In this document: positions 1 to 64,000 of the stretch, in pieces
Layout: each line of letters begins with the position of its first letter
Position numbering within the stretch: the first letter of the stretch is position 1
Origin: Nitrospira sp. CG24A
GTDB lineage: Bacteria > Nitrospirota > Nitrospiria > Nitrospirales > Nitrospiraceae
Reading direction: 5' to 3'
NCBI GenBank assembly: GCA_002869925.2
Contig: NEWT02000018.1
Span: forward strand, 71,991 to 135,990
Length of the DNA: 64,000 bases
Position numbers and translations under genes: made by a program
Notes under the pieces: generated by a model
Told to the model about the DNA's origin: nothing
What the model saw: the letters and a program-made list of their open reading frames with translations, nothing else
The model's database searches: none

Positions 1-115
1 GAAAAAGTCCTGAGACTCGGCCTGCCCGAATAAGGCTCAGCGCTTCCGTGTGAGACCGGTATTGTGGGAGGAGCGGTAAGGATCTGTAAGTGAAAGGGCG
101 GAGCTGTGCCAAAAC

Positions 116-216
116 GGTTTATTTGGTCAAAGAGGTTTGTTTGGTTTGTCTGGTTGGAAGAATCGGTGTGATTGATCACGAAACAAACCAGATGAGCTAA
201 ACAAACGAGATAAACC
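116..216. repeat. Period-9 facing repeat arms upstream of a four-helix-bundle gene
   Basis: A G/T-rich arm at 116-157 is built of imperfect 9-bp units of the type GGTTTGTTT, five units in phase. An A/C-rich arm at 181-216 has units of the type AAACAAACC and ends exactly at the start codon of the four-helix-bundle reading frame. The arms are roughly inverse complements of each other. The 13-mer AAACAAACCAGAT at 181-193 recurs at 613-625 after the gene, so the gene lies between two right-type arms. All of this is read directly; any function is unknown. Confidence 0.8.
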
Positions 217-600
217 ATGAAATTGACTCGTTTTGAAGATCTAGACTGCTGGAAAGAAGCTCGACAGTTGACGCGGCAAGTCTAGGAAGCCATCGAACAG
301 AACTCTGCATGGAAACGAGATGCACGCCTCTGTGGTCAGATCCAGAGCGCTGCAGGCTCGGTGATGGCCAATATTGCCGAAGGATTTGTTCGCCGCTCGA
401 ACAAGGAATTCATGCAGTTTCTATTCATTGCCATGTCGTCAACTGCAGAAGTTCAAAGCCATCTATATATCGCGGTGGACCAAGGATATCTGTCCAAGGA
501 TGCATTCGAGTCGATCTATGCACAGGCCGATAGGACGGGTCGAATCATCTCCGGACTCATCAAATACCTGCGCACCAAACAACCTAAACCAACGAAATGA
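217..600 (+). pseudogene. Four-helix-bundle protein (S23/IVP/Avd-like), interrupted by an amber codon
   Basis: The frame from ATG 217 reads through to TGA 598-600 except for one in-frame TAG at 283-285 (codon 23). Without that stop it would give about 127 residues. The product would belong to the small four-helix-bundle family first described as 23S rRNA intervening-sequence proteins and related to Avd proteins; the hallmark NIAEG segment is encoded just after 361. A 79-residue product could start at ATG 361 but would lack helix 1. The gene overlaps the start of the NusG-like gene by four bases (ATGA) and is bracketed by period-9 arrays. An intact relative lies at 3223-3576. The stop is either a real nonsense mutation or an assembly error. 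Confidence 0.75.
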
Positions 601-631
601 ACCAGACAATCCAAACAAACCAGATAAACGG
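573..631. repeat. Period-9 A/C-rich arm downstream of the four-helix-bundle frame
   Basis: Imperfect 9-bp units of the type ACCAAACAA run through the last codons of the four-helix-bundle frame and into the first codons of the NusG-like gene. They therefore encode the tail of one protein and about eleven N-terminal residues (rich in Asn, Gln and Thr) of the next. The arm shares the 13-mer AAACAAACCAGAT with the arm at 181-216. Confidence 0.75.
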
Positions 632-1118
632 TCTTCGTTGGTATGCTCTTCGGACGCGATCTCGTTACGAAAAGCTTGTACGCGAACAGCTTGCCAAGCA
701 AGGCATCGAGCCGCTCTTGCCGACCGTCAAGCGTCTAAGACAATGGAAGGATCGAAAGAAAGAAGTCGAAGTCCCGCTCTTTTCGGGATATTGCTTTGTC
801 CGCTTTGCATTAGGGCAAAGGCTTCCGGTGCTCAAGACGATTGGTGTGGTCGATATTGTTGGGAGTGGCCATTGTCCGGAGCCGATCGCGGATGAAGAGA
901 TTGCGGCGATTCAGACTCTTATGGCCAGTGTGTTGCCCTATGATTCACATCCATACTTGTACGAGGGCATGCAAGTGGAAGTCGTTCGGGGCCCGCTCCA
1001 AGGGGTTCACGGGATTCTCTTGCGCAAAGAAAAGCGGCATCGATTAGTGATCGGGGTCCGTCTGATTCAGCAAGCGGCGGCAGTGGAAATCGATGTCACG
1101 GATATCGTACCGGTGTAA
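597..1118 (+). CDS. NusG/RfaH-type transcription antitermination protein
   Basis: A 173-residue protein with the NusG N-terminal (NGN) fold in its first ~110 residues, including WYALRTRSRYEKLV near residues 15-28 and the hydrophobic segment FSGYCFVRF. A C-terminal KOW domain begins near residue 120 (GMQVEVVRGPLQG). Specialised NusG paralogues of this size (RfaH, LoaP, UpxY) suppress termination in long polysaccharide operons. Its position as first gene before the sugar cluster supports that role. The first eleven residues are encoded by a period-9 repeat arm and have no counterpart in the NGN domain, so the original start may have been displaced. No ops-like recruitment site was identified. 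Confidence 0.88.
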   Translation: MNQTIQTNQINGLRWYALRTRSRYEKLVREQLAKQGIEPLLPTVKRLRQWKDRKKEVEVPLFSGYCFVRFALGQRLPVLKTIGVVDIVGSGHCPEPIADEEIAAIQTLMASVLPYDSHPYLYEGMQVEVVRGPLQGVHGILLRKEKRHRLVIGVRLIQQAAAVEIDVTDIVPV

Positions 1119-1188
1119 AGGCGCGAATGTGCACTCGGCAAGCCACATGGCTGAGAAATAGGTATTTCATGGATATAGCGGATATAGA

Positions 1189-2253
1189 ATGATTCTCGTA
1201 ACAGGCGGGGCTGGATTCATTGGGGCAAATTTTGTGTTGGATTGGTTCGCCCAATCCGATGAAGCGATGATGAATCTCGACGCCCTCACCTACGCGGGTA
1301 ACTTACAGAGCCTCGCTTCGCTGGGAGCAGATAAGCGGCATATCTTTGTACAGGGCAACATCGGTGATTCCACCCTGGTCGCTGACCTGCTTGCACAGAA
1401 CCGGCCACGCAGTATTATTCACTTTGCCGCTGAAAGCCATGTGGACCGTTCCATACACAGCCCAGAAGATTTCATCCAGACCAACATCATGGGCACGTTC
1501 CGGCTATTGGAAGCTGTGCGTGTCTATTGGGGTGGGTTGAATAGCGAGGCAAAACAGCGCTTCCGTTTCCTTCACGTTTCGACCGACGAGGTCTATGGCT
1601 CTCTGGCCAAGGACGAACCAGCTTTCAGTGAAACCCGCCGCTATGAGCCCAACAGTCCGTACTCAGCAAGCAAAGCTGCCAGCGACCACCTGGTGCGCGC
1701 CTACCACCACACCTATGGGCTACCGGTGCTGACCACGAACTGCTCCAACAACTACGGCCCCTACCATTTTCCGGAGAAGCTCATCCCCCTGATGATCATG
1801 AATGCTCTCGCAGGCAAGCCGTTACCGGTATACGGTGACGGCCAGCAGATCCGAGATTGGCTCTATGTGAAAGACCATTGCAGTGCCATCCGCCTGGTAC
1901 TCGAAGCCGGTAGGGTAGGCGAGGTGTACAATATCGGCGGGTGCAACGAAAAACCCAATATCGAAATTGTCCAGACTGTATGCGCGCTACTGGACGAACT
2001 CCGTCCGCGTATTGATGGGAAGTCCTACCGCGAGCAAATTGCCTACGTCACCGACCGTCCCGGCCATGATCGTCGCTACGCCATTGATGCCAGCAAGATT
2101 GAGCATGAACTAGGCTGGAAACCAGCTGAAACCTTCGAAACCGGCATACGCAAGACCGTGCAGTGGTATCTGGACAACCAGGGCTGGGTCAGTAATGTGC
2201 AATCGGGTGCCTACCGGACTTGGGTTGAGAAAAATTACCAAGGGCGGGGCTGA
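1189..2253 (+). CDS. rfbB: dTDP-glucose 4,6-dehydratase
   Basis: A 354-residue extended short-chain dehydrogenase that converts dTDP-glucose to dTDP-4-keto-6-deoxyglucose using bound NAD. The Rossmann motif GGAGFIG is at residues 6-12. STDEVYG at 131-137 contains the Asp-Glu pair diagnostic for the 4,6-dehydratases, and YSASK at 158-162 is the catalytic Tyr/Lys pair. Length is normal for RfbB. The stop overlaps the rfbD start by one base (TGATG), so the two are translationally coupled. Base and codon use in rfbB-rfbD-rfbA look more proteobacterial than the downstream membrane gene, compatible with cassette-wise transfer (inference). Confidence 0.97.
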
Positions 2254-3155
2254 TGCAAATTCTGTTGTTTGGTAAAGGTGGTCAAGTAGGCTGGGAATTG
2301 CAGCGTAGTCTTGCGTCCCTGGGCGAGCTGATCGCGTTGGACTTTGATAGCCGGCAGCACTGCGGCGACTTTACCCGCCTGGACAATATGGCGCAGACCG
2401 TGCGCGATATCGCTCCGGATGTGATCGTCAATGCCGCTGCCTACACCGCGGTAGATAAGGCCGAGAGCGAGCCGGCGCTCGTTCGCACCATCAATGCCCT
2501 TGCTCCGGGCATACTTGCCCGGGAAGCGCGGAAGTTGGGGAGTTGGCTGATCCATTATTCCACCGACTATGTATTTGATGGCAGTGGCGGCAAACCCTGG
2601 GTGGAAACTGACCCCACCGGACCCTTGAATGTCTACGGCTCGACTAAGCTGGAAGGCGAGGAAGCCATCCGCGCTTCAGGCTGTCACCATCTCATTTTCC
2701 GCACTAGCTGGGTGTATGCTGCCCATGGCAGCAACTTTGCCAAGACGATGCTCCGTCTTGCGCAGGAGCGGGAGCGTCTCACCGTCGTCGCCGATCAGAT
2801 CGGCGCCCCTACTGGTGCTGACCTTCTGGCAGATGTCACCGCCCACGCCATCCGCACGGTTCTACAGCGACCGGAATTGTCGGGTCTGTACCACCTGGTT
2901 GCGGGAGGCGAAATCTCATGGTACGGCTATGCGCAGTTTGTCCTGGATTTGGCTCGTCAAGCCGGAGTTGAGCTCAAAGTCGACGCGGAAAGCGTTGTCC
3001 CAGTACCAACCAGTACATTTCCTTTGCCTGCGCGCCGCCCCCTGAACTCGCGGCTAGGCGTGAGAAAACTCCAAACAGCCTTTGATGTACATCTGCCGCC
3101 CTGGCGCGCTGGCGTCGCGCACATGCTTACAGAGATTCTAGCCGGTGGTAAGTAG
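2253..3155 (+). CDS. rfbD: dTDP-4-dehydrorhamnose reductase
   Basis: A 300-residue NADPH-dependent reductase performing the last step of dTDP-L-rhamnose synthesis. The nucleotide-binding GKGGQVG is at residues 7-13, STDYVF at 103-108 and the catalytic Tyr128/Lys132 pair in VYGSTK. It overlaps rfbB by one base. Immediately after its TAG stop, period-7 repeat arms and a four-helix-bundle gene separate it from rfbA, breaking what was probably a contiguous rfbBDA(C) operon. The rfbC epimerase needed between RfbB and RfbD is not intact in this window. Confidence 0.96.
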   Translation: MQILLFGKGGQVGWELQRSLASLGELIALDFDSRQHCGDFTRLDNMAQTVRDIAPDVIVNAAAYTAVDKAESEPALVRTINALAPGILAREARKLGSWLIHYSTDYVFDGSGGKPWVETDPTGPLNVYGSTKLEGEEAIRASGCHHLIFRTSWVYAAHGSNFAKTMLRLAQERERLTVVADQIGAPTGADLLADVTAHAIRTVLQRPELSGLYHLVAGGEISWYGYAQFVLDLARQAGVELKVDAESVVPVPTSTFPLPARRPLNSRLGVRKLQTAFDVHLPPWRAGVAHMLTEILAGGK

Positions 3156-3159
3156 GACG

Positions 3160-3222
3160 TGGTTAGTTGTGAGTGGTGAGTTGTAAGTTGAAAGAATACT
3201 GACCACTTACCAGTGATCAGCA
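3160..3222. repeat. Period-7 facing repeat arms upstream of a four-helix-bundle gene
   Basis: Five phased 7-bp units of the type TGGTGAG/TTGTAAG occupy 3160-3194 (G/T-rich left arm). A C/A-rich right arm with units such as ACTTACC follows at about 3199-3220, directly before the ATG at 3223. The 10-mer ACTTACCAGT at 3205-3214 recurs at 3588-3597 on the far side of the gene. The layout is the same as at 116-631, although unit length and sequence differ. Confidence 0.8.
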
Positions 3223-3576
3223 ATGGGTAAGCCGCACGAGCAACTAGACGCCTGGAAATTCTCGATGGAATTGACTAAAGCCGTGTATCAGATGACGGCT
3301 ACTTTTCCAGCAGAGGAACGTTATGGACTCTCGCAGCAGATGAGGCGGGCAGCCGTGTCAATTCCAAGCAATATCGCCGAAGGCGCTGGCAGAAACGGTG
3401 CAAAGGAGTTCTTGAATTTCATTGGGATATCGCGGGGCTCGTTGGCTGAACTTGAAACCCAGTTGCAACTGGCGGTTATGCTTGGCTTCGCCGCACCAAA
3501 CCACCCCGCCTTTGAAATGGCTAATAGCGCCGGAAAGCTCTTAACTGGTTTGCACAAAAAAATGAGGACAACATGA
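3223..3576 (+). CDS. Four-helix-bundle protein (S23/IVP/Avd-like)
   Basis: An intact 117-residue, largely helical protein of the four-helix-bundle family named after the 23S rRNA intervening-sequence protein and related to the accessory variability determinant Avd. Diagnostic segments are [11 protein letters not shown] in the middle and [13 protein letters not shown] after it. The biochemical function is not established for free-standing members; nucleic-acid binding through a basic pentameric barrel is known for Avd. The gene sits between rfbD and rfbA where none is needed for dTDP-rhamnose synthesis, overlaps rfbA by four bases, and is bracketed by right-type period-7 arms. No reverse transcriptase or template repeat is nearby, so this is not a standard diversity-generating retroelement. 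Confidence 0.9.
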
Positions 3577-3615
3577 GTCAACTCACTACTTACCAGTCAC
3601 CACTAACTAGAAAAG
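3573..3615. repeat. Period-7 C/A-rich arm downstream of the four-helix-bundle gene
   Basis: Units such as CAACTCA, CTACTTA and CCACTAA run at about 7-bp spacing from the end of the four-helix-bundle gene into the first codons of rfbA. It is roughly the inverse complement of the left arm at 3160-3194. It encodes about twelve extra residues at the RfbA N-terminus. Confidence 0.75.
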
Positions 3616-4484
3616 GCATCATTCTCGCCGGTGGCTCCGGTACACGTCTGCACCCCGCCACGCTGGCCATCAGCAAGCAACTACTCCCAGTATTTGATAA
3701 ACCAATGGTCTACTATCCGCTCAGCACACTCATGCTGGCAGGGATACGCGATATCCTCATTATTTCCACGCCACAGGACACTCCGCGTTTCGAGCAACTG
3801 CTTGGCACGGGTAGGCAATGGGGCCTAAATCTAGAATACGCCGTGCAACAATCACCCGATGGTCTGGCGCAAGCCTTCATCATCGGCGAATCCTTCATCG
3901 GCAACAGCCTGTCTGCCCTAGTGCTGGGCGACAACATCTTTTACGGTCATGACTTCCATCACCTACTGGGCAATGCGATGGCTCGCACCGAGGGGGCCAG
4001 CGTCTTCGCCTATCATGTTCATGACCCAGAGCGGTATGGAGTGGCCGAGTTCGATGGGCGTGGTAAAGCGCTGTCGCTAGAAGAAAAGCCTAAGCAACCG
4101 AAATCCAACTACGCCGTGACCGGGTTGTATTTTTATGACCAACACGTGGTTGATTTGGCCAAGAACCTCAAGCCCTCACCGCGCGGCGAACTGGAAATTA
4201 CCGACCTGAACCGCATGTATCTGGAGCAAGGCACGCTTACAGTCGAAATCATGGGGCGTGGATATGCCTGGCTGGATACCGGTACCCACGAATCGCTGCT
4301 CGAGGCCAGCCAGTTCATTGCCACTCTGGAAAACCGTCAAGGGCTTAAAGTAGCTTGTCCGGAAGAGATTGCCTACCGGCAGCAATGGATTGATGCCGCG
4401 CAACTTCAAAGGCTTGCGCAGCCCCTGACCAAAAACAGCTATGGGCAGTATCTGATGCGCGTGCTCAAGGAAAAAGTATTCTAA
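3573..4484 (+). CDS. rfbA: Glucose-1-phosphate thymidylyltransferase
   Basis: A 303-residue nucleotidyltransferase making dTDP-glucose from dTTP and glucose-1-phosphate, the entry step of the dTDP-sugar pathway. The signature [11 protein letters not shown] is at residues 20-30, followed by [16 protein letters not shown] and the metal-binding LGDNIFYG. Family members usually begin only three or four residues before KGIILAGG. Here twelve residues rich in Ser, Thr and Gln precede it and are encoded by a period-7 repeat arm; no ATG remains at the ancestral position. Start ATG 3573 overlaps the previous gene by four bases. Function should be intact because the extension precedes the fold. Confidence 0.95.
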
Positions 4485-4642
4485 TGAACGTCACACCGCT
4501 CGCTACCCACGGCGTCATTCTGCTTGAGCCCAGTTATTCCGTGCTAGCGAATGGTGTATTGAAGCAGGCGGGTATTGCGCTTACGCCTTGGCAGGACGCG
4601 CTGATAAACTTTATGAATGACCACCTCCTGCTGCTGAATTGA
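4484..4642 (+). CDS. Small orphan ORF, possible rfbC 5' remnant
   Basis: ATG at 4484 overlaps the rfbA stop (TAATG) and gives 52 residues ending at TGA 4640-4642. The first ~16 residues ([16 protein letters not shown]) resemble the beginning of dTDP-4-dehydrorhamnose 3,5-epimerase RfbC, the gene expected next in an rfbBDAC operon. The remaining 36 residues do not resemble RfbC. The simplest reading is a deletion fusing the rfbC start to unrelated sequence, but the resemblance is short and could be chance. Nothing suggests an active enzyme. Confidence 0.35.
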   Translation: MNVTPLATHGVILLEPSYSVLANGVLKQAGIALTPWQDALINFMNDHLLLLN

Positions 4643-4649
4643 AGCTCTC

Positions 4650-6314
4650 ATGGTTGATTTACTGACGTACTTTAACGTGAGTTGGTTTGGCGTAAAGCCA
4701 TTCCATCTGAATCTATTTAAGCTGGGAATTATTATTTCATGTGTCGCGTCTGGAGTATGGTTGCTGGTTTCGAGAGCGATGACTCATCACGTGATGACTG
4801 CTGCTGCCCGTGTCAACAGCATGAACCTGTCTCAACATCGAAAATTCGCATGGGTGCTTGGATCTTTCTTTGCGATATTCCTGATTTACTTGCGTGTCCG
4901 TCAGTATTTCGAGTTGCAAACAATGTGGGATATGGCGGTTGAGGCGAATGTGGCTTGGCACATGGTCCATGGACCATGGTTTTTCAATTCGCTCGATAAC
5001 GACTCTTTTTTGGGCGGGCATTTCTCGCCGGTCTTTGTTTTGATTGGTCTTTTCTATCGGCTCGTCGAACATCCCTTAACCTTGTTGGTGATTCAAAGTG
5101 TTGCCCTTGGGGTCGGTGCGGTGGCTGTGTATTATCTCGTTCTTTTGCGGCATGTTCATTCATCCCTTGCCTGCGTGGTTGTGATTTTATACGTGTCTAA
5201 TCCCTATGTGCATCATGGCAATGCTCATGACTTCCACTTATCTCCTCTCGCGATCCCGGCAGTCTTATGGATGCTCGTCTTTGTTGAATCTGGCAAGCAA
5301 GGTCTTGCGGCTGTAGCTGCTTTTCTAACTTTTTCAGTCGAGGAAAGTATTCTGCTCCCACTTGCGAGTTTCGGCCTGTATCTCATTGCGTTTCGGTCGG
5401 GCTGGAGAGTATTTGGAATAGGACTGACTTTGTGTGCAACGGTATATTTTATTCTCATTATTAAGGTGATCTTTCCGATGTTTAGTCCTTCTGATGGGCT
5501 CTTCTTCTGGGATCGGTACGCCAATCTTGGGGCAAACTTGAACGATGCGCTCATGCATCTTCTTCGTAACCCGATCTGGGCGGGGCACGAAACACTTATC
5601 GCTCGCAATCAGTATGTGTATCTCATCTATTTTCTGATTCCCGTGGTTTTCTTGCCGCTATTGGCATGGCGCGAGGCGTGTATTCTGGTTATTCCCCTTT
5701 CGATTATGTTCCTGAGCCAGAATTCCGGCATGAATAAATTAGGATTTCATTATACTGCGCCTGCGCTTCCGTATCTCTTTTTTAGCGTTGTGCACGGACT
5801 GTCGAATGCGGTTCGTCTTATTGAACGTCGGTGGGGTTCGACTCAGGTGCGGTGGAATCTTGTGTTGGCTGGGATGCTGTTCTTGATTGCACTGAATACG
5901 TATCGAAGTCCTAGCTATGACATCGGTGAAACGAACCCAGAATTTGCTGCATCCGCATTTGAGATGGCTACAATTGTGCCCGGTGACGCCGCTGTCGCAA
6001 CTGACGTGCGGTTTGCCCCTCTTTTGATCAATCGCCATCGCATTTGCAAGATTAATATGATTGCAGGTACGCTTTGTGATTGGACTCTGGTCGACGGAAA
6101 ACCATCATCAGGTTCTGATGCGGGAGACAGAAGGGTGCTTCCCCAGTGGATACCGGACTATGTCGTCATTGGCGCAGAGCCTGGGAAATCTTCTCTCGTG
6201 AAACTCCAGGAACAACGTGAATTTGCGGAATGGCTGACGACTGTCCAAGGCTATGAAGAAATGAGAAATCAAAACGGCATCATGTTGTTTCATTACAGGG
6301 GGAAATCCTCCTGA
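4650..6314 (+). CDS. DUF2079 multi-pass membrane protein
   Basis: A 554-residue integral membrane protein with roughly ten hydrophobic segments. It carries the DUF2079 pattern: a WDM...HG motif near residue 90, GGHFSP near 127, and DFHLSP near 193 followed by an acidic VEES turn. DUF2079 proteins resemble polyprenyl-phosphate-dependent glycosyltransferases of the GT-C type, but no reaction has been assigned. The C-terminal ~120 residues are hydrophilic and probably extracytoplasmic. Codon use is more AT-rich than the preceding rfb genes, so it is likely of different origin. It ends about 110 bp before rfbF. Confidence 0.85.
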   Translation: MVDLLTYFNVSWFGVKPFHLNLFKLGIIISCVASGVWLLVSRAMTHHVMTAAARVNSMNLSQHRKFAWVLGSFFAIFLIYLRVRQYFELQTMWDMAVEANVAWHMVHGPWFFNSLDNDSFLGGHFSPVFVLIGLFYRLVEHPLTLLVIQSVALGVGAVAVYYLVLLRHVHSSLACVVVILYVSNPYVHHGNAHDFHLSPLAIPAVLWMLVFVESGKQGLAAVAAFLTFSVEESILLPLASFGLYLIAFRSGWRVFGIGLTLCATVYFILIIKVIFPMFSPSDGLFFWDRYANLGANLNDALMHLLRNPIWAGHETLIARNQYVYLIYFLIPVVFLPLLAWREACILVIPLSIMFLSQNSGMNKLGFHYTAPALPYLFFSVVHGLSNAVRLIERRWGSTQVRWNLVLAGMLFLIALNTYRSPSYDIGETNPEFAASAFEMATIVPGDAAVATDVRFAPLLINRHRICKINMIAGTLCDWTLVDGKPSSGSDAGDRRVLPQWIPDYVVIGAEPGKSSLVKLQEQREFAEWLTTVQGYEEMRNQNGIMLFHYRGKSS

Positions 6315-6425
6315 AGCCAGATGACTAACCAATCTGGAAAGGCTAAAACAGGCTCTGTGCTCATCTTTGCGGGGCAGTGCGGGTTCTTGATGGAGCCTCT
6401 GTAGACAATACATAGGAGAGGAGTC

Positions 6426-7196
6426 ATGAAGGTCGTTATACTGGCTGGAGGTTTGGGAACGCGGTTATCGGAAGAAACGGTGGCTCGCCCCAAGCCCATG
6501 GTTGAGATCGGTGGGAAGCCCATCATTTGGCACATCATGAAGCTGTATTCCCACTATGGCTTCCACGAGTTTGTGATATGTCTCGGATATAAAGGTTACG
6601 TAATTAAGGAATACTTTTCAAACTACTTCCTTCACACGAGCGATGTAACGCTAGACCTTCTTCACAATAAATCAGAGGTGCATCAGAAATTCGCCGAACC
6701 TTGGAAGGTCACTCTGGTTGATACCGGCGATCACACGATGACTGGTGGACGAGTCAAGCGGGTCGCACCCTATGTAAACGGTGAAACGTTTTTCTTGACC
6801 TATGGTGACGGTGTTGCGGATATCAATGTGCACGAGTTGCTCGAGTTCCATCGAAAGCACGGCAGGCTAGCCACGGTTACCTCCACCCAACCCAAGGGGC
6901 GTTTCGGAGCCTTGGCATTAGACGAACATGACTACGTAAGAGAGTTCACAGAGAAGCCCTCTGGTGATGGGAATTGGATCAACGGGGGATTTTTTGTGAT
7001 GGAGCCAGGTCTGTTTCAATACATTGCTGACGATCAGGCCGCGCTCGAGCAAGAGCCTATGGCGAAACTTTCTAATGAGAGCCAGTTGCTTGCCTTCAAG
7101 CACCATGGCTTTTGGCAACCCATGGATACCTTGCGAGACAAAAATTACCTTGAAGATCTGTGGGTAAGTGGCAAGGCACCATGGAAAGTTTGGTAG
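6426..7196 (+). CDS. rfbF: Glucose-1-phosphate cytidylyltransferase
   Basis: A 256-residue enzyme making CDP-glucose from CTP and glucose-1-phosphate, the first step to CDP-3,6-dideoxyhexoses. LAGGLGTRLSEET (residues 6-18) and RPKPMVEIGGKPI are characteristic of the RfbF/DdhA family; TYGDGVADIN is the metal/nucleotide site. Length matches the family. A clear ribosome binding site (AGGAGAGGAG) precedes ATG 6426. It is the first gene of the rfbFGH module. Confidence 0.97.
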   Translation: MKVVILAGGLGTRLSEETVARPKPMVEIGGKPIIWHIMKLYSHYGFHEFVICLGYKGYVIKEYFSNYFLHTSDVTLDLLHNKSEVHQKFAEPWKVTLVDTGDHTMTGGRVKRVAPYVNGETFFLTYGDGVADINVHELLEFHRKHGRLATVTSTQPKGRFGALALDEHDYVREFTEKPSGDGNWINGGFFVMEPGLFQYIADDQAALEQEPMAKLSNESQLLAFKHHGFWQPMDTLRDKNYLEDLWVSGKAPWKVW

Positions 7197-7198
7197 TC

Positions 7199-8329
7199 AT
7201 GGATCATCTGTTCGGCGGTGTCTATCATGGGAAAACAGTGCTCATCACGGGCCATACTGGTTTTAAAGGGGCCTGGTTAGCGCTGTGGCTTCAGTTATTA
7301 GGTGCGAAAGTAATTGGTTACGCGCTGCCCCCAATAACTGAACCGAATCTCTTTCGGCTTGCCAACCTTCAAGAGGGACTCATCCATGTTGCAGGCGATA
7401 TCCGAGATGCGGACAAAGTCCGAGACGTGTTGGAACAGTATCAACCGCAGATAGTGTTCCATCTCGCAGCTCAGTCGCTGGTTCGATATTCCTACAAGCA
7501 GCCGTTAGAAACCTATACAACGAACGTTTTGGGCACCGTGAACGTGCTGGAGGCGATTCGGTTGATGCCTAGTGTTAGAGCCTGTATCAACGTGACGAGC
7601 GATAAATGTTATGAGAACCGCGAGTGGCCCTATGCCTATCGAGAGAACGATGCAATGGGTGGATTCGATCCCTACAGTTCTAGCAAAGGCTGCGCTGAGT
7701 TGATTACGGCGGCCTATCGAAACTCTTTTTTCTTGAACGAAGATGCACATTCTGTTCGTCTCGCGAGTGCACGTGCCGGGAATGTAATTGGAGGAGGAGA
7801 TTGGGCTCAGGATCGTCTTATCCCTGATTCTATCCGTGCATTAACGGGTGGTCAGGCCGTGGTTGTGCGAAACCCTCACGCGATTCGTCCGTGGCAATAT
7901 GTTCTTGAGCCTCTTTCCGGATATCTGTGGTTGGGGGCCTGTCTGTGGAGCAAGCCATCTGGCTTCGACGAAGCTTGGAATTTTGGTCCTCATTGCACCA
8001 GCAATCTCCCGGTTTCTCAAGTCGTGAATCATGTAGTCGCTATTTGGGGAAATGGGACATGGAAACAGGCATCTGGGGCTCAGCACAGTGAACCCCACGA
8101 AGCCCGCACACTCAGCCTTGACATTACGAAGGCAAAGCTCCGTTTAGGTTGGCAGCCGGTCTTTTCTGTTGAGCAAGCAATCGCTGAAACCGTCAATTGG
8201 TATTGTGAGCAGTATCGCAATCCTGAGCTGGACATAAAAGCGTTCAGCACCGAGTACATCACTCGATATGTTCAGGCAGCTATGAGAAATGGTGCAGTAT
8301 GGACTGCCAAGCAGGAGAATCTTTCGTGA
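7199..8329 (+). CDS. rfbG: CDP-glucose 4,6-dehydratase
   Basis: A 376-residue extended SDR forming CDP-4-keto-6-deoxyglucose. GHTGFKG at residues 18-24 replaces the usual glycine motif in the way typical of RfbG, TSDKCYEN supplies the catalytic Asp/Lys pair, and PYSSSK the Tyr/Lys pair. ATG 7199, three bases after the rfbF stop, matches the usual family N-terminus. In-frame ATGs at 7160 and 7181 inside rfbF would add 13 or 6 residues. The gene ends GTGA, overlapping the GTG start of rfbH. Confidence 0.95.
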   Translation: MDHLFGGVYHGKTVLITGHTGFKGAWLALWLQLLGAKVIGYALPPITEPNLFRLANLQEGLIHVAGDIRDADKVRDVLEQYQPQIVFHLAAQSLVRYSYKQPLETYTTNVLGTVNVLEAIRLMPSVRACINVTSDKCYENREWPYAYRENDAMGGFDPYSSSKGCAELITAAYRNSFFLNEDAHSVRLASARAGNVIGGGDWAQDRLIPDSIRALTGGQAVVVRNPHAIRPWQYVLEPLSGYLWLGACLWSKPSGFDEAWNFGPHCTSNLPVSQVVNHVVAIWGNGTWKQASGAQHSEPHEARTLSLDITKAKLRLGWQPVFSVEQAIAETVNWYCEQYRNPELDIKAFSTEYITRYVQAAMRNGAVWTAKQENLS

Positions 8330-9666
8330 ATCCCGACAAACTTAAACAGGAAATTCTCAGCAAAGTCGAAGAGTACTATCGTTTGGTCCATAAAGGGTCT
8401 TCATCCTTCATTGCGGGCACGACAAAAATCGGCTATGCAGGCCGAGTCTATGACGAGCGCGAGATGGTGAACGTTGTGGACGCCGCGCTTGAATTTTGGC
8501 TGACCTACGGACGGTTTTCAAAAGAGTTTGAAAAGAAATTCTGCGACTTTCTAGGGGTGCGGTTCTGCAACCTGGTCAATTCGGGATCGTCCGCCAATCT
8601 CCTTGCCTTCATGTCCTTGACATCAGACGGTCTGGGGGACCGGAAAGTCCAGCGGGGTGACGAGGTCATCACTGTCGCGGCGGGATTTCCTACGACTGTG
8701 GCACCCATCGTTCAGTATGGGGCCATTCCCGTGTTTGTGGACGTGGACCTTCAAACCCTGAACGTAGATGTCTCAATGCTTGAACTTGCCTGGAGCACGA
8801 AAACTAAGGCGGTGATTCTGGCACATACTCTTGGCAACCCTTTCAATATCGATGCCGTCCAGCAATTTTGCCGAACCCATGGCGTATGGCTGATCGAGGA
8901 CAATTGCGATGCGCTGGGGTCTAACTATAAAGGTCGATATACGGGGAGGTTCGGAGACATCGCCACTAGCAGCTTTTACCCCCCTCACCACATCACGATG
9001 GGCGAGGGAGGGGCGGTCTATACGAACAACAAAGATTTGGCCCGCATCATCGAGTCCATGCGCGACTGGGGGCGGGACTGCTGGTGCCCGTCAGGTAAGG
9101 ATAATACCTGCGGGAAGCGGTTTGAGCACCAGTTAGGGGAGTTGCCCTTCGGGTATGACCACAAATATACCTATTCTCACTTTGGCTACAATCTGAAAGC
9201 CAGCGATCTCCAGGCGGCAGTGGGATGTGCGCAACTGGATAAATTGAAGCAATTCTGCGATCTGCGGAGGAGGAACTACGGTCTGCTTCGGGAAGGATTG
9301 CGACCAGTAGAGGATCGCTTTGTATTCGTGGAGCCGACTCCAGGGAGCGATCCAGCCTGGTTTGGATTTCTCATGATTGTCAGGAAGGACGCAGGATTTT
9401 CCCGCAAAGACGTCGTGGACTACCTGGAAAGCAGGCAGATCCAAACAAGGATGCTGTTTGCCGGGAATATCATCAAGCATCCCTGCTTTGACGTCATGCG
9501 TAAGGAGCAGAGAGGCTATCGGGTTATCGGGGAGTTGGTGAATACCAATCGTCTTATGGAAGACGCGTTTTGGGTCGGCGTATATCCCGGAATGGCCACC
9601 GAGATGGTGGAGTTCGTGGTTGAAGAGATCACTAAGTTCTGTAGCCGTGCCGGGTCAAGAAGCTAG
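8326..9666 (+). CDS. rfbH: CDP-4-keto-6-deoxyglucose 3-dehydrase (PMP-dependent E1)
   Basis: A 446-residue aminotransferase-fold enzyme that removes the 3-hydroxyl during CDP-3,6-dideoxyhexose synthesis, using pyridoxamine phosphate and an iron-sulfur cluster. In SFYPPHHITMGEGGAVYT the usual PLP-binding Lys is replaced by His, the hallmark of E1 dehydrases versus aminotransferases. Several Cys, including the DWGRDCWC segment and the LRxGxNLKAS-like region after it, fit the cluster-bearing family. GTG 8326 is chosen because CAGGAG lies nine bases upstream and it overlaps rfbG; ATG 8299 would extend into rfbG. The reductase partner E3 (DdhD/AscD) is not in this window. Confidence 0.96.
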   Translation: MNPDKLKQEILSKVEEYYRLVHKGSSSFIAGTTKIGYAGRVYDEREMVNVVDAALEFWLTYGRFSKEFEKKFCDFLGVRFCNLVNSGSSANLLAFMSLTSDGLGDRKVQRGDEVITVAAGFPTTVAPIVQYGAIPVFVDVDLQTLNVDVSMLELAWSTKTKAVILAHTLGNPFNIDAVQQFCRTHGVWLIEDNCDALGSNYKGRYTGRFGDIATSSFYPPHHITMGEGGAVYTNNKDLARIIESMRDWGRDCWCPSGKDNTCGKRFEHQLGELPFGYDHKYTYSHFGYNLKASDLQAAVGCAQLDKLKQFCDLRRRNYGLLREGLRPVEDRFVFVEPTPGSDPAWFGFLMIVRKDAGFSRKDVVDYLESRQIQTRMLFAGNIIKHPCFDVMRKEQRGYRVIGELVNTNRLMEDAFWVGVYPGMATEMVEFVVEEITKFCSRAGSRS

Positions 9667-9841
9667 CTCGCATTATTCATGACGGTTCGTCGAGAAATTG
9701 CTGAGCCGCGTCGTGAGACCGCCGCACGGCGCTCTGAGGCTTCGGTGCGTACTCGTGTAGTACGCTGAGGGTCCGATGGGCGGGCCTGCCGTAGCAGCGG
9801 AGCGGCGATTGCAGCAGAAGCGTTCATGAATAATGCGGGCT
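9667..9841. repeat. Palindromic MITE-like element with 14-bp ends
   Basis: The inverted ends CGCATTATTCATGA (from 9669) and TCATGAATAATGCG (to 9837) enclose about 140 bp of GC-rich sequence with a central GTGCGTAC...GTACGC hairpin. The element begins at the rfbH stop and ends about 18 bp before the next gene. The central hairpin resembles that of the dispersed family at 27159, 35620, 45033 and 56203. It is noncoding; a role as terminator or mRNA spacer is inference. Confidence 0.7.
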
Positions 9842-9858
9842 AAGGAGGCGAATCTGAG

Positions 9859-10749
9859 ATGGCCGACCAACCGGCAGTACTGATAACCGGTGGAAGCGGG
9901 TTCATAGGGCGTAACCTCGTGGAGCATCTGACCGGCTCATTCTTGGTGGTTGCTCCCTCGCGGCGTGAACTAGACCTGTTGGATGTCGACGCCGTCGATA
10001 GGTTTTTCGGGTCGACTCACATTGATTTCGTCGTTCACTCTGCGACGACCCCGGGACATCGCAATGCCCAGCCGGCGATGGATCTCGTCGAGCGGGACAT
10101 GAGGATGTTTGCGGCGCTCATCCGAAACCGGGAACGTTTCCGGAAAATGGTCTTCATTAGCTCAGGATCGGTGTATGGCCGACGCCATTACCTACCGAAG
10201 ATGAAGGAAGAATTCTTTGGCTCCTATATTCCAGATGATTCTGCAGGCTTCTCGAAATATTGTTGCGCCTGTTGGTCGGAGCATATCGAGGGAGTTGTGG
10301 AACTCCGTCCGTTCGGGGTATTCGGGAAATTCGAAGACTATGCAATCCGATTTATTTCAAATGCCATCTGCAAGGTGCTCTTCGAGCTTCCGGTCACGAT
10401 CAAGCAAAACAGGAAATTCGATTATATCCACATCACTGACTTTGTCCGAGTCATAGAGCGATGTTTACGGGAAGACATTCCATCCCAGAGTTATAACGTG
10501 ACCCCGGAAAGTGCAGTAGAATTGAAAACGCTTGCTCAGATGGTGGCCCAGGTTACCGGGAGGGACGCGCCGATTCTGATCAAGGAGCCTGGTATGGGAC
10601 TGGAGTACAGTGGAGATAATGCTCGCCTTCAGAAAACCTTTCCCGGCCTCGAGTTGACCCCTCTGGACAAGAGCATTGCCGAACTGTATGTCTGGTATCA
10701 GGCACGGAAGCACACAATAAACCGGGATCTGCTCCTGAAGGATCGCTAG
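9859..10749 (+). CDS. NAD-dependent epimerase/dehydratase-like protein, catalytic Tyr position altered
   Basis: A 296-residue extended SDR with GGSGFIG at residues 11-17 and the Ser of ISSGSVYG near 101. Position and size suggest the reductase or epimerase finishing a CDP-3,6-dideoxyhexose, for example an abequose/paratose synthase or a YerF-type ketoreductase. In the expected YxxxK motif the sequence reads AGFSK: Ala129 occupies the Tyr position while Lys133 is kept. Tyr134 right after the Lys is not in register. Either catalysis uses another acid or activity is lost. AAGGAGG lies 7-13 bases before ATG 9859. Confidence 0.8.
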   Translation: MADQPAVLITGGSGFIGRNLVEHLTGSFLVVAPSRRELDLLDVDAVDRFFGSTHIDFVVHSATTPGHRNAQPAMDLVERDMRMFAALIRNRERFRKMVFISSGSVYGRRHYLPKMKEEFFGSYIPDDSAGFSKYCCACWSEHIEGVVELRPFGVFGKFEDYAIRFISNAICKVLFELPVTIKQNRKFDYIHITDFVRVIERCLREDIPSQSYNVTPESAVELKTLAQMVAQVTGRDAPILIKEPGMGLEYSGDNARLQKTFPGLELTPLDKSIAELYVWYQARKHTINRDLLLKDR

Positions 10750-10800
10750 GTTTCAATTGGTAACAGTTCTGGCCGAATAGGAAGTTCAGGAAAGGAGAAC

Positions 10801-11736
10801 GTGTTGGTGAAGACAGTTTCAGTGGTCACCTCGGCGTATAACGAAGAAGAGTCCATCGAAGAGTTGGCCAGAAGGTTACGGGCGGTTTTCGATGAGCTGA
10901 GTGCGTATCAGTTTGAAGCTATCGTCGTCGAGAATGGATCCGTCGATGGTACCTTCGATAAACTCAGACGGATTCATCAGGAGGATCCACGATTTAAGAT
11001 CGTTCGCCTCTCAAGGAATTTCCGTATGGATGGGGGAGTCACGGCGGGCTTACGTTTCGCCACGGGCGACGCAGCGATAATTATGACCGCTGCGCTCAAG
11101 GAACCGCCCGAGATGATCAAAGACTTCATTAAGAAATGGGAAGAAGGCTACGACCACGTGTATGGGATTGTGAGACGGAGGCCCGGCACCGCGTTCTTGC
11201 GAAAGGTTAACTCGCAGGTGTTTTATTGGATCATCAATAAATGTACCGGGGGCATGATTCCAAAAAACGTCAGCGACTTCCGATTGGCGGACCGGAAGGT
11301 CTATGAAGTCCTCAATCAAATGGACGAACGCAACCGGTTCCTTCGAGGGATGTTTGTCTGGACGGGGTTCAAGTCTATCGGCATCGAGTTTGAACGGGCG
11401 CCGAGGTTCCGTGGGCAATCCAAAGCTTATACATTGGGTGTTGTAGAGCTGGCCTTAAAGGGAATTTTCGCCTTTTCCAATATTCCCTTAAAGATGATTT
11501 CAATCGTTGGACTCATAGTTTCTGTCTTTTCGTTCGTGGCTCTCGCAATAATCATCATCCGGGTGCTTGCGTGGGGAGTGCCGTTCCCAGGGTTTGGAAC
11601 GATTATGGCGGTGATGTTGTTGATGTTCGGTTTCGGGTTTACCGCGCTTGGAGTGATCGCTGAATACATCGCGCTGATTTACGAAGAAGTGAAGCAACGG
11701 CCCAACTTCGTAGTCGGGGAAACCCTAGGATTGTGA
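10801..11736 (+). CDS. GT2 family polyprenyl-phosphate glycosyltransferase (GtrB/DPM1-like), atypical active site
   Basis: A 311-residue protein with an N-terminal GT-A domain (VVTSAYNEEESIEEL near residues 8-22) and two C-terminal membrane segments near residues 230-290, as in GtrB-type enzymes that load a sugar onto undecaprenyl phosphate. The family motif DADLQDPPE is replaced at residues 96-104 by TAALKEPPE, so both metal/nucleotide-binding Asp are gone while the PPE is retained. Start is GTG 10801 with AGGAAAGGAG just upstream. It overlaps the GtrA-like gene by four bases, the usual gtrA/gtrB pairing. Confidence 0.88.
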   Translation: MLVKTVSVVTSAYNEEESIEELARRLRAVFDELSAYQFEAIVVENGSVDGTFDKLRRIHQEDPRFKIVRLSRNFRMDGGVTAGLRFATGDAAIIMTAALKEPPEMIKDFIKKWEEGYDHVYGIVRRRPGTAFLRKVNSQVFYWIINKCTGGMIPKNVSDFRLADRKVYEVLNQMDERNRFLRGMFVWTGFKSIGIEFERAPRFRGQSKAYTLGVVELALKGIFAFSNIPLKMISIVGLIVSVFSFVALAIIIIRVLAWGVPFPGFGTIMAVMLLMFGFGFTALGVIAEYIALIYEEVKQRPNFVVGETLGL

Positions 11737-12170
11737 AGAAGCTGTACGCAAGACATTCCCAGAAGATTCAGTATCTTCTGATTGGCGGATGGAACACAGT
11801 GTTTGGTTACGGGGTCTTTACCGCCCTCTATTATTATGGGACAACACACCTTCACCTCCACTATGTCATTCCACTTGTGCTGAGCCACGTCATCAGTGTC
11901 ACCAGCGCGTATCTTGTGTATAAGAAGTTTGTGTTCAAAACGAAGGGAAATTTCATTCGGGAATATTGGCGCTTTTGTACGTTCTATTGGTTCTCGTTGG
12001 CTGCGAACCTCGTTCTTCTACCGGCATTGGTGGAACTATTTGGGCTGGATCCTGTCATCAGTCAAGGGCTTCTCATTGTTGTCGCTGCTGTGACCAGTTA
12101 TCTTTGGCATGCGCATTATACGTTTAGCCAGGACATGAGCTTGAAGAAATTAAATCCTTCCTCCAGATGA
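11733..12170 (+). CDS. GtrA-like small membrane protein (lipid-linked sugar flippase family)
   Basis: A 145-residue protein with four predicted membrane helices and the GtrA-family start YLLIGGWNTVFGYGVF near residues 14-29. Family members are thought to flip undecaprenyl-phosphate-linked monosaccharides across the inner membrane. It is coupled to the preceding GT2 gene (ATG inside the previous TGA), so both likely act in one glycan-modification step, with a GT-C type transferase such as the next gene product as possible acceptor-side enzyme. Confidence 0.88.
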   Translation: MKKLYARHSQKIQYLLIGGWNTVFGYGVFTALYYYGTTHLHLHYVIPLVLSHVISVTSAYLVYKKFVFKTKGNFIREYWRFCTFYWFSLAANLVLLPALVELFGLDPVISQGLLIVVAAVTSYLWHAHYTFSQDMSLKKLNPSSR

Positions 12171-12313
12171 GAACGGTGTGATGTCTAGAAGGGCGAATTG
12201 CGAGATCGGCGCCTAAGTTCGAGAGGAAACACCCTTCAACTCCCCAGCCCGGTTCCTTCCAACATTCATTCACTCGAACATACCACTCAATCCAACGCGA
12301 CCTGAAGCTCCCT

Positions 12314-14923
12314 ATGGATATATCAAAGAAGACACTCCTGCTAATCCATTGCTTTCTCTGTAGCATCGGGCTGACTAAAATAATTTATTGGCTTTCGTGG
12401 AAACTGCATGCTGCTCGGCTTACGGGGCAGCATGCGATCAATTTTCAGGAGTGGGCTATTTCGTTCTTTAATCCCAATAAACCGCAAGAGATGATCTTTT
12501 TTCTCGTGGCGGGTAGCAGCTTGTTTCTGTATTACATAGTGGTCTTACTCATCTTTAAAAAACGAGAAAGGTGGCTGACAAAGAGTTACACGCTGCTGGA
12601 GTATGGGAGTCTTAAGTTTCTGGGTTTGTACATTGCGTTTCCATTGATTCTCAATGTCGCTGTCGTCAGCTGGTTTCCCTCTGGTGCTCGCCCTTCAACT
12701 GCTGGGCTAGAATTTCTGTTGGGGGCCGTCTGGGTTGCTATTCTATCATTTCCCTTTTGGACGTCTCGACAGATTCCGAACAGTCTCGACTGGGTCACCC
12801 GCGTTGTCAATGTCTCTATGCGAGGGCTGGGGTGGTTCTATGTCGTGGTGGGGATTGTTGTGTTCGCATGTGCCCAATTCATCATGGCCATTCTTCCCTA
12901 CATTCAGGGGGAACTGCTCATGATCAATGAGTACATGGATATCCCTGAGTACACCCGAATGGGAGAGCACTACGTTTCCAATACCGACTATATGCGGGAG
13001 CATAACTTTGGTGGGCTTCTGAAATATGATCCTGTGGTTGACCATGGGAGTACCCCTCTTCCCCGACCAGGCACGTACATCGAGGTTCCAAGAACCGACT
13101 TGCTTGATCGGTTCATCGAAAAACATAAATGGGAATATCATTATGACGACAGGCTTGGAGCCTTGGTGATTGATGGCGCCTTGCATACTGGGGCTCATCA
13201 AGAATTGGCATTGGTATTTTACCAGGGAAAGGATCGAGTCCCAATCGATTGGTTACGCTACATCTCGAATGTGCCGCCCCCGAGAGTTGCGACTGCAGAG
13301 GAGCAAGACTTTCTTCGAAAAAATAGACGCACCTCGCTTGATATGCTTCCGAGAGCTGCGACCGCGGAGGAACAAGACTTTCTTCGAATGAATCAGTTTG
13401 AGCTGAATTGGCAGATTCTCAACCGTTGGGTGTTGCACCACCATAACTTCGTGCTTGGGCCGATCAACGAATACGCCTTAGGGAAGCCGCTAGAACAAAT
13501 CAATGCGCAATATGGGTTGTTCAACGTAGTAATGATGAGGTGGTTGCTGGAGAAAACCGGGGGCATTTCCTATCAGAACTACTTCCAGAAATGGTATGCG
13601 TGGTGGCTGGTCTACTACGTCCTGTTCGTCGCGCTGGCCTACCTGCTCTTGCAAAATGTGTATTACGTGACCTTGGTCTGCGTGCTGGCCTTTGGTTTTA
13701 TCAACAAGATCGACTATCAGTTCCTATTCCTGGGCCCAGGGCTCAACCCGATCCGACATTTTTTAGATCTACCGGTCACGGCTTGTCTGTTTTGGTATCT
13801 CAAGACCGCTAGGGCTGGTGTGCTGGTTTTGGCTCTGCTGTTTGGACTGATCGGGTTGGTGAACAATATACAATTCGGTGTGTTTCTTATTGTGGCTTTA
13901 GTGGTGACGCTGTTTGTCAAGGTCTGGCAGGAATGGGAACGCGACCGGCACCCTGAGGTGAGATGGGCAGTGGGGGCCGCGGTTGTCTTGGGACTCATCT
14001 TGCTATGGGGAATCCCTGGTAAGGATATGATGAGTCAGTATTATCGGGAAGGATTCTTGGGGTTCTCTACTAACGTTCAGCGGTTGTATCTCATTGTATT
14101 TGTCATAAGCGGGTGCTATCTGCTGCTCTTACGAGTGGAACATGTAGCGACTGAATGGAAGTATTTAGCCCTGTTTCTCCTCCTCTATTCGCAGGGCTTC
14201 CTCGCATACGGGCTCTGGGGGGGGACTGACAAGCATCTGCTCAACATTGCGTCTGTGTTGGTGTTAAGTGGAGTCGTGTTTCTGAAACTCTTGATCGACC
14301 AAAGCCGTCTAAAAAAGTACGAACAGGTACTGGTGGGAGCCTTAATTATCGGAGCACTCGGATTTGTGTATGTTCCCGGACTCCTTGCCTATTACACGAC
14401 AAAGAGTGAATACGAAAAGGTATTTGCGACTCACCGGACCTATGAGTGGAATCTAGAAAGGGCTCAGTTTAGGTCGACGATGGATCCAAAGTATTTTGTC
14501 GATTCCGTATCCTTGCTCCAGCAGTATGCGAATTCAGAAAACGGGGTCTACATCATCTCGAAGTACGATAACGTGTTGCCGTTTCTGGCAAAGAAGTATA
14601 GTGCAATGCCGTTCTTCGATGTTCCGTGGATGCTGCTTACTCAGAATGAGGTTCAACTTTGCGTGGAAAGCATTACGACGAAGAAACCGCTTTACCTGTT
14701 TGTAGATACGGATATTGAACGGAACTTGAATGGTGAGATTGTGCGGACTGACGGCAGTGCTTCTATCCAGCGGATTGACGAATCGCTTCTTCGTGTACAG
14801 CGGTTAAATCTGTTGAAGGGCGTTTTCGTCGCGGTTAAGGATGATTATGAGCTAGTAATGAGTAAGGGACTCTTGACCGTGTATAGGAGGAAGGGCAGCG
14901 GCGGGATAGAAAAACTGTCTTGA
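12314..14923 (+). CDS. Large multi-pass membrane protein of unknown function
   Basis: An 869-residue protein with an N-terminal group of membrane helices, an extracytoplasmic stretch of about 230 residues near positions 200-430, then a second block of about eight helices and a C-terminal soluble part. No family motif was recognised; the layout is compatible with a GT-C type glycosyltransferase or polymer assembly protein, and the GT2/GtrA pair upstream supports a glycan role by context only. Residues ~322-367 carry a tandem duplication with unit 23 residues (copies of ATAEEQDFLR). It lies 143 bp after the GtrA-like gene on the same strand. Confidence 0.75.
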   Translation: MDISKKTLLLIHCFLCSIGLTKIIYWLSWKLHAARLTGQHAINFQEWAISFFNPNKPQEMIFFLVAGSSLFLYYIVVLLIFKKRERWLTKSYTLLEYGSLKFLGLYIAFPLILNVAVVSWFPSGARPSTAGLEFLLGAVWVAILSFPFWTSRQIPNSLDWVTRVVNVSMRGLGWFYVVVGIVVFACAQFIMAILPYIQGELLMINEYMDIPEYTRMGEHYVSNTDYMREHNFGGLLKYDPVVDHGSTPLPRPGTYIEVPRTDLLDRFIEKHKWEYHYDDRLGALVIDGALHTGAHQELALVFYQGKDRVPIDWLRYISNVPPPRVATAEEQDFLRKNRRTSLDMLPRAATAEEQDFLRMNQFELNWQILNRWVLHHHNFVLGPINEYALGKPLEQINAQYGLFNVVMMRWLLEKTGGISYQNYFQKWYAWWLVYYVLFVALAYLLLQNVYYVTLVCVLAFGFINKIDYQFLFLGPGLNPIRHFLDLPVTACLFWYLKTARAGVLVLALLFGLIGLVNNIQFGVFLIVALVVTLFVKVWQEWERDRHPEVRWAVGAAVVLGLILLWGIPGKDMMSQYYREGFLGFSTNVQRLYLIVFVISGCYLLLLRVEHVATEWKYLALFLLLYSQGFLAYGLWGGTDKHLLNIASVLVLSGVVFLKLLIDQSRLKKYEQVLVGALIIGALGFVYVPGLLAYYTTKSEYEKVFATHRTYEWNLERAQFRSTMDPKYFVDSVSLLQQYANSENGVYIISKYDNVLPFLAKKYSAMPFFDVPWMLLTQNEVQLCVESITTKKPLYLFVDTDIERNLNGEIVRTDGSASIQRIDESLLRVQRLNLLKGVFVAVKDDYELVMSKGLLTVYRRKGSGGIEKLS
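13280..13395. repeat. 69-bp imperfect tandem duplication inside the 869-residue membrane protein
   Basis: The first copy begins at 13280 and the second at 13349; both start CCGAGAG and encode ATAEEQDFLR. The offset is exactly 69 bp, so the frame is kept. Mismatches between copies are mostly synonymous or conservative, which implies the duplication is not brand new. Confidence 0.8.
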
Positions 14924-15017
14924 GCGATGGAGATTACTTTGCTCTGAGCCAAGCTGCCGGGATGACCAAGAAATGTTATCTGTCCCCACATAATCTTGAT
15001 ATGTTGAAGGCGAAAGC

Positions 15018-16838
15018 ATGCAAAATCTCGTGAAAGTCTCTGATTACGTGGCTTCTTTTCTTGCCGATTTTGGCGTTCGCCATGTTTTTATGGTTACGGG
15101 TGGCGGAGCAATGCATCTGAATGATGCCTTTGGCAGGGAGACCAGGATTCAGTATATTTGCAACCACCATGAACAAGCCTGTGCTATGGCGGCGGAAGGG
15201 TATGCGCGAGTAACCGGGAAAGTTGGGGTGTTGAACGTGACCACCGGTCCCGGCAGCATCAATGCCCTGAACGGTGTATTCGGGGCCTGGACGGATTCAA
15301 TTCCTCTTCTCGTTATCTCTGGCCAGGTGAAGCTGGAAACGTGTATGGCTTCCTATCAGTTGCCGAAGCTCCGGCAACTTGGAGATCAAGAGGCGGACAT
15401 TATCCCAATGGTGCAGGGGATCACCAAGTATGCGGTGATGGTCAAGGATCCTCAGACCATTCGATTCCACCTTGAAAAGGCACTGTATCTGGCGAAATCT
15501 GGCCGGCCTGGCCCCTGTTGGATTGATATCCCTATCGATGTCCAGGCGGCGAAAATTGACCCTTCAACCCTTCCCGGGTTCACCCCTGTCGAAGGAGTCT
15601 CTCCGGATCGGTCAGATCTGTTGACGACGCAATGCAGGGAGGTAGCTGAAAGACTGATGGCCGCCTCGCGGCCCGTCATGATGGTGGGATCCGGAATCCG
15701 ATTGTCTGGGGCGGTGGAGAAATTTGAGCGGGTCATTGCTAAATTGCGAATTCCAGTTACCACCGCCTGGACGGCCCATGACCTCATCCCGACTGACCAT
15801 GAATTGTTTTGCGGGAGGCCTGGGACGGTGGGGGACCGTCCGGGGAATTTCACTGTCCAGAATAGCGATCTACTTATTGTAATTGGTTCACGGCTGAATA
15901 TTCGTCAGGTCAGCTATAACTGGAAAGCGTTTGCCAGGCATGCGTACAAAGTGCAGGTCGATGTGGACGAAGCCGAGCTGTCTAAACCGACAGTCCGACC
16001 GGATCTGGCTATTCCTTGCGACGCGACAGCATTTCTGGAGGAATTGGATCGGCAGCTTGACCGGCTCCTATACGATTCTTCACGCCATGCCGCGTGGTTG
16101 GCTTGGTGTCGGGAACGGGTGGCGCGGTATCCTGTTGTTCTCCCTCGACATCGAGAATTCAACGGAGCGATCAACCCCTATCATTTTCTCGACCGATTGT
16201 GCCGGTCCTTGGAGCCGGATGACGTCATCGTGTGTGGGAATGGGGCTGCCTGTGTGGTGACGTTCCAGGTGGCCCATATCAAACGGGGGCAGCGATTGTT
16301 TTGTAATTCCGGTAGCGCCTCAATGGGTTATGATCTGCCGGCAGCGATTGGTGCTGCCGTTGCGCGCGAGGGAAAGCGGGTCATCTGTTTGGCCGGCGAT
16401 GGCAGTATCCAGATGAATATTCAAGAACTGCAAACTCTCGTCCACCATCAGCTTCCCATCAAAGTCTTTGTCCTGAACAACGACGGGTATCTTTCGATCA
16501 GACAGAGCCAGAAAAATTTCTTTAATCTCCTGGTCGGTGAAAGCGAAGCTAGCGGGGTTTCGTTCCCTGATATGGTCCAGATCGGCCAAGCGTACGGGAT
16601 TCCATCTCTCCAGGTAGCTGGCCCGGATTTTCTCCCCACCATAGAGAGGGTCCTTGCAACCCCGGGCCCCCAGCTCTGTCAAGTGACATTGGACCCCGAT
16701 CAACAATTTGAACCAAAGCTCAGCTCCAAGTCTTTGCCGGACGGGCGCATTGTCTCGGCCCCGTTGGAAGACTTATATCCGTTTCTTGAACGGGACGAAT
16801 TATTTGAGAACCTCTTGGTGCCTCCGATGGAATACTAA
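15018..16838 (+). CDS. Thiamine-diphosphate enzyme of the acetolactate-synthase fold (YerE-like)
   Basis: A 606-residue ThDP enzyme with the standard three-domain order. The catalytic Glu is Glu52 in NHHEQACAMAAEGYAR, and the diphosphate-binding GDGSIQMN lies about residue 460 with NNDGY some 26 residues later. In the CDP-3,6-dideoxyhexose setting (rfbFGH just upstream) the best functional analogue is YerE, which transfers a two-carbon unit from pyruvate to a CDP-4-keto-3,6-dideoxyhexose to give a branched-chain sugar such as yersiniose. It could instead be an ordinary acetolactate synthase or a decarboxylase, but no small regulatory subunit or other branched-chain amino-acid gene is adjacent. 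Confidence 0.85.
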   Translation: MQNLVKVSDYVASFLADFGVRHVFMVTGGGAMHLNDAFGRETRIQYICNHHEQACAMAAEGYARVTGKVGVLNVTTGPGSINALNGVFGAWTDSIPLLVISGQVKLETCMASYQLPKLRQLGDQEADIIPMVQGITKYAVMVKDPQTIRFHLEKALYLAKSGRPGPCWIDIPIDVQAAKIDPSTLPGFTPVEGVSPDRSDLLTTQCREVAERLMAASRPVMMVGSGIRLSGAVEKFERVIAKLRIPVTTAWTAHDLIPTDHELFCGRPGTVGDRPGNFTVQNSDLLIVIGSRLNIRQVSYNWKAFARHAYKVQVDVDEAELSKPTVRPDLAIPCDATAFLEELDRQLDRLLYDSSRHAAWLAWCRERVARYPVVLPRHREFNGAINPYHFLDRLCRSLEPDDVIVCGNGAACVVTFQVAHIKRGQRLFCNSGSASMGYDLPAAIGAAVAREGKRVICLAGDGSIQMNIQELQTLVHHQLPIKVFVLNNDGYLSIRQSQKNFFNLLVGESEASGVSFPDMVQIGQAYGIPSLQVAGPDFLPTIERVLATPGPQLCQVTLDPDQQFEPKLSSKSLPDGRIVSAPLEDLYPFLERDELFENLLVPPMEY

Positions 16839-17593
16839 GCTCTGTTGACATTCAGGGTTCCCCCTCCGCATTGTTAATTTGTGCGGCACTGATCAACATC
16901 CAAGGGAGGGGGGATGGCAAGACGCGAGCTACGGGACGATCAATGGAAGCACATCAAGGATGTGTTACCTGGCAAGGCCAGCGATCCAGGGCGGACGGCA
17001 ACGGATAACCGCAAATTTGTGGATGCGGTGCTATGGATCGCACGGACTGGTGCGCAGTGGCATGAGCTACCGGAAAGCTTCGGCGCACGGAACAGCGTGT
17101 TCCAGCGGTACAACCAGTGGTCGAACGCGGGCGTATAGGAGCGCGTGTTCCGTGCCCTGTCAGGCGATCCCGACTTTGAATACGTGATGATCGACTCCTC
17201 CATCGTCCGCGCCCACCAGAACGCCGCGGGCGCAAAAGGGGGGCTCAAGAGACGGAAGCCCTTGGCCGGTCAGACTGCACGCAAGCCGAGCCGTTGCTGA
17301 CAGGGTTTCCCGCGCCATACGTCATTGCCGACAAGGGGTACGACAGCAAAACTATCGTCGAGGCTGTTGAACGTGCCGGCGCCAAGGCCGTCATCCCCCA
17401 CGCGCCTGTGTCAAAGAGCCGCGCGACACGGACTTCGCCCTGTACGCCGAGCGCTACCGCATCGAGTGCTTCTTCAATCGGCTCAAGCACTATCGTGCCG
17501 TCGCCACTCGCTACGCCAAACGCGACCGCAACTTCGCCAGCCTCATCTACCTTGCTGCTACCATGCTCTGGATGAAATGAATGTCAACAGACC
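16838..17593. mobile_element. IS5-family insertion sequence, decayed
   Basis: About 755 bp bounded by inverted ends: TCTGTTGACATTCA at 16841-16854 matches the complement of TGAATGTCAACAGA at 17578-17591 (14 bp, perfect). A short CTA(A/G) flank occurs on both sides and may be the target duplication. It lies directly after the YerE-like gene and is the only clear IS in the window. The transposase inside is broken, so it cannot move by itself. Confidence 0.88.
16914..17580 (+). pseudogene. IS5-family (IS427-like) transposase, disrupted
   Basis: The N-terminal part (ATG 16914; DDQWKHIKDVLPGK, then AVLWIARTGAQWHELP) is a typical small DDE transposase start. A TAG at 17136-17138 replaces the Trp codon expected in the GVWERVFR segment. 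After MIDSSIVRAHQ the frame shifts and about 90 bp of the usual GGFSTKIH region are missing. The later frame contains FPAPYVIADKGYDS with the second catalytic Asp region. A further frameshift near 17415 moves into the frame encoding ALYAERYRIECFFNRLKHY and the end LWMK-stop at 17578. At least three independent lesions are visible. Confidence 0.88.
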
Positions 17594-17759
17594 CTAGAAT
17601 CTATCTCAAAATTGATATTCGATCGCTGCACAGCGATGGAGCGGTTGGTATTTACTGATCGATTTGCTAGTTTCCTTGGATTTCAGGGTCTTATTTCACG
17701 GTGTCTTGTGCCTCGCATTGCCTACGACGTTCAGGATCCGATTTTGAGATAGGTTCTAG
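17594..17759. mobile_element. MITE-like palindromic remnant, 166 bp
   Basis: The inverted ends CTAGAATCTATCTCAAAAT (17594-17612) and ATTTTGAGATAGGTTCTAG (17741-17759) match at 18 of 19 positions. There is no reading frame between them. Ends of this kind are typical of IS-derived miniature elements. The IS5 copy is inserted within a few bases of its left end, suggesting insertion at or into this element. Confidence 0.65.
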
Positions 17760-17795
17760 TATCTGAACTAACACTCTACAATGGAGGATAGCGGC

Positions 17796-19250
17796 ATGCC
17801 AATTATCAACAACGCAACTGCGTTTTGGCGCTTAGGTGATCCAGTTTCGTCAAACAAACTGGTCGACGCTTTGGGAAGAGGAAACGATCTTACCCCGTAC
17901 CTGCGGCCTAGGCCGGTAACGCTAGACTTTCGAATGGGCTCAAACAACGCGCCGACGCAACAGCTTCATGGTTCGCTTGCCAAGTGGGGCAAGTGGAATA
18001 GGCTCCTCACTGCCGCTGAGAAGGGTGCGCTTAATGCAAAGCAAGCATGGCCGTTCAACGTAACCACCAGCCTCAGAGATGCAGTGGTCTATTTCATGCT
18101 TGATGAGGCAAGCGGATCTAGCATGTATACGGACGCGACTGGGAGGGGGAATACCCTGATATCATCAGGTGCGCCGGTACAGACCAGCGGACCGTTGGGA
18201 ACTGACAAGGCAACTTTGTTTTCTGCAGGTGTCTCTTTGTGGAGACCCTACACAGCTGACTTGCAGACTGGGAACTACAGTTGGACCATCTGCGGATGGG
18301 TTCGGCTAACGAATCCGATTCCAACTGGCTCACTTACTCAGCAAATATTTTGGAGCCAATGGGATACGTCTGGCACAACTTCTGGTACGAACTTGTACTA
18401 CGAGCCCGATGGAGCGACCTTTTCGCTAGACGGGGGCTTTCCCGAGTCACTCGGACAAGGGCCTACTATTACGAACACCACGCTCCACCCTACTGCAGCA
18501 ACCTGGTACTTCGTAATGGCCGAATACGATCCGGTTGCAAACACCTTAACTTATACAATCAACAACGACAGCGCTAAGCGGATCTCACTAAGCCCGATCC
18601 AGCAACCGACGCCAGTGCCTGGAAAAATAGGCAATGGGAGCCGCTTCCAGGTGAACCCGCAGTTCGCATTCGGTGTTAGATCGGGTTGGGACGCCCCACC
18701 CCTTGTAGATGGTAGCTGCCATGCCTACCTCCAGAGAAATTCAAACGTATCATTTGGAAACAATCCGTTCACCGTCTGGGGGTGGTTCAAAGCTGCACTA
18801 GGGCAACCCTGGCAACCCCAAACACTGTTGGGGTTATTCGATCCAACCACCGGCGAGCTGGAGTGGACGGTTCAGATTTCTGGTACTGTCTTGTATTGGG
18901 TTATCGGCGACGGTAGAATAAACTACTCTTTTAATAATCTAGTCACGATCCCCAATGACCTGAATTGGCACCTCTTCGTGTGCTGGTATGACAAAACAGC
19001 AGGCAAGCTTTGGGCAGTCCTCGACCACGGTACTCCCATCGGCGCCAACGTCAGTGTCCTACCGGGAGCGTTGTTTGGGAATAGGCGCTTCACTATTGGC
19101 GCGGCGTCCCGGTCAACTGGGAACGTCGGGCAACAATTCGTAGGATCACTCAACGCGGTTGGCATTGCACGAGGAAATCCAACAACTAACCCAGGTGGTG
19201 ACTTGGACGTACTCTGGAACGGTGGAAATGGCATAGTACTCGGTATGTAA
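17796..19250 (+). CDS. LamG/concanavalin-like multi-module protein, orphan
   Basis: A 484-residue protein built of LamG-like jelly-roll modules. The first is collapsed: its start (AFWRLGDPVSSNKLVDALGR) runs into its end (GSLAKWGKWNRLLTAAEKGAL) with the centre missing. A complete second module spans roughly residues 85-270 (LDEASGSS, DATGRGN, WTICGWVRL) and a third about 305-475 (FTVWGWFKA, WHLFVCWYD). No signal peptide is seen. ATG 17796 is preferred over 17781 because GGAGG sits eight bases before it. LamG modules of this type occur in phage tail and surface-attachment proteins; the substrate is unknown. It is separated from its neighbours by mobile debris on one side and an AT-rich region on the other. 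Confidence 0.8.
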   Translation: MPIINNATAFWRLGDPVSSNKLVDALGRGNDLTPYLRPRPVTLDFRMGSNNAPTQQLHGSLAKWGKWNRLLTAAEKGALNAKQAWPFNVTTSLRDAVVYFMLDEASGSSMYTDATGRGNTLISSGAPVQTSGPLGTDKATLFSAGVSLWRPYTADLQTGNYSWTICGWVRLTNPIPTGSLTQQIFWSQWDTSGTTSGTNLYYEPDGATFSLDGGFPESLGQGPTITNTTLHPTAATWYFVMAEYDPVANTLTYTINNDSAKRISLSPIQQPTPVPGKIGNGSRFQVNPQFAFGVRSGWDAPPLVDGSCHAYLQRNSNVSFGNNPFTVWGWFKAALGQPWQPQTLLGLFDPTTGELEWTVQISGTVLYWVIGDGRINYSFNNLVTIPNDLNWHLFVCWYDKTAGKLWAVLDHGTPIGANVSVLPGALFGNRRFTIGAASRSTGNVGQQFVGSLNAVGIARGNPTTNPGGDLDVLWNGGNGIVLGM

Positions 19251-19696
19251 CGTCCGCAAGAAGCGGACAACTACCACCGCGATTCTTTCGCATACAACAG
19301 ATGGGTCAAGATATGATATCGTCCCAACCTCGAATTCATGATTGCATGTAGATATTCGTTACCATGGGGTGAAACTTTGCTCGTGGTTGCTAAGAAAGGC
19401 ACATGATCGTGGCTGAAATCTTCCATCTGTTGGCACGCATTTAAACTCCCCACCTGTGCTCGAGGTGTTTTGGCTAGGACCAAGCAATCCCCCAAGACGG
19501 TACTGTGAATAGTATTCCCATCATAAGAACAATCTCGACCCGCTACATTAAAGTCTGATGATTATCTATGTCACTTTGGTATTACTAGTTGAAGTTTAAT
19601 TTAGCTTGATTAAATCCAATATGCCATCCAATCCTAGCGCGATACACACACGAGAATATCTGAAGCGCATTAATTGTAGCAGGCCGTTTTGTAACC
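19251..19696. other. AT-rich intergenic stretch, no supported gene
   Basis: About 450 bp, noticeably more AT-rich than the rest of the window, between the LamG-like gene and the next ORF. A minus-strand frame of 74 codons at 19271-19495 has no recognisable domain and no convincing start. No repeat arms or strong hairpins were found. It probably belongs to imported DNA. Confidence 0.6.
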
Positions 19697-20314
19697 GTGA
19701 ATCTAGTGCTGATCGTTCTGTTTGGGTGTGCGCTGGTGAGTGCAACATTTAACCTTCCCAAGAATTGGTACGATGCAGGCTATTTGTATGCTCTATTACT
19801 CATCATCATAATCTTTACAATTGGAGAAAATTTTTCAGGAGTATTTCAAAAATCTGCCGCCAGAAAAGTATTTCTCTATTTAGGTGTTGTGGCGTTGCTG
19901 TCGCAGGCAGTGTTTATCCACAGATATTTACCGGAGTTTATGTCGGGATTTTCCGGTCCTGGCGTTTCAATTGCGAAATATGATTCGATTAAGACCCGTA
20001 ATGACCTTGAGGCAGCCTCGCTGTCATGTGATATTGATCCAATGCAGAGCAAAAAAGTTGTAGTTGATGATTACACCTATTTGTATTTTCAAAAAAGTAA
20101 GTGGCCTATGGCGATTACTTATATCTTGCTCTGTTGTGATGATGAATCATCCCGAGATACATTCTTTCGACAATTTGTATCAAAGGTAGATTCAGATGGT
20201 TTGGTGGTGAATTGCACATCAATGCCGACACCATACATGCCCGTTGTTAAACGGGAAGGCAATGTGTGCTGTATTCCAAAAAATGATCTTAAGAACCTAT
20301 CCTCTTTACCCTAG
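19697..20314 (+). CDS. AT-rich membrane protein fragment of unknown function
   Basis: 205 residues from a GTG start with no clear ribosome binding site; the frame is open upstream to 19664. Three hydrophobic segments occupy the first ~85 residues, followed by a ~120-residue hydrophilic part, probably outside the membrane, with several Cys including a CC pair. This resembles the C-terminal end of a larger multi-pass transferase-like membrane protein with a periplasmic tail, so it may be a truncated gene. Base composition is far below that of neighbouring genes, a sign of separate origin. No family was recognised. Confidence 0.5.
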   Translation: MNLVLIVLFGCALVSATFNLPKNWYDAGYLYALLLIIIIFTIGENFSGVFQKSAARKVFLYLGVVALLSQAVFIHRYLPEFMSGFSGPGVSIAKYDSIKTRNDLEAASLSCDIDPMQSKKVVVDDYTYLYFQKSKWPMAITYILLCCDDESSRDTFFRQFVSKVDSDGLVVNCTSMPTPYMPVVKREGNVCCIPKNDLKNLSSLP

Positions 20315-20788
20315 CGTTCCGAAATCCGAACTGCTCTATGAATTGGTTAATTGCTCGGCGATCCATTGGCTGGCAGGATTGGGGTTGGTAAGTCTGTTGG
20401 TTCGGTGTGTCCTGAAATTCAGAATGGTACACATGTTGTCAATTTCGCAACTGCTGCGGGCGGAGAGTTTCCCGCACGCTACACCTGTGCTCACCCTCTA
20501 CGCCGACTTGCTATTTGCCCTAAAACTCAATATACGTTGCCCGATATGGGAGGCTATGGCTAAACCCGATGTGTGCCATTTTTTACAGGCTCAGGGCGAA
20601 CGGATCATGGCGTGGATTTCTGAGGTTGTGGCGTATCCATAAACCAACTGATCGTCAGAAGTCTCTCGAAGGAGACGGTTGGTTTTTCAGGACAGGCTTG
20701 TCACGCCATGACCGGGATTGTCGCGGCCTGATAATAGACAAAGTGCTGGTTTAAGCAGGTCTGCTCGTTTATCCCAAAGGAGTGCGTC
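20315..20788. other. Intergenic region with no supported gene
   Basis: Overlapping short frames (for example 20244-20642) have no recognisable domains and conflict with each other. It may hold decayed coding sequence. A two-part hairpin with a T run lies at 20641-20687 and a good ribosome binding site (AAAGGAG) just before the aldolase-like gene. Confidence 0.55.
20641..20687 (+). terminator. Probable intrinsic terminator
   Basis: AAACCAAC (20641-20648) pairs with GTTGGTTT (20678-20685) and an inner GTCTC...GAGAC pair closes the middle. The stem runs into five T. It lies upstream of the aldolase-like gene, separating it from the AT-rich region. Confidence 0.55.
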
Positions 20789-21601
20789 ATGAACCTAACA
20801 GAAAGAAAGATGGTAGACATACTTCGTGACTTGAAGGAGCACCATGCGGTGGTTGGAGTCAAAGCTGAATTCGAGGCCGAAGGGACCCGGATGGATGAAG
20901 CTCTCCGGTTAAAGGAAGTCCTGATGAAGGCCGATCTGGGGTTGACTCTCAAGATCGGGGGCTGCGAGGCGTTGAGAGATATGTATGAGGCTCGAGTGAT
21001 CGGAGTGTCGCGTATCGTGGCGCCCATGATTGAGACGCCGTATGCATTAAGTAAATTTCTTTCCGCTGTGAGTTTGGCCTTTCCAAAGGATGAGCGAGAA
21101 GACGTTGAGTTTGCCGTGAATATCGAAACTGCCACAGCGTGCAGTCACTTCGATGATATGCTGACTATGCCGGAGATCGGGGTGCTCGGCGGGATCGTAG
21201 TCGGTCGCGTGGATCTCTCTGGATCCTTAGGGTTGAGCCGCGACCACATCAATGGTGAAGAAGTATTCGGCATTACGAAAGAGCTGGCTGCTAAGGCCAA
21301 GTCTTGTGGACTAGAGGTGGCCATAGGCGGAGGTGTCTCGGCGGACTCGTTGCCTTTTTTTCGGGCGTTGCCTGACGGCCACCTTGACCGTTACGAAACT
21401 CGCAAAGTAATTTTTAGTTGTCCTGGCGCGCTAGGAAACGATTGCGAAAGGGGCATCTTGAAAGCGGTTGGCTTTGAGCTTCTTTGGTTGAAGAACAAGC
21501 GGGATTACTATCGAGGAGTTTCGATTGAAGACGACATGCGCATTCAGATGCTCGAAGCGCGGTACAAAAGTGGGATTCAGAATGCCGGCTTGTCAATATG
21601 A
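20789..21601 (+). CDS. HpcH/HpaI aldolase-like (citrate lyase beta-type barrel) protein
   Basis: A 270-residue TIM-barrel protein with HpcH/HpaI family features: [27 protein letters not shown] and [15 protein letters not shown], where the Glu residues of MIETP and NIET normally hold the metal and phosphate/pyruvate-type substrate. [15 protein letters not shown] matches the strand-7 region. These enzymes cleave or form C-C bonds with pyruvate or oxaloacetate as nucleophile. ATG 20789 follows a good AAAGGAG site. It is overlapped by four bases by the SDR gene; with the next two genes it forms a tight three-gene cassette whose product is unknown. Confidence 0.82.
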
Positions 21602-22269
21602 ATGAAGCGAGAACCGCCCTTATCACCGGTGCCTCGCGTGGCATCGGGGCTGCCATTGCCGCGCGACTGCAGAGCGAGGGAGTGCGGGTTCTTTCTCCTT
21701 CAAGCAAGGTATTGGATTTAGCCTCGACCTCATCAATCGATACGTACCTCGCACAGTTGACTGACCCAATCGATATTCTTGTCAATAATGCGGGGATAAA
21801 TCGTCTTGGGTCTATCGATGAGATATCGGGCAAGGATTTCGAGGAAGTGATCCAGGTCAATCTCTTGGGACACTTCCGGCTGACTCAGGGGCTGGCAAAA
21901 GGTATGAAAACCAGACGGTATGGGCGGATTGTCAATATCAGCTCCATCTGGAGCTTTGTTACACGCGAACGACGTGTGACGTATTCGGCTGCGAAAGCGG
22001 GTCTCAATGGATTGACACGAGCGCTAGCTCTTGAACTGGCTCCCTATCACATTATGGTCAATGCGGTGGCCCCTGGTTACATCAACACCGAGTTGACGAA
22101 GAAGAACAACATGCCGGAGGCGTTGGAAAGAATTGCCGAGGAGATTCCGTTGGGCCGTCTGGGAGAGCCGTCTGAGGTCGCAGAATGTGTGGCGTTCCTC
22201 TGTTCGCCAAAGAATTCATATATGACAGGCCAGGTCATTGTTCTTGACGGAGGCTACCTGTGCAGATAA
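21598..22269 (+). CDS. Short-chain dehydrogenase/reductase (FabG-like)
   Basis: A 223-residue classical [11 protein letters not shown] near residue 10 binds NAD(P), NNAG near 63, the catalytic Ser in NISSIWSF near 120 and YSAAKAG near 133 supply the catalytic set. The C-terminal PGYINTE and [14 protein letters not shown] are typical of FabG relatives. In this context it more likely reduces a sugar or cyclitol ketone than a fatty-acyl intermediate. It overlaps the aldolase gene upstream (ATGA) and the cyclase gene downstream. Confidence 0.9.
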
Positions 22270-23339
22270 TGACAGTGTCATCGGCGATTCGAGATTATCA
22301 GGTTGTCTTTGCTGAGACGATGGATTTTATCTCCGAACTCGAAACAACAAAGGACCACTATTACGTCATCGACAAAAAAGTCTGGGACCTGTATGGAAGC
22401 TCGTTTAAGTCTCTGAATACTGACTTGGCGTTAATCCTCCCAATTAGTGAAGAAGTTAAATGCCTAGAGACCGTCAAGACCGTCTACGACGCCCTCATGA
22501 AATGTTCGGCTAAGCGAAACATGACGTTGATTTCCATTGGCGGAGGCATTATCCAGGATATTACCGGGTTTGTTGCGTCCACGCTGTATCGTGGTATCAA
22601 TTGGATTTATGTGCCCACGACTTTGTTGGCACAGGCAGACAGTTGTATTGGAAGCAAGACGTCGCTCAATTACCAAGGGTATAAAAATCTCATCGGCACC
22701 TTTTTCCCTCCTACGAAAGTGTTTATCAATACGGCTTTCTTATCGACCCTCGAATCAGAGGATTTTTACAGTGGACTCGGAGAAGTCATCAAGCTTTACA
22801 TGATAGGGGGAGAATCTTCGGCGACAGCCTTTATCAAGGAGATTGACAAGATTAAGGAGCGAGATCGCTCAGCTCTGGCGAAAGCTATTCAAGAGGTGCT
22901 CCAAATTAAGCTGCAGTATATCCAGGAGGATGAATTTGATACAGGTAGACGGAACCTTCTGAACTTTGGTCATTGTCTGGGGCATGCGGTTGAGTCCACA
23001 ACGAATTTTCTGATTCCGCATGGGCAAGCAGTATTGATGGGGATTCTGTTCGCGAATATTGTTGCAAAGAACCGTGGGCTACTTTCAAAAAGCCGGTATG
23101 AATTTCTAAGCCGTGAATTAATTCTTGGGAATATCTGTGTGCAACACACTAGTGTTCTCTTCAATACGGATCAGATCTTCGAAGCGATGAAAAAAGATAA
23201 AAAACGAGTTGGGGAAGGGTTAGCTTTGATCATGATGCTTGACGATTATAGTTTGAAAAAATTCCAAGACCTTCAATATGATGAATTAGCAGCGGGCATG
23301 AAAGAGTTGGGGGCGACATTGAGAGTTCCGACAAGGTAG
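22260..23339 (+). CDS. 3-dehydroquinate-synthase-like sugar phosphate cyclase
   Basis: A 359-residue member of the AroB/sugar-phosphate-cyclase superfamily. [15 protein letters not shown] binds [20 protein letters not shown] and [15 protein letters not shown] form the active site, and the metal ligands appear in the Glu of [10 protein letters not shown] and the His of [10 protein letters not shown] and IPHGQAV. The match to AroB is imperfect (GSKTSLN for the usual GGKTGVN), and the cassette context suggests a cyclase on a sugar phosphate. GTG 22260 is preferred, with GGAGG six bases upstream; ATG 22269 in TAATG is an alternative. A second, housekeeping aroB would be expected elsewhere. Confidence 0.85.
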
Positions 23340-23409
23340 GGCGCATATCTTGCGCTACAGTCTCATTAGCCGGGGCAGGGACGCTGTGTGGCCTCCAAAG
23401 CTGTAAATT

Positions 23410-23446
23410 CCTCCTCATTTTCCACCGCATGCTGAAAATGAGGAGG
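23410..23446 (+). terminator. 13-bp perfect hairpin after the cyclase cassette
   Basis: CCTCCTCATTTTC (23410-23422) pairs fully with GAAAATGAGGAGG (23434-23446) around an 11-base loop. No T run follows, so it may be a Rho-assisted terminator or an mRNA end-protecting stem at the end of the three-gene cassette. Confidence 0.55.
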
Positions 23447-23550
23447 CCTCAAAGACCATGGTCCGATAGTGGGTTCGGTTTCCTTGCTGACATGGCTCTA
23501 CCCTAATTCAATATTGAGCTTTTCTTGTGTTTGTAGAGTGTGCTTGTTAG

Positions 23551-23573
23551 GATCGCCTGATCTCTAGGCGATC
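23551..23573 (+). promoter_or_regulatory. Inverted repeat just before the KdsC-like gene
   Basis: GATCGCCT (23551-23558) and AGGCGATC (23566-23573) form a perfect 8-bp inverted repeat ending seven bases before ATG 23580. It could be a leader hairpin that occludes the start or an operator; the sequence alone does not decide. Confidence 0.4.
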
Positions 23574-23579
23574 TCCTTC

Positions 23580-24161
23580 ATGGCATCCAGACGAACATCT
23601 CCACGAAGACACCGCTCACGTTCTACCGCGGCACCACTCTCTGTGCTCCGTGGGATCAAGCTGTTTGCGACCGACGTTGACGGGGTGTTGACGGATGGAG
23701 GAATGTACTATGCGGAGTCCGGCGATGAATGGAAGAAATTCAATACGCGCGATGGCATGGGGATTAAATTGTTGCAGCGGGCAGGAATCATCACGGCCAT
23801 CGTGACTCAGGAGCGAACGAAACTCGTGGCGCGGCGCGCCGAGAAACTCGCGATCCCCGAGTTGCACCAAGGGGTGATGGATAAGTTGTCGCTGGTTCGT
23901 GACATGTCGGCCCGCTATGGCCTCACACTGAGCCAGGTTGCCTATATTGGTGATGATATCAACGACCTTGAGACGCTGAAGGCGGTCGGATTTTCGGCCA
24001 CACCGGCCGATGGGATGCCGCAGATTGCTGCGGCGGTCGACTATATCTGCAAGAAGAAGGGTGGAGAGGGAGCAGTTCGGGAAATCATTGAGATGATTCT
24101 GGATGCCCAAAGGTCGAAAGTCGAAGGTCGAAGGTCGAAAGTCGCTGTTCCAAGTTCCTGA
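23580..24161 (+). CDS. kdsC: KdsC-like 3-deoxy-manno-octulosonate-8-phosphate phosphatase
   Basis: A 193-residue HAD phosphatase of the tetrameric KdsC type. DVDGVLTDGG at residues 32-41 holds the nucleophile and general acid, TQERTKLVARRAEKL the middle motif, and GDDINDLETL the Mg-binding acidic pair. It hydrolyses KDO-8-phosphate for lipid A inner core or a related nonulosonate phosphate. The last ~17 residues (RSK/EGR-type repeats) are encoded by a period-7 array and are not part of the fold. The first ~25 basic residues are also unusual. kdsA and kdsB are not in this window. Confidence 0.85.
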   Translation: MASRRTSPRRHRSRSTAAPLSVLRGIKLFATDVDGVLTDGGMYYAESGDEWKKFNTRDGMGIKLLQRAGIITAIVTQERTKLVARRAEKLAIPELHQGVMDKLSLVRDMSARYGLTLSQVAYIGDDINDLETLKAVGFSATPADGMPQIAAAVDYICKKKGGEGAVREIIEMILDAQRSKVEGRRSKVAVPSS

Positions 24162-24235
24162 AAACGCTCATAGATGTAATGCCGGAGACTCAGCGTATGG
24201 CTTCTCGTAAACCTCGAACCTCGAACCTCGAACTG
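24112..24235. repeat. Period-7 facing arms between kdsC and manC
   Basis: The left arm at 24112-24144 has five near-perfect GGTCGAA units inside the kdsC 3' end. The right arm at 24210-24235 has three AACCTCG units plus a partial inside the 5' end of the manC frame. The arms face each other as inverted low-complexity arrays about 65 bp apart. Both arms are translated. Confidence 0.85.
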
Positions 24236-25684
24236 AAAAACCATCTGTATCCCGTCATCATGGCAGGCGGAAGCGGCACCAGGTTTTGGCCACTGAGTCG
24301 GCAGTTGTTTCCCAAACAGTTGCTGCGGATTATGGGAGATGAAACGCTGATTCAGCAGACCATGCGTCGAGTGGTGTGTGCGTCGTCGCCGAACCGGGTG
24401 ATGATTTCCACAAATCCTGCCCAGGCAGAGTCCATTCGCGTCCAGTTGAGTGAATGGAAGGACGCGCTTGCAGACAATTTTATCCTTGAACCGGAAGGGC
24501 GCAATACCGCTCCGGCCATTGCGTTGGTGGCGTTAGAACTCGTCCGTCGGGATCCAGACGCAATTATGGTGGTGGTGCCGGCCGATCATATCATCACAGG
24601 TCAGCGCGCGTTCGATGCAGCGGTCTCGTTGGCAGCGACGTTGGCGACGCAGGACTATCTGGTGACGTTCGGCATCAAGCCGATCCGTCCGGAAACCGGC
24701 TACGGCTATATCAGGCCGAACAGGAAAGTGACGTTGAGAAAACAGGGGCTGCTCAAGGGGCACCCCGTCAGCCGATTTGTTGAAAAACCCAATGCCGCCA
24801 AAGCGGCGCAGTACCTCAAGGCTGGGGACTATTATTGGAACAGCGGGATGTTCGTGTGGCGCGCCGCGACCATCTTGGATGAAATCAAACGTCATCAACC
24901 CACCCTCTTTGGTGGGATCGATCGAATCGGTCAATTGTTGCAGTCGGGGGCGCCCCGGAAGGCCATCGACGATGCCTATTGCGCACTCAAGCCGGTGTCA
25001 ATCGATACGGGTGTGATGGAGCGATCCAAGAAAGCGGCGATTGTGCCTGTGTCGTTTCAGTGGTCTGACGTCGGGAGTTGGGGGAGCTTGGATGAGGTGG
25101 CGTCGAAGGATAAGGCCGGCAATGTTGTCATCGGTCGTGTGATCGACCTGGGTAGCCGCCGGTCGATCGTCTACGGAGATCGCCGGCTTGTGGCGACGAT
25201 CGGGCTGACCGACATGGTGGTCGTCGATACGCCTGACGCCACACTGGTTTGTCCAAAATCCCGCGCGCAAGAGGTGAAGCAGCTGGTCGAAGTGCTCAAA
25301 ACCCAGAATGCGCCGGAATATCTTGAACACATGACGGTGCATCGGCCCTGGGGGTCCTATACGATTCTGGAAGAGGGGCCTGGGTATAAGGTGAAGCGTG
25401 TGACGGTGAAGCCGGGAGGGCGGCTCTCACTCCAGATGCATCATCGACGAAGCGAGCATTGGGTGGTCATTGCCGGGACGGCGCGGGTGACCAGGGGCGA
25501 TGAGGTCTTTGATCTCAACGTGGGTCATAGTACAGAAATTCCTCTTGAAACCAGACATCGGTTGGAAAACCCTGGCGAAGAGACTCTGCACATCATTGAA
25601 GTGCAAAACGGACCCTATCTTGGAGAAGACGATATTGTGCGGTTTCAGGATGATTATGGGAGAGGCGTGAAGCGTGAAGCGTGA
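24179..25684 (+). CDS. manC: Mannose-1-phosphate guanylyltransferase / mannose-6-phosphate isomerase
   Basis: A 501-residue bifunctional enzyme. The N-terminal guanylyltransferase has MAGGSGTRFWPLSRQLFPKQ near residues 29-48 and RFVEKPN. The C-terminal type II isomerase is a cupin (VHRPWGSYTILEEGPGYKVK, then the metal-binding LQMHHRRSEHWVV). It supplies GDP-mannose for the surface polysaccharide. About 22 residues before LYPVIMAGG are encoded partly by a period-7 array; shorter starts such as ATG 24197 are possible. The last residues (GVKREA) are encoded by another period-7 array, GTGAAGC, so both ends of this gene are repeat-derived. Confidence 0.95.
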   Translation: MPETQRMASRKPRTSNLELKNHLYPVIMAGGSGTRFWPLSRQLFPKQLLRIMGDETLIQQTMRRVVCASSPNRVMISTNPAQAESIRVQLSEWKDALADNFILEPEGRNTAPAIALVALELVRRDPDAIMVVVPADHIITGQRAFDAAVSLAATLATQDYLVTFGIKPIRPETGYGYIRPNRKVTLRKQGLLKGHPVSRFVEKPNAAKAAQYLKAGDYYWNSGMFVWRAATILDEIKRHQPTLFGGIDRIGQLLQSGAPRKAIDDAYCALKPVSIDTGVMERSKKAAIVPVSFQWSDVGSWGSLDEVASKDKAGNVVIGRVIDLGSRRSIVYGDRRLVATIGLTDMVVVDTPDATLVCPKSRAQEVKQLVEVLKTQNAPEYLEHMTVHRPWGSYTILEEGPGYKVKRVTVKPGGRLSLQMHHRRSEHWVVIAGTARVTRGDEVFDLNVGHSTEIPLETRHRLENPGEETLHIIEVQNGPYLGEDDIVRFQDDYGRGVKREA

Positions 25685-25690
25685 AGCGTC
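25667..25690. repeat. Period-7 array at the manC 3' end
   Basis: Three exact GTGAAGC units (25667-25687) followed by GTC. The manC stop codon TGA lies inside it. A convincing facing arm is not obvious; a weak match near 25725-25745 was not counted. Confidence 0.75.
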
Positions 25691-25757
25691 GTTCTCGCGC
25701 ATGCGGGAAGGCTCCGTGTCGCGAGTCACACCCTACGAATAACGAGGGACGCACCAT

Positions 25758-27158
25758 ATGGGACTGTTTCGCGAATATGATCTCCGAGGCATCGTGGGCC
25801 AGGAACTCACTGAATCGATTACTGAACGCGTGGGTCGTGCCTACTGCACCTATGTCAAAGATCGGGGAGTAAAGACGATCTCGGTCGGGCGGGATGGCCG
25901 ACTGAGTTCACCGGGGCTCCATACAGCGCTTGTGCGAGGACTCCTTGCCGGTGGATTGAATGTCGTGGATATCGGGATCTGTCCTTCGCCGCTCGTGTAT
26001 TTCTCCCTGTTTCAGCTACCGGTTGACGGCGGTATCATGATTACCGGAAGTCACAATGCCGCAGAATACAACGGATTGAAGATCTGCATCGGGAAGCATG
26101 CCATTTATGGAGACGAGATCCAGGCGCTTCGCGCCGTGATGGAAGCCGGGTCGTTTGTCTCTGGAGCGGGACAGTTATCGGAACATCCCATCATTCCCGA
26201 TTATTTGGCCTACATAAAGACACACTTCTCCCACGTCGATGCCAAGCGCCTGCATGTGGTCATCGATTGTGGGAATGGGGTGGCGTCGTTGGTGGCCAAA
26301 CAGGCGTTGGAGCTCTTGGGTTGTCGTGTGACAGGGATCTATTGCGATCTCGATGGGAGATTTCCAAACCATCATCCTGATCCCACGGTGTTAGAGAACC
26401 TCAACGATCTGATTCATGCGGTCAAACAGCACAAGGCCGATGTCGGGATCGGTTACGATGGCGATGCCGACCGCATTGGGACCATTGATGAACAGGGAAA
26501 TGTGTTGTGGGGCGATCGCCTGATGGTGATCTACTCACGTGATATTTTGGCGGCAAAGCCTGGGAGTACCATCATCTCAGAGGTCAAGTCCTCGCAGAGT
26601 CTCTACGACGATATTGCGAAGCGGGGGGGGCGGCCTATCATGTGGAAAACCGGTCATTCCCTGATCAAGGCGAAGATGAAGAGCGAGCAGGCTGTCTTGG
26701 CCGGCGAAATGTCCGGGCACATGTTCTTTGCCGATCGATATTTTGGGTATGACGACGCGATCTATGCTTCATGCCGACTGGTGGAGATTTTAGCCAAGAC
26801 GACTCGTTCCCTCTCCTCGTTGGTGGCCGATCTTCCCCAAACATCCGTCACGCCGGAGATTCGGGATGATGTATCGGACTCCATGAAGTTTGAGTTGGTC
26901 AGACATGTGCAGGAACAGTTGGCCGTCTATGCGACGACCGGCGAAGCGCTTGGCCCGTCCAAGCTAGTGGTCCGTGATGTGGTGACCATCGATGGTGTTC
27001 GTGCCATTTTTGACGATGGGTGGGGCCTGATTCGAGCCTCAAATACCCAGCCGGCTCTCGTGTTACGTTTCGAAGCCGCTTCGCCGGAGCGATTGGCCAT
27101 GCTCCGCGCAGTGATCGAAGGCGAGTTGACTAAGGCTAAACAAGCCCTTGGCTGCTAA
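25758..27158 (+). CDS. Phosphomannomutase/phosphoglucomutase (AlgC family)
   Basis: A 466-residue alpha-D-phosphohexomutase interconverting hexose 6- and 1-phosphates. The phosphoserine loop is TGSHNAAEYNGLK near residue 97 (TGSHNP in most relatives; here Ala follows). The Mg site GYDGDADRIG is near residue 240, the sugar-binding GEMSGHMFF near 320, and the C-terminal phosphate-binding segment carries RASNTQPALVLRFEA. With ManC it completes the route from mannose-6-phosphate to GDP-mannose. ATG 25758 follows manC by about 75 bp. AlgC, ManB and PGM functions cannot be separated from sequence. Confidence 0.93.
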   Translation: MGLFREYDLRGIVGQELTESITERVGRAYCTYVKDRGVKTISVGRDGRLSSPGLHTALVRGLLAGGLNVVDIGICPSPLVYFSLFQLPVDGGIMITGSHNAAEYNGLKICIGKHAIYGDEIQALRAVMEAGSFVSGAGQLSEHPIIPDYLAYIKTHFSHVDAKRLHVVIDCGNGVASLVAKQALELLGCRVTGIYCDLDGRFPNHHPDPTVLENLNDLIHAVKQHKADVGIGYDGDADRIGTIDEQGNVLWGDRLMVIYSRDILAAKPGSTIISEVKSSQSLYDDIAKRGGRPIMWKTGHSLIKAKMKSEQAVLAGEMSGHMFFADRYFGYDDAIYASCRLVEILAKTTRSLSSLVADLPQTSVTPEIRDDVSDSMKFELVRHVQEQLAVYATTGEALGPSKLVVRDVVTIDGVRAIFDDGWGLIRASNTQPALVLRFEAASPERLAMLRAVIEGELTKAKQALGC

Positions 27159-27329
27159 CAGGACGCTGAAAAAGCCCCCCACCTTCGTTCTCAGCTCATC
27201 GAAATCCTCAACGTACCCCTTCCGGGAAAAGAGCTGTTCTGACAGCTCGGGGTTGGGCGGGGGGTAAATGCTACGCCTCTGGTTTCGATTCGCCTGCGGC
27301 CTTGCTGGACGGACTTGTTGAGCATCCTG
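27159..27329. repeat. Dispersed palindromic element, expanded copy
   Basis: It begins CAGGACGCTGAAAAAG right after the phosphomannomutase stop and ends GAGCATCCTG, with the family segment CTGCGGCCTTGCTGGACG before the right end. It is longer than the 125-bp copies because the centre contains extra sequence with its own hairpin (GAGCTGT...ACAGCTC, 27228-27245). No gene is encoded. Confidence 0.75.
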
Positions 27330-27378
27330 AGGGATGCGGTGTCTTCTTGTGCCATAACTTCTCCCGAGCCTCCCGTAA

Positions 27379-28221
27379 ATGACATCTTCTCAACCGGCAC
27401 AGTCGCATTCGCGAGGCGATGTATGGCGGCATGCTCTTTTTTTGCATGCCTGGCTCGTACTGGCATGCCTCATAGTGGGTGCCATGAGCGGCACGGCCTC
27501 GTGGGCAGAACCGAACAGTCATCCCCCATCAGCTGGATCTTTCCAAGTTGGAGAACAGCTCACCTACGACATTTCTTGGCTGAACATGACGGCCGGCACA
27601 GCCGTCATGGCGGTCAGTGATGGCGGTATGGACGGAGGCCGACCGCTGGCGAAATTGGTTACGACGGCGCAGTCGAGGCCGGCCATCACCAAATTCTTTC
27701 CTGTGGATAACCGGGTCGAGTCGATTGTCGATCCGGCCACATTGTTTCCGGAACACTTGCTCTTCAAGCGCCGAGAAGGGAAGAAGAAAGAGGATATTGA
27801 ATATACGTTTCATCAGAACGATGGGAAGGTTACGGTGGTGAAAGGAGGAGCGACCGAAACATTGGAGATGCCTCCCGGCACCCAAGACGTCATCTCCTGT
27901 CTCTATTTTGCGCGGAGTGAACTTTCGTTCCGGCCAGGCGCGTCGCTTACCATGAATGTGTTTCATGATAAAAAGAATCGCAAACTGGATGTGCGCGTTG
28001 AGGAAATTGAGACGATCAGCGGTCCCTGGGGCGAAGTTGAAGCGGCTCGTGTGTTGGTTGTCATGCCGTTCCAAGGTCTGTTCCTCAACCAAGGTAACAT
28101 TCGGGTCTGGTTTACTAACGATGAGCGGCGTATTCCGGTTCGTATGAAGGCCAAGGTCATCATCGGGTCGATCGTCGCCGATCTCGTCAATCGAGGGCTG
28201 GCTCCTTCACCGATTCAATGA
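27379..28221 (+). CDS. Secreted DUF3108 protein
   Basis: A 280-residue protein. A hydrophobic segment around residues 18-42 looks like a signal peptide preceded by an unusually long polar N-terminus (a start further downstream is possible). The mature part is a DUF3108 domain: QVGEQLTYDISWLNMTAGTA near residue 55, TKFFPVDNRVESIVDP and the C-terminal FTNDERRIPVRMKAK. DUF3108 proteins are periplasmic or outer-membrane-associated beta proteins of unknown role. It stands between a palindromic repeat and fbp. Confidence 0.85.
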   Translation: MTSSQPAQSHSRGDVWRHALFLHAWLVLACLIVGAMSGTASWAEPNSHPPSAGSFQVGEQLTYDISWLNMTAGTAVMAVSDGGMDGGRPLAKLVTTAQSRPAITKFFPVDNRVESIVDPATLFPEHLLFKRREGKKKEDIEYTFHQNDGKVTVVKGGATETLEMPPGTQDVISCLYFARSELSFRPGASLTMNVFHDKKNRKLDVRVEEIETISGPWGEVEAARVLVVMPFQGLFLNQGNIRVWFTNDERRIPVRMKAKVIIGSIVADLVNRGLAPSPIQ

Positions 28222-28276
28222 GGAAAGTAACCGTTCGTTGCCCGCCCTGTCCAAAACGGTTATACTTACGCCAACC

Positions 28277-29284
28277 ATGAGTCAGTTTCTTCTTACTTTA
28301 AGCAGATTTATCGCCCAAAAGCAGAGGGTCGACCGTGAAGCTGGATGGGGGCTTGCCCGTCTTCTGGGTCAGATCGGTCTGGTTGGGAAATTGATTGCGC
28401 AGGATCTGAGGCGTGCAGGGCTCATCGATATCCTGGGAACGACCGGCGAGGTTAATGTACAGGGCGAGACCGTTAAGAAACTGGATGAGATTGCGAACGA
28501 GACGTTTCTGAAGGCATTTCACCAGAGTGAACAGGTGTGTGCGTTGGCGTCTGAGGAAATGGAAAAACCGGTTCTGCTTCCAGAGAATTGGCCGCTGGCC
28601 CAGTACATGCTGCTCTTCGATCCGCTCGATGGCTCATCGAACACAGATTGTAATATGCCGCTCGGGACGATTTTTTCCGTTGTGAAATCCAAGCACAAAG
28701 ACCGGATGCCGACCATGGACGACCTTGTCTGCAACGGAACGGAACAAGTGGCTGCCGGCTATCTTCTCTACGGGGCCAGCACGATGTTTGTGTATACGAT
28801 TGGACAAGGAGTCCACGGGTTTACATTGGAGCCCGGCATCGGCGAATATCTCTTGTCCCACGAGCAGATCCGCACTCCTGCCCGGGGTAAGATCTATGCC
28901 GTAAACGAGGGGAATTATCATCAGTGGCCGGAAGGGACAAAGAAATATTTCGACTACCTCAAAATGAAAGACAGCGCCACGGGGCGGCCCTATAGCGGGC
29001 GTTATTCCGGCTGTCTGGTGGCCGACGTGCATCGGGTTCTCCTCGGGGGAGGCATTTACCTCTATCCTGGTGAGCTGAACAAGCCGGAAGGTAAGCTCCG
29101 GTTGCTCTATGAAGGCAATCCGTTGGCGTGGCTTATGGAGCAGGCTGGTGGCAAGGCCAGCACCGGCACCACACGTATCCTCGACGTGGAGGCCACGCAA
29201 TTGCATCAAAGGGTGCCGCTAGTCATCGGCAGTGCAAACGACGTGCGTGATGCCGAGGAGTTCATCCAAGGCACACGAATATAA
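28277..29284 (+). CDS. fbp: Fructose-1,6-bisphosphatase class I
   Basis: A 335-residue phosphatase producing fructose-6-phosphate in gluconeogenesis. The metal-binding DPLDGSSN is near residue 118, NEGNYHQWP near 210, and the active-site segment YSGRYSGCLVADVHR follows. ATG 28277 gives the usual family length; an in-frame TTG at 28238 would add 13 residues. It is followed, after repeat arrays, by a class I aldolase, together forming the triose-to-hexose branch needed by an autotroph or any cell making surface sugars. Confidence 0.97.
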   Translation: MSQFLLTLSRFIAQKQRVDREAGWGLARLLGQIGLVGKLIAQDLRRAGLIDILGTTGEVNVQGETVKKLDEIANETFLKAFHQSEQVCALASEEMEKPVLLPENWPLAQYMLLFDPLDGSSNTDCNMPLGTIFSVVKSKHKDRMPTMDDLVCNGTEQVAAGYLLYGASTMFVYTIGQGVHGFTLEPGIGEYLLSHEQIRTPARGKIYAVNEGNYHQWPEGTKKYFDYLKMKDSATGRPYSGRYSGCLVADVHRVLLGGGIYLYPGELNKPEGKLRLLYEGNPLAWLMEQAGGKASTGTTRILDVEATQLHQRVPLVIGSANDVRDAEEFIQGTRI

Positions 29285-29299
29285 CTAATCAGGTGGATA

Positions 29300-29400
29300 G
29301 GCTGAAGGCGTTTAGACCGAAGGTCGGAGGTCAGAATACTTCAGCCTTCAGCCTGAACCCCTGAATAGGCACTAACGGGTCACGTTTCACGAATCACGGG
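29300..29400. repeat. Period-7 facing arms plus a second short array between fbp and the aldolase
   Basis: The left arm at about 29300-29335 has units such as GTCGGAG, the right arm at 29339-29362 has CTTCAGC units. A separate array of three units ending TCACG lies at 29378-29400 (TCACGTT, TCACGAA, TCACGGG) and provides the GGGAGG upstream of the aldolase start. Confidence 0.75.
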
Positions 29401-29409
29401 AGGAGAGAC

Positions 29410-30333
29410 ATGGCTGATCGAGTTCAAGAGATTCTAAGCTGGTATAGCAGCGACAATGCGGGAACGCGAACGAATATTGCGCGCCTCCTGCGGTCCGGCA
29501 AGCTTGCCGGGACGGGAAAATTGGTCATCCTTCCGGTGGACCAAGGATTTGAGCATGGTCCGGCCCGGAGCTTTGCTTCCAATCCAGGAGGGTATAATCC
29601 TCTCTATCATTTTCAATTAGCAATCGATGCCGGCTGCAATGCCTACGCAGCTCCACTGGGATTTCTTGAAGCCGGCGCCGCTGAGTTTGCCGGGCAGATT
29701 CCGCTGATTCTGAAGTTGAATAGTCATGATGTCTTGCACGACGAGAAAGACCCCTTGCCTTCGGTGACGGGCAGCGTGAACGACGCCCTCCGGCTCGGGT
29801 GTTCAGCGGTCGGATTTACGATCTACCCAGGGTCATCGCACTGCAACGCCATGTATCAGCAGCTGCGCGAGATTGCAGAAGAGGCGAAGGATTGCGGCTT
29901 AGCAGTGGTCGTGTGGTCGTATCCTCGCGGGTCGGTGTTGAGTAAAGAAGGGGAGACGGCCATCGATGTGGTCTCCTATGCGGCGCAGATTGCGGCCCAA
30001 CTCGGCGCCCATATCATTAAAGTCAAGCTTCCCACCGCGCATCTTGAACAGGCTGCGGCGAAGAAGGTATACGAATCGGTCAAGATTCCGATCGCCACGC
30101 TGGCGGAGCGGGTGAAGCATGTGGTCCAGAGTTCGTTCGATGGGCGTCGGATCGTCATTTTCTCCGGAGGGGCCAAGAGCGATGACCAGCATGTGTTTGA
30201 GGAGGCGCGCGCCATTCGTGACGGTGGCGGGTTTGGCTCCATCATTGGGAGGAACTCGTTTCAGCGGCCTAAGGCGGACGCGATCAAATTTCTCCATACC
30301 ATCATGGGAATATATTCCGGCGAAATGAAGTGA
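29410..30333 (+). CDS. fbaB: Class I fructose-bisphosphate aldolase (FbaB/DhnA type)
   Basis: A 307-residue TIM-barrel aldolase of the DhnA family. VDQGFEHGPARSF near residues 43-55 is the family hallmark. The Schiff-base Lys lies in HIIKVKLPT near residue 203 and SGGAKSDD near 258 binds phosphate. It condenses dihydroxyacetone phosphate and glyceraldehyde-3-phosphate to fructose-1,6-bisphosphate. The site GGGAGGAGAG lies about seven bases before ATG 29410, partly derived from a repeat array. Location after fbp suits gluconeogenesis. Confidence 0.94.
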   Translation: MADRVQEILSWYSSDNAGTRTNIARLLRSGKLAGTGKLVILPVDQGFEHGPARSFASNPGGYNPLYHFQLAIDAGCNAYAAPLGFLEAGAAEFAGQIPLILKLNSHDVLHDEKDPLPSVTGSVNDALRLGCSAVGFTIYPGSSHCNAMYQQLREIAEEAKDCGLAVVVWSYPRGSVLSKEGETAIDVVSYAAQIAAQLGAHIIKVKLPTAHLEQAAAKKVYESVKIPIATLAERVKHVVQSSFDGRRIVIFSGGAKSDDQHVFEEARAIRDGGGFGSIIGRNSFQRPKADAIKFLHTIMGIYSGEMK

Positions 30334-30387
30334 TGCAGCGGTTGTGAGTGAATTCTATCACAGGCCGCTGACACTCGATGGATATCA

Positions 30388-30458
30388 GCGTGCCCTCAGG
30401 GGTACGTTGAGGATTTCGATGAGCCGAGAACGAAGCTGGCGGACTTTTGAGTATCCTG
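30388..30458. repeat. Half copy of the dispersed palindromic element
   Basis: Only the right half is present: GCGTGCCCTCAGGGGTACG through GGCGGACTTTTGAGTATCCTG, abutting the first possible start of the HtrA gene. The sequence matches the right half of the copy at 35620-35743. Confidence 0.65.
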
Positions 30459-30486
30459 TATGGGAGATGAAGAGCAAGGACTACCT

Positions 30487-32022
30487 ATGACACTCGTTCG
30501 CGCAGGGTTGCTTCCACTTGCCTTGGTGACTGGAGGGATTATTATCGGCGTTGTGGTGGCGTCCAACCTGGGGTGGTTGCCGGCCGGCACGGCCGGGCCT
30601 GAGCCGATTCCCAACCAGACTCCTAACCCGATCATGCGCCCGGTGGCGACCGCGCCACAGTTGCCGATGACAGGGGGGAATGGAAAAAACTTCGTTGAAA
30701 TCGCTAAGTCGGTGAAGCCTGCAGTTGTCAACATTGCGGCGACGCGAAATGGAAAATCAGGAGAAGGTCCGCACGGCTCACCGCTCGAAGATCCATTTTT
30801 CCGCAAGTTCTTCGGCGATGAATTTTTTAAGCGTGATCGTGATGCCCCTCAGCGGGAGCCAAAAGAGCGGGGTCAAGGGTCGGGGGTGATTGTCGAGTCC
30901 AATGGGTTGATCGTCACGAATAATCATGTGGTGAACAAAGCCGACGAGATTCGGGTCTTTTTGTCGGACAAGCGGGAGTTTAAGGGGAAGCTGATCGGGA
31001 CCGATGCGAAGACGGATATCGCGATTGTGAAAATTGAAGCGACTGGGCTCCCGACCATTCCTTGGGCCGATTCCGACCAGCTTGAGGTTGGAGAGTATGT
31101 GCTGGCGGTGGGGAGTCCGTTCGGCCTCACTCAGACCGTGACTATGGGGATTGTCAGCGCAGTCGGACGAGCCAGCATGGGCATTGCCGAGTACGAAGAT
31201 TTCATCCAAACCGATGCGGCGATTAACCCGGGCAATTCCGGAGGGGCATTGGTCAACGTGCGCGGCGAATTAGTCGGGATCAATACGGCGATTTTTAGTC
31301 AAAGCGGCGGCAATATGGGGATTGGGTTTGCGGTGCCGAGCAATCTGTCGCGTGCCATCATGGATCAGTTGGTCAAGACGGGGAAGGTCGTTCGTGGCTG
31401 GCTCGGTGTCGCCATTCAGGATTTGACTCCTGAGTTGGCTTCGCAGTTCGGGATCACCGAGACGAAGGGTGTCCTCGTCAGCGACGTGATGGAGGAGAGT
31501 CCCGCAAAGAAAGCGGGATTTGAGCGCGCAGATGTCATTATAGAATATGACGGCAAGCCGATGGATTCCCCGACGCATTTGCGCAATGCCGTTGCGCAGA
31601 CACCGATCGGGAAAAAAGTGTCGGTGAAATTGATTCGCGATAAGAAGCCTAAGACGATGGATCTGACCATTGTGGAACAGCCGAAATCGTTAGGACAGTC
31701 CGGTGCAGAGGAGAATAAGGAATCCGTTGCACCAACAGGGATTCTCTCGGATCTTGATGTCCGTGAGCTCAATGATGAACTTGCGTCTCGGTATGGAGTG
31801 AAGGCGAGCGAGCGTGGCGTGGTCGTGGTAGGGATCAAGGCTGGAAGTACGGCAGAAGAAATGGGTGTGCGCGAAGGCGATATTATTCTCGAAGTCAATC
31901 GCAAGCCGGTGACCTCGCTCAAGTCCTATGAACGAGCCGCGTCCGGTCTTGCCAAGGATCAAGCGGTTCTCTTGCTGCTCAAACGGAAGGGGCAGGCGAT
32001 CTATCTCACACTGCGGCCCTGA
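30487..32022 (+). CDS. HtrA/DegP-type periplasmic serine protease
   Basis: A 511-residue envelope quality-control protease. An N-terminal signal/anchor (residues ~5-27) is followed by a trypsin-like domain with the triad His near 145 (NNHVV), Asp near 176 (KTDIAIV) and Ser near 249 (NPGNSGGAL), then two PDZ domains (about 285-375 and 415-505). ATG 30487 has an upstream purine-rich site and starts directly before the hydrophobic segment. ATG 30460, at the edge of a repeat element, would add nine residues without a ribosome binding site. It refolds or degrades misfolded exported proteins. Confidence 0.95.
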   Translation: MTLVRAGLLPLALVTGGIIIGVVVASNLGWLPAGTAGPEPIPNQTPNPIMRPVATAPQLPMTGGNGKNFVEIAKSVKPAVVNIAATRNGKSGEGPHGSPLEDPFFRKFFGDEFFKRDRDAPQREPKERGQGSGVIVESNGLIVTNNHVVNKADEIRVFLSDKREFKGKLIGTDAKTDIAIVKIEATGLPTIPWADSDQLEVGEYVLAVGSPFGLTQTVTMGIVSAVGRASMGIAEYEDFIQTDAAINPGNSGGALVNVRGELVGINTAIFSQSGGNMGIGFAVPSNLSRAIMDQLVKTGKVVRGWLGVAIQDLTPELASQFGITETKGVLVSDVMEESPAKKAGFERADVIIEYDGKPMDSPTHLRNAVAQTPIGKKVSVKLIRDKKPKTMDLTIVEQPKSLGQSGAEENKESVAPTGILSDLDVRELNDELASRYGVKASERGVVVVGIKAGSTAEEMGVREGDIILEVNRKPVTSLKSYERAASGLAKDQAVLLLLKRKGQAIYLTLRP

Positions 32023-32034
32023 GAGACGTTTGGG

Positions 32035-32098
32035 AAGGTTGAGGTTCAGTGGCGAAGCGAAATCTTTGCTCAACCTGAACCTCGACCTCAACCTATCT
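32035..32098. repeat. Period-6 facing arms between htrA and ispD
   Basis: The left arm at about 32036-32050 (GGTTGA, GGTTCA) faces the right arm at 32069-32098, which has five CAACCT/CGACCT-type units. The unit length is six here, so this locus belongs to the same architecture with a different period. Confidence 0.75.
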
Positions 32099-32118
32099 CT
32101 TTCACTACGGCCTTGCCC

Positions 32119-32928
32119 ATGACCACGACTCGCGTACCCCGCATCCAACCAATTTCCCGTCAGGCCCCGTTGGTCGTGGCGCTTGTGCCAGCTGCCGGAC
32201 GTGGGCTTCGGATGGGGGGCGCTATTCCCAAGCAATTTCTTTCATTGGGTGGGGAGCCATTAATTCTACAGTCGTTACGGACATTGCAGGCGGCTCCCGG
32301 TATCGATCAAATCGTGCTTGCGGTTCCGCTTCCAGACGTGGCGTACTGTGAGAACGAGATCGTTTCGCGGCATCGATTGACCAAAGTGACAAAGGTGGTG
32401 GCCGGTGGCGCCGAGCGCCAGGATTCCGTGCGATCTGCACTCGCTCAGGTCCATCCAGAGACAGAGATTGTGCTTATCCATGACGCCGTACGCCCATTTA
32501 TGACGCTTCGGATGATTGCCGAGGTTGTGGCGGCGGCGAAGGAGGGGGGCGCGGCAATTATTGCACTTCCGATGCGGGATACCGTGAAGCAGGTGCGGAC
32601 GGATGGGACGATCGAGCGAACGGTCGATCGTACGCCCTTGTGGCTTGCGCAAACTCCTCAGGCTTTTCGACGGGACTGGATCGAGGCCGCTCACACAAAA
32701 GCGCATGCCGAAGGGGTTCGGGCTACCGATGACGCCTTCCTGGTGGAATGGCTGGGGTATCCGGTGGCCGTCGTCGAGGGGAGCGGGGAGAACATCAAAG
32801 TGACGAGGCCTGAAGATATGGTGATTGGCGAGGCTATTCTGGCGTCGAGGGTGAAGGAGGGTGAACCGGGCAGGAAGAGTTCGAAGCGCACGAGGAGTAT
32901 GTCGCGCCGGCCTCGTCAGCGTCGTTGA
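32119..32928 (+). CDS. ispD: 2-C-methyl-D-erythritol 4-phosphate cytidylyltransferase
   Basis: A 269-residue enzyme of the non-mevalonate isoprenoid pathway that couples MEP with CTP. VPAAGRGLRMGGAIPKQF near residues 26-43 binds CTP, VLIHDAVRPF and TDDAFLVEWLG are further family motifs. ATG 32119 is used; an in-frame TTG lies six bases upstream. A basic C-terminal extension of about 25 residues follows the fold. ispF follows on the same strand 32 bp later, as in many bacteria. Confidence 0.96.
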   Translation: MTTTRVPRIQPISRQAPLVVALVPAAGRGLRMGGAIPKQFLSLGGEPLILQSLRTLQAAPGIDQIVLAVPLPDVAYCENEIVSRHRLTKVTKVVAGGAERQDSVRSALAQVHPETEIVLIHDAVRPFMTLRMIAEVVAAAKEGGAAIIALPMRDTVKQVRTDGTIERTVDRTPLWLAQTPQAFRRDWIEAAHTKAHAEGVRATDDAFLVEWLGYPVAVVEGSGENIKVTRPEDMVIGEAILASRVKEGEPGRKSSKRTRSMSRRPRQRR

Positions 32929-32960
32929 CAGACGGTGTGTGGCAAAGATGAGGAGCGTGT

Positions 32961-33449
32961 ATGGCGATGCGAGTGGGCTGTGGTTATGATATCCATCCAT
33001 TAGGGCCAGGGCGAAAACTGATTCTCGGCGGGGTTGAGGTGCCTCACAGTAAGGGGTTGTTGGGACATTCCGATTCCGATGCGTTAGTCCATGCCCTCTG
33101 CGATGCGTTGCTCGGCGCGATGGGTGAAGGGGATTTAGGCCGGCACTATCCCAGCTCCGACCAGCGGTTCAAAGATATTTCAAGCCTGAAGCTGCTGGAG
33201 GATGTTGTCGGGAAGATGCAGGCAAAGGGGTACCGCATCGTGAATGTCGACACGATCATTATCGCGCAAGCTCCGCGGCTCAGTTCGCACTTGTCCGCCA
33301 TGCAGAAGCAGATGGCGCAGGTGCTCGGGGTCGATCCTGACCTTGTCAACGTCAAGGTCAAGAGCGGAGAGGGAATCGGCATGATCGGGCGGGAGGAGGG
33401 CATTGCCGCTCAGGCGGTCTGTTTGATCGAGCGGCCTCCGACAGCGTAA
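32961..33449 (+). CDS. ispF: 2-C-methyl-D-erythritol 2,4-cyclodiphosphate synthase
   Basis: A 162-residue trimeric zinc enzyme making the cyclodiphosphate intermediate of isoprenoid synthesis. GYDIHPL supplies the Asp/His metal ligands, [18 protein letters not shown] the central helix, and [20 protein letters not shown] the C-terminal signature. GAGGAG precedes ATG 32961 at suitable spacing; ATG 32967 is possible. It directly follows ispD. Confidence 0.97.
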
Positions 33450-33460
33450 GATATTTGGCT

Positions 33461-34114
33461 ATGGTGCTGAAAGCGATCAAAGAAGATCTGCGGGCTGTTT
33501 TCGACCGAGATCCAGCTGCGACCAGCTGGCTTGAAGTCGTGCTGACCTATGCCGGCTTTCATGCACTGCTGGCCTACCGCATTTCCCACTGGTTGAAGTT
33601 CTATAATGTGCCGTTCGTTCCTCGGGCTATTTCTCAGATGGCTCGCTGGTTCACCGGCATTGAAATTCATCCCTCTGCCAAAATCGGCACGGGTTTTTTC
33701 ATCGACCATGGCATGGGTGTGGTCATCGGTGAAACGGCGGAGATTGGAGATTACGTGACTCTCTTCCAGGGTGTGACACTTGGAGGGACAGGGAAGGAGC
33801 GAGGGAAGCGTCACCCCACGCTCGGCAATCACGTGGTCGTCGGGGCCGGGGCCAAGATCCTCGGTGGGATCACGATCGGCGACAATGTGAAGATCGGCGC
33901 CAATTCGGTTGTGCTCAAGCCTGTTGCCGCCAACTCCACCGTCATCGGTGTGCCGGCCCGCGTCATTAAAACTCAAGGCGAACGATTGCCCGATGCCACC
34001 ATGGACCACAGTAACCTGCCAGATCCCGTCAGTGACCGGCTCTTGGCGCTCGAACAAGAATTAATCGAACTGCGCAAGAAGCTGGAGAATCAAGACTCCC
34101 CCCGCCTGTTCTAG
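33461..34114 (+). CDS. cysE: Serine O-acetyltransferase
   Basis: A 217-residue left-handed beta-helix acyltransferase. It makes O-acetylserine from serine and acetyl-CoA for cysteine synthesis. [20 protein letters not shown] and [15 protein letters not shown] near residues 80-125 are diagnostic, with hexapeptide repeats ([18 protein letters not shown]) following. It is shorter at the N-terminus than E. coli CysE, as in many non-enteric forms. ATG 33461 is chosen over a TTG six bases upstream; it follows ispF by 11 bp. Confidence 0.95.
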
Positions 34115-34334
34115 CCCAAAACTATTTCATCGTCGACACACGTATTCAGTTCGGCATATAGGCGTCGCTACTCCTGCCCATTCTGAATGGCTGAATAGTC
34201 CATTCTCATCGCGATCGTTTGAGAAGTCTGTACAATCTGTTATCAGGGAGATAACTCGGCAGTATCCCCGTGAGAGATTATATGCGATTACAAGACGTGA
34301 CCCCTATTTTCCTATTTGTAACCAGGAGTCGCGA

Positions 34335-34694
34335 ATGGCCTATCCTCGAGAAATAGCCGGAGCGCAGATCTGCATCCGAGTTTCGACAGACGGCATGACG
34401 GTGTACGGGAATCGAAAGGCGTTTAAGTCTCTCGCGCAGTGGATGACGTGGATTGCCAATGCTCCTGCAGAGGAGCATTACGAGTGCCATCTACCATGGC
34501 ACCTCCAATCCAAGTCATCCGTGCAAGGGAAAGAGTCGAAGAATGTCTGGGTGGTGCTAGACAAGAGCGTGAAGGCAGCGTTTGCATCAAGGGATCAGAA
34601 CCACGCTGGGTTCGACCTTAACTTTATGGCCATCGAACAGTCCGACCTAGACCGCTTACGACTCCGCCGCTCAGTCCGGAAAAAACGAAAATAG
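34335..34694 (+). CDS. Hypothetical protein, 119 residues
   Basis: A frame from ATG 34335 with a plausible upstream AGGAG. The protein is soluble, mixed alpha/beta in appearance, with a C-terminal basic tail (RLRLRRSVRKKRK). No domain was recognised. Composition and codon use resemble real genes moderately. It stands alone between cysE and the psiF region. Confidence 0.6.
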   Translation: MAYPREIAGAQICIRVSTDGMTVYGNRKAFKSLAQWMTWIANAPAEEHYECHLPWHLQSKSSVQGKESKNVWVVLDKSVKAAFASRDQNHAGFDLNFMAIEQSDLDRLRLRRSVRKKRK

Positions 34695-35078
34695 AGAGAG
34701 GGGTTCGCTCACGCCACACGACTCTTGCCGTTCTGGAAACAGAAAAGGGGTCGGGAGTCTTTAGTGGCACAATCTTTATGCGAAATGCATGTCGGGGCTC
34801 ACATCACCCATCATGACAAGTCCAAGCACACCCAATGGAGCCGTCGCTCGGCGGCATACTTCACCGCGCTTATAACGATTTACCGGCCTGCTAGAGCCTC
34901 GAGCAATGGCCGTGTCTGCACCTAGACCTAGTCGCCCCCTCAGCTTCATGAATGAGGGGCACGGTCCTGCAGCCCCACATCATCTGGGCATGTGATGAAC
35001 GACTGCATGGCTAGTTCGGTATGAGTACAGGATGTGGGAATGTGCCCCGAGGCCCAAATGGGCCGCGGGGCGAGCATC
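34695..35078. other. Intergenic region with hairpins, no supported gene
   Basis: Short frames here have no domains. A hairpin CCCCTCA...TGAGGGG lies at 34936-34959 and a strong terminator-like hairpin at 35044-35071 serves the minus-strand psiF-like gene. Confidence 0.55.
35044..35071 (-). terminator. Terminator-like hairpin downstream of the PsiF-repeat gene
   Basis: GCCCCG-GGCCC (35044-35055) pairs with GGGCC-GCGGGGC (35060-35071) with a single mismatch and a four-base loop. It begins seven bases past the stop of the minus-strand gene. A clear T run is lacking. Confidence 0.6.
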
Positions 35079-35402
35079 TTAGCTGGAGAGGCAGGTGCTC
35101 ATAAACGTCTTACGGTCATCGCCCTTGAGTTTCTTTGCGCCGGCTTCCTTGTTACACATTTTCATCTTGTTCTGTTGACCCCCCGCTGCCGTCTTCGTTG
35201 CTTTCTCGGGCTTTGCGGAAAGGCATTCTTTCATAAACGCCTTTCGCTCATCGCCCTTCCCTTCACCTAATCCCTTGGCAGTGGCTTCTGCGTTGCACGT
35301 TTTCATCTTGTTTTGCTGAGCCGGTGCCGCGATGGCAAACGGCGCGACACAGAGGCCGAGGGCAAAGAGTGATACCACCATGATGCCGGCTGTCTTCGTC
35401 AT
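35079..35402 (-). CDS. Secreted protein with two PsiF repeats
   Basis: A 107-residue protein with a signal peptide ending near AIAA at about residue 25. Two PsiF-type repeats follow (QNKMKTCNAEA...KAFMKECLS and QNKMKMCNKEA...KTFMSTCLS), each with a Cys pair that probably forms a disulfide. PsiF proteins were named for phosphate-starvation induction in E. coli; the function is unknown. The start ATG ending at 35402 is chosen because AGGAG lies six bases upstream; a second ATG two codons earlier overlaps that site. Confidence 0.9.
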   Translation of the reverse strand: MTKTAGIMVVSLFALGLCVAPFAIAAPAQQNKMKTCNAEATAKGLGEGKGDERKAFMKECLSAKPEKATKTAAGGQQNKMKMCNKEAGAKKLKGDDRKTFMSTCLSS

Positions 35403-35619
35403 ATGCATCTCCTTTGGTGAGAGTGAAGGGTAGAGAAACAGGCCCAGCATAGCAAATCTTCTCTGTCCTGTCCCTGGGAATATGTGGCACATTTTTGAGC
35501 GGCTGGTCATTCAACCTCGCCCGTTTTCGGGCAGGCTGATTCAGTATCAGCTTGCGGTAAGGCTATGGTGGCACGCGAGAATTTCGCTGCCGCACGTGTG
35601 GAATAATGGAGATAGTGGG
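35403..35619. other. Upstream region of the PsiF-repeat gene
   Basis: No gene is supported between the PsiF-repeat gene and the palindromic element at 35620. The region presumably carries the promoter of the minus-strand gene; no clear -10/-35 pair was assigned. Confidence 0.4.
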
Positions 35620-35743
35620 CAGGATGCTCAAAAATTCCGTCCAGCAAGGCCGCAGCGAGTGAAGGGCCGAGGCGTACCCTCTGGGGTACGTCGAGGGTCT
35701 GAACGATGCGAGAACGCCGCTGGCGGGATTTTTCAGCATCCTG
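35620..35743. repeat. Dispersed palindromic element, full copy
   Basis: Ends CAGGATGCT and AGCATCCTG are exact inverse complements. Inside, CCGTCCAGCAAGGCCGCAGC is followed by a GCGTACCCTCTGGGGTACGTC hairpin split across the centre. The right end touches the truA stop codon, so it may act as the truA terminator. Confidence 0.8.
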
Positions 35744-36484
35744 CTATTCGTCGTAGTCTACGCGCATGAGATAGAGTCCCTGAGGAGGGGCGGTTCGGCC
35801 TGCTGCGGATCGACTCCGAGCCAGCAAGACCTCTGTGAGACTGTCGGGAGGCCGCTTGCCCAATCCCACTTCAACAACCGTTCCCACGATCGCGCGGACC
35901 ATATGTTTGAGAAACCGGTCGGCGTAGGCCTCGATGAAAATCTGGTCGTCGTGACGGATGACCTCAAGCCGTTGGAGATGGCAGATGGGATTGGTATTGT
36001 CCGTGAGGCTGCCCTCGAAGGAGGAGAAGTCTTGTGACCCGATCAGCGTCGCAGCGGCCTGTTGCATGGCCGCGTCATCCAGCGGTCGATAGATGTGCCA
36101 GACGAACGCGCGATCGATCGTAGGATGGGTTGGGCGATGGAGGATTCGATAGGTGTAGAGTTTGCCTCGTGCATCGTGTTGGGCATGAAAGCGGTCGTCC
36201 ATGAGGGTAGAGGAAAGAACGGCAATGTCTTTCGGCAGGACGGCATTGAGCGCCCGCGTCCAACTCGATGCAGGCCAATCATGCTCTATGCGAAAGCTCG
36301 CCACTTGTCCGCGCGCATGCACGCCCGAATCTGTGCGCCCTGCGCCGATGACGGATACTGTGGCCTGGGTGACCTGACGAATGGCTCGCTCGATCGCGTC
36401 TTGAACTGTGAGCTGATCGGGTTGGCGTTGCCACCCGGCGTAGGAGGTTCCGTCATACTCTAAGACTAATTTGAGGGTCGGCAT
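35744..36484 (-). CDS. truA: tRNA pseudouridine(38-40) synthase
   Basis: A 246-residue enzyme isomerising uridines 38-40 of the tRNA anticodon arm. The N-terminus KLVLEYDGTSYAGWQRQP is typical, and the catalytic Asp is in GAGRTDSGVHARGQV near residue 52. FLKHMVRAIVGTVVEVG near the C-terminus is also conserved. Length is standard. It is the downstream gene of a pair with the amidase gene (28 bp apart). Confidence 0.97.
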   Translation of the reverse strand: MPTLKLVLEYDGTSYAGWQRQPDQLTVQDAIERAIRQVTQATVSVIGAGRTDSGVHARGQVASFRIEHDWPASSWTRALNAVLPKDIAVLSSTLMDDRFHAQHDARGKLYTYRILHRPTHPTIDRAFVWHIYRPLDDAAMQQAAATLIGSQDFSSFEGSLTDNTNPICHLQRLEVIRHDDQIFIEAYADRFLKHMVRAIVGTVVEVGLGKRPPDSLTEVLLARSRSAAGRTAPPQGLYLMRVDYDE

Positions 36485-36512
36485 CGGCGTGGGGGAACGA
36501 ACGGCGCGGAGG

Positions 36513-37811
36513 TCATCGTGTTGCGAGGAATGATTTGACGCCTTCCATCAGTGCTTCTGCCACGAGGCTGGTGAAGCGGCTGGTTCGAAGCAGTTCTTCT
36601 TCACCAGAGTTCGAGATATAGGCGATTTCAGCGAGGATGCTGGGCATACTGGTGAAGCGGAGCACATAGAAGGGCGCAGTTTTCACCCCATGATCTACGA
36701 GGTCGTAATGCCCGTTCAGGTTGGTGACCATCGCTTCCTTGGCAGTCCAGGCGAGTTCGAGGGATTCTTCGATCTTCTTTGCCGTGAGAAGATCGGCGAC
36801 GAGATATTCCCATCCTACGCCGGTGCTGTGGAGCGGGGTTCCGTTTTCACGAGCCGCGACTTCGAGCGCCCGTTGATCCTTGGCCTCTCCGAAATGGTAG
36901 ATTTCAATGCCTTTCACGGAGCGTTGGGGATGTGAATTCACGTGGACCGAGACGAAGAGATCCGCTTCATGTCGATTGGCAAACTTCGCCCGGTCTTCCA
37001 ACTCGATGAATTCGTCGCGCTCCCGGGTCATGAGAATACGGATTCCGCGCTGTTGGCTCAAGAGGTCGCGTAGTTTCAGCGCGACCTTCAGGGTAATGTC
37101 TTTTTCTTCCGTCCCCCGGTGCCCACGTGCGCCGGGATCCTTCCCGCCGTGTCCTGGATCGATCACGATGGTCGTCACGGATTTGGCTCGTGGCTGAAGC
37201 GGTTGCTGAGGAGTCGGGAGTGGCGACGAAAAGTCCGGTGGTGGCTCAGCGGGCAGGATCGTCCGGGGCTCAGCCGGAGGCACGACATCGATGACAAGCC
37301 GGGGGGGATTCATCAGGGTGAGTAGTGTATAGCTGGTAAATGTGCCGGTCGGCAGTAAGATATGAACCGACCGCTCAGAAGGCTGGGTAATGAGAAACGG
37401 TTTGGCGATCCTGCCGGCGGCAAGCTTTGTCTTAGCGGATGGGCTTAAGATCGCGTTGGGGATTTCGATGGTTACTCCCTCGGCTTGCAGCAGGGGTCGT
37501 GTACTGGGGTGAGCCTTCGAATCGAGATCAAGTACGAGCCTGGTCATTCTGAGCGAGCTGGTCGTCCGGAAGTTCTGAATCGTTGTCAGGCTGAGTCCCG
37601 TGGGGGTGAGCCGTATTGGTGAGGTGTGGGGCCGCTTGGATTTGTGAGGAGGCTTCTGAGGGGTTGTACTCGTTGATGCAGAGGCTTCGTCAACGTGAAA
37701 CGGATTGAGGGCATGGCCAGGGAGGTCGAAGAGTCCGACCAGGAAGGTGAGGAGAGGGATGAGCCACAGGGCCGATCGCATGGGTGTTCGCTGCGTTGTT
37801 AACGGGATCAT
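36513..37811 (-). CDS. N-acetylmuramoyl-L-alanine amidase with AMIN domain (AmiC-like)
   Basis: A 432-residue periplasmic peptidoglycan hydrolase. A signal peptide lies in the first ~35 residues. An AMIN domain spans about 65-175 (LDLDSKAHPSTRPLL...), followed by a Pro-rich linker and a zinc Amidase_3 domain from ~210. Zinc ligands and catalytic residues appear in VIDPGHGGKDPGARG, RGTEEKDITL, SVHVNSHPQ and LAEIAYISN. Enzymes of this type split septal peptidoglycan at division. Starting ten codons later (ATG ending 37781) would give a more compact signal peptide. Confidence 0.94.
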   Translation of the reverse strand: MIPLTTQRTPMRSALWLIPLLTFLVGLFDLPGHALNPFHVDEASASTSTTPQKPPHKSKRPHTSPIRLTPTGLSLTTIQNFRTTSSLRMTRLVLDLDSKAHPSTRPLLQAEGVTIEIPNAILSPSAKTKLAAGRIAKPFLITQPSERSVHILLPTGTFTSYTLLTLMNPPRLVIDVVPPAEPRTILPAEPPPDFSSPLPTPQQPLQPRAKSVTTIVIDPGHGGKDPGARGHRGTEEKDITLKVALKLRDLLSQQRGIRILMTRERDEFIELEDRAKFANRHEADLFVSVHVNSHPQRSVKGIEIYHFGEAKDQRALEVAARENGTPLHSTGVGWEYLVADLLTAKKIEESLELAWTAKEAMVTNLNGHYDLVDHGVKTAPFYVLRFTSMPSILAEIAYISNSGEEELLRTSRFTSLVAEALMEGVKSFLATR

Positions 37812-37914
37812 GTGTATTTCTCAGAAGTCCGCGCAGTTGTCAAGGGGATTGGTCGTATGAACGTGCGGCGAAACCGATTGACAGGGTATAGTGGGAACGC
37901 TAGGGTCTTTGGCC

Positions 37915-38448
37915 ATGGCACTCCACCTGATCGTTGATGGGTATAATCTCTTGGCGCTGACGGGCCGGATCGGTGCAGGGGTAAGCTTGCATTCCGAAAC
38001 GGCGCGCGAGTCTTTCCTGCGCGACCTGGCGGCATATCGTCAACGAAAATCCCATCCAATCACAGTGGTCTTTGATGGGTGGCAACAGGGATGGGGCACG
38101 GAGCAGCGGGAGCATCGACTGGGTCTTGAGATTATCTTCTCTCGTCGGGGAGAAAAAGCCGACCAGGTGATTCAACGCCTGGCTGCAGAATTCGGGTCCG
38201 CCTGCGCGGTGGTGAGTTCCGATCGTGAGATCATCAACGTGGCGAGGGCGCAGGGGGCCTTCGTGATGAAGGCCCAAGAGTTCATCGGGAAATTGCAGGG
38301 GCCGTCAAACATGACCGGTGTTTCTCCCCACAAAGAGCTGGATACGGGGGAAGACCTCCGTCCAAAGCGAGGTGCGGAGAAGCGTGGGAATCCGCGGAAG
38401 TTACCCAAAGCGCTACGACAGCGCAACCGGCAGCTCAAGCGATTTTAA
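37915..38448 (+). CDS. NYN-domain RNA-binding/nuclease protein (YacP-like)
   Basis: A 177-residue PIN-like NYN domain protein. LIVDGYNLL at the N-terminus gives the first catalytic Asp, ITVVFDGWQQG the second and VVSSDREIINVAR the third acidic site. The basic C-terminal tail suggests RNA contact. Relatives include Rae1/YacP, a ribosome-associated mRNA nuclease of Gram-positives; the role here is unproven. ATG 37915 places the start directly before the domain; an upstream GTG frame would add eight residues. Confidence 0.85.
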   Translation: MALHLIVDGYNLLALTGRIGAGVSLHSETARESFLRDLAAYRQRKSHPITVVFDGWQQGWGTEQREHRLGLEIIFSRRGEKADQVIQRLAAEFGSACAVVSSDREIINVARAQGAFVMKAQEFIGKLQGPSNMTGVSPHKELDTGEDLRPKRGAEKRGNPRKLPKALRQRNRQLKRF

Positions 38449-38502
38449 ACGTTCTTGGTCGAGGCGGGTGTTTCATAGCCGACATTCTCAGGAACAATTC
38501 CG

Positions 38503-38700
38503 TTAAGTATTTTTCTGGCCGAGCGCTTGTTCAATTTTCTTGTCGGTCTTGTATTGGCCCAAGGCGTACACAGCCCAAATTGTCGCTGGAATCCAGCCGA
38601 TAAGGGTGAGTTGCAGGAGTAGGCAGATCACGCCGGCAATGGGCTGACCGATTGTGAAAAATGTGAGCCATGGCAGAAAGATGGCAATAATTAATCGCAT
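38503..38700 (-). CDS. YqaE/Pmp3-family small membrane protein
   Basis: A 65-residue protein with two hydrophobic helices separated by a short loop. IGQPIAGVICLLLQLTLIGW and PATIWAVYAL match the Pmp3/YqaE (UPF0057) family. Members are stress-associated inner-membrane proteins thought to affect membrane potential. It is convergent with the NYN gene. Confidence 0.85.
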   Translation of the reverse strand: MRLIIAIFLPWLTFFTIGQPIAGVICLLLQLTLIGWIPATIWAVYALGQYKTDKKIEQALGQKNT

Positions 38701-38869
38701 AGGCTGTGCCTTTCATATGTGGTGGTTGAGGATGAAAATGGCAGGACGGCATTCCGTGATGGGGCCGTGGGATTGAAGATGAATAGTGGAACGTTTTTTC
38801 TGCAGAGCAATGATGAGTGAACCTCTTCCCGCATGACCCCGGGGTGGGGTTGGTTTGCGAGTGATGCCG

Positions 38870-39643
38870 TTATCCGGAGGGCAGTTTGAATAACTGTGCT
38901 GCGTTCCTCGTTGTGTACATTGCGAGGTCATGGATGGGAAGGGCTTTTAACTCGGCAAGCGTTGTGGCCACATGGGCCACAAACGCCGGCTCGTTTCGCT
39001 TTCCGCGATGAGGAACGGGCGTCAGATACGGGCAGTCTGTTTCGACGAGGAGCCGATCAAGCGGAACTGTTTTCGCGATGTCTCGCAGCATCGTGGCGTT
39101 CTGAAATGTGAGAATCCCTGAAAATGAGAGATAGAACCCCAAGTCCAGCGCATCCTTCGCCAGCCAGGCATCCCCGGAGAAGCAGTGAAATACCCCGCCG
39201 ATTTCTGACGCCTTCTCTTCTTTCAAGATCGTGATCGTGTCTTCCTGCGCTTCTCGCGTGTGAATGATCACCGGAAGTTTCAGCTCGCGTGCGAGCTGGA
39301 TCTGTTCACGGAATCGCTCGCGTTGTTCCTTCGGTGACGAATGATTGTAGTGGTAGTCGAGGCCGATCTCACCGTAGGCCACGACCTTCTTGCTTTGTGC
39401 TAGCTGGCGAAATTCGCCATACCAGCTATCGAGGACATGTTTCACTTCATGGGGGTGGACGCCGATGGAGGCATAGATAAACGGGTGTTGCTCGGCCAGT
39501 GCGACCGCCGCCTGGCTGGTCAGGAGATCGCACCCGATGGTCACGAAGGCTTCAACACCGGCTTCTCTGGCGCGTGAGATCATGGCCTCGCGATCATCGT
39601 TGTAGCGGGCATCATCGAGATGTGTATGGGTGTCGATCAACAT
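38870..39643 (-). CDS. tatD: TatD-family metal-dependent deoxyribonuclease
   Basis: A 257-residue TIM-barrel hydrolase. DTHTHLDD at residues 3-10, GEIGLDYHYNH near 96, PVIIHTREAQED, GVFHCFSGD and ETDCPYLTPVPHRGKRNEP are the metal-binding and family motifs. TatD nucleases act in DNA repair and degradation. Its start faces the period-9 arms that separate it from the DAHP synthase gene upstream on the same strand. Confidence 0.95.
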   Translation of the reverse strand: MLIDTHTHLDDARYNDDREAMISRAREAGVEAFVTIGCDLLTSQAAVALAEQHPFIYASIGVHPHEVKHVLDSWYGEFRQLAQSKKVVAYGEIGLDYHYNHSSPKEQRERFREQIQLARELKLPVIIHTREAQEDTITILKEEKASEIGGVFHCFSGDAWLAKDALDLGFYLSFSGILTFQNATMLRDIAKTVPLDRLLVETDCPYLTPVPHRGKRNEPAFVAHVATTLAELKALPIHDLAMYTTRNAAQLFKLPSG

Positions 39644-39651
39644 GCGGGTCT

Positions 39652-39727
39652 ATTTGGTTGATTTGGTTTATCTGGTTCGTTTCGTTTAACCAAACAAACA
39701 AGACAAACGAAACAAACCAACCAACCG
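39652..39727. repeat. Period-9 facing arms without a four-helix-bundle gene
   Basis: The left arm 39652-39688 has four units of the type TTTGGTTTA. The right arm 39689-39727 has four units of the type ACAAACGAA plus a partial. The arms abut with no spacer, giving an almost complete long palindrome. The style is the same as at 116-631 but no gene is inserted. It abuts the aroG stop codon. Confidence 0.85.
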
Positions 39728-39728
39728 T

Positions 39729-40787
39729 TTAGGCGGGCTTGGTCACGATCATCTCGGCTAGTTCGTTGAGCAAGGATTCCGTTTCGCCCCAGCCGAGACA
39801 GGCATCGGTGATGGAGACGCCGTGGGCCAGCGCTTTGCCCTGCTGCCAGATCTGTTTGCCAGGGTTGAGATTGCTTTCGAGCATCAGTCCCATGATGGAT
39901 TGACGTCCATCGCGGAATTGATGGAGGACGTCGCGCGCGACCATACCCTGGCGCCGATGGTCTTTGCTGGAGTTGTCGTGCGAACAGTCGATCATGATGG
40001 GGCGGGCGATGCCTTCGCTTGCGACAAGGGCCTCTGCCTGCGCCACGTGTTCAGCTTCATAGTTGGTTTTTCCGCCACCGCCTCGAAGCACGATATGGCG
40101 ATCAGGGTTGCCCATGGTTTTGATAATGGAGGTGAGACCATCGGCGTTGACGCCTAGAAAATGGTGAGGCTGCTTTGCGGCGACCATGGCATTCCAGGCG
40201 ACCTGAAGATTGCCCTCTGTGCCGTTCTTGAAGCCGACCGGCATTGACAGTCCGCTGGCCATTTCCCGGTGCGGCTGGCTTTCGGTGGTGCGGGCGCCGA
40301 TGGCAACCCAACTCCAGAGATCGGCGATATATTGTGGGGATACCGGGTCCAAGGCTTCAGCGGCACAGGGAATTCCGAGTTTATTGATGTTGAGCAGAAT
40401 CGTCCTGGCCAACTCCAGACCTGTTCCAATGTCGCAGGTGCCGTCCAGATGCGGATCGTTGATGAGTCCCTTCCACCCAATCGTGGTGCGGGGTTTTTCA
40501 AAGTAGGTGCGCATGACGATCAGCAACCGGTCGCCTAACGCATCGGCCACTGGTTTCAGCCGGTCGGCATATTCGTAGGCAGCTTCGGGGTCATGGATCG
40601 AACAGGGGCCGACGATCACCAGCAGGCGCTCACGATCTTGGCCGTGCAGAATGCGACGGATGGCTTCCCTGGTCTCAACGACCAGCGCGGCGGCCTGGTC
40701 CGTAATCGGCAGTGTTGACTTGATCGTTCGCGGCGAGGGCAGCGGTTTGATGTCAATGACGTGCTGGTTGTCGAGCGGTCTCTGCAT
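39729..40787 (-). CDS. aroG: 3-deoxy-7-phosphoheptulonate synthase (type I DAHP synthase)
   Basis: A 352-residue enzyme joining phosphoenolpyruvate and erythrose-4-phosphate, the first step of the shikimate pathway. It is of the E. coli AroFGH type: GPCSIHDPEAAYEYA, MRTYFEKPRTTIGWKGLI, KNGTEGNLQVA and DCSHDNSSKDHRRQ are all present. Length and lack of a regulatory ACT or TyrA-like domain are normal for the class. The gene symbol is by family; feedback specificity cannot be read. Confidence 0.95.
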   Translation of the reverse strand: MQRPLDNQHVIDIKPLPSPRTIKSTLPITDQAAALVVETREAIRRILHGQDRERLLVIVGPCSIHDPEAAYEYADRLKPVADALGDRLLIVMRTYFEKPRTTIGWKGLINDPHLDGTCDIGTGLELARTILLNINKLGIPCAAEALDPVSPQYIADLWSWVAIGARTTESQPHREMASGLSMPVGFKNGTEGNLQVAWNAMVAAKQPHHFLGVNADGLTSIIKTMGNPDRHIVLRGGGGKTNYEAEHVAQAEALVASEGIARPIMIDCSHDNSSKDHRRQGMVARDVLHQFRDGRQSIMGLMLESNLNPGKQIWQQGKALAHGVSITDACLGWGETESLLNELAEMIVTKPA

Positions 40788-40867
40788 GGTCCTATTTACT
40801 CACAGGGAACTGCCTTTGTCTTGCAGCTTGAAGGAGGCGGTATGCGCTTGGACGTGTAAAATATAGC

Positions 40868-40887
40868 GGATATTAAAGGAAATATCC
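40868..40887. promoter_or_regulatory. Candidate operator palindrome upstream of the metal-uptake-like block
   Basis: GGATATT (40868-40874) and AATATCC (40881-40887) form a 7-bp inverted repeat with a six-base spacer, about 100 bp upstream of the DUF2946-like gene and about 80 bp upstream of aroG on the other strand. The AT-rich symmetric form fits a dimeric repressor site; the regulator is unknown. Confidence 0.35.
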
Positions 40888-40984
40888 ACCGGAGGTGTCG
40901 TCTGCGGTTGGAGATGATCGAATTGATGCATGGATTCCGTGGTTTGACATGCCGTGAATGCTTATGTTACTTAGCTCGCCCGTA

Positions 40985-41317
40985 ATGACTCTACACGCTT
41001 CCATACGACGTCTGCACTTCTTCCTTCAGAGCACTGTGGCGATCGGCCTCGTCTTATTATTGCTCACTTTTGCGCCGTTTGCCGTGGCGCAGGACGTCCA
41101 TCACGAGTTGGCGGCTGCCGACCACGATGGGCACGAGCACTCCGACACCGACCTCTGTCAGTGGGTACAGCATCACACAGCCGGGTCTCTCGATGTCGGC
41201 GCGCCTCTCTTCACAGCACAGGAACTCGTCGACCTGCTTGAACTTCCAGCGGACTCCGTTCTGCTGTCATCTGGATTATACACGCCCGGTCCTTCTCGCG
41301 CTCCTCCCTGCAACTAA
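40985..41317 (+). CDS. Small secreted His-rich protein, DUF2946-like
   Basis: A 110-residue protein with a signal peptide (hydrophobic residues ~16-33, cleavage after VAQ). A His/Asp-rich stretch (HHELAAADHDGHEHSD) and CQWVQHH follow; that last segment is typical of DUF2946-type proteins found before outer-membrane metal receptors. Metal binding is a reasonable inference, not shown. ATG 40985 puts the signal peptide in normal position; 40958 would add nine residues. Confidence 0.7.
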   Translation: MTLHASIRRLHFFLQSTVAIGLVLLLLTFAPFAVAQDVHHELAAADHDGHEHSDTDLCQWVQHHTAGSLDVGAPLFTAQELVDLLELPADSVLLSSGLYTPGPSRAPPCN

Positions 41318-41413
41318 TCACGTCATTTCGATTCTCGCCATTCCGGCACGGTTGTCGTCGGACTGCGTGCTGGCCGTGGCGTCTCTTGAACATGTGATTG
41401 TGAGGGGGATTTC

Positions 41414-43840
41414 ATGCGACCCATTATATGGATTCATTGTATTGTTCGCTCAGTATGTCTCTGCGTCGTCTGTCTGAGTCTTTTCCAGCAGGGGCTTGCG
41501 GGAGCAGCTGAGCCCAATCTCATCACTGGATCGGTCCAGAATCAGGATCTTCGTCGGGTAGGGCAGGTACTCGTCGAGGTTAAGAATCAAGAAGGAACGT
41601 TGGTGACGACCGGTGTCTCGAATAGTGCCGGTGAATTCAGCATTCCTGTCCCTGCCGATGAAACCTATTCCGTCAGTGCGGTGCAAGATACCTATCGAAG
41701 CGAATATATCGTGCTGAAGATCGGGGCCGAGGCTCCCACCCCCATCAGCTTGACCCTGTCCAAGACCAAAGAGGTCGCGCTCGAGGTGCGGTCGCCTCTC
41801 GCGCCGATTCAATATAAAGCCTCGAGTGAGACCTATTCGATCAGTCGAAAGGAGATCGAAGAATTGCCGCGCGGCAACAATGTCGAGTTGCAGGATGTGC
41901 TGGTCACGATTCCGGGTGCCGCCTATGGGTCTCTCAAGCAAGTGCATATTCGGCAGGAGCATGCCAATCTCCAGCTCCGGATTGACGGTGTGCCGATTCC
42001 GGATACCGTGTCGTCCACTTTTTCCGATGTGATCTCGCCACGGGCGTGGGAGCGGGCAGATATCATTTTGGGCGGGATGGAGGCGCAGTATGGAAATAGA
42101 ACGGCCGCGGTGTTGGACATCACGACCAAGAGCGGTACCAAGCCAGGGTTCGGGTCCGTCCAAATGCTCGGTGGGTCGAACCGGACGCTCAATCCGTCGT
42201 TTGAATACGGGGGCACGATCGGCGAGAAGTTCCGGTTCTATGTGCTGAATAGCCATACGGCGACGAATCGCGGGATCGAGCCGCCGACGCTCGGGCATTC
42301 GATTTTTCACGGGCAAAGCGAGCGGAATCAGACGTTCATTCGCGGCGACTATCAGCTCGACAATTCGAACAACTTCTCGTGGGTATTCTTGAATTCCGTG
42401 GCCAAGTATCAGATTCCGACGTTGCCGGGCCAAGAACTCGATCCCAGCGGGACGGTGTTGCCTCTGCTTCAGGCGAGCCGGCCAGGATTCACCCCGGTGG
42501 CGTCTCAGGCCATCGACGAAAATCAGAAAGAGAATAATCAATACGGGCACATGGTCTGGCGGCACGATGTGAATAGTAGTAATTTTTTCAGCCTATCAGG
42601 ATATGTCCGCCAAACGCGGGCCACGTTTCGGACAGACCCATTTAATCTACTCGCCTACACGGCGGACCCGGCTGAGCCGTTCTCTGCGGCCAGCCAGGAT
42701 CGGAACGCCTATTCGGGCGGAGTCCGAATGGATCACACCTATATTCCCAACAAGGAGCATGTGATCAAAGCCGGATTCCAGGTCGATCGGACGCAGGCTG
42801 TGAACAAGACGAGACTATTCACGTTCGCGGATGACGGAGCGGGTAACCCGGCGGGGAATGTGTTGGGGCTGAATGCGGACAATCGGTTGATCGGCTACCG
42901 ACAAGAATTCTGGATTCAGGACCAGTGGAGCCCCAATGATCGGTGGACGTTCAACCTTGGTGTGAGGGCCGATGTGGTGCAGTATCAGCGCGATGAGGCG
43001 CAGATCAGCCCGCGGGTCGGGATCACCTACAAGGCCAATCCAGCGAACGTGTTTCATGTCTTCTACGGACGGCAGTTTACGCCGCCGAACCTCGAGGCCA
43101 TTTCATTTGCGAAGCTCAATACCGTCGGCACAAGGGCGGCGCCGGATGATACGACGAATAATACGGTTCGTGCTGAACGCGCCCATTACTTTGAGGTGGG
43201 GAGCTACCATGCGTTGACCAGTTGGGCGACTGTACAACTGACGGGATATTATAAGCTCGCCAACTATCTGGCCGATGCGGGGCAGTTTGGGACGACCCCC
43301 CTGTTGAATTATTTTGCGTTTGAACGAGGCTGGACGAGAGGCATCGATGGCGCGCTGAAACTCCAGATCACGGACAACTTGACGGCACGCGGCAATCTAG
43401 CCTGGGGGCAGTGTAAGGGATACGGACTCCAATCCGGCCACATCTTGCTCGAAGCGGCGGAAATTGCCGACATCAACTCGAAAGGCGGGGTACATTGCGA
43501 TCACCAGCAGACCTTGACGAGTTCCGCGATCGTCGCCTATCGGTTTTTGGAGCGGACCACACTCACAGGCCAGACGTTGTTTGCGTCTGGGCTGCGTACG
43601 GCGGAAGAGGGAGGCAAAACCAATTCCACCCATAGTCCCTCGTACACGGTCTATAATCTGTCTCTCACGCATGTCATTCCCATGCCGTGGGATAATCAGA
43701 AGCTTCTGTTGGGGTTTGACGTGGTGAATCTACTGGATCAACAGTACTTCATCAATCGAGGCGAGGGGAGTATTGGATTGGGCGTGTCCCATGCCGGGAT
43801 GCCACGGTCATTCTTTTTCCGTGCACAGTGGTTCTTCTGA
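41414..43840 (+). CDS. TonB-dependent outer-membrane receptor
   Basis: An 808-residue protein with a signal peptide ending near AGAAE at about residue 33. A carboxypeptidase-like regulatory beta domain covers about 35-120, a plug domain about 135-250 (ELPRGNNVELQDVLVTIPGA, DGVPIPDT), then a 22-stranded-type beta barrel ending in the aromatic residue of RAQWFF. The substrate cannot be read; neighbours (His-rich protein, CobW GTPase, CDF transporter) suggest a metal or metal complex. No cobalamin-riboswitch features were seen upstream. Confidence 0.92.
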   Translation: MRPIIWIHCIVRSVCLCVVCLSLFQQGLAGAAEPNLITGSVQNQDLRRVGQVLVEVKNQEGTLVTTGVSNSAGEFSIPVPADETYSVSAVQDTYRSEYIVLKIGAEAPTPISLTLSKTKEVALEVRSPLAPIQYKASSETYSISRKEIEELPRGNNVELQDVLVTIPGAAYGSLKQVHIRQEHANLQLRIDGVPIPDTVSSTFSDVISPRAWERADIILGGMEAQYGNRTAAVLDITTKSGTKPGFGSVQMLGGSNRTLNPSFEYGGTIGEKFRFYVLNSHTATNRGIEPPTLGHSIFHGQSERNQTFIRGDYQLDNSNNFSWVFLNSVAKYQIPTLPGQELDPSGTVLPLLQASRPGFTPVASQAIDENQKENNQYGHMVWRHDVNSSNFFSLSGYVRQTRATFRTDPFNLLAYTADPAEPFSAASQDRNAYSGGVRMDHTYIPNKEHVIKAGFQVDRTQAVNKTRLFTFADDGAGNPAGNVLGLNADNRLIGYRQEFWIQDQWSPNDRWTFNLGVRADVVQYQRDEAQISPRVGITYKANPANVFHVFYGRQFTPPNLEAISFAKLNTVGTRAAPDDTTNNTVRAERAHYFEVGSYHALTSWATVQLTGYYKLANYLADAGQFGTTPLLNYFAFERGWTRGIDGALKLQITDNLTARGNLAWGQCKGYGLQSGHILLEAAEIADINSKGGVHCDHQQTLTSSAIVAYRFLERTTLTGQTLFASGLRTAEEGGKTNSTHSPSYTVYNLSLTHVIPMPWDNQKLLLGFDVVNLLDQQYFINRGEGSIGLGVSHAGMPRSFFFRAQWFF

Positions 43841-43851
43841 GGAGTGACAGC

Positions 43852-43913
43852 TTGAGGTTGAGGTCGAGGTTCAGTCAAGATGGGAATAGTCCTTCTTAGC
43901 CTGAACCTAGCCC
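43852..43913. repeat. Period-6 facing arms between the receptor and TonB-like genes
   Basis: The left arm 43852-43875 has TTGAGG, TTGAGG, TCGAGG and TTCAG; the right arm at 43899-43913 has CCTGAA and CCTAGC units. Same six-base style as at 32035-32098. Confidence 0.7.
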
Positions 43914-43927
43914 GTAGGCTAAAACAA

Positions 43928-44380
43928 ATGGAGAATCTTGTTGTGCGGAAAGCGTATGGGATTGCTCTCATGTGCATGTTCGTGGTCTGTCTCTGGCCGG
44001 CCATGGCATTGGCTGTGGCTGGTGACGAGGCCACACATGAGAGCGATCACCTTGAAGATGTGCTGGAGTTGCCGGAAGTCCATGTCCACGGCCTGCCGCT
44101 CAACAAGGATCAACAGCTTGGGCCGGTTCCCAAGGCCACGCCCTGGCCGGCTGTTCCTCCTGCTTTAGATGGTAAAGAACTCGACGATTGGATGAAGGCA
44201 CGCATGATGGTTTCCAAGGACGCGAAAGTTACCGTTGTCGTGTTGGAGCCGGCCAAGCATCGGGAACTCACCATTGCCGGCATGGCTGCGTTGAACCAAT
44301 GGACCTTCGATCCCCAATTGAAAGGCGATGAGCCGATCGATGGAGAGCTCACTGTGCGCATTCATTTCCGCTCGCGTTGA
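43928..44380 (+). CDS. TonB C-terminal-like periplasmic protein
   Basis: 150 residues with a signal peptide/anchor (IALMCMFVVCLWPAMALA) and a C-terminal segment resembling TonB (LTIAGMAALNQWTFDPQLKG...LTVRIHFRSR). The Pro-rich spanning region of a true TonB is very short. It may transduce energy to the receptor just upstream or be an accessory protein. ATG 43928 is used since the upstream frame runs into the repeat array. Confidence 0.65.
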   Translation: MENLVVRKAYGIALMCMFVVCLWPAMALAVAGDEATHESDHLEDVLELPEVHVHGLPLNKDQQLGPVPKATPWPAVPPALDGKELDDWMKARMMVSKDAKVTVVVLEPAKHRELTIAGMAALNQWTFDPQLKGDEPIDGELTVRIHFRSR

Positions 44381-44501
44381 TCGCAAGGCGGAGAGCTGAC
44401 CGTTGATGGCACAGACCATCCAGGTTGACCAGCCAGACTATTTCTTGCTGTTTGACGGTTGGCGGTTGACGAATGAGTAGTCACGCTTTATCGTCATCCC
44501 C

Positions 44502-45044
44502 ATGAGTGTGGACGAATCGATCTTTCGGGTTATCAATGGGTTTGCCGGGCAGTCGGCCTGGTTGGACGAGTTGGCGCTCGGTCTTTCTAGGTCAAGCCTG
44601 CTGTGGGTTCCTGGCATCTTGCTGGTAGGCTATTGGTTGTGGCTGTCGTGGCGGGAAGTGTTACTGGCAGCTCCCGTGCTGGCAGGGTCCATCGGCCTGT
44701 TGGATTTCGTTGGAGCGCGGATCAAAGATCTTGCGGCTCGCCCACGACCTTGCATGGCGCTCCCGGATATCCATCAGATCGAAGCCTGCGGCAAGACATT
44801 CGGGTTTCCCTCGAACCATGCCATCAACACTGCGACGGCAGCCGCGTTTTTCCACGTGCTCTATCCTCGATCGGGCTGGGTGAGTTGGCCGCTGGTTGCA
44901 ATGATCGGTCTGTCGCGTGTGTATATCGGGGCCCACTACGTGACGGACGTCCTGGGCGGGTGGGTGATCGGTGGCGTATTTGGAGCAGGGGTTGCCTGGT
45001 TGCTCTTGCGCTATTCTCGTGTCCGCTCCTGCGCAAGATGCTGA
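44502..45044 (+). CDS. PAP2-family membrane phosphatase
   Basis: A 180-residue membrane protein with the three PAP2 motifs: KDLAARPRP near residue 70, FPSNHA near 105 and SRVYIGAHYVTDVLGG near 145. Relatives dephosphorylate undecaprenyl pyrophosphate or phosphatidylglycerol phosphate. Its last codons (around CARC) lie inside a dispersed palindromic element at 45033, so the native C-terminus was replaced or extended by it. Confidence 0.9.
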   Translation: MSVDESIFRVINGFAGQSAWLDELALGLSRSSLLWVPGILLVGYWLWLSWREVLLAAPVLAGSIGLLDFVGARIKDLAARPRPCMALPDIHQIEACGKTFGFPSNHAINTATAAAFFHVLYPRSGWVSWPLVAMIGLSRVYIGAHYVTDVLGGWVIGGVFGAGVAWLLLRYSRVRSCARC

Positions 45045-45163
45045 AAAAGTCCGCCAGCGTCGTTGTCGCCTCGAAAGCATCCTCAACGTAGCCCACAGAG
45101 GCTACGCCTCCGGTGCTTTCGTCGGCTGCGGCCTTGCTGGACGGCCTTTTTGAGCATCCTGCG
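45033..45163. repeat. Dispersed palindromic element, full copy
   Basis: It begins GCAAGATGCTGAAAAAGTCC and ends CCTTTTTGAGCATCCTGC. Inside are the family's AACGTAGCC...GGCTACGCC hairpin and GCGGCCTTGCTGGACGG. The left end carries the PAP2 stop codon. Confidence 0.8.
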
Positions 45164-45234
45164 CGGCATTCTTCTATTGTCATGGACAGCAAACTAAAAA
45201 AGCAGTGGTATGGGCATAGGGCTTCCGCAGTCGG

Positions 45235-46191
45235 CTAGCCTTCCAGGCAGCCCAACAGGTCTGCCTGGCAGCGCTCCTGATCGTAGCCTCGCCCGATCAA
45301 CACGATTGCATGGCTCGGTTCATCGAGCAAGGTGATCGGTGTAATCGTCGCGTTGCCAGGAGGGGCGTATTGAAACTCTTGAAGCTCCGGTCCCTTGGCA
45401 AAGCGGAAGAACCCTTTCCCCCGCTCAAGCTCGGGGGGCAGGGCTTTCATCCAGCGCAGGAATCGTGCAAAGTTCAATGGACCTGGTAGCCGAACCGTCG
45501 TGGCGATTGGATGATACGATGCCCGGTTGTTCGTTGCGGTCGAGCGCGGCACGCCGAATTCCACATTCACCGTCGCGGTTGGCAACGTGCGGATGATTGG
45601 CTCCAGCAGCGACGAAGGATCGATCCTGGCATGGCTGGTTTCCCAGACCCGCGCGTAAGGATTCTGTTCGATGATCGAGGTCTTGAAGGCCTCCCAATGT
45701 CCTGGAACATAGAGGTCTCGTTTATTGAGAATGAGTTCGTCGGCGCATCGGATCGCTTGTTTGGTGACGTAGCCCCCCATGCTTTCCCGGTCGGTGGGGA
45801 TCGGATGCAGGAGGGCGATGACTTTTTCTAAGTGTGTGAGTTGCGCGGTGTAAAGATCGGTGACGCCATCGATGACTTCGGCTGGATCGGCCATGCCCGA
45901 ACATTCCAGAACGATGACATCCGACTCATAGTCCCGCACCAGTTGCGCGATCCCCCAGGACAAATCTTCTTTCGTATCGCAACAGACGCAGCCTCCGGCG
46001 AGGTTCATCACTTGTTCAGCAATGGTGCCCGCGCGTGGGCCGTCAATGCTGACTTCACCGGCTTCGTTCATCAACACCCCGGCCCGTTTGCCCTGGCTCT
46101 TCCAATGTTCAAGCAGCCGCATCAAGAGTGTGGTTTTTCCTGCGCCGAGGGAGCCGCAGAGGATATAAAAAGGGATCGGGGAGGTGGACAT
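45235..46191 (-). CDS. CobW/COG0523-family GTPase
   Basis: A 318-residue G3E GTPase. Walker A GSLGAGKTTLL is at residues 11-21, the metal-binding GGCVCC near 64-69, and the Walker B/specificity motifs in ECSGMADP and LNKRD. The C-terminal CobW_C domain follows (ARFLRWMKALPPELERGKG). COG0523 proteins are metal chaperones for zinc, cobalt or nitrile hydratase metals. The ATG ending at 46191 starts the domain; the longer frame begins inside repeat arms. It precedes a CDF exporter on the opposite side of a repeat, supporting metal homeostasis. Confidence 0.9.
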   Translation of the reverse strand: MSTSPIPFYILCGSLGAGKTTLLMRLLEHWKSQGKRAGVLMNEAGEVSIDGPRAGTIAEQVMNLAGGCVCCDTKEDLSWGIAQLVRDYESDVIVLECSGMADPAEVIDGVTDLYTAQLTHLEKVIALLHPIPTDRESMGGYVTKQAIRCADELILNKRDLYVPGHWEAFKTSIIEQNPYARVWETSHARIDPSSLLEPIIRTLPTATVNVEFGVPRSTATNNRASYHPIATTVRLPGPLNFARFLRWMKALPPELERGKGFFRFAKGPELQEFQYAPPGNATITPITLLDEPSHAIVLIGRGYDQERCQADLLGCLEG

Positions 46192-46214
46192 CGTCTCAAT
46201 TCCGCTACGCGAGC

Positions 46215-46303
46215 GCGTGAAGCGTCGTTTGTGAAGCGCATTTCGTTCCGGAGTCGGACACTTCATGTCTCGCACCTGCTTCTAGCGCTTCACGCTTCAC
46301 GAA
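46215..46303. repeat. Period-7 facing arms between the CobW and CDF genes
   Basis: The left arm 46215-46238 carries GTGAAGCG...GTGAAGCG. The right arm 46284-46303 carries two exact CGCTTCA units. It uses the same unit as the array at the manC 3' end (25667-25690), about 20 kb away. Confidence 0.75.
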
Positions 46304-46313
46304 GAAGGCGCGT

Positions 46314-47258
46314 TCAGTGGTGCACATGTACGAACCCCTCATCCTGGTGCTGCTTTGCCAACGTAGTCAGATCGCAGTGAATCTCGTCTGTGTGGCAACA
46401 ATCGGTCCCCATCTGAACCGTCAGATGTTTGATGCCAAAATCGGCGCTGACTTTGGTGCGGATGGTGTGAAGTAAATTATTCGTCAGGGCTGAATCGCCG
46501 CCATCAACGAGGATATGGCAGGTCATCATAATCAACCGAGGTTCGACTGCCCAGATATGGAGGTCGTGGACATTTTTTACGCCGGGGATTGCCTCGATGG
46601 TCGCAGCGACGTGTGAAGCGCTGATCTTCGGCGGGGTCGATTCCAGCAAGACGTCCAGCGATTCTTTAAACAACGGCCAGGCTCCTTTGGCAATGGCCAC
46701 GACGACCAGCAGGCTGATCAGCGGATCGAGCACGGTCCATCCAGTCAATAAGATCGCTCCGCCACTGATCACGACGCCCAGGGAGACCCAGGCATCGCCC
46801 AGCATGTGCCAAAAGGCGCTGCGGATATTGAGATCGTCCTTGGCTCCGTGCTGCAACAGAAGCGCAATGCTCAAGTTGGCTGCGAAACTGAGCGCGGCGA
46901 TTGCCATGACCCAGCCACCGTCCACCGTGACGGGCTGCAGCAGCCGCTTGAATCCAACGAGTGCGATGCCGAGGGCCGTGAGCAACAGGATGAATGAATT
47001 CAAGAATGCTGCAATGATACCGGCTCGGTGATACCCGAACGTTCTATTTTCTGTGGCAGGCCTGGCCGTTAAGAGATGGGCATAGAGGGCAAGAAAGAGC
47101 GCACCCTGGTCGACGAAGTTATGCCCTGCATCGCTCATGAGCCCGATGCTATCGAGGACCCATCCGCCGATGAACTCAGCGACGATGATCGCCGCGTTGA
47201 GTGCCAGAGCGAGATAGAGCCGGGAGCGGAGATGTTCGTACAAGGCCGGGGTAGACAT
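46314..47258 (-). CDS. CDF-family cation efflux transporter (CzcD/ZitB-like)
   Basis: A 314-residue inner-membrane antiporter with six predicted helices. The metal site appears in SDAGHNFVDQGALFLALY (HxxxD) near residue 40 and in the matching SAFWHMLGDAWVSLGV region near 150. The cytoplasmic C-terminal domain includes VKNVHDLHIWAVEP, and the tail is His-rich (HQDEGFVHVHH). Zinc is the most likely substrate, with cobalt, cadmium or iron possible. It lies next to the CobW-like GTPase. Confidence 0.93.
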   Translation of the reverse strand: MSTPALYEHLRSRLYLALALNAAIIVAEFIGGWVLDSIGLMSDAGHNFVDQGALFLALYAHLLTARPATENRTFGYHRAGIIAAFLNSFILLLTALGIALVGFKRLLQPVTVDGGWVMAIAALSFAANLSIALLLQHGAKDDLNIRSAFWHMLGDAWVSLGVVISGGAILLTGWTVLDPLISLLVVVAIAKGAWPLFKESLDVLLESTPPKISASHVAATIEAIPGVKNVHDLHIWAVEPRLIMMTCHILVDGGDSALTNNLLHTIRTKVSADFGIKHLTVQMGTDCCHTDEIHCDLTTLAKQHQDEGFVHVHH

Positions 47259-47355
47259 CGATTATAGTGTCGCACGGCGTTCGCATCACAGCAAGTGTTC
47301 AGGAGAGATGGAGGCCTTGCCCATAGGGGCATGGCTCTCTTTCCTGAACTGATCA

Positions 47356-48213
47356 TCACGGTTTTTTGAGCGGCAGCCGTTCGCTGAGCACGGGATATTT
47401 CGCATTCTCTACGCCAGCATTTCCGTGAGAGGGGTCGGCTGCCACGACGCGAAGGGTAATTCCGTCCGGTGCATCGCTCGGGAGGGGAACGAAAAATGGG
47501 GCTTCGAAGCTGGTGCGGTCGTGATTGTAAAACAACTGGAGTCGTTCGAGCACCCGCTCTCCAACCACCAACTCGCCGTAGATGTGGATCTTCCTGGAAT
47601 CCCAGTCTCCGTGCGGGCGAACCAGCGCTCCGGACAAGGTTCGGACTGACGCGCGCAGGATGACATCGTCTTTTGCGATTAATGGCTCACCGGGTTTTGG
47701 ATGTTCGATATGAACTATATAGCCGTAGAGATGCAGGACTACTCCATCATCGATCATATCGTGGCCGGGAATCAGCCATATTGTCGTCGAGGCGCGTTGG
47801 GATGAGGCAGGGTAGGCGAGTGGCCCTTCGACCGTCACTTCAACCAGCGTGGGACGAAGCAAGTCCAAGGTTGCGGTAAAGGCTGCGGCAGGTCGAGAAC
47901 TATAATGAGGCTCTTCCATGAGACGCGGTGTTCGCATGATCTGATTTTGGTCGCCTGCTTCACCTTGCTGAATGCCGGTGGCCAGGATGCGTGTGGTGGC
48001 CACGTCGGTGATGGTGATACGAGCGCCCCCGACCTCTCGCCCGAGCACCATCGCGCCATGGCCCACGACGCGGACTAGAATAGTCGTCGGTTGCGGATCG
48101 TTCAGCCCGAGACGGGGTGGGGGTTCGTTGTCAGCCGAGATTGCGAGACAGGGGATGAGCATCAGAACAGCGCCATAGAGCAGCAGCCGAGCTGAGGCAA
48201 CAGCCAGACTCAT
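47356..48213 (-). CDS. Secreted protein of unknown function
   Basis: A 285-residue protein with a signal peptide ending near AISA at residue ~27. The mature part looks all-beta with no recognised domain. The central segment has HDMIDDGVVLHLYGY and the end has Pro/Asp-rich loops. Composition and codon use match neighbouring core genes. It overlaps the metG stop by four bases, so it is probably cotranscribed with metG, though function need not be related. Confidence 0.7.
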   Translation of the reverse strand: MSLAVASARLLLYGAVLMLIPCLAISADNEPPPRLGLNDPQPTTILVRVVGHGAMVLGREVGGARITITDVATTRILATGIQQGEAGDQNQIMRTPRLMEEPHYSSRPAAAFTATLDLLRPTLVEVTVEGPLAYPASSQRASTTIWLIPGHDMIDDGVVLHLYGYIVHIEHPKPGEPLIAKDDVILRASVRTLSGALVRPHGDWDSRKIHIYGELVVGERVLERLQLFYNHDRTSFEAPFFVPLPSDAPDGITLRVVAADPSHGNAGVENAKYPVLSERLPLKKP

Positions 48214-50225
48214 TTCACTTTCGTGCCTGGCTCGACGTCTTCAACGAGAGTGATGAGCCCTCGGACCTCGCTGTCGCCTGCGGCCAATACCATGCCTTGT
48301 GACTCGATTCCCATCAACTTAGCTGGTTTCAAGTTGGCCACGATGACAATAGTTTTTCCGATGAGGGCCTCTGGCTCGTATTTCTTTCCAATGCCCGCCA
48401 CGATCTGCCGTTGCTCAGTTCCAACGGCAACTTGAAGCTTGAGGAGCTTCTCCGATTTCGGCACGCGCTCCGCACTGATGACCTTCGCGGTCTTGAGCTG
48501 TATCTTCATGAACTCGTCGATGGTGATTTGGGGTGGTGCGGGCGCTGGAGCAACAGGTGCTGCAGCCTGCGGCACGGCGGGGGCCGGTGCTGGTATCGCT
48601 ACGGTTGGTTGTAGGGGAGTCGTTGCGTCGCTCACGAGTTTGGCTCCTTGTGGGTTTAAGTCGATACGTGGGAAGAGGGCTCTACCTTTTCGGATCTTTG
48701 TTCCGCCTTGAAGTTCACCCCACTTGATCTCTTGGTTCAAGAGCGGAGAATTAAAATTGATATCAAGCCCTAGTTGCTCAGCGATGATCTCTGCTGTTTT
48801 CGGCATGAAGGGGTAGATGTAGAGGCTCAAAATGCGCAGGCATTCTGCTGCCGTATACAGAACAGCGTTAAGCTCTTCGCGTTTGCCAGGATCCTTTGCG
48901 AGTCTCCATGGTTCATGCTTATCAATAAACGTATCTACGTCTGTAGCTCGGCTTGTGATGAGTAGGAGTAGATTGTTGAACTCAAGATCCTCGAAGAATC
49001 CATCAAGAGACTCTCCCAATGTAAGAAGCTGTTTCCTTGCATGAAGGAGAAGGCGGTATTTTTGGCTTTCTTTCTCAAGGTAGTCCTGGGGCATATCAGG
49101 GATAGTGCCTTCACAATTACGATCGATCATGGTCAACGTGCGGCTTAGGAGGTTGCCAATGCCGTTTGCCAGATCACTGTTGGTCCGTCTTGTCAGAGCT
49201 TGCTCTGAAAAATCACCATCCTGTCCAAATGGTACTTCGCGTAACAGGAAATAGCGGAAGGCGTCGGCGCGGAATTCATCGACCATCTTGTTGGGATCGA
49301 CGACGTTTCCTCGGCTCTTCGACATCTTTTCGCCATCGACGGTCCACCAACCATGGGCGAAGATTGTCTCCGGGAGTTTCATGTCCAGAGCCATCAGCAT
49401 CGCGGACCAGTAGACGGCATGCGTCGTGAGAATGTCTTTCCCAACCAAGTGGACGCTAGCTGGCCAGAACTTCTCAAGCGACGGGGGTTGCGCAAGGTAC
49501 TCGAGTGCCGACACATAATTCACGAGTGCATCGAACCAGACGTAGGTGACGTAGTCCTTATCAAACGGCAACTCGATGCCCCAGGAGAGTCTTGATTTGG
49601 GTCGGGAGATCGACAAGTCACCGAGTTTTTGCGTGGTCAAAAATCCCAGGACTTCATTGCGGCGCGACTCGGGGCGGATGAAGTTGAGATGTTCTTTGAT
49701 GTGCTTGATCAGGCGGTCCTGATACTGACCCATCTTGAAAAAATAGTTGTGCTCGCTGATACGTTCGACTGGCCGTTTGCAGTCAGGGCAAAGGCCATTT
49801 TCGATATCCTTTTCCGTCCAAAACCGCTCATCAAACGTGCAGTACCAACCGGTATAATCGTCTTTATAAATCAGTTGCTTATCGTAAAGTTCCTGAAGGT
49901 ATCGTTGAACGGTTAATTTATGCGGGGTATCCGTCGTCCGAATGAAAGCATCGTTCGAAATATTGAGCCGTTTCCAGAGGTCCTGAAACTGGGGCGCCAG
50001 CTTGTCGCAATGGGTTTGGGGGTCGATGCCGGCTTTGGCTGCGGCTTGCTGAACCTTCTGCCCATGTTCATCGAGCCCGGTGAGAAAAAACACGTCGCGT
50101 CCGCGCAGGCGCCAGTAGCGCGCCAGCACGTCGGCAGCCACGGTCGTATAGGCGTGGCCGATATGCGGCACGTCATTGACGTAATAAATCGGGGTCGTGA
50201 TGTAGAAGCTGTTGGGGTGACTCAT
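48210..50225 (-). CDS. metG: Methionyl-tRNA synthetase with C-terminal tRNA-binding domain
   Basis: A 671-residue class I synthetase charging tRNA-Met. The HIGH motif is HIGHAY near residue 18, KMSKS appears as KMSKSRGNVV near 298, and the zinc-type insertion has CTFDERF...LCPDC: the first knuckle has only one Cys. After an Ala/Pro linker near 540-560 a C-terminal OB-fold tRNA-binding domain (EFMKIQLKTAKVISAERV) promotes dimerisation. The ATG ending at 50225 places SFYITTPIYYVN correctly; an upstream ATG adds four residues. Confidence 0.96.
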   Translation of the reverse strand: MSHPNSFYITTPIYYVNDVPHIGHAYTTVAADVLARYWRLRGRDVFFLTGLDEHGQKVQQAAAKAGIDPQTHCDKLAPQFQDLWKRLNISNDAFIRTTDTPHKLTVQRYLQELYDKQLIYKDDYTGWYCTFDERFWTEKDIENGLCPDCKRPVERISEHNYFFKMGQYQDRLIKHIKEHLNFIRPESRRNEVLGFLTTQKLGDLSISRPKSRLSWGIELPFDKDYVTYVWFDALVNYVSALEYLAQPPSLEKFWPASVHLVGKDILTTHAVYWSAMLMALDMKLPETIFAHGWWTVDGEKMSKSRGNVVDPNKMVDEFRADAFRYFLLREVPFGQDGDFSEQALTRRTNSDLANGIGNLLSRTLTMIDRNCEGTIPDMPQDYLEKESQKYRLLLHARKQLLTLGESLDGFFEDLEFNNLLLLITSRATDVDTFIDKHEPWRLAKDPGKREELNAVLYTAAECLRILSLYIYPFMPKTAEIIAEQLGLDINFNSPLLNQEIKWGELQGGTKIRKGRALFPRIDLNPQGAKLVSDATTPLQPTVAIPAPAPAVPQAAAPVAPAPAPPQITIDEFMKIQLKTAKVISAERVPKSEKLLKLQVAVGTEQRQIVAGIGKKYEPEALIGKTIVIVANLKPAKLMGIESQGMVLAAGDSEVRGLITLVEDVEPGTKVK

Positions 50226-50264
50226 GTGGCGTGGCAAAAGATAGCAGGTAATAAACGGCGAAAT

Positions 50265-51293
50265 CTAGGCGGGCAGCGGGATGGACGATCCGGTCACTGC
50301 GTCGCGCAGGCGGAGTAAGATCGTTTCCAGGGCCATGTGGAGATTGAGATGCCGCGTCGCGCGCTGCTCAGTCAGCTCAATCTCACGGAGCAGGTTCACG
50401 AGCGCATCGGTATTGGCCTGTCGCGCATACGCTTCGAGCGTTGAGAGATCATCGAGGTTGAGTATCTGGTCACGATCTCCTTCGACCTGAATCAAGACAA
50501 GGTCGCGGATCCACCGAGCCAGCCAGGCGAGGATGTCTTGCGCACGGTCGGCCTTCGCAATGGCTTCCGCTGAGGACAGGACGGATCCGATCGATTGCAG
50601 GGATTGAGGGCGGACCAAGTCCACGAGTTCCTGTTGGCGCGCGCGCGTGTCTTTCACGTCGGCGGTGAGGGCGTCGCCGAGACGGCCTTCGCTGACAATG
50701 GCGAGGAATCGCGCGTCTGCGGGAGAGATTTCTCGCTTTAAGATGAGCGCCGCTTCCACCTGTGTGCGAGCCGGTGTCGTGAAGCGAAGGGCCTGACAGC
50801 GTGACCGGATCGTCGCCGGGAGGGCAGAGGGGCGGCTTGAGATGACGAGGAAGAGGCTATGGGCTGGGGGCTCTTCTAAGGTTTTGAGTAGTGCGTTGGC
50901 CGCGCCAATTGTCATGCGGTCGGCGTCGTCGATCAGACAGATTTTTCTCTCCCCGATGAGCGGGCGATACATAATCTGGTGCTCGATTTCTCGGACTTGC
51001 TCAATCTTGATTTGCTGGGTGGCCTGTTCTGGGTCCGGCTCGATGACAAAAAAGTCCGGATGCGTGAGGGATTCGATCTGTTGGCAGGATCGGCAGATAC
51101 CGCAACTGTCGAGACCGTCCGGCTCAGGGGGCCGTTCGCAGTTGAGTGCTTGTGTGAGGCGAATGGCCGTCAATCGTTTCCCGATCGCTTCCTCGCCGTG
51201 GAAGAGATAGGCGTGAGCCAAACGCTCATGGGTGACAGCGGACTGTAACAATCCGATGGACTGCTGATGGCCGATACAATCGCGAAAGGGCAT
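50265..51293 (-). CDS. holB: DNA polymerase III delta-prime subunit
   Basis: A 342-residue clamp-loader subunit of the AAA+ family. FHGEEAIGKR near residue 35 is a degenerate P-loop, as usual for the non-ATP-binding delta-prime. A four-Cys zinc module (CERPPEPDGLDSCGICRSC) lies at about 52-70, and the sensor region LLKTLEEPPAHSLFL near 136 contains the conserved EEPP. It follows tmk by one base, an arrangement common in bacteria, and precedes metG. Confidence 0.93.
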   Translation of the reverse strand: MPFRDCIGHQQSIGLLQSAVTHERLAHAYLFHGEEAIGKRLTAIRLTQALNCERPPEPDGLDSCGICRSCQQIESLTHPDFFVIEPDPEQATQQIKIEQVREIEHQIMYRPLIGERKICLIDDADRMTIGAANALLKTLEEPPAHSLFLVISSRPSALPATIRSRCQALRFTTPARTQVEAALILKREISPADARFLAIVSEGRLGDALTADVKDTRARQQELVDLVRPQSLQSIGSVLSSAEAIAKADRAQDILAWLARWIRDLVLIQVEGDRDQILNLDDLSTLEAYARQANTDALVNLLREIELTEQRATRHLNLHMALETILLRLRDAVTGSSIPLPA

Positions 51294-51294
51294 G

Positions 51295-51972
51295 CTACCT
51301 CGTGCGGCGTGGACGATGACGTTGTCGAGCCACCCAACCTACCACGATCTCGGTGAGCTCGTCCTGGACCTCGTGCGCTGGTCGATTCGCATTGACGATT
51401 GTCATGCGGCGAGGCTCTTTGGCTGCGAGCGCCAAAAACCCTCGGCGTACCTTTCGATGAAACCGTTCTGTCTCACGATCCAACCGATTCAAAGGCCCAC
51501 GACCGGCTCGACGTCTGGCCAAGCCCACAGAAACTGGAAGGTCGAGTACGAGGGTCAGATCCGGCGCGAGTCCGTCGGTTGCAACCGCATTGGCCTCCTG
51601 CAACCACTTTAGGTCAAGGTCACGTCCGAATCCTTGATAGGCAAACGTGGAATCGGAAAACCGGTCGCAGAGGACGATCATGCCACGCTCCAGCGCCGGC
51701 CTGATGACATGCGTGACGTGCTGACATCTGGCAGCGAGAATCAACAGGGCTTCGGTCTGAGGTGTGACCGGTTCGTGGGGCGATGCCGTGAGGAGGATCT
51801 GGCGAATCGCTTCGGCGGTTGAGGTTCCACCCGGTTCTCTGGTTTGGAGCACGCGGTATCCTGCATGAATGAGCCCTTCCGCGAGGTGACGAATCTGGGT
51901 GCTTTTACCGCTGCCTTCGACTCCCTCCAATGTAATGAACAGGCCACGAGCCTGTCGATTTTTTGCGCGCAT
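51295..51972 (-). CDS. tmk: Thymidylate kinase
   Basis: A 225-residue kinase making dTDP from dTMP for DNA and dTDP-sugar synthesis. The P-loop is EGVEGSGKST near residues 17-26, TREPGGT near 46, and the catalytic DRFSDSTFAYQGFGRD near 103. The C-terminal LID region has RRRAGRG. It is coupled to holB. Confidence 0.96.
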   Translation of the reverse strand: MRAKNRQARGLFITLEGVEGSGKSTQIRHLAEGLIHAGYRVLQTREPGGTSTAEAIRQILLTASPHEPVTPQTEALLILAARCQHVTHVIRPALERGMIVLCDRFSDSTFAYQGFGRDLDLKWLQEANAVATDGLAPDLTLVLDLPVSVGLARRRAGRGPLNRLDRETERFHRKVRRGFLALAAKEPRRMTIVNANRPAHEVQDELTEIVVGWVARQRHRPRRTR

Positions 51973-52104
51973 CGCCCGGCCTCCTCACCGGTGAAGAAAA
52001 CGGGCGGGATGGTATTCCAAGTTGTTGAAAATAGCAAGAAAAGGCTTGCGAGGTCCTCGAAACTCTCTGTATGATGAGGGGTCTATTTCTATCAGCCCGT
52101 ATCT

Positions 52105-52773
52105 ATGCTGAAAACCTTGCTAAAACGGTACTTTCTGACGGGTTTGCTTGTGATTATCCCCATCTGGGGAACCATTCTGATTTTGAAGGCCTTGTTCGTG
52201 GCAGTCGATGGGATTCTCGGGGATCTCCTGGCCCGGTTGGTGCCGAGTCATTATGTACCGGGGTTGGGAATTGTGGCGTTGATTGCCTTGGTGTTTGTGA
52301 CCGGGCTGTTTGCCACCAATTTCATGGGCCGTCAAATTGTGAAGTGGTGGGAGGAAGCGCTCAATCGTGTGCCGCTCGTGCGAGGGATCTATTCGACGTT
52401 GAAATCCATGATGGATATTTTGTCGTTTTCCGAGCAGGCGTCGTACAATCGCGTCGTGATGATTCAATTTCCCAAGAACGGCCACTATTGCATTGCCTTT
52501 GTGACAGGCGTGACCAAAGGGGACATGCAGGATCTTGCGCAGGAGCCGTTGATTCATGTGTATGTACCGACGTCGCCGAATCCGACGTCTGGCTATTTTC
52601 TATTAGTGCCGGAACATGAAGTCACCTCCGTCGATATGAGCGTCGAAGAAGCGATGAAGCTTATCGTTTCGGGTGGGCTCTGCTCACCGTCCACGTCCCT
52701 CGCGTCAGCCGTGACGACTTCGACGAAGTGGAGTGCGGTCAAACAGCCTGAAACGGGAGTCCCGATCGGATGA
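52105..52773 (+). CDS. DUF502 inner-membrane protein
   Basis: A 222-residue protein with two N-terminal membrane helices (about residues 8-30 and 52-75) and a soluble domain. PLVRGIYSTLKSMMDILSF and FVTGVTKGDM, then VYVPTSPNPTSGYFLLVP, are DUF502 hallmarks. The molecular function is unknown. Its TGA overlaps the glmU ATG, so they are cotranscribed. It is divergent from tmk. Confidence 0.92.
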   Translation: MLKTLLKRYFLTGLLVIIPIWGTILILKALFVAVDGILGDLLARLVPSHYVPGLGIVALIALVFVTGLFATNFMGRQIVKWWEEALNRVPLVRGIYSTLKSMMDILSFSEQASYNRVVMIQFPKNGHYCIAFVTGVTKGDMQDLAQEPLIHVYVPTSPNPTSGYFLLVPEHEVTSVDMSVEEAMKLIVSGGLCSPSTSLASAVTTSTKWSAVKQPETGVPIG

Positions 52774-54365
52774 GACGTTCACAAGCCACTGCTGTGTCGA
52801 TGGTGACGAAGCCGGTCAGCCACCGGCAGGGAAAGATTGCCGGCCTTGCAGTGGTGGTGATGGCGGCGGGGCTTGGTAAGCGCATGTGCTCAAAGCTGGG
52901 GAAAGTGCTGCATCCGGTGGCTGGCCAGGCGATGGTGCTCTATTCGGTCGGGTTGGGGTTGCGCGTTGCGGGGGATCGTGTGGCAGTGGTGGTAGGGCAT
53001 CAGGCTGATCAGGTTCGTCACGTGATCGACCATGCGCCCTCAGGGAAGAGCGGCAGCTCACCGGTGGCAATTGTCGAACAACGGGAACAGTTGGGCACGG
53101 GTCATGCTGTCTTGCAGAGCCGTCCGGTCTTTGCGGCAGGCAGCCAGAGCGCCCCATCCCGGTATTTGATTCTGAACGGCGATACACCGCTGCTGCAAGA
53201 AACGACTGTGCGCGAACTCCTTCGCGTGCATGAAGCGGAATCTGCCACCGTGACGATTCTGACTGCAGTGCTCGCAGATGCTAGCGGATACGGACGGGTC
53301 GTGCGTGCGCGTTCAGGCGAGCGAGCTGTCTCTCGCATTGTCGAAGATCGTGATGCCGACGCAGAGGAGCAGGCGATCCGTGAAATCAATGTGGGCACCT
53401 ATGTGGTCGATGGCGAGTTTCTCTTCAACGCCTTGGAACAACTCGATCCTAGCAATGCCCAAGGGGAATACTATTTGACGGACATCATCCGCCTCGCGGA
53501 GCAATCCGGGAAGGGTGTCGCTGCTGTGGTGCTCGACAATCCCGAGGAAGGGCTTGGGGTGAATACTCGTCGGCAGCTTGCAGAGGCGGAACAGGTGGTG
53601 CGGCAGCAGATTCGAGATCGTTGGCTGGACGCCGGGGTGACGATGATCGATCCGTCCTCCGTGTGGATTGATGCCACAGTCACGGTCGGGAAAGACACGG
53701 TCTTGTATCCCAACGTGACCCTTGAAGGGATGACGGTCATTGGAGAGGACTGTGTGCTGCGATCCTCTGTCCGGCTGAAGGATTGTACTGTCGGCGCCGG
53801 TGTTGAGATCCTCGATCACTGCGTCTGCGCTGATTCGCATATTGAGGACGGCGCACATGTAGGTCCGTTCGTCCATTTGCGTCCCGGTGTGGTGGTTCGG
53901 AAGAAGGCCAAGGTCGGAAACTTTGTCGAAATGAAGAAAACCGATTTGGGCGAAGGGTCGAAGGCGAACCATCTGAGTTATCTGGGGGATGCAATAATCG
54001 GCAAAGGGGTCAACATCGGCGCCGGCACCATCACCTGTAACTACGATGGGGTGCGGAAGTCCCAGACGGTGATCGGAGATGGGGTATTTCTTGGCAGCGA
54101 TACGCAGTTGATTGCACCGGTGACGGTGGGGGCGGGAGCCATCATCGCAGCCGGTACCACGGTCACGGAGGATGTTCCGGCGGACGCGTTGGGGATTGGG
54201 CGGGCGCCCCAAGTGAATCGTCAAGGGTGGGCGGCACGCCGGCGAGCGCTTCAGACCGACGCAATTCGTGAAACGGGTCACGTAAAACAAGACACGAAGT
54301 CCACTCGTCTTTCGAAGAAACAGGCATCTCTCTTCAAGAGCAATCAGGCGAAGAAGCGGAGGTAG
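52770..54365 (+). CDS. glmU: Bifunctional GlcN-1-P acetyltransferase / UDP-GlcNAc pyrophosphorylase, extended C-terminus
   Basis: A 531-residue enzyme completing UDP-GlcNAc synthesis. The N-terminal uridylyltransferase has MAAGLGKRMCSKLGKVLH near residues 31-48; the C-terminal left-handed beta-helix has KVGNFVEMKK and NIGAGTITCNYDG. Most relatives are about 450-460 residues. Here a leader of ~25 residues and a basic tail of ~45 residues (to QAKKRR) are extra; the tail-encoding DNA near 54268-54295 hints at GTGAAAC/GTCACG repeat units. glmS follows seven bases later. Confidence 0.96.
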   Translation: MRRSQATAVSMVTKPVSHRQGKIAGLAVVVMAAGLGKRMCSKLGKVLHPVAGQAMVLYSVGLGLRVAGDRVAVVVGHQADQVRHVIDHAPSGKSGSSPVAIVEQREQLGTGHAVLQSRPVFAAGSQSAPSRYLILNGDTPLLQETTVRELLRVHEAESATVTILTAVLADASGYGRVVRARSGERAVSRIVEDRDADAEEQAIREINVGTYVVDGEFLFNALEQLDPSNAQGEYYLTDIIRLAEQSGKGVAAVVLDNPEEGLGVNTRRQLAEAEQVVRQQIRDRWLDAGVTMIDPSSVWIDATVTVGKDTVLYPNVTLEGMTVIGEDCVLRSSVRLKDCTVGAGVEILDHCVCADSHIEDGAHVGPFVHLRPGVVVRKKAKVGNFVEMKKTDLGEGSKANHLSYLGDAIIGKGVNIGAGTITCNYDGVRKSQTVIGDGVFLGSDTQLIAPVTVGAGAIIAAGTTVTEDVPADALGIGRAPQVNRQGWAARRRALQTDAIRETGHVKQDTKSTRLSKKQASLFKSNQAKKRR

Positions 54366-54371
54366 CATCCT

Positions 54372-56201
54372 ATGTGTGGAATTGTCGGATATGTAGGCAA
54401 GCAGGAGACGGTACCGATTTTGATCAGCGGCTTGGCCAAGCTGGAGTATCGGGGCTACGACTCTGCCGGTGTTGCGGTGTTGCAAGGCGACAAAATCGAA
54501 ATTCGGCGTACGGTCGGCAAGCTGGCTAATCTTCAGAAATCGCTCAAGGAGAAAGCACTCAAGGGCACCGTGGGAATCGGTCACACACGGTGGGCGACGC
54601 ACGGGAAGCCCTCGGAGCAAAACGCCCATCCGCACCGTTCGAAAGGCTGCGTGCTCGTGCACAACGGCATCATTGAAAACTATCAGCCGCTGAAGCAGCA
54701 ATTGGAAAAAGAGGGCTACAAGTTTCAGTCGGAAACGGACACGGAGGTTGTCGCGCATCTGATCGACAAATATCTTGAGCAGGGCATGACGCTGGCCGAA
54801 GCGGTGAGAACAGCCACGAAGGATGTGCGAGGGAGTTATGCGCTCGCCGTCATTTCGGAGCGGGAACCGGGGACGATGGTCGCGGCGCGCTCCGGATGCC
54901 CGCTGGTCGTGGGGACAACTGCCCAGGCGTCCTTTGTCGCGTCCGATGTCATGGCGATGCTTGCCCATACCCGTGACGTGACCTACCTCGAAGAGGGCGA
55001 TGTGGCGGTTGTGACCGCAACCGACATCCAGTTCACCGATACCGAAGGCCGGCCTGTGAAACGGAAACTCACGAAGATCACCTGGGATGCCTCCGCGGCG
55101 GAAAAGAGCGGATTCCCACACTTCATGTTGAAAGAAATTCACGAGCAGCCGCAGACAATTCTCGACACGATGCGCGGGCGCTATTCTCACGAGACCGGCG
55201 AGGCGGATTTACCGGATATCGGACTGACGCCGAAAGAGTTTGCCGCTGTTGGGAGGATTTGGATTGTGGCCTGTGGCACCTCGTGGCACTCGGGGTTGGT
55301 GGGGAAGTATCTCCTGGAGGAAATGGTCCGTACACCGGTGCAGGTCGATATCGGCAGCGAATTCCGTTATCGCGATCCGCTGGTTGAGAAAGACGATCTC
55401 TTCATTACGATCTCACAGTCCGGGGAGACGGCGGATACGCTGGCTGCCGCGCGCGAAGCGAAGGGAAAAGGGGCTCGTGTCGTGTCAATCGTGAACGTAG
55501 TGGGCAGTACCCTGGCTCGCGAATCCGATGGTGTGCTCTATACGCATTGCGGGCCTGAAATCGGCGTCGCTTCGACCAAAGCCTTCACCGCGCAGCTGAC
55601 GGCGCTCTACATGTTGGCGTTGCATTTGGGGCGTGTGCGCGGAACCCTGTCTGTCGCAGACGGCAAGGCCTGGCTCGATCGACTGGTCCGGCTTCCCGTA
55701 TTGGTCGAACAGGTGCTCGGTCGCGAGGCAGAGATTATTGCGATTGCCAAACGGTATTACAAGAAGCGGAACTTTTTGTTCCTCGGTCGCGGCATCAATT
55801 ACCCCATCGCGCTCGAAGGCGCATTGAAGCTGAAAGAAGTGTCCTATATCCATGCGGAAGGCTACGCCGCGGGAGAGATGAAGCACGGCCCGATCGCGCT
55901 TATCGATAAGGACATGCCAGTGGTCGTGCTGGCGCCGAGGGACCGGTTGTATGAAAAGACCGTGAGCAATTTGATGGAAGTGAAAGCCCGGCACGCGCCG
56001 GTCATTGCGTTGGTCGCGGAAGGCGAGCGGGAGTTGGGAAGGATTGCCGATGCGGTCTTCACGATTCCCGACACCCATCCATTACTCTCGCCGATTTTGT
56101 TCACGATTCCATTGCAGCTCTTGGCGTATCATATCGCCATACTGCGGGGCGCGGATGTGGATCAACCACGGAACTTGGCCAAAAGCGTCACGGTAGAATA
56201 A
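54372..56201 (+). CDS. glmS: Glutamine-fructose-6-phosphate aminotransferase
   Basis: A 609-residue enzyme of hexosamine synthesis. Cys2 of MCGIVGYVGK is the glutaminase nucleophile. HTRWATHGKPSEQNAHPH follows near residue 75. Two SIS sugar-isomerase domains (ACGTSWHSG, SQSGETADTLAA; then the second half) end in DQPRNLAKSVTVE. It supplies glucosamine-6-phosphate for peptidoglycan and lipid A and is in an operon with glmU. Confidence 0.98.
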   Translation: MCGIVGYVGKQETVPILISGLAKLEYRGYDSAGVAVLQGDKIEIRRTVGKLANLQKSLKEKALKGTVGIGHTRWATHGKPSEQNAHPHRSKGCVLVHNGIIENYQPLKQQLEKEGYKFQSETDTEVVAHLIDKYLEQGMTLAEAVRTATKDVRGSYALAVISEREPGTMVAARSGCPLVVGTTAQASFVASDVMAMLAHTRDVTYLEEGDVAVVTATDIQFTDTEGRPVKRKLTKITWDASAAEKSGFPHFMLKEIHEQPQTILDTMRGRYSHETGEADLPDIGLTPKEFAAVGRIWIVACGTSWHSGLVGKYLLEEMVRTPVQVDIGSEFRYRDPLVEKDDLFITISQSGETADTLAAAREAKGKGARVVSIVNVVGSTLARESDGVLYTHCGPEIGVASTKAFTAQLTALYMLALHLGRVRGTLSVADGKAWLDRLVRLPVLVEQVLGREAEIIAIAKRYYKKRNFLFLGRGINYPIALEGALKLKEVSYIHAEGYAAGEMKHGPIALIDKDMPVVVLAPRDRLYEKTVSNLMEVKARHAPVIALVAEGERELGRIADAVFTIPDTHPLLSPILFTIPLQLLAYHIAILRGADVDQPRNLAKSVTVE

Positions 56202-56202
56202 T

Positions 56203-56324
56203 AGGATGTTGAAAATGGCTTCCAGCGGCGTTCTCGGCGTCCGTCTCCCTGCGACGTATCCCTGAGGTACGCCTCAGTCGCCGGACTTCCTGCGGTCTTG
56301 CTGGAAGGCCATTTTGAACATCCT
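56203..56324. repeat. Dispersed palindromic element, full copy
   Basis: Inverted ends AGGATGTT (56203) and AACATCCT (to 56323) are near-perfect, inside them GCTTCCAGCGGCGTTCTC pairs loosely with TGCGGTCTTGCTGGAAGGCC. The central GACGTATCC...GGTACGCC hairpin is the family core. It separates glmS from gatC. Confidence 0.8.
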
Positions 56325-56350
56325 TAAAGGGGAACAGGGGAAGAGATAGA

Positions 56351-56653
56351 GTGGAAATCACGAAACAGGAAGTTGAAAAAGTTGCGAAACTGGCTCGGTT
56401 GGAGTTGACAGACGGTGAACAGGCTGCGTTTACGAAACAGTTAAGCCAGATTCTCACGCATGTAGAAACACTGAAGCAGTATGACACGACAGGCGTTGAG
56501 CCGACGGCGACGGTGCTGGGACAAGTGAATGTGTTTCGCCAGGACAGTGTGAGTCCGTCCCTGTCCATCGATCGTGCGATGGACAATGCGCCGGAGTCGA
56601 TCGACGGGTTTTTTGTCGTGCCGAAGATTATCGAAGATCGACAACCCCTTTAA
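56351..56653 (+). CDS. gatC: Aspartyl/glutamyl-tRNA amidotransferase subunit C
   Basis: A 100-residue subunit of the GatCAB amidotransferase converting misacylated Glu-tRNA(Gln)/Asp-tRNA(Asn). Starting at GTG 56351, ITKQEVEKVAKLARLELTD is the standard N-terminus; LETLKQYDT-type and RQDSVSPSL segments follow. It wraps GatA and GatB together. panD and gatA follow closely. Confidence 0.95.
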   Translation: MEITKQEVEKVAKLARLELTDGEQAAFTKQLSQILTHVETLKQYDTTGVEPTATVLGQVNVFRQDSVSPSLSIDRAMDNAPESIDGFFVVPKIIEDRQPL

Positions 56654-56664
56654 GCGAGGTCTGA

Positions 56665-57030
56665 ATGTTTAGGCAAATGTTGCGGTCGAAAATCCATCGG
56701 GCTACGGTGACGGAGTCGTGTCTCGATTACGAAGGTAGCCTGACGATTGACGAGGACTTGATGGATGCAGCGGGGATTTTGCCCTATGAGGCGATCGTCT
56801 GCTCCAATCTGAATAACGGCGAGCGTTTCATGACCTATGCCATGGCAGGCAAGCGTGGCGCGGGAGAGATTATCCTCAATGGGCCGACTGCGAGAAAAGG
56901 CGCGGTCCGCGATCAGATTATCATCTTCTGTTACGAGTATTACTCAGACGAGGAAATCAAGCGGCATGTTCCCAAGATTATCCAAGTCAACGAGAAGAAC
57001 CGGATTGTGGCCGGGAAGACGAAACGCTGA
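56665..57030 (+). CDS. panD: Aspartate 1-decarboxylase
   Basis: A 121-residue pyruvoyl enzyme giving beta-alanine for pantothenate and CoA. The self-cleavage site is the Gly-Ser of DYEGSLTID near residues 24-25, where the Ser becomes the pyruvoyl group. [15 protein letters not shown] and [12 protein letters not shown] carry active-site residues. Its insertion between gatC and gatA, overlapping gatA by one base (TGATG), is a slightly unusual order. Confidence 0.97.
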
Positions 57031-58496
57031 TGTCGATCCATCGGCTCTCGCTCTACGAGCTCCATGAGAAGTTCACGGCAGGCGAAGTGACGGCGACAGA
57101 GATCGTTCGCGCCTATGGATTACGGATCGGCCAGGTGGAGCCCAAGGTGAAGGCCTATATCACGCAAACCAAAGACACAGCGGTGAAGCAGGCCGGCGCG
57201 CTCGATGCGTCGTTGAAAGGGTGGCGCAAGACGTTACCCCTGATGGGTATGCCGTTGGCGATCAAAGATAATATTTGTACCCAGGGAGTTCTGACCACCT
57301 GCGCGTCCCGCATGCTCGGGAATTTTGTTCCGCCGTATGACGCGACGGTGATTGCCAAGCTGCGCGCGCAAGGGTATCAGCTGCTCGGGAAGACAAACCT
57401 CGATGAATTTGCAATGGGTTCTTCGACCGAGAATTCCGCCGTGGGTCCCAGTCGCAATCCCTGGAATCTGGAGTGTGTGCCTGGTGGATCCAGTGGAGGG
57501 TCCGCAGCGGCGGTCGCAGCCGATGAATGCGCTGCGGCGTTGGGATCCGATACCGGGGGGTCAATCCGTCAGCCTGCAGCGTTCTGTGGAGTGGTGGGTC
57601 TCAAGCCGACGTACGGACGAGTCTCGCGTTACGGGTTGATCGCCTTTGCGTCTTCGCTCGATCAAATCGGGCCGATTACCAAAGATGTGAGGGATGCCGC
57701 ATTCCTCCTTGGTGCTATTGCCGGACACGATCCATTAGATTCGACCTCGGCGGATGTTCCTGTGCCGGACTATCTGAAAGCGCTCAAGAGGAAGGATCTC
57801 AAAAAACTGAAAGTCGGTGTGCCGGTCGAGTTTTTTGCCGAGGGGCTGGACCCTGATGTAGAGCAGGCTGTGCGGGCGGCGATCCAGGAGTTGAAAGCGC
57901 TCGGTGGGGAGATCAGGGAGATTCAGTTGCCGCGGACAGATGCCGCGGTGGCCATCTATTATGTCATTGCGACGGCCGAAGCGAGTTCTAATCTGGCCAG
58001 ATATGACGGGGTGAAGTTCGGACTTCGTGCCAAAGAAACCAAAGACCTGCTTGACCTGTATATGAAAACGCGTCAGGAAGGGTTCGGACCGGAAGTGAAG
58101 CGTCGGATCATGTTGGGGACCTATGTCCTGAGTGCTGGATATTACGATGCCTATTACGGCAAAGCGCAGGCGGTGCGAACCTTGATTCGCCAAGATTTCG
58201 AAGCAGCGTTTCAGGATGTCGATCTCATTGTCACACCTGTGACACCCACGCCGGCGTTCAAGTTTGGAGCGAAGGGCGACGATCCGCTCCAGATGTACCT
58301 GTCGGACGTTTTTACCATTTCCGCGAACCTCGCCGGTGTGCCGGCGATTTCGCTGCCTTGTGGATTCAGTCGGGACGGACTGCCGATCGGATTGCAGTTG
58401 ATTGGCCGTCCCTTCGAAGAGGAGACACTCTTGCGAGCGGCCTATGCGTACGAGCAGAATACGCAATGGCGAGCGAAGAAGCCGGTGATACGGTAA
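57030..58496 (+). CDS. gatA: Aspartyl/glutamyl-tRNA amidotransferase subunit A
   Basis: A 488-residue amidase-signature subunit that releases ammonia from glutamine. The Ser-cisSer-Lys triad is visible: Lys in GMPLAIKDN near residue 76, cis-Ser and Ser in [12 protein letters not shown] and [16 protein letters not shown] near 152-176. Length is normal. It is coupled to panD; after the gene come period-7 arms that start inside the intergenic space. Confidence 0.97.
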
Positions 58497-58501
58497 CGCG
58501 T

Positions 58502-58576
58502 AAAACGTGAAAGGTGAAACGTAACAAGGTGAGAAAATGAGAGAGAGATTGGTCCGGTTCCTCCACGTTTCACGTG
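58502..58576. repeat. Period-7 facing arms between gatA and the DUF948 gene
   Basis: The left arm 58502-58540 has units such as ACGTGAA, AGGTGAA and ACGTAAC, degrading rightwards. The right arm 58564-58576 has ACGTTTC, ACGTGC. Same architecture as other loci. Confidence 0.75.
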
Positions 58577-58589
58577 CATTGGAGGTCCT

Positions 58590-58997
58590 ATGACGATCGT
58601 CGAAATAGCTGCGATTCTTGTGGCTGTCGCGTTTGTGGTGTTGGTGGGTTTTCTCGTGCCCGTGATGATTCAGATTCGAAAGACTGTCGGGGAATCTGAG
58701 CAGCTTCTCGCGAAGATGAACGACGACCTGCCTCCGCTGATCGGCGAAATCCGGGCGATCAGTCACAATATGAACGAGGCAACGAAACAGGCTCGCGGGG
58801 GGGTCGAACATGCTGCAGCCCTCTTGCATGCGGTTGGGGAAGTAGGAGAGTCGGTTCAGCACATGCATAATGCTGTAAAGGGCTCGAGCGGATCGATGTT
58901 GACCAATATGGCAAGCGTGGTGGCGGGGTTTAGAGCCGCAAGCCAAGTCATGAAGGACCGATTTCGAGAAGAAGGAGGGCATCACAATGGCGGATGA
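58590..58997 (+). CDS. DUF948-like membrane-anchored protein
   Basis: A 135-residue protein with an N-terminal membrane helix (residues ~5-27) and a helical, coiled-coil-like remainder (RKTVGESEQLLAKMNDDLPPL). DUF948 proteins are small general-stress-associated proteins found next to YtxH proteins, and a YtxH gene overlaps its end here. The role is unknown. Confidence 0.75.
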   Translation: MTIVEIAAILVAVAFVVLVGFLVPVMIQIRKTVGESEQLLAKMNDDLPPLIGEIRAISHNMNEATKQARGGVEHAAALLHAVGEVGESVQHMHNAVKGSSGSMLTNMASVVAGFRAASQVMKDRFREEGGHHNGG

Positions 58998-59307
58998 TAG
59001 GGGTTCCTCGTCATCAGGGGCATTACTCGCATTCTTGAGCGGCGCGGCGCTAGGCGCGGTGGCGGCATTATTGCTGGCTCCACGGGCTGGAGATGAGTCG
59101 CGTGAGCACTTGCGTGGCTATGCCCGTCGAGCTGAAGGCAATTTGCGGGATTTGGCAGGTCTTGCAGGCGAAACAGTGGAAGATGTTGTGGGTGAGGGGA
59201 AGGAGTTTGTGGACTCCAAGAAGGCCGTCTTGCGCGAAGCGTTTGACGCCGGTCGTGAGGCGATGCGACGTGAGCGTGACCGGTTGCGAGAAGAGGACCG
59301 CAGCTAA
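58987..59307 (+). CDS. YtxH-domain protein
   Basis: A 106-residue protein. A glycine/alanine-rich hydrophobic segment FLSGAALGAVAALLLAPRAG near residues 13-32 is the YtxH signature; the rest is a charged amphipathic helix. YtxH proteins are stress-related with no fixed function. It overlaps the DUF948 gene by eleven bases and is followed by gatB after three bases, giving an unusual gatA-DUF948-YtxH-gatB order. Confidence 0.85.
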   Translation: MADDRGSSSSGALLAFLSGAALGAVAALLLAPRAGDESREHLRGYARRAEGNLRDLAGLAGETVEDVVGEGKEFVDSKKAVLREAFDAGREAMRRERDRLREEDRS

Positions 59308-59310
59308 GCG

Positions 59311-60738
59311 ATGACCTACGAAGCCGTCATTGGCGTGGAAGTACACGCGCAGCTGCGGACGAAATCCAAGCTGTTTTGCGGCTGTGGAACGGTGTTCGGT
59401 CTTGCGGCAAATAGCCAGACCTGTCCCTTGTGTTTAGGGCTCCCCGGCTCGTTGCCGGTGCTCAACCGGGCGGCAGTAGAGATGGCTGTGCGCGCGGGGC
59501 TGGCCCTGAATTGCACGATTGCGGTGAATAATATTTTCGCGCGTAAGAACTATTTTTATCCGGACCTTCCGAAGGGCTACCAGATTTCGCAGTACGAGGC
59601 GCCGATCTGTGAACATGGCTGGATCGAGATCGCCGTGGGTGAAGGCACGCAGCGCGTCCGTATCCGTCGTGCCCATTTGGAAGAAGATGCAGGGAAGAGT
59701 GTCCACGTTGCCGGCACCAACGGGAGTCGTGTCGATTTGAATCGGGCGGGAACCCCGTTGTTGGAAATTGTGACGGAACCGGACTTGCGGTCGGCCGATC
59801 AGGTGGTGGCCTATTTGAAGGGCCTGCGTGATGTGTTGATGTATCTTGAAGTTTGCGACGGCAACATGGATGAAGGGAGCTTCCGCTGTGAGCCGAATCT
59901 CTCGCTCCGTCCATTAGGCCAGAAAGAATTTGGAACCAAGGTTGAACTCAAAAATATCAATTCGTTCAAGTTCGTCAAGGATGCCATCGACTACGAGATC
60001 AAGCGCCAGACGAAGGTGTTGAGCGAGGGCGGCAAGATCAACCAGGAGACCCGGCTCTGGAACCTCGATCGCGGAGAGACGGCGGTGATGCGTTCCAAAG
60101 AGGACGCACACGACTACCGCTACTTTCCAGACCCCGATCTGGTGCCGCTGAAGCTGGATCAGGAATGGATTGAAGGCTGCCGCAAGCAGGTAGCCGAATT
60201 GCCGGCAGTCAGGATGAGACGATTTGTCAGTGAGTTTGGGCTGTCTGAGTACGATGCCGGAGTCTTGACGGCGTCGAGGGCAATGGCGGACTACTACGAA
60301 ACCTGCGTGGGCTTGTTCAATCAGCCTAAGATAGTGAGCAACTGGGTCATGGGCGAACTCACCAGAGAGTTGAATCGCTCAGGAACCGACGCGAGTGCCT
60401 CTCCGGTGTCGCCTGAACAGCTCGTCAGTCTGTTGCAGTTGGTTGAGCAAGGCACGATCAGTTTGAAAGTCGCGCGTGAGATTTTCCCCGAAGTCTACAG
60501 CAGCGGGAAGACACCGGAACAGATCGTTCAAGAGAAAGGGCTGATTCAAGTATCCGACGAAGGGGCGCTCGACCAGGTTATCGGCGATGTGCTGGCGAAG
60601 AATCTGACGCAAGTGGCGCAGTTCAAAGAGGGCAAACAGCAAGTGCTCGGATTTCTAGTCGGGCAGGTGATGAAGGCGAGCGGTGGTAAGGCGAACCCTG
60701 GGAAGGTGAATGAGTTGCTGAAGAAGAGGTTAGGATGA
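59311..60738 (+). CDS. gatB: Aspartyl/glutamyl-tRNA amidotransferase subunit B
   Basis: A 475-residue subunit that activates the misacylated t[23 protein letters not shown] begins the cradle domain, [14 protein letters not shown] and [11 protein letters not shown] follow, and the GatB/Yqey C-terminal domain ends with [28 protein letters not shown]. The Cys residues of CGCG and CPLC at the N-terminus indicate the zinc form. It is complete and likely assembles with GatA and GatC encoded upstream. Confidence 0.98.
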
Positions 60739-60839
60739 GCGCGGGTCCTGTCGCCGACCAGCCCGTCCGTCCTCGCACCCCGCCCGGTGTAGGGACCCCG
60801 CTGCGGGCGGACGGGCTCCCAGGTGGGCGCCACCCGCGC
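60739..60839. repeat. GC-rich palindrome between gatB and a small ORF
   Basis: Outer arms GCGCGGGT (60739-60746) and ACCCGCGC (60832-60839), inner arms AGCCCGTCCG (60760-60769) and CGGACGGGCT (60808-60817) are both perfect inverse complements. The spacing fits one long cruciform or mRNA stem. It is unlike the two other repeat families and lies directly after the gatB stop. Confidence 0.7.
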
Positions 60840-60853
60840 CCAAGATGGAGAGT

Positions 60854-62352
<1,499 letters not shown>

Positions 62353-62368
62353 TGGCGGGTGAGTCGCG

Positions 62369-62716
62369 ATGATCAAGCGGAATCGGGGACGGCAGTGGCT
62401 CGATTGGCAGCGCCGCATGGTGACGGTCGTGCACTATATCGGAGTTGCTGTCTGTCTGCTGTTGCTAGTTGTGTTAGTCTTTGGTGACATGGGTCTCCCG
62501 CGCTACTTCTCCATGCGTGAGCACGCCCAACAGCTGGATATGGATCTTCAGGAATTACAACGAACGACCCGCACGCTTCGAGGGGATATCGATCGTCTGG
62601 AACACGATCCCGCGAAAATTGAGCAGCTCGCGCGAGAGCAGCTTGGCTACGTGCGCAAAGGTGAAACCGTGTATCAATTGGTTCCATCACCATCACAGGA
62701 GCGGCCACGCCCGTAG
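62369..62716 (+). CDS. ftsB: FtsB/DivIC-family septum formation initiator
   Basis: A 115-residue bitopic protein with a transmembrane helix near residues 23-44 and a coiled coil (about 50-85, HAQQLDMDLQELQRTTRTLR) followed by the conserved IEQLAREQLGYVRKGETVY. It joins FtsL/FtsQ in the division complex. It lies directly after eno, a common arrangement. Confidence 0.9.
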   Translation: MIKRNRGRQWLDWQRRMVTVVHYIGVAVCLLLLVVLVFGDMGLPRYFSMREHAQQLDMDLQELQRTTRTLRGDIDRLEHDPAKIEQLAREQLGYVRKGETVYQLVPSPSQERPRP

Positions 62717-62720
62717 TCCC

Positions 62721-63605
62721 ATGAAGTTTGGCACCGTTGCGATTATTGGACGACCGAACGTCGGCAAATCGACGCTGCTCAATCGATTGCTTGAGCAGAA
62801 GATTGCCATTGTCTCGGACAAGCCACAAACGACGAGGACAAGGATTCTTGGGGTTGTGCATGCACCGGGTGCGCAGATTGCCTTGCTCGATACGCCGGGG
62901 TTACACAAACCGCAACATTTGCTCAATCGTCGCATGGTTCGCACCACGGTCGATGTGCTGGAAGAAGCGGATATCGTGTATGTGTTGATGGATACGACGA
63001 GTTCTCCTGGCCCCGGCGATCTCTTGGTCCTCGACCATGTGAAAGGGGCGGTCAGGAAGCGTCCACGACCGATCATTCTCGTATTGAACAAGGTGGATTT
63101 GGTCAACAAGCTCAAGTTACTGCCCGTGATGGAAGCCTATGCCAGGTTATTCGAATGGACGGACGTCGTGCCGGTTTCGGCTGAAACCGGCGATAATGTC
63201 GATCGGTTGTTGTCCGTGACGGTGGCCCATCTTTCAGAAGGAGATGCGGCGTATGATGCAGATACGGTCACCGATCAGTCTATGCGGACCTTGGCGGCTG
63301 AAATGATTCGCGAGAAGATTTTGCTCCAAACCTATGAAGAGGTGCCGTACTCGGTTGCCGTAGAAATCGACGAATTTGTCGAGGAGGGGAAGTTGGCCCG
63401 CATCAGTGCGACGGTGCTGGTCGAGCGAGAGTCGCATAAGGCGATCGTGATCGGGAAGCATGGCGAGAGACTCAAAGCGGTGGGAACCGATGCGCGGCGC
63501 GATATGGAACAGATCTTTGGAATGAAGGTGTTTCTACAGCTGTGGGTGAAAGTGCGGGAGTCGTGGCGAGAAGACGAGCATGCCCTCATGGAACTAGGTT
63601 ACTAA
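62721..63605 (+). CDS. era: GTPase Era
   Basis: A 294-residue essential GTPase in 16S rRNA maturation and 30S assembly. G1 is GRPNVGKST at residues 9-17, G3 DTPG near 58, G4 NKVD near 122. A C-terminal KH domain (VIGKHGERLKAVGTDARRDME near 245) binds rRNA. The start ATG 62721, five bases after ftsB, gives the standard N-terminus. Confidence 0.97.
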   Translation: MKFGTVAIIGRPNVGKSTLLNRLLEQKIAIVSDKPQTTRTRILGVVHAPGAQIALLDTPGLHKPQHLLNRRMVRTTVDVLEEADIVYVLMDTTSSPGPGDLLVLDHVKGAVRKRPRPIILVLNKVDLVNKLKLLPVMEAYARLFEWTDVVPVSAETGDNVDRLLSVTVAHLSEGDAAYDADTVTDQSMRTLAAEMIREKILLQTYEEVPYSVAVEIDEFVEEGKLARISATVLVERESHKAIVIGKHGERLKAVGTDARRDMEQIFGMKVFLQLWVKVRESWREDEHALMELGY

Positions 63606-63616
63606 CGGGATTGTGA

Positions 63617-64000
63617 TGCAGCCGACGGAACGTATGACAGAACTGAATCCGATGGATCCGCGCCCTCGCTCAGGGGATAAGGACCTCCTCCGCGACGCGT
63701 TGCGTGATCAGGCCGATCGAGGCAGGACCAAATCCGACATCGTGCTGTTGTCGGTGCAACGGCTGCTGCACCGAGGTGCGATCACCAATCTTGCGAAGAT
63801 GCTAAGTCGGATGCATCAGGCCGATGTGGCGCGAGTCATTATGCATCTGTCGTCTCCCAAGGAAAAGCGGGAAGTCTTCGAACTGGTGCGAGGCGAGTCG
63901 AAGCGAGGACAGGTGCTCAGCGAACTCGACAGCGACAGTATCAATCAGGTGCTGGCGGACCTGCTGCATTCGGATATTGCCTGGTTGATCAAAGACCTCG
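63617..64000 (+). CDS. MgtE-like N-terminal domain protein, 3' truncated by window end
   Basis: 128 residues of a frame from ATG 63617 to the window edge. After ~20 polar residues, the helical sequence SVQRLLHRGAITNLAKMLSRMHQADVARVI...LSELDSDSINQVL matches the superhelical N-terminal domain of MgtE magnesium transporters. CBS domains and the membrane part would be beyond the edge; soluble MgtE_N/CBS proteins without a membrane domain also exist, so transport is not certain. Confidence 0.75.

Follow-up and report, generated by a model that had tools for sequence, protein, structure and literature searches.

YerE-like enzymes add a 2-keto acid, in decarboxylated form, to CDP-4-keto-3,6-dideoxyglucose at C4; YerE uses pyruvate, while ErwE and MMAR_2332 favor longer hydroxylated 2-keto acids (PMC12247030). 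More than 200 clusters with YerE-like enzymes are known, and the sugar made by most of them is unknown (PMC12247030). The locus analyzed here, in a 64,000-nucleotide stretch of DNA from Nitrospira sp. CG24A (the window), resembles the pathways for yersiniose A, erwiniose and caryophyllose (PMC12247030) in the presence of RfbF, RfbG and RfbH, a YerE-like ThDP enzyme and a reductase, and in the presumed delivery of a 2-keto acid donor to C4, but differs from them in its donor arm, which includes an AroB-like protein and an SDR. In the literature searched, no paper was found that describes an AroB-like/SDR step in the donor arm of a YerE-like pathway or that links AroB-like genes to caryophyllose.

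The AroB-like protein belongs by score to TIGR04425, “AroB-related putative sugar phosphate phospholyase (cyclizing)”, a hypothetical equivalog family without described function, and a search of the literature returned no paper mentioning this family. Other members of the same sugar phosphate cyclase superfamily are EEVS and 2-deoxy-scyllo-inosose synthase (DOIS). We propose that the family, known but uncharacterized, can be placed in a recognizable pathway, where it has an unexpected role.

The gene trio and its neighbors in the window

Three overlapping genes at positions 20789-23339, all on the forward strand, were confirmed at the positions given in the original prediction. They code for a divergent HpcH/HpaI-type aldolase (20789-21601, ATG start, 270 aa), an SDR reductase (21598-22269, ATG start, 223 aa; PF13561, 182 bits) and the AroB-like protein of family TIGR04425, hereafter the cyclase homolog (22260-23339, GTG start, 359 aa). 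The aldolase and SDR frames overlap by 4 bp (ATGA) and the SDR and cyclase frames by 10 bp; a GGAGG motif is located 6 nt upstream of the GTG codon, and an alternative start (TAATG) is found at 22269.

The trio belongs to a larger cluster that recurs elsewhere and includes RfbF-RfbG-RfbH, a YerE-like ThDP enzyme, a reductase and glycosyltransferases, which bears out the suggested surface-glycan setting. The upstream genes, also on the forward strand, start with those for the glucose-1-phosphate cytidylyltransferase RfbF (6426-7196; TIGR02623, 435 bits, cut-off 300), the CDP-glucose 4,6-dehydratase RfbG (7160-8329; TIGR02622, 497 bits, cut-off 278) and the CDP-4-keto-6-deoxyglucose 3-dehydrase RfbH (8299-9666; NF011936, 712 bits, cut-off 423). 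An NAD-dependent epimerase/reductase-like protein is encoded at 9859-10749; it has weak NCBIfam matches, is 48% identical to the copy in locus L058 and represents a gene type present in every cluster of the class A described below, which makes it a candidate branch-ketone reductase with a YerF-like role. Next come three genes that recur in class A clusters, for a GT2 glycosyltransferase of the polyprenyl-phosphate type (10801-11736; NF047588, 227 bits, below the cut-off of 500), a GtrA-like membrane protein (11733-12170; PF04138, 68 bits) and a large membrane protein (12314-14923), a putative glycosyltransferase that has no Pfam match and phmmer scores of 290 and 312 bits to the copies in L058 and L064, respectively. 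The best PDB match of the ThDP enzyme (15018-16838) was JanthE (8rph), with 462 bits versus 252 bits for the next match, an acetolactate synthase, placing it closer to the characterized YerE-like enzymes; by this similarity, it is predicted to add a decarboxylated 2-keto acid to a CDP-4-keto sugar. Two more relatives of the ThDP enzyme from the same order of Nitrospirota had neither RfbF/G/H nor the trio nearby. The cluster as a whole very likely represents a pathway for 4-C-branched 3,6-dideoxyhexoses, the group to which yersiniose, erwiniose and caryophyllose belong.

Broken frames of a DDE transposase (16879-17600; PF01609, 19.4 bits, below the cut-off) are located between the ThDP gene and a frame with a LamG domain (17781-19250). 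With this remnant of an insertion sequence between the ThDP gene and the trio, the trio was probably separated from its other pathway genes by an insertion. The hairpins that had been described on both sides of the trio do exist, one being a terminator-like structure on the forward strand (20641-20685) with a long stem, a T-run and an inner hairpin (20661-20676), and the other a perfect 13-bp inverted repeat (23410-23422/23434-23446) with no T-run on the forward strand. Their use as boundaries is doubtful because many such sites arise by chance (11 terminator-like sites observed in the region, compared to 5.7 +/- 2.3 in shuffled sequences). A KdsC-like phosphatase gene follows directly after the trio (23580-24161); it was rejected as a member of the trio because it is the only KdsC gene in the genome and so serves Kdo as a housekeeping function.

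The G+C content is 0.44 in the cyclase gene, 0.51 in RfbFGH and 0.56 in the DNA after the island, and the aldolase was absent in 60 relatives. Given the low G+C content of the island and this absence, the gene set looks accessory and horizontally acquired.

The AroB-like protein, the aldolase and the SDR

The cyclase homolog scored 404.8 bits against TIGR04425 over residues 6-350 (curated cut-off 400), 130 bits against the Pfam DHQ_synthase profile and 272.8 bits against the aroB model TIGR01357, which is under the cut-off of 305. A second DHQ-synthase gene in the same genome, on contig C6, scored 375.9 bits with the aroB model (cut-off 305) and 227 bits with TIGR04425. In a tree that also contained AroB, DOIS and EEVS proteins, the TIGR04425 sequences formed a single clade of 13 rows (100/99) apart from all three, divided into the sub-clades A (98/93), which includes the window protein, and B (100/99). 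The cyclase homolog is hence neither the only aroB-type gene product of the genome nor grouped with AroB, and it is not the AroB of this genome. Its overall homology and its conserved catalytic residues might suggest an additional dehydroquinate synthase of the shikimate pathway; this reading was rejected as extremely improbable, since the genome has its own aroB, the TIGR04425 protein falls in a distinct clade and the members of this family are always found in glycan-type clusters with an SDR.

The departure from AroB noted earlier at GSKTSLN was found to characterize the whole family: the motif DSC[IM]GSKTS[LI]N occurs without exception in all 13 members, which come from two phyla, with GSKTS in place of GGKTG, whereas nearly all AroBs examined have GGKT or GGKN, and one has GGKV. 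The catalytic lysine is retained. All 13 members also have QD for GD, DEF where most AroBs have DER, and HG[QIV] for HGE. The window protein shares with AroB the equivalents of the zinc ligands and substrate residues of DHQ synthase (E194, H271, H287, K152, K197, K250, R264, N268, H275 and K356), and TIGR04425 retains the residues at the last five of these positions; class B members have a His at the K197 equivalent. Three of the five (R264, N268, K356) are changed in DOIS and all five, K250 and H275 included, in EEVS. Membership in the EEVS or DOIS groups was rejected on these active-site residues, as the window protein has no changes at the carboxylate-binding positions. In DHQ synthase, the substrate carboxylate is held by K250 and R264, and their conservation indicates that the cyclase homolog probably acts on a DAHP-like 2-keto acid phosphate.

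The predicted structure of the cyclase homolog (pLDDT 57.8) was too poor for use. All matches in a plasmid search were below 60% identity, and those listed were of the AroB, DOIS or EEVS types. When genomes were scanned with an alignment of two cyclase sequences, whose N-terminal patterns were poor, the matches were limited to Foetidibacter, the G174 locus and true AroBs.

The aldolase matches the Pfam family HpcH_HpaI (PF03328) with 28.7 bits (gathering score 25), as do 10 of 10 relatives, and it retains the metal ligands Glu113 and Asp142. As a single sequence it gave no PDB match, and its profile matches solved HpcH/HpaI aldolases; the single-sequence structure model (pLDDT 45.5) was too poor for use. 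It has the metal-ligand Glu/Asp pair and the order of the ET and D motifs in common with hydroxyketoacid aldolase (6r62), YfaU and GarL, but belongs to a divergent subfamily with a Lys near the canonical pyruvate-binding Arg, in a region where the alignment is uncertain. Relatives were found in three plasmids, with no match in phages and none in viral contigs. A plasmid from Novosphingobium humi (L035, 10037-12807) carries rfbF-rfbG-aldolase, the aldolase being 49-50% identical to that of the window, without ThDP, SDR or cyclase genes nearby. In Ilyobacter polytropus (L036, 12001-12774), a 39% identical relative is located in an operon with aconitase-like, PrpF and isocitrate-dehydrogenase-like genes, which suggests that this aldolase family is used in catabolism too.

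The SDR has the usual TGxxxGIG motif and the Ser, Tyr and Lys residues. Its gene precedes and overlaps that of the cyclase homolog in all 13 loci of classes A and B. FabG-like scores had raised a hydroxyacyl-CoA reading, which was dropped because there are no acyl carrier genes near.

Related loci and the slot beside the ThDP gene

TIGR04425 was identified in 10 of 395 Bacteroidota genomes, six of which have class A and four class B members. The three class A loci with full upstream sequence and RfbH (L055, L059, L063) share the order rfbF-rfbG-rfbH-ThDP-SDR-cyclase; RfbH was not found at L058, and L062 and L064 are truncated at the end of the contig or stretch. The aldolase gene follows that of the cyclase in five class A Bacteroidota loci, and in L063 a NeuB/PseI-like synthase takes its place. 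The search for the same genes in other clusters thus showed that gene order and adjacency recur, far beyond chance, but also that two of the seven Bacteroidota genomes with the aldolase have no cyclase. A self-contained cassette of the three genes is accordingly not supported: the ThDP enzyme is present in 7 of 7 genomes with the aldolase and in 6 of 6 with a class A cyclase, the cyclase in only 5 of 7 with the aldolase (hypergeometric P of 6e-12 for aldolase-ThDP and 3e-10 for cyclase-ThDP, values that are too small because the genomes are related).

Class B comprises the four Bacteroidota loci, G174 and Foetidibacter, with SDR-cyclase pairs in L034, L037, L056, L057, L060 and L061. While the class A branch of TIGR04425 is tied to YerE-type clusters, the other branch is tied to CMP-sugar-type clusters. 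The class B neighbors vary and include a GmhA-like isomerase, a Gfo/Idh oxidoreductase, a 2-hydroxyacid dehydrogenase, a CMP-transferase and YhcH, with an HpaI aldolase in 4 of 6 loci. NeuA-like CMP-transferases, some fused to a cupin, and PF04199 proteins were also observed, and these clusters point to an unknown sugar, probably one that is CMP-activated.

The slot adjoining the ThDP gene is usually filled by this aldolase, by a NeuB-like synthase or by a 4-hydroxy-2-oxovalerate pair (TIGR03217 and TIGR03215), contents from which we infer that the slot makes a 2-keto-3-deoxy acid. NeuB/PseI-like synthases adjoin YerE-like ThDP enzymes in L063, L094, L095 and L096, which reads as PEP-based donor supply; the synthase in L095 weakly resembles a GMP/PMI-type C-terminal (cupin-like) domain. 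The pair, with both genes scoring over the cut-off for 4-hydroxy-2-oxovalerate aldolase and acetylating acetaldehyde dehydrogenase, was identified in an RfbF/G/H-ThDP cluster (L097, 6219-8111), which is likely an erwiniose-type locus in Bacteroidota; the pair would supply a donor of the kind that ErwE prefers.

In L092 and L093, a HAD-IIA phosphatase gene is located between the ThDP and aldolase genes, exactly at the place of the SDR and cyclase in other clusters. The phosphatase-type L093 and the cyclase-type L055 are 86% identical in the ThDP enzyme and 83% in the aldolase, and they pair as sisters in the tree of ThDP enzymes (96/96). Between phosphatase-type and some cyclase-type clusters, the identity of the putative branch-ketone reductase is 69-75%. 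The SDR plus cyclase and the phosphatase look like alternative ways to deal with the phosphate of a 2-keto-3-deoxy acid. Since the former can be replaced by the latter, and the aldolase tracks the ThDP enzyme, the comparison points to the supply of a 2-keto acid as branch donor; the cyclitol or carbocyclic sugar that had been suggested as a possible product of the trio is not supported by it.

A candidate route to the side-chain donor

From the gene identities, the conserved linkage, the phosphatase swap and the retained residues, we infer the substrates, the order of the steps and a non-cyclizing outcome. RfbF, RfbG and RfbH would provide CDP-4-keto-3,6-dideoxyglucose. The aldolase, which likely makes the donor of the ThDP enzyme, would join pyruvate to a sugar phosphate with a short chain, the likeliest being a C4 aldose phosphate, and so form a DAHP-like 2-keto-3-deoxy acid phosphate. 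The SDR and the cyclase homolog probably work at the dephosphorylation step. The AroB-like protein would act on 2-keto-3-deoxyheptonate 7-phosphate by NAD oxidation, beta-elimination of the terminal phosphate and re-reduction, and would release an open-chain methyl ketone, a 6-keto-7-deoxy acid, without ring closure; the SDR would then reduce this compound to a terminally deoxygenated acid of the 2-keto-3,7-dideoxyheptonate type. The repurposed DHQ-synthase homolog might thus be a non-cyclizing phosphate lyase that, with the SDR, turns the CH2-O-phosphate end of the 2-keto-3-deoxy acid into CH(OH)-CH3, a role that we suggest only tentatively. The YerE-like enzyme would decarboxylate 2-keto-3,7-dideoxyheptonate and attach the resulting acyl group to the CDP-keto sugar at C4, and the reductase would reduce the branch ketone. 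The predicted end product, a 4-C-(1,3,4,5-tetrahydroxyhexyl)-3,6-dideoxyhexose for the O-antigen, has the constitution of caryophyllose; the stereochemistry cannot be read from the genes.

We give an even chance to the supply of the side-chain donor by the trio through this open-chain elimination, and the chances of an open-chain product are equally balanced. Support comes from the side chain of caryophyllose, which is 1,3,4,5-tetrahydroxyhexyl (PMC5706390), as a 2-keto-3,7-dideoxyheptonate donor would leave. The conservation of K250, R264, N268, H275 and K356 fits a 2-keto acid phosphate that bears a carboxylate. Ring closure would also cost the acid its 2-keto group and make it unusable by the ThDP enzyme, and the presence of the same branch-ketone reductase with the phosphatase or the cyclase version is what one would expect of a ketone that ring closure does not use up. 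Several observations count against the branch-donor reading. Ring closure in DHQ synthase is easy and partly spontaneous, so that with all catalytic residues kept a DAHP-like substrate might simply cyclize, and no residue change is known to prevent it. Furthermore, class B relatives (G174, Foetidibacter and others) occur with CMP-transferases rather than a ThDP enzyme, the Novosphingobium aldolase lacks ThDP, SDR and cyclase partners, the L063 cyclase is paired with a NeuB-like synthase rather than the aldolase, and the insertion remnant separates the ThDP gene from the trio in the window.

The ease of ring closure by AroB chemistry, the complete set of DHQ-synthase residues with the K250/R264 pair, and the word “cyclizing” in the NCBIfam name would all agree with a route in which the aldolase makes a stereoisomer or homolog of DAHP, the cyclase closes a dehydroquinate-type ring and the SDR produces a quinate-like acid that decorates the glycan, with the ThDP enzyme independently using pyruvate for a yersiniose-like sugar. 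We consider this unlikely, as the ring acid is no longer a 2-keto acid, no ligase or nucleotidyltransferase for it was recognized among the recurrent class A cluster genes, and neither the phosphatase swap nor the tracking of the ThDP enzyme rather than the cyclase by the aldolase is explained. The swap is accounted for if the chain is still phosphorylated when the ThDP enzyme transfers it, and if the cyclase, after removing the phosphate by elimination, forms a six-membered ring with the branch ketone, so that C4 of the sugar carries a carbocycle whose ring ketone is reduced by the SDR. The geometry would be that of DAHP with the sugar replacing the carboxylate; bradyrhizose and caryose, two bicyclic sugars, offer a loose precedent. 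Such a product is nevertheless quite improbable, since the kept K250 and R264 suggest a carboxylate rather than a bulky CDP-sugar, and cyclase-type clusters still have the putative branch-ketone reductase. A cyclitol is less well supported than the branch donor.

The same final donor, by the same swap logic, would result if the cyclase homolog and the SDR turned a C4 sugar phosphate into a 4-deoxytetrose before the addition of pyruvate, and HpcH/HpaI aldolases accept simple aldehydes. This reverse order is quite improbable: the conserved carboxylate pair suggests that the cyclase meets a carboxylate, and no DHQS-type enzyme is known to act on C4 substrates.

With the branch-donor reading, the slot beside the ThDP gene becomes a way to predict the side chain of YerE-like clusters, in which a phosphatase would stand for a hydroxymethyl end, an SDR with an AroB-like protein for elimination, the 4-hydroxy-2-oxovalerate pair for erwiniose and nothing for yersiniose. 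TIGR04425 would gain a first proposed function, and the unusual chain of caryophyllose a candidate biosynthetic route; if the reading is true, terminal deoxy groups could also be made without passing through a nucleotide sugar. Finally, a gene for a metallo-beta-lactamase-fold protein adjoins rfbG/rfbH in L055 (3326-4093) and also in L059, L092, L093 and L096.
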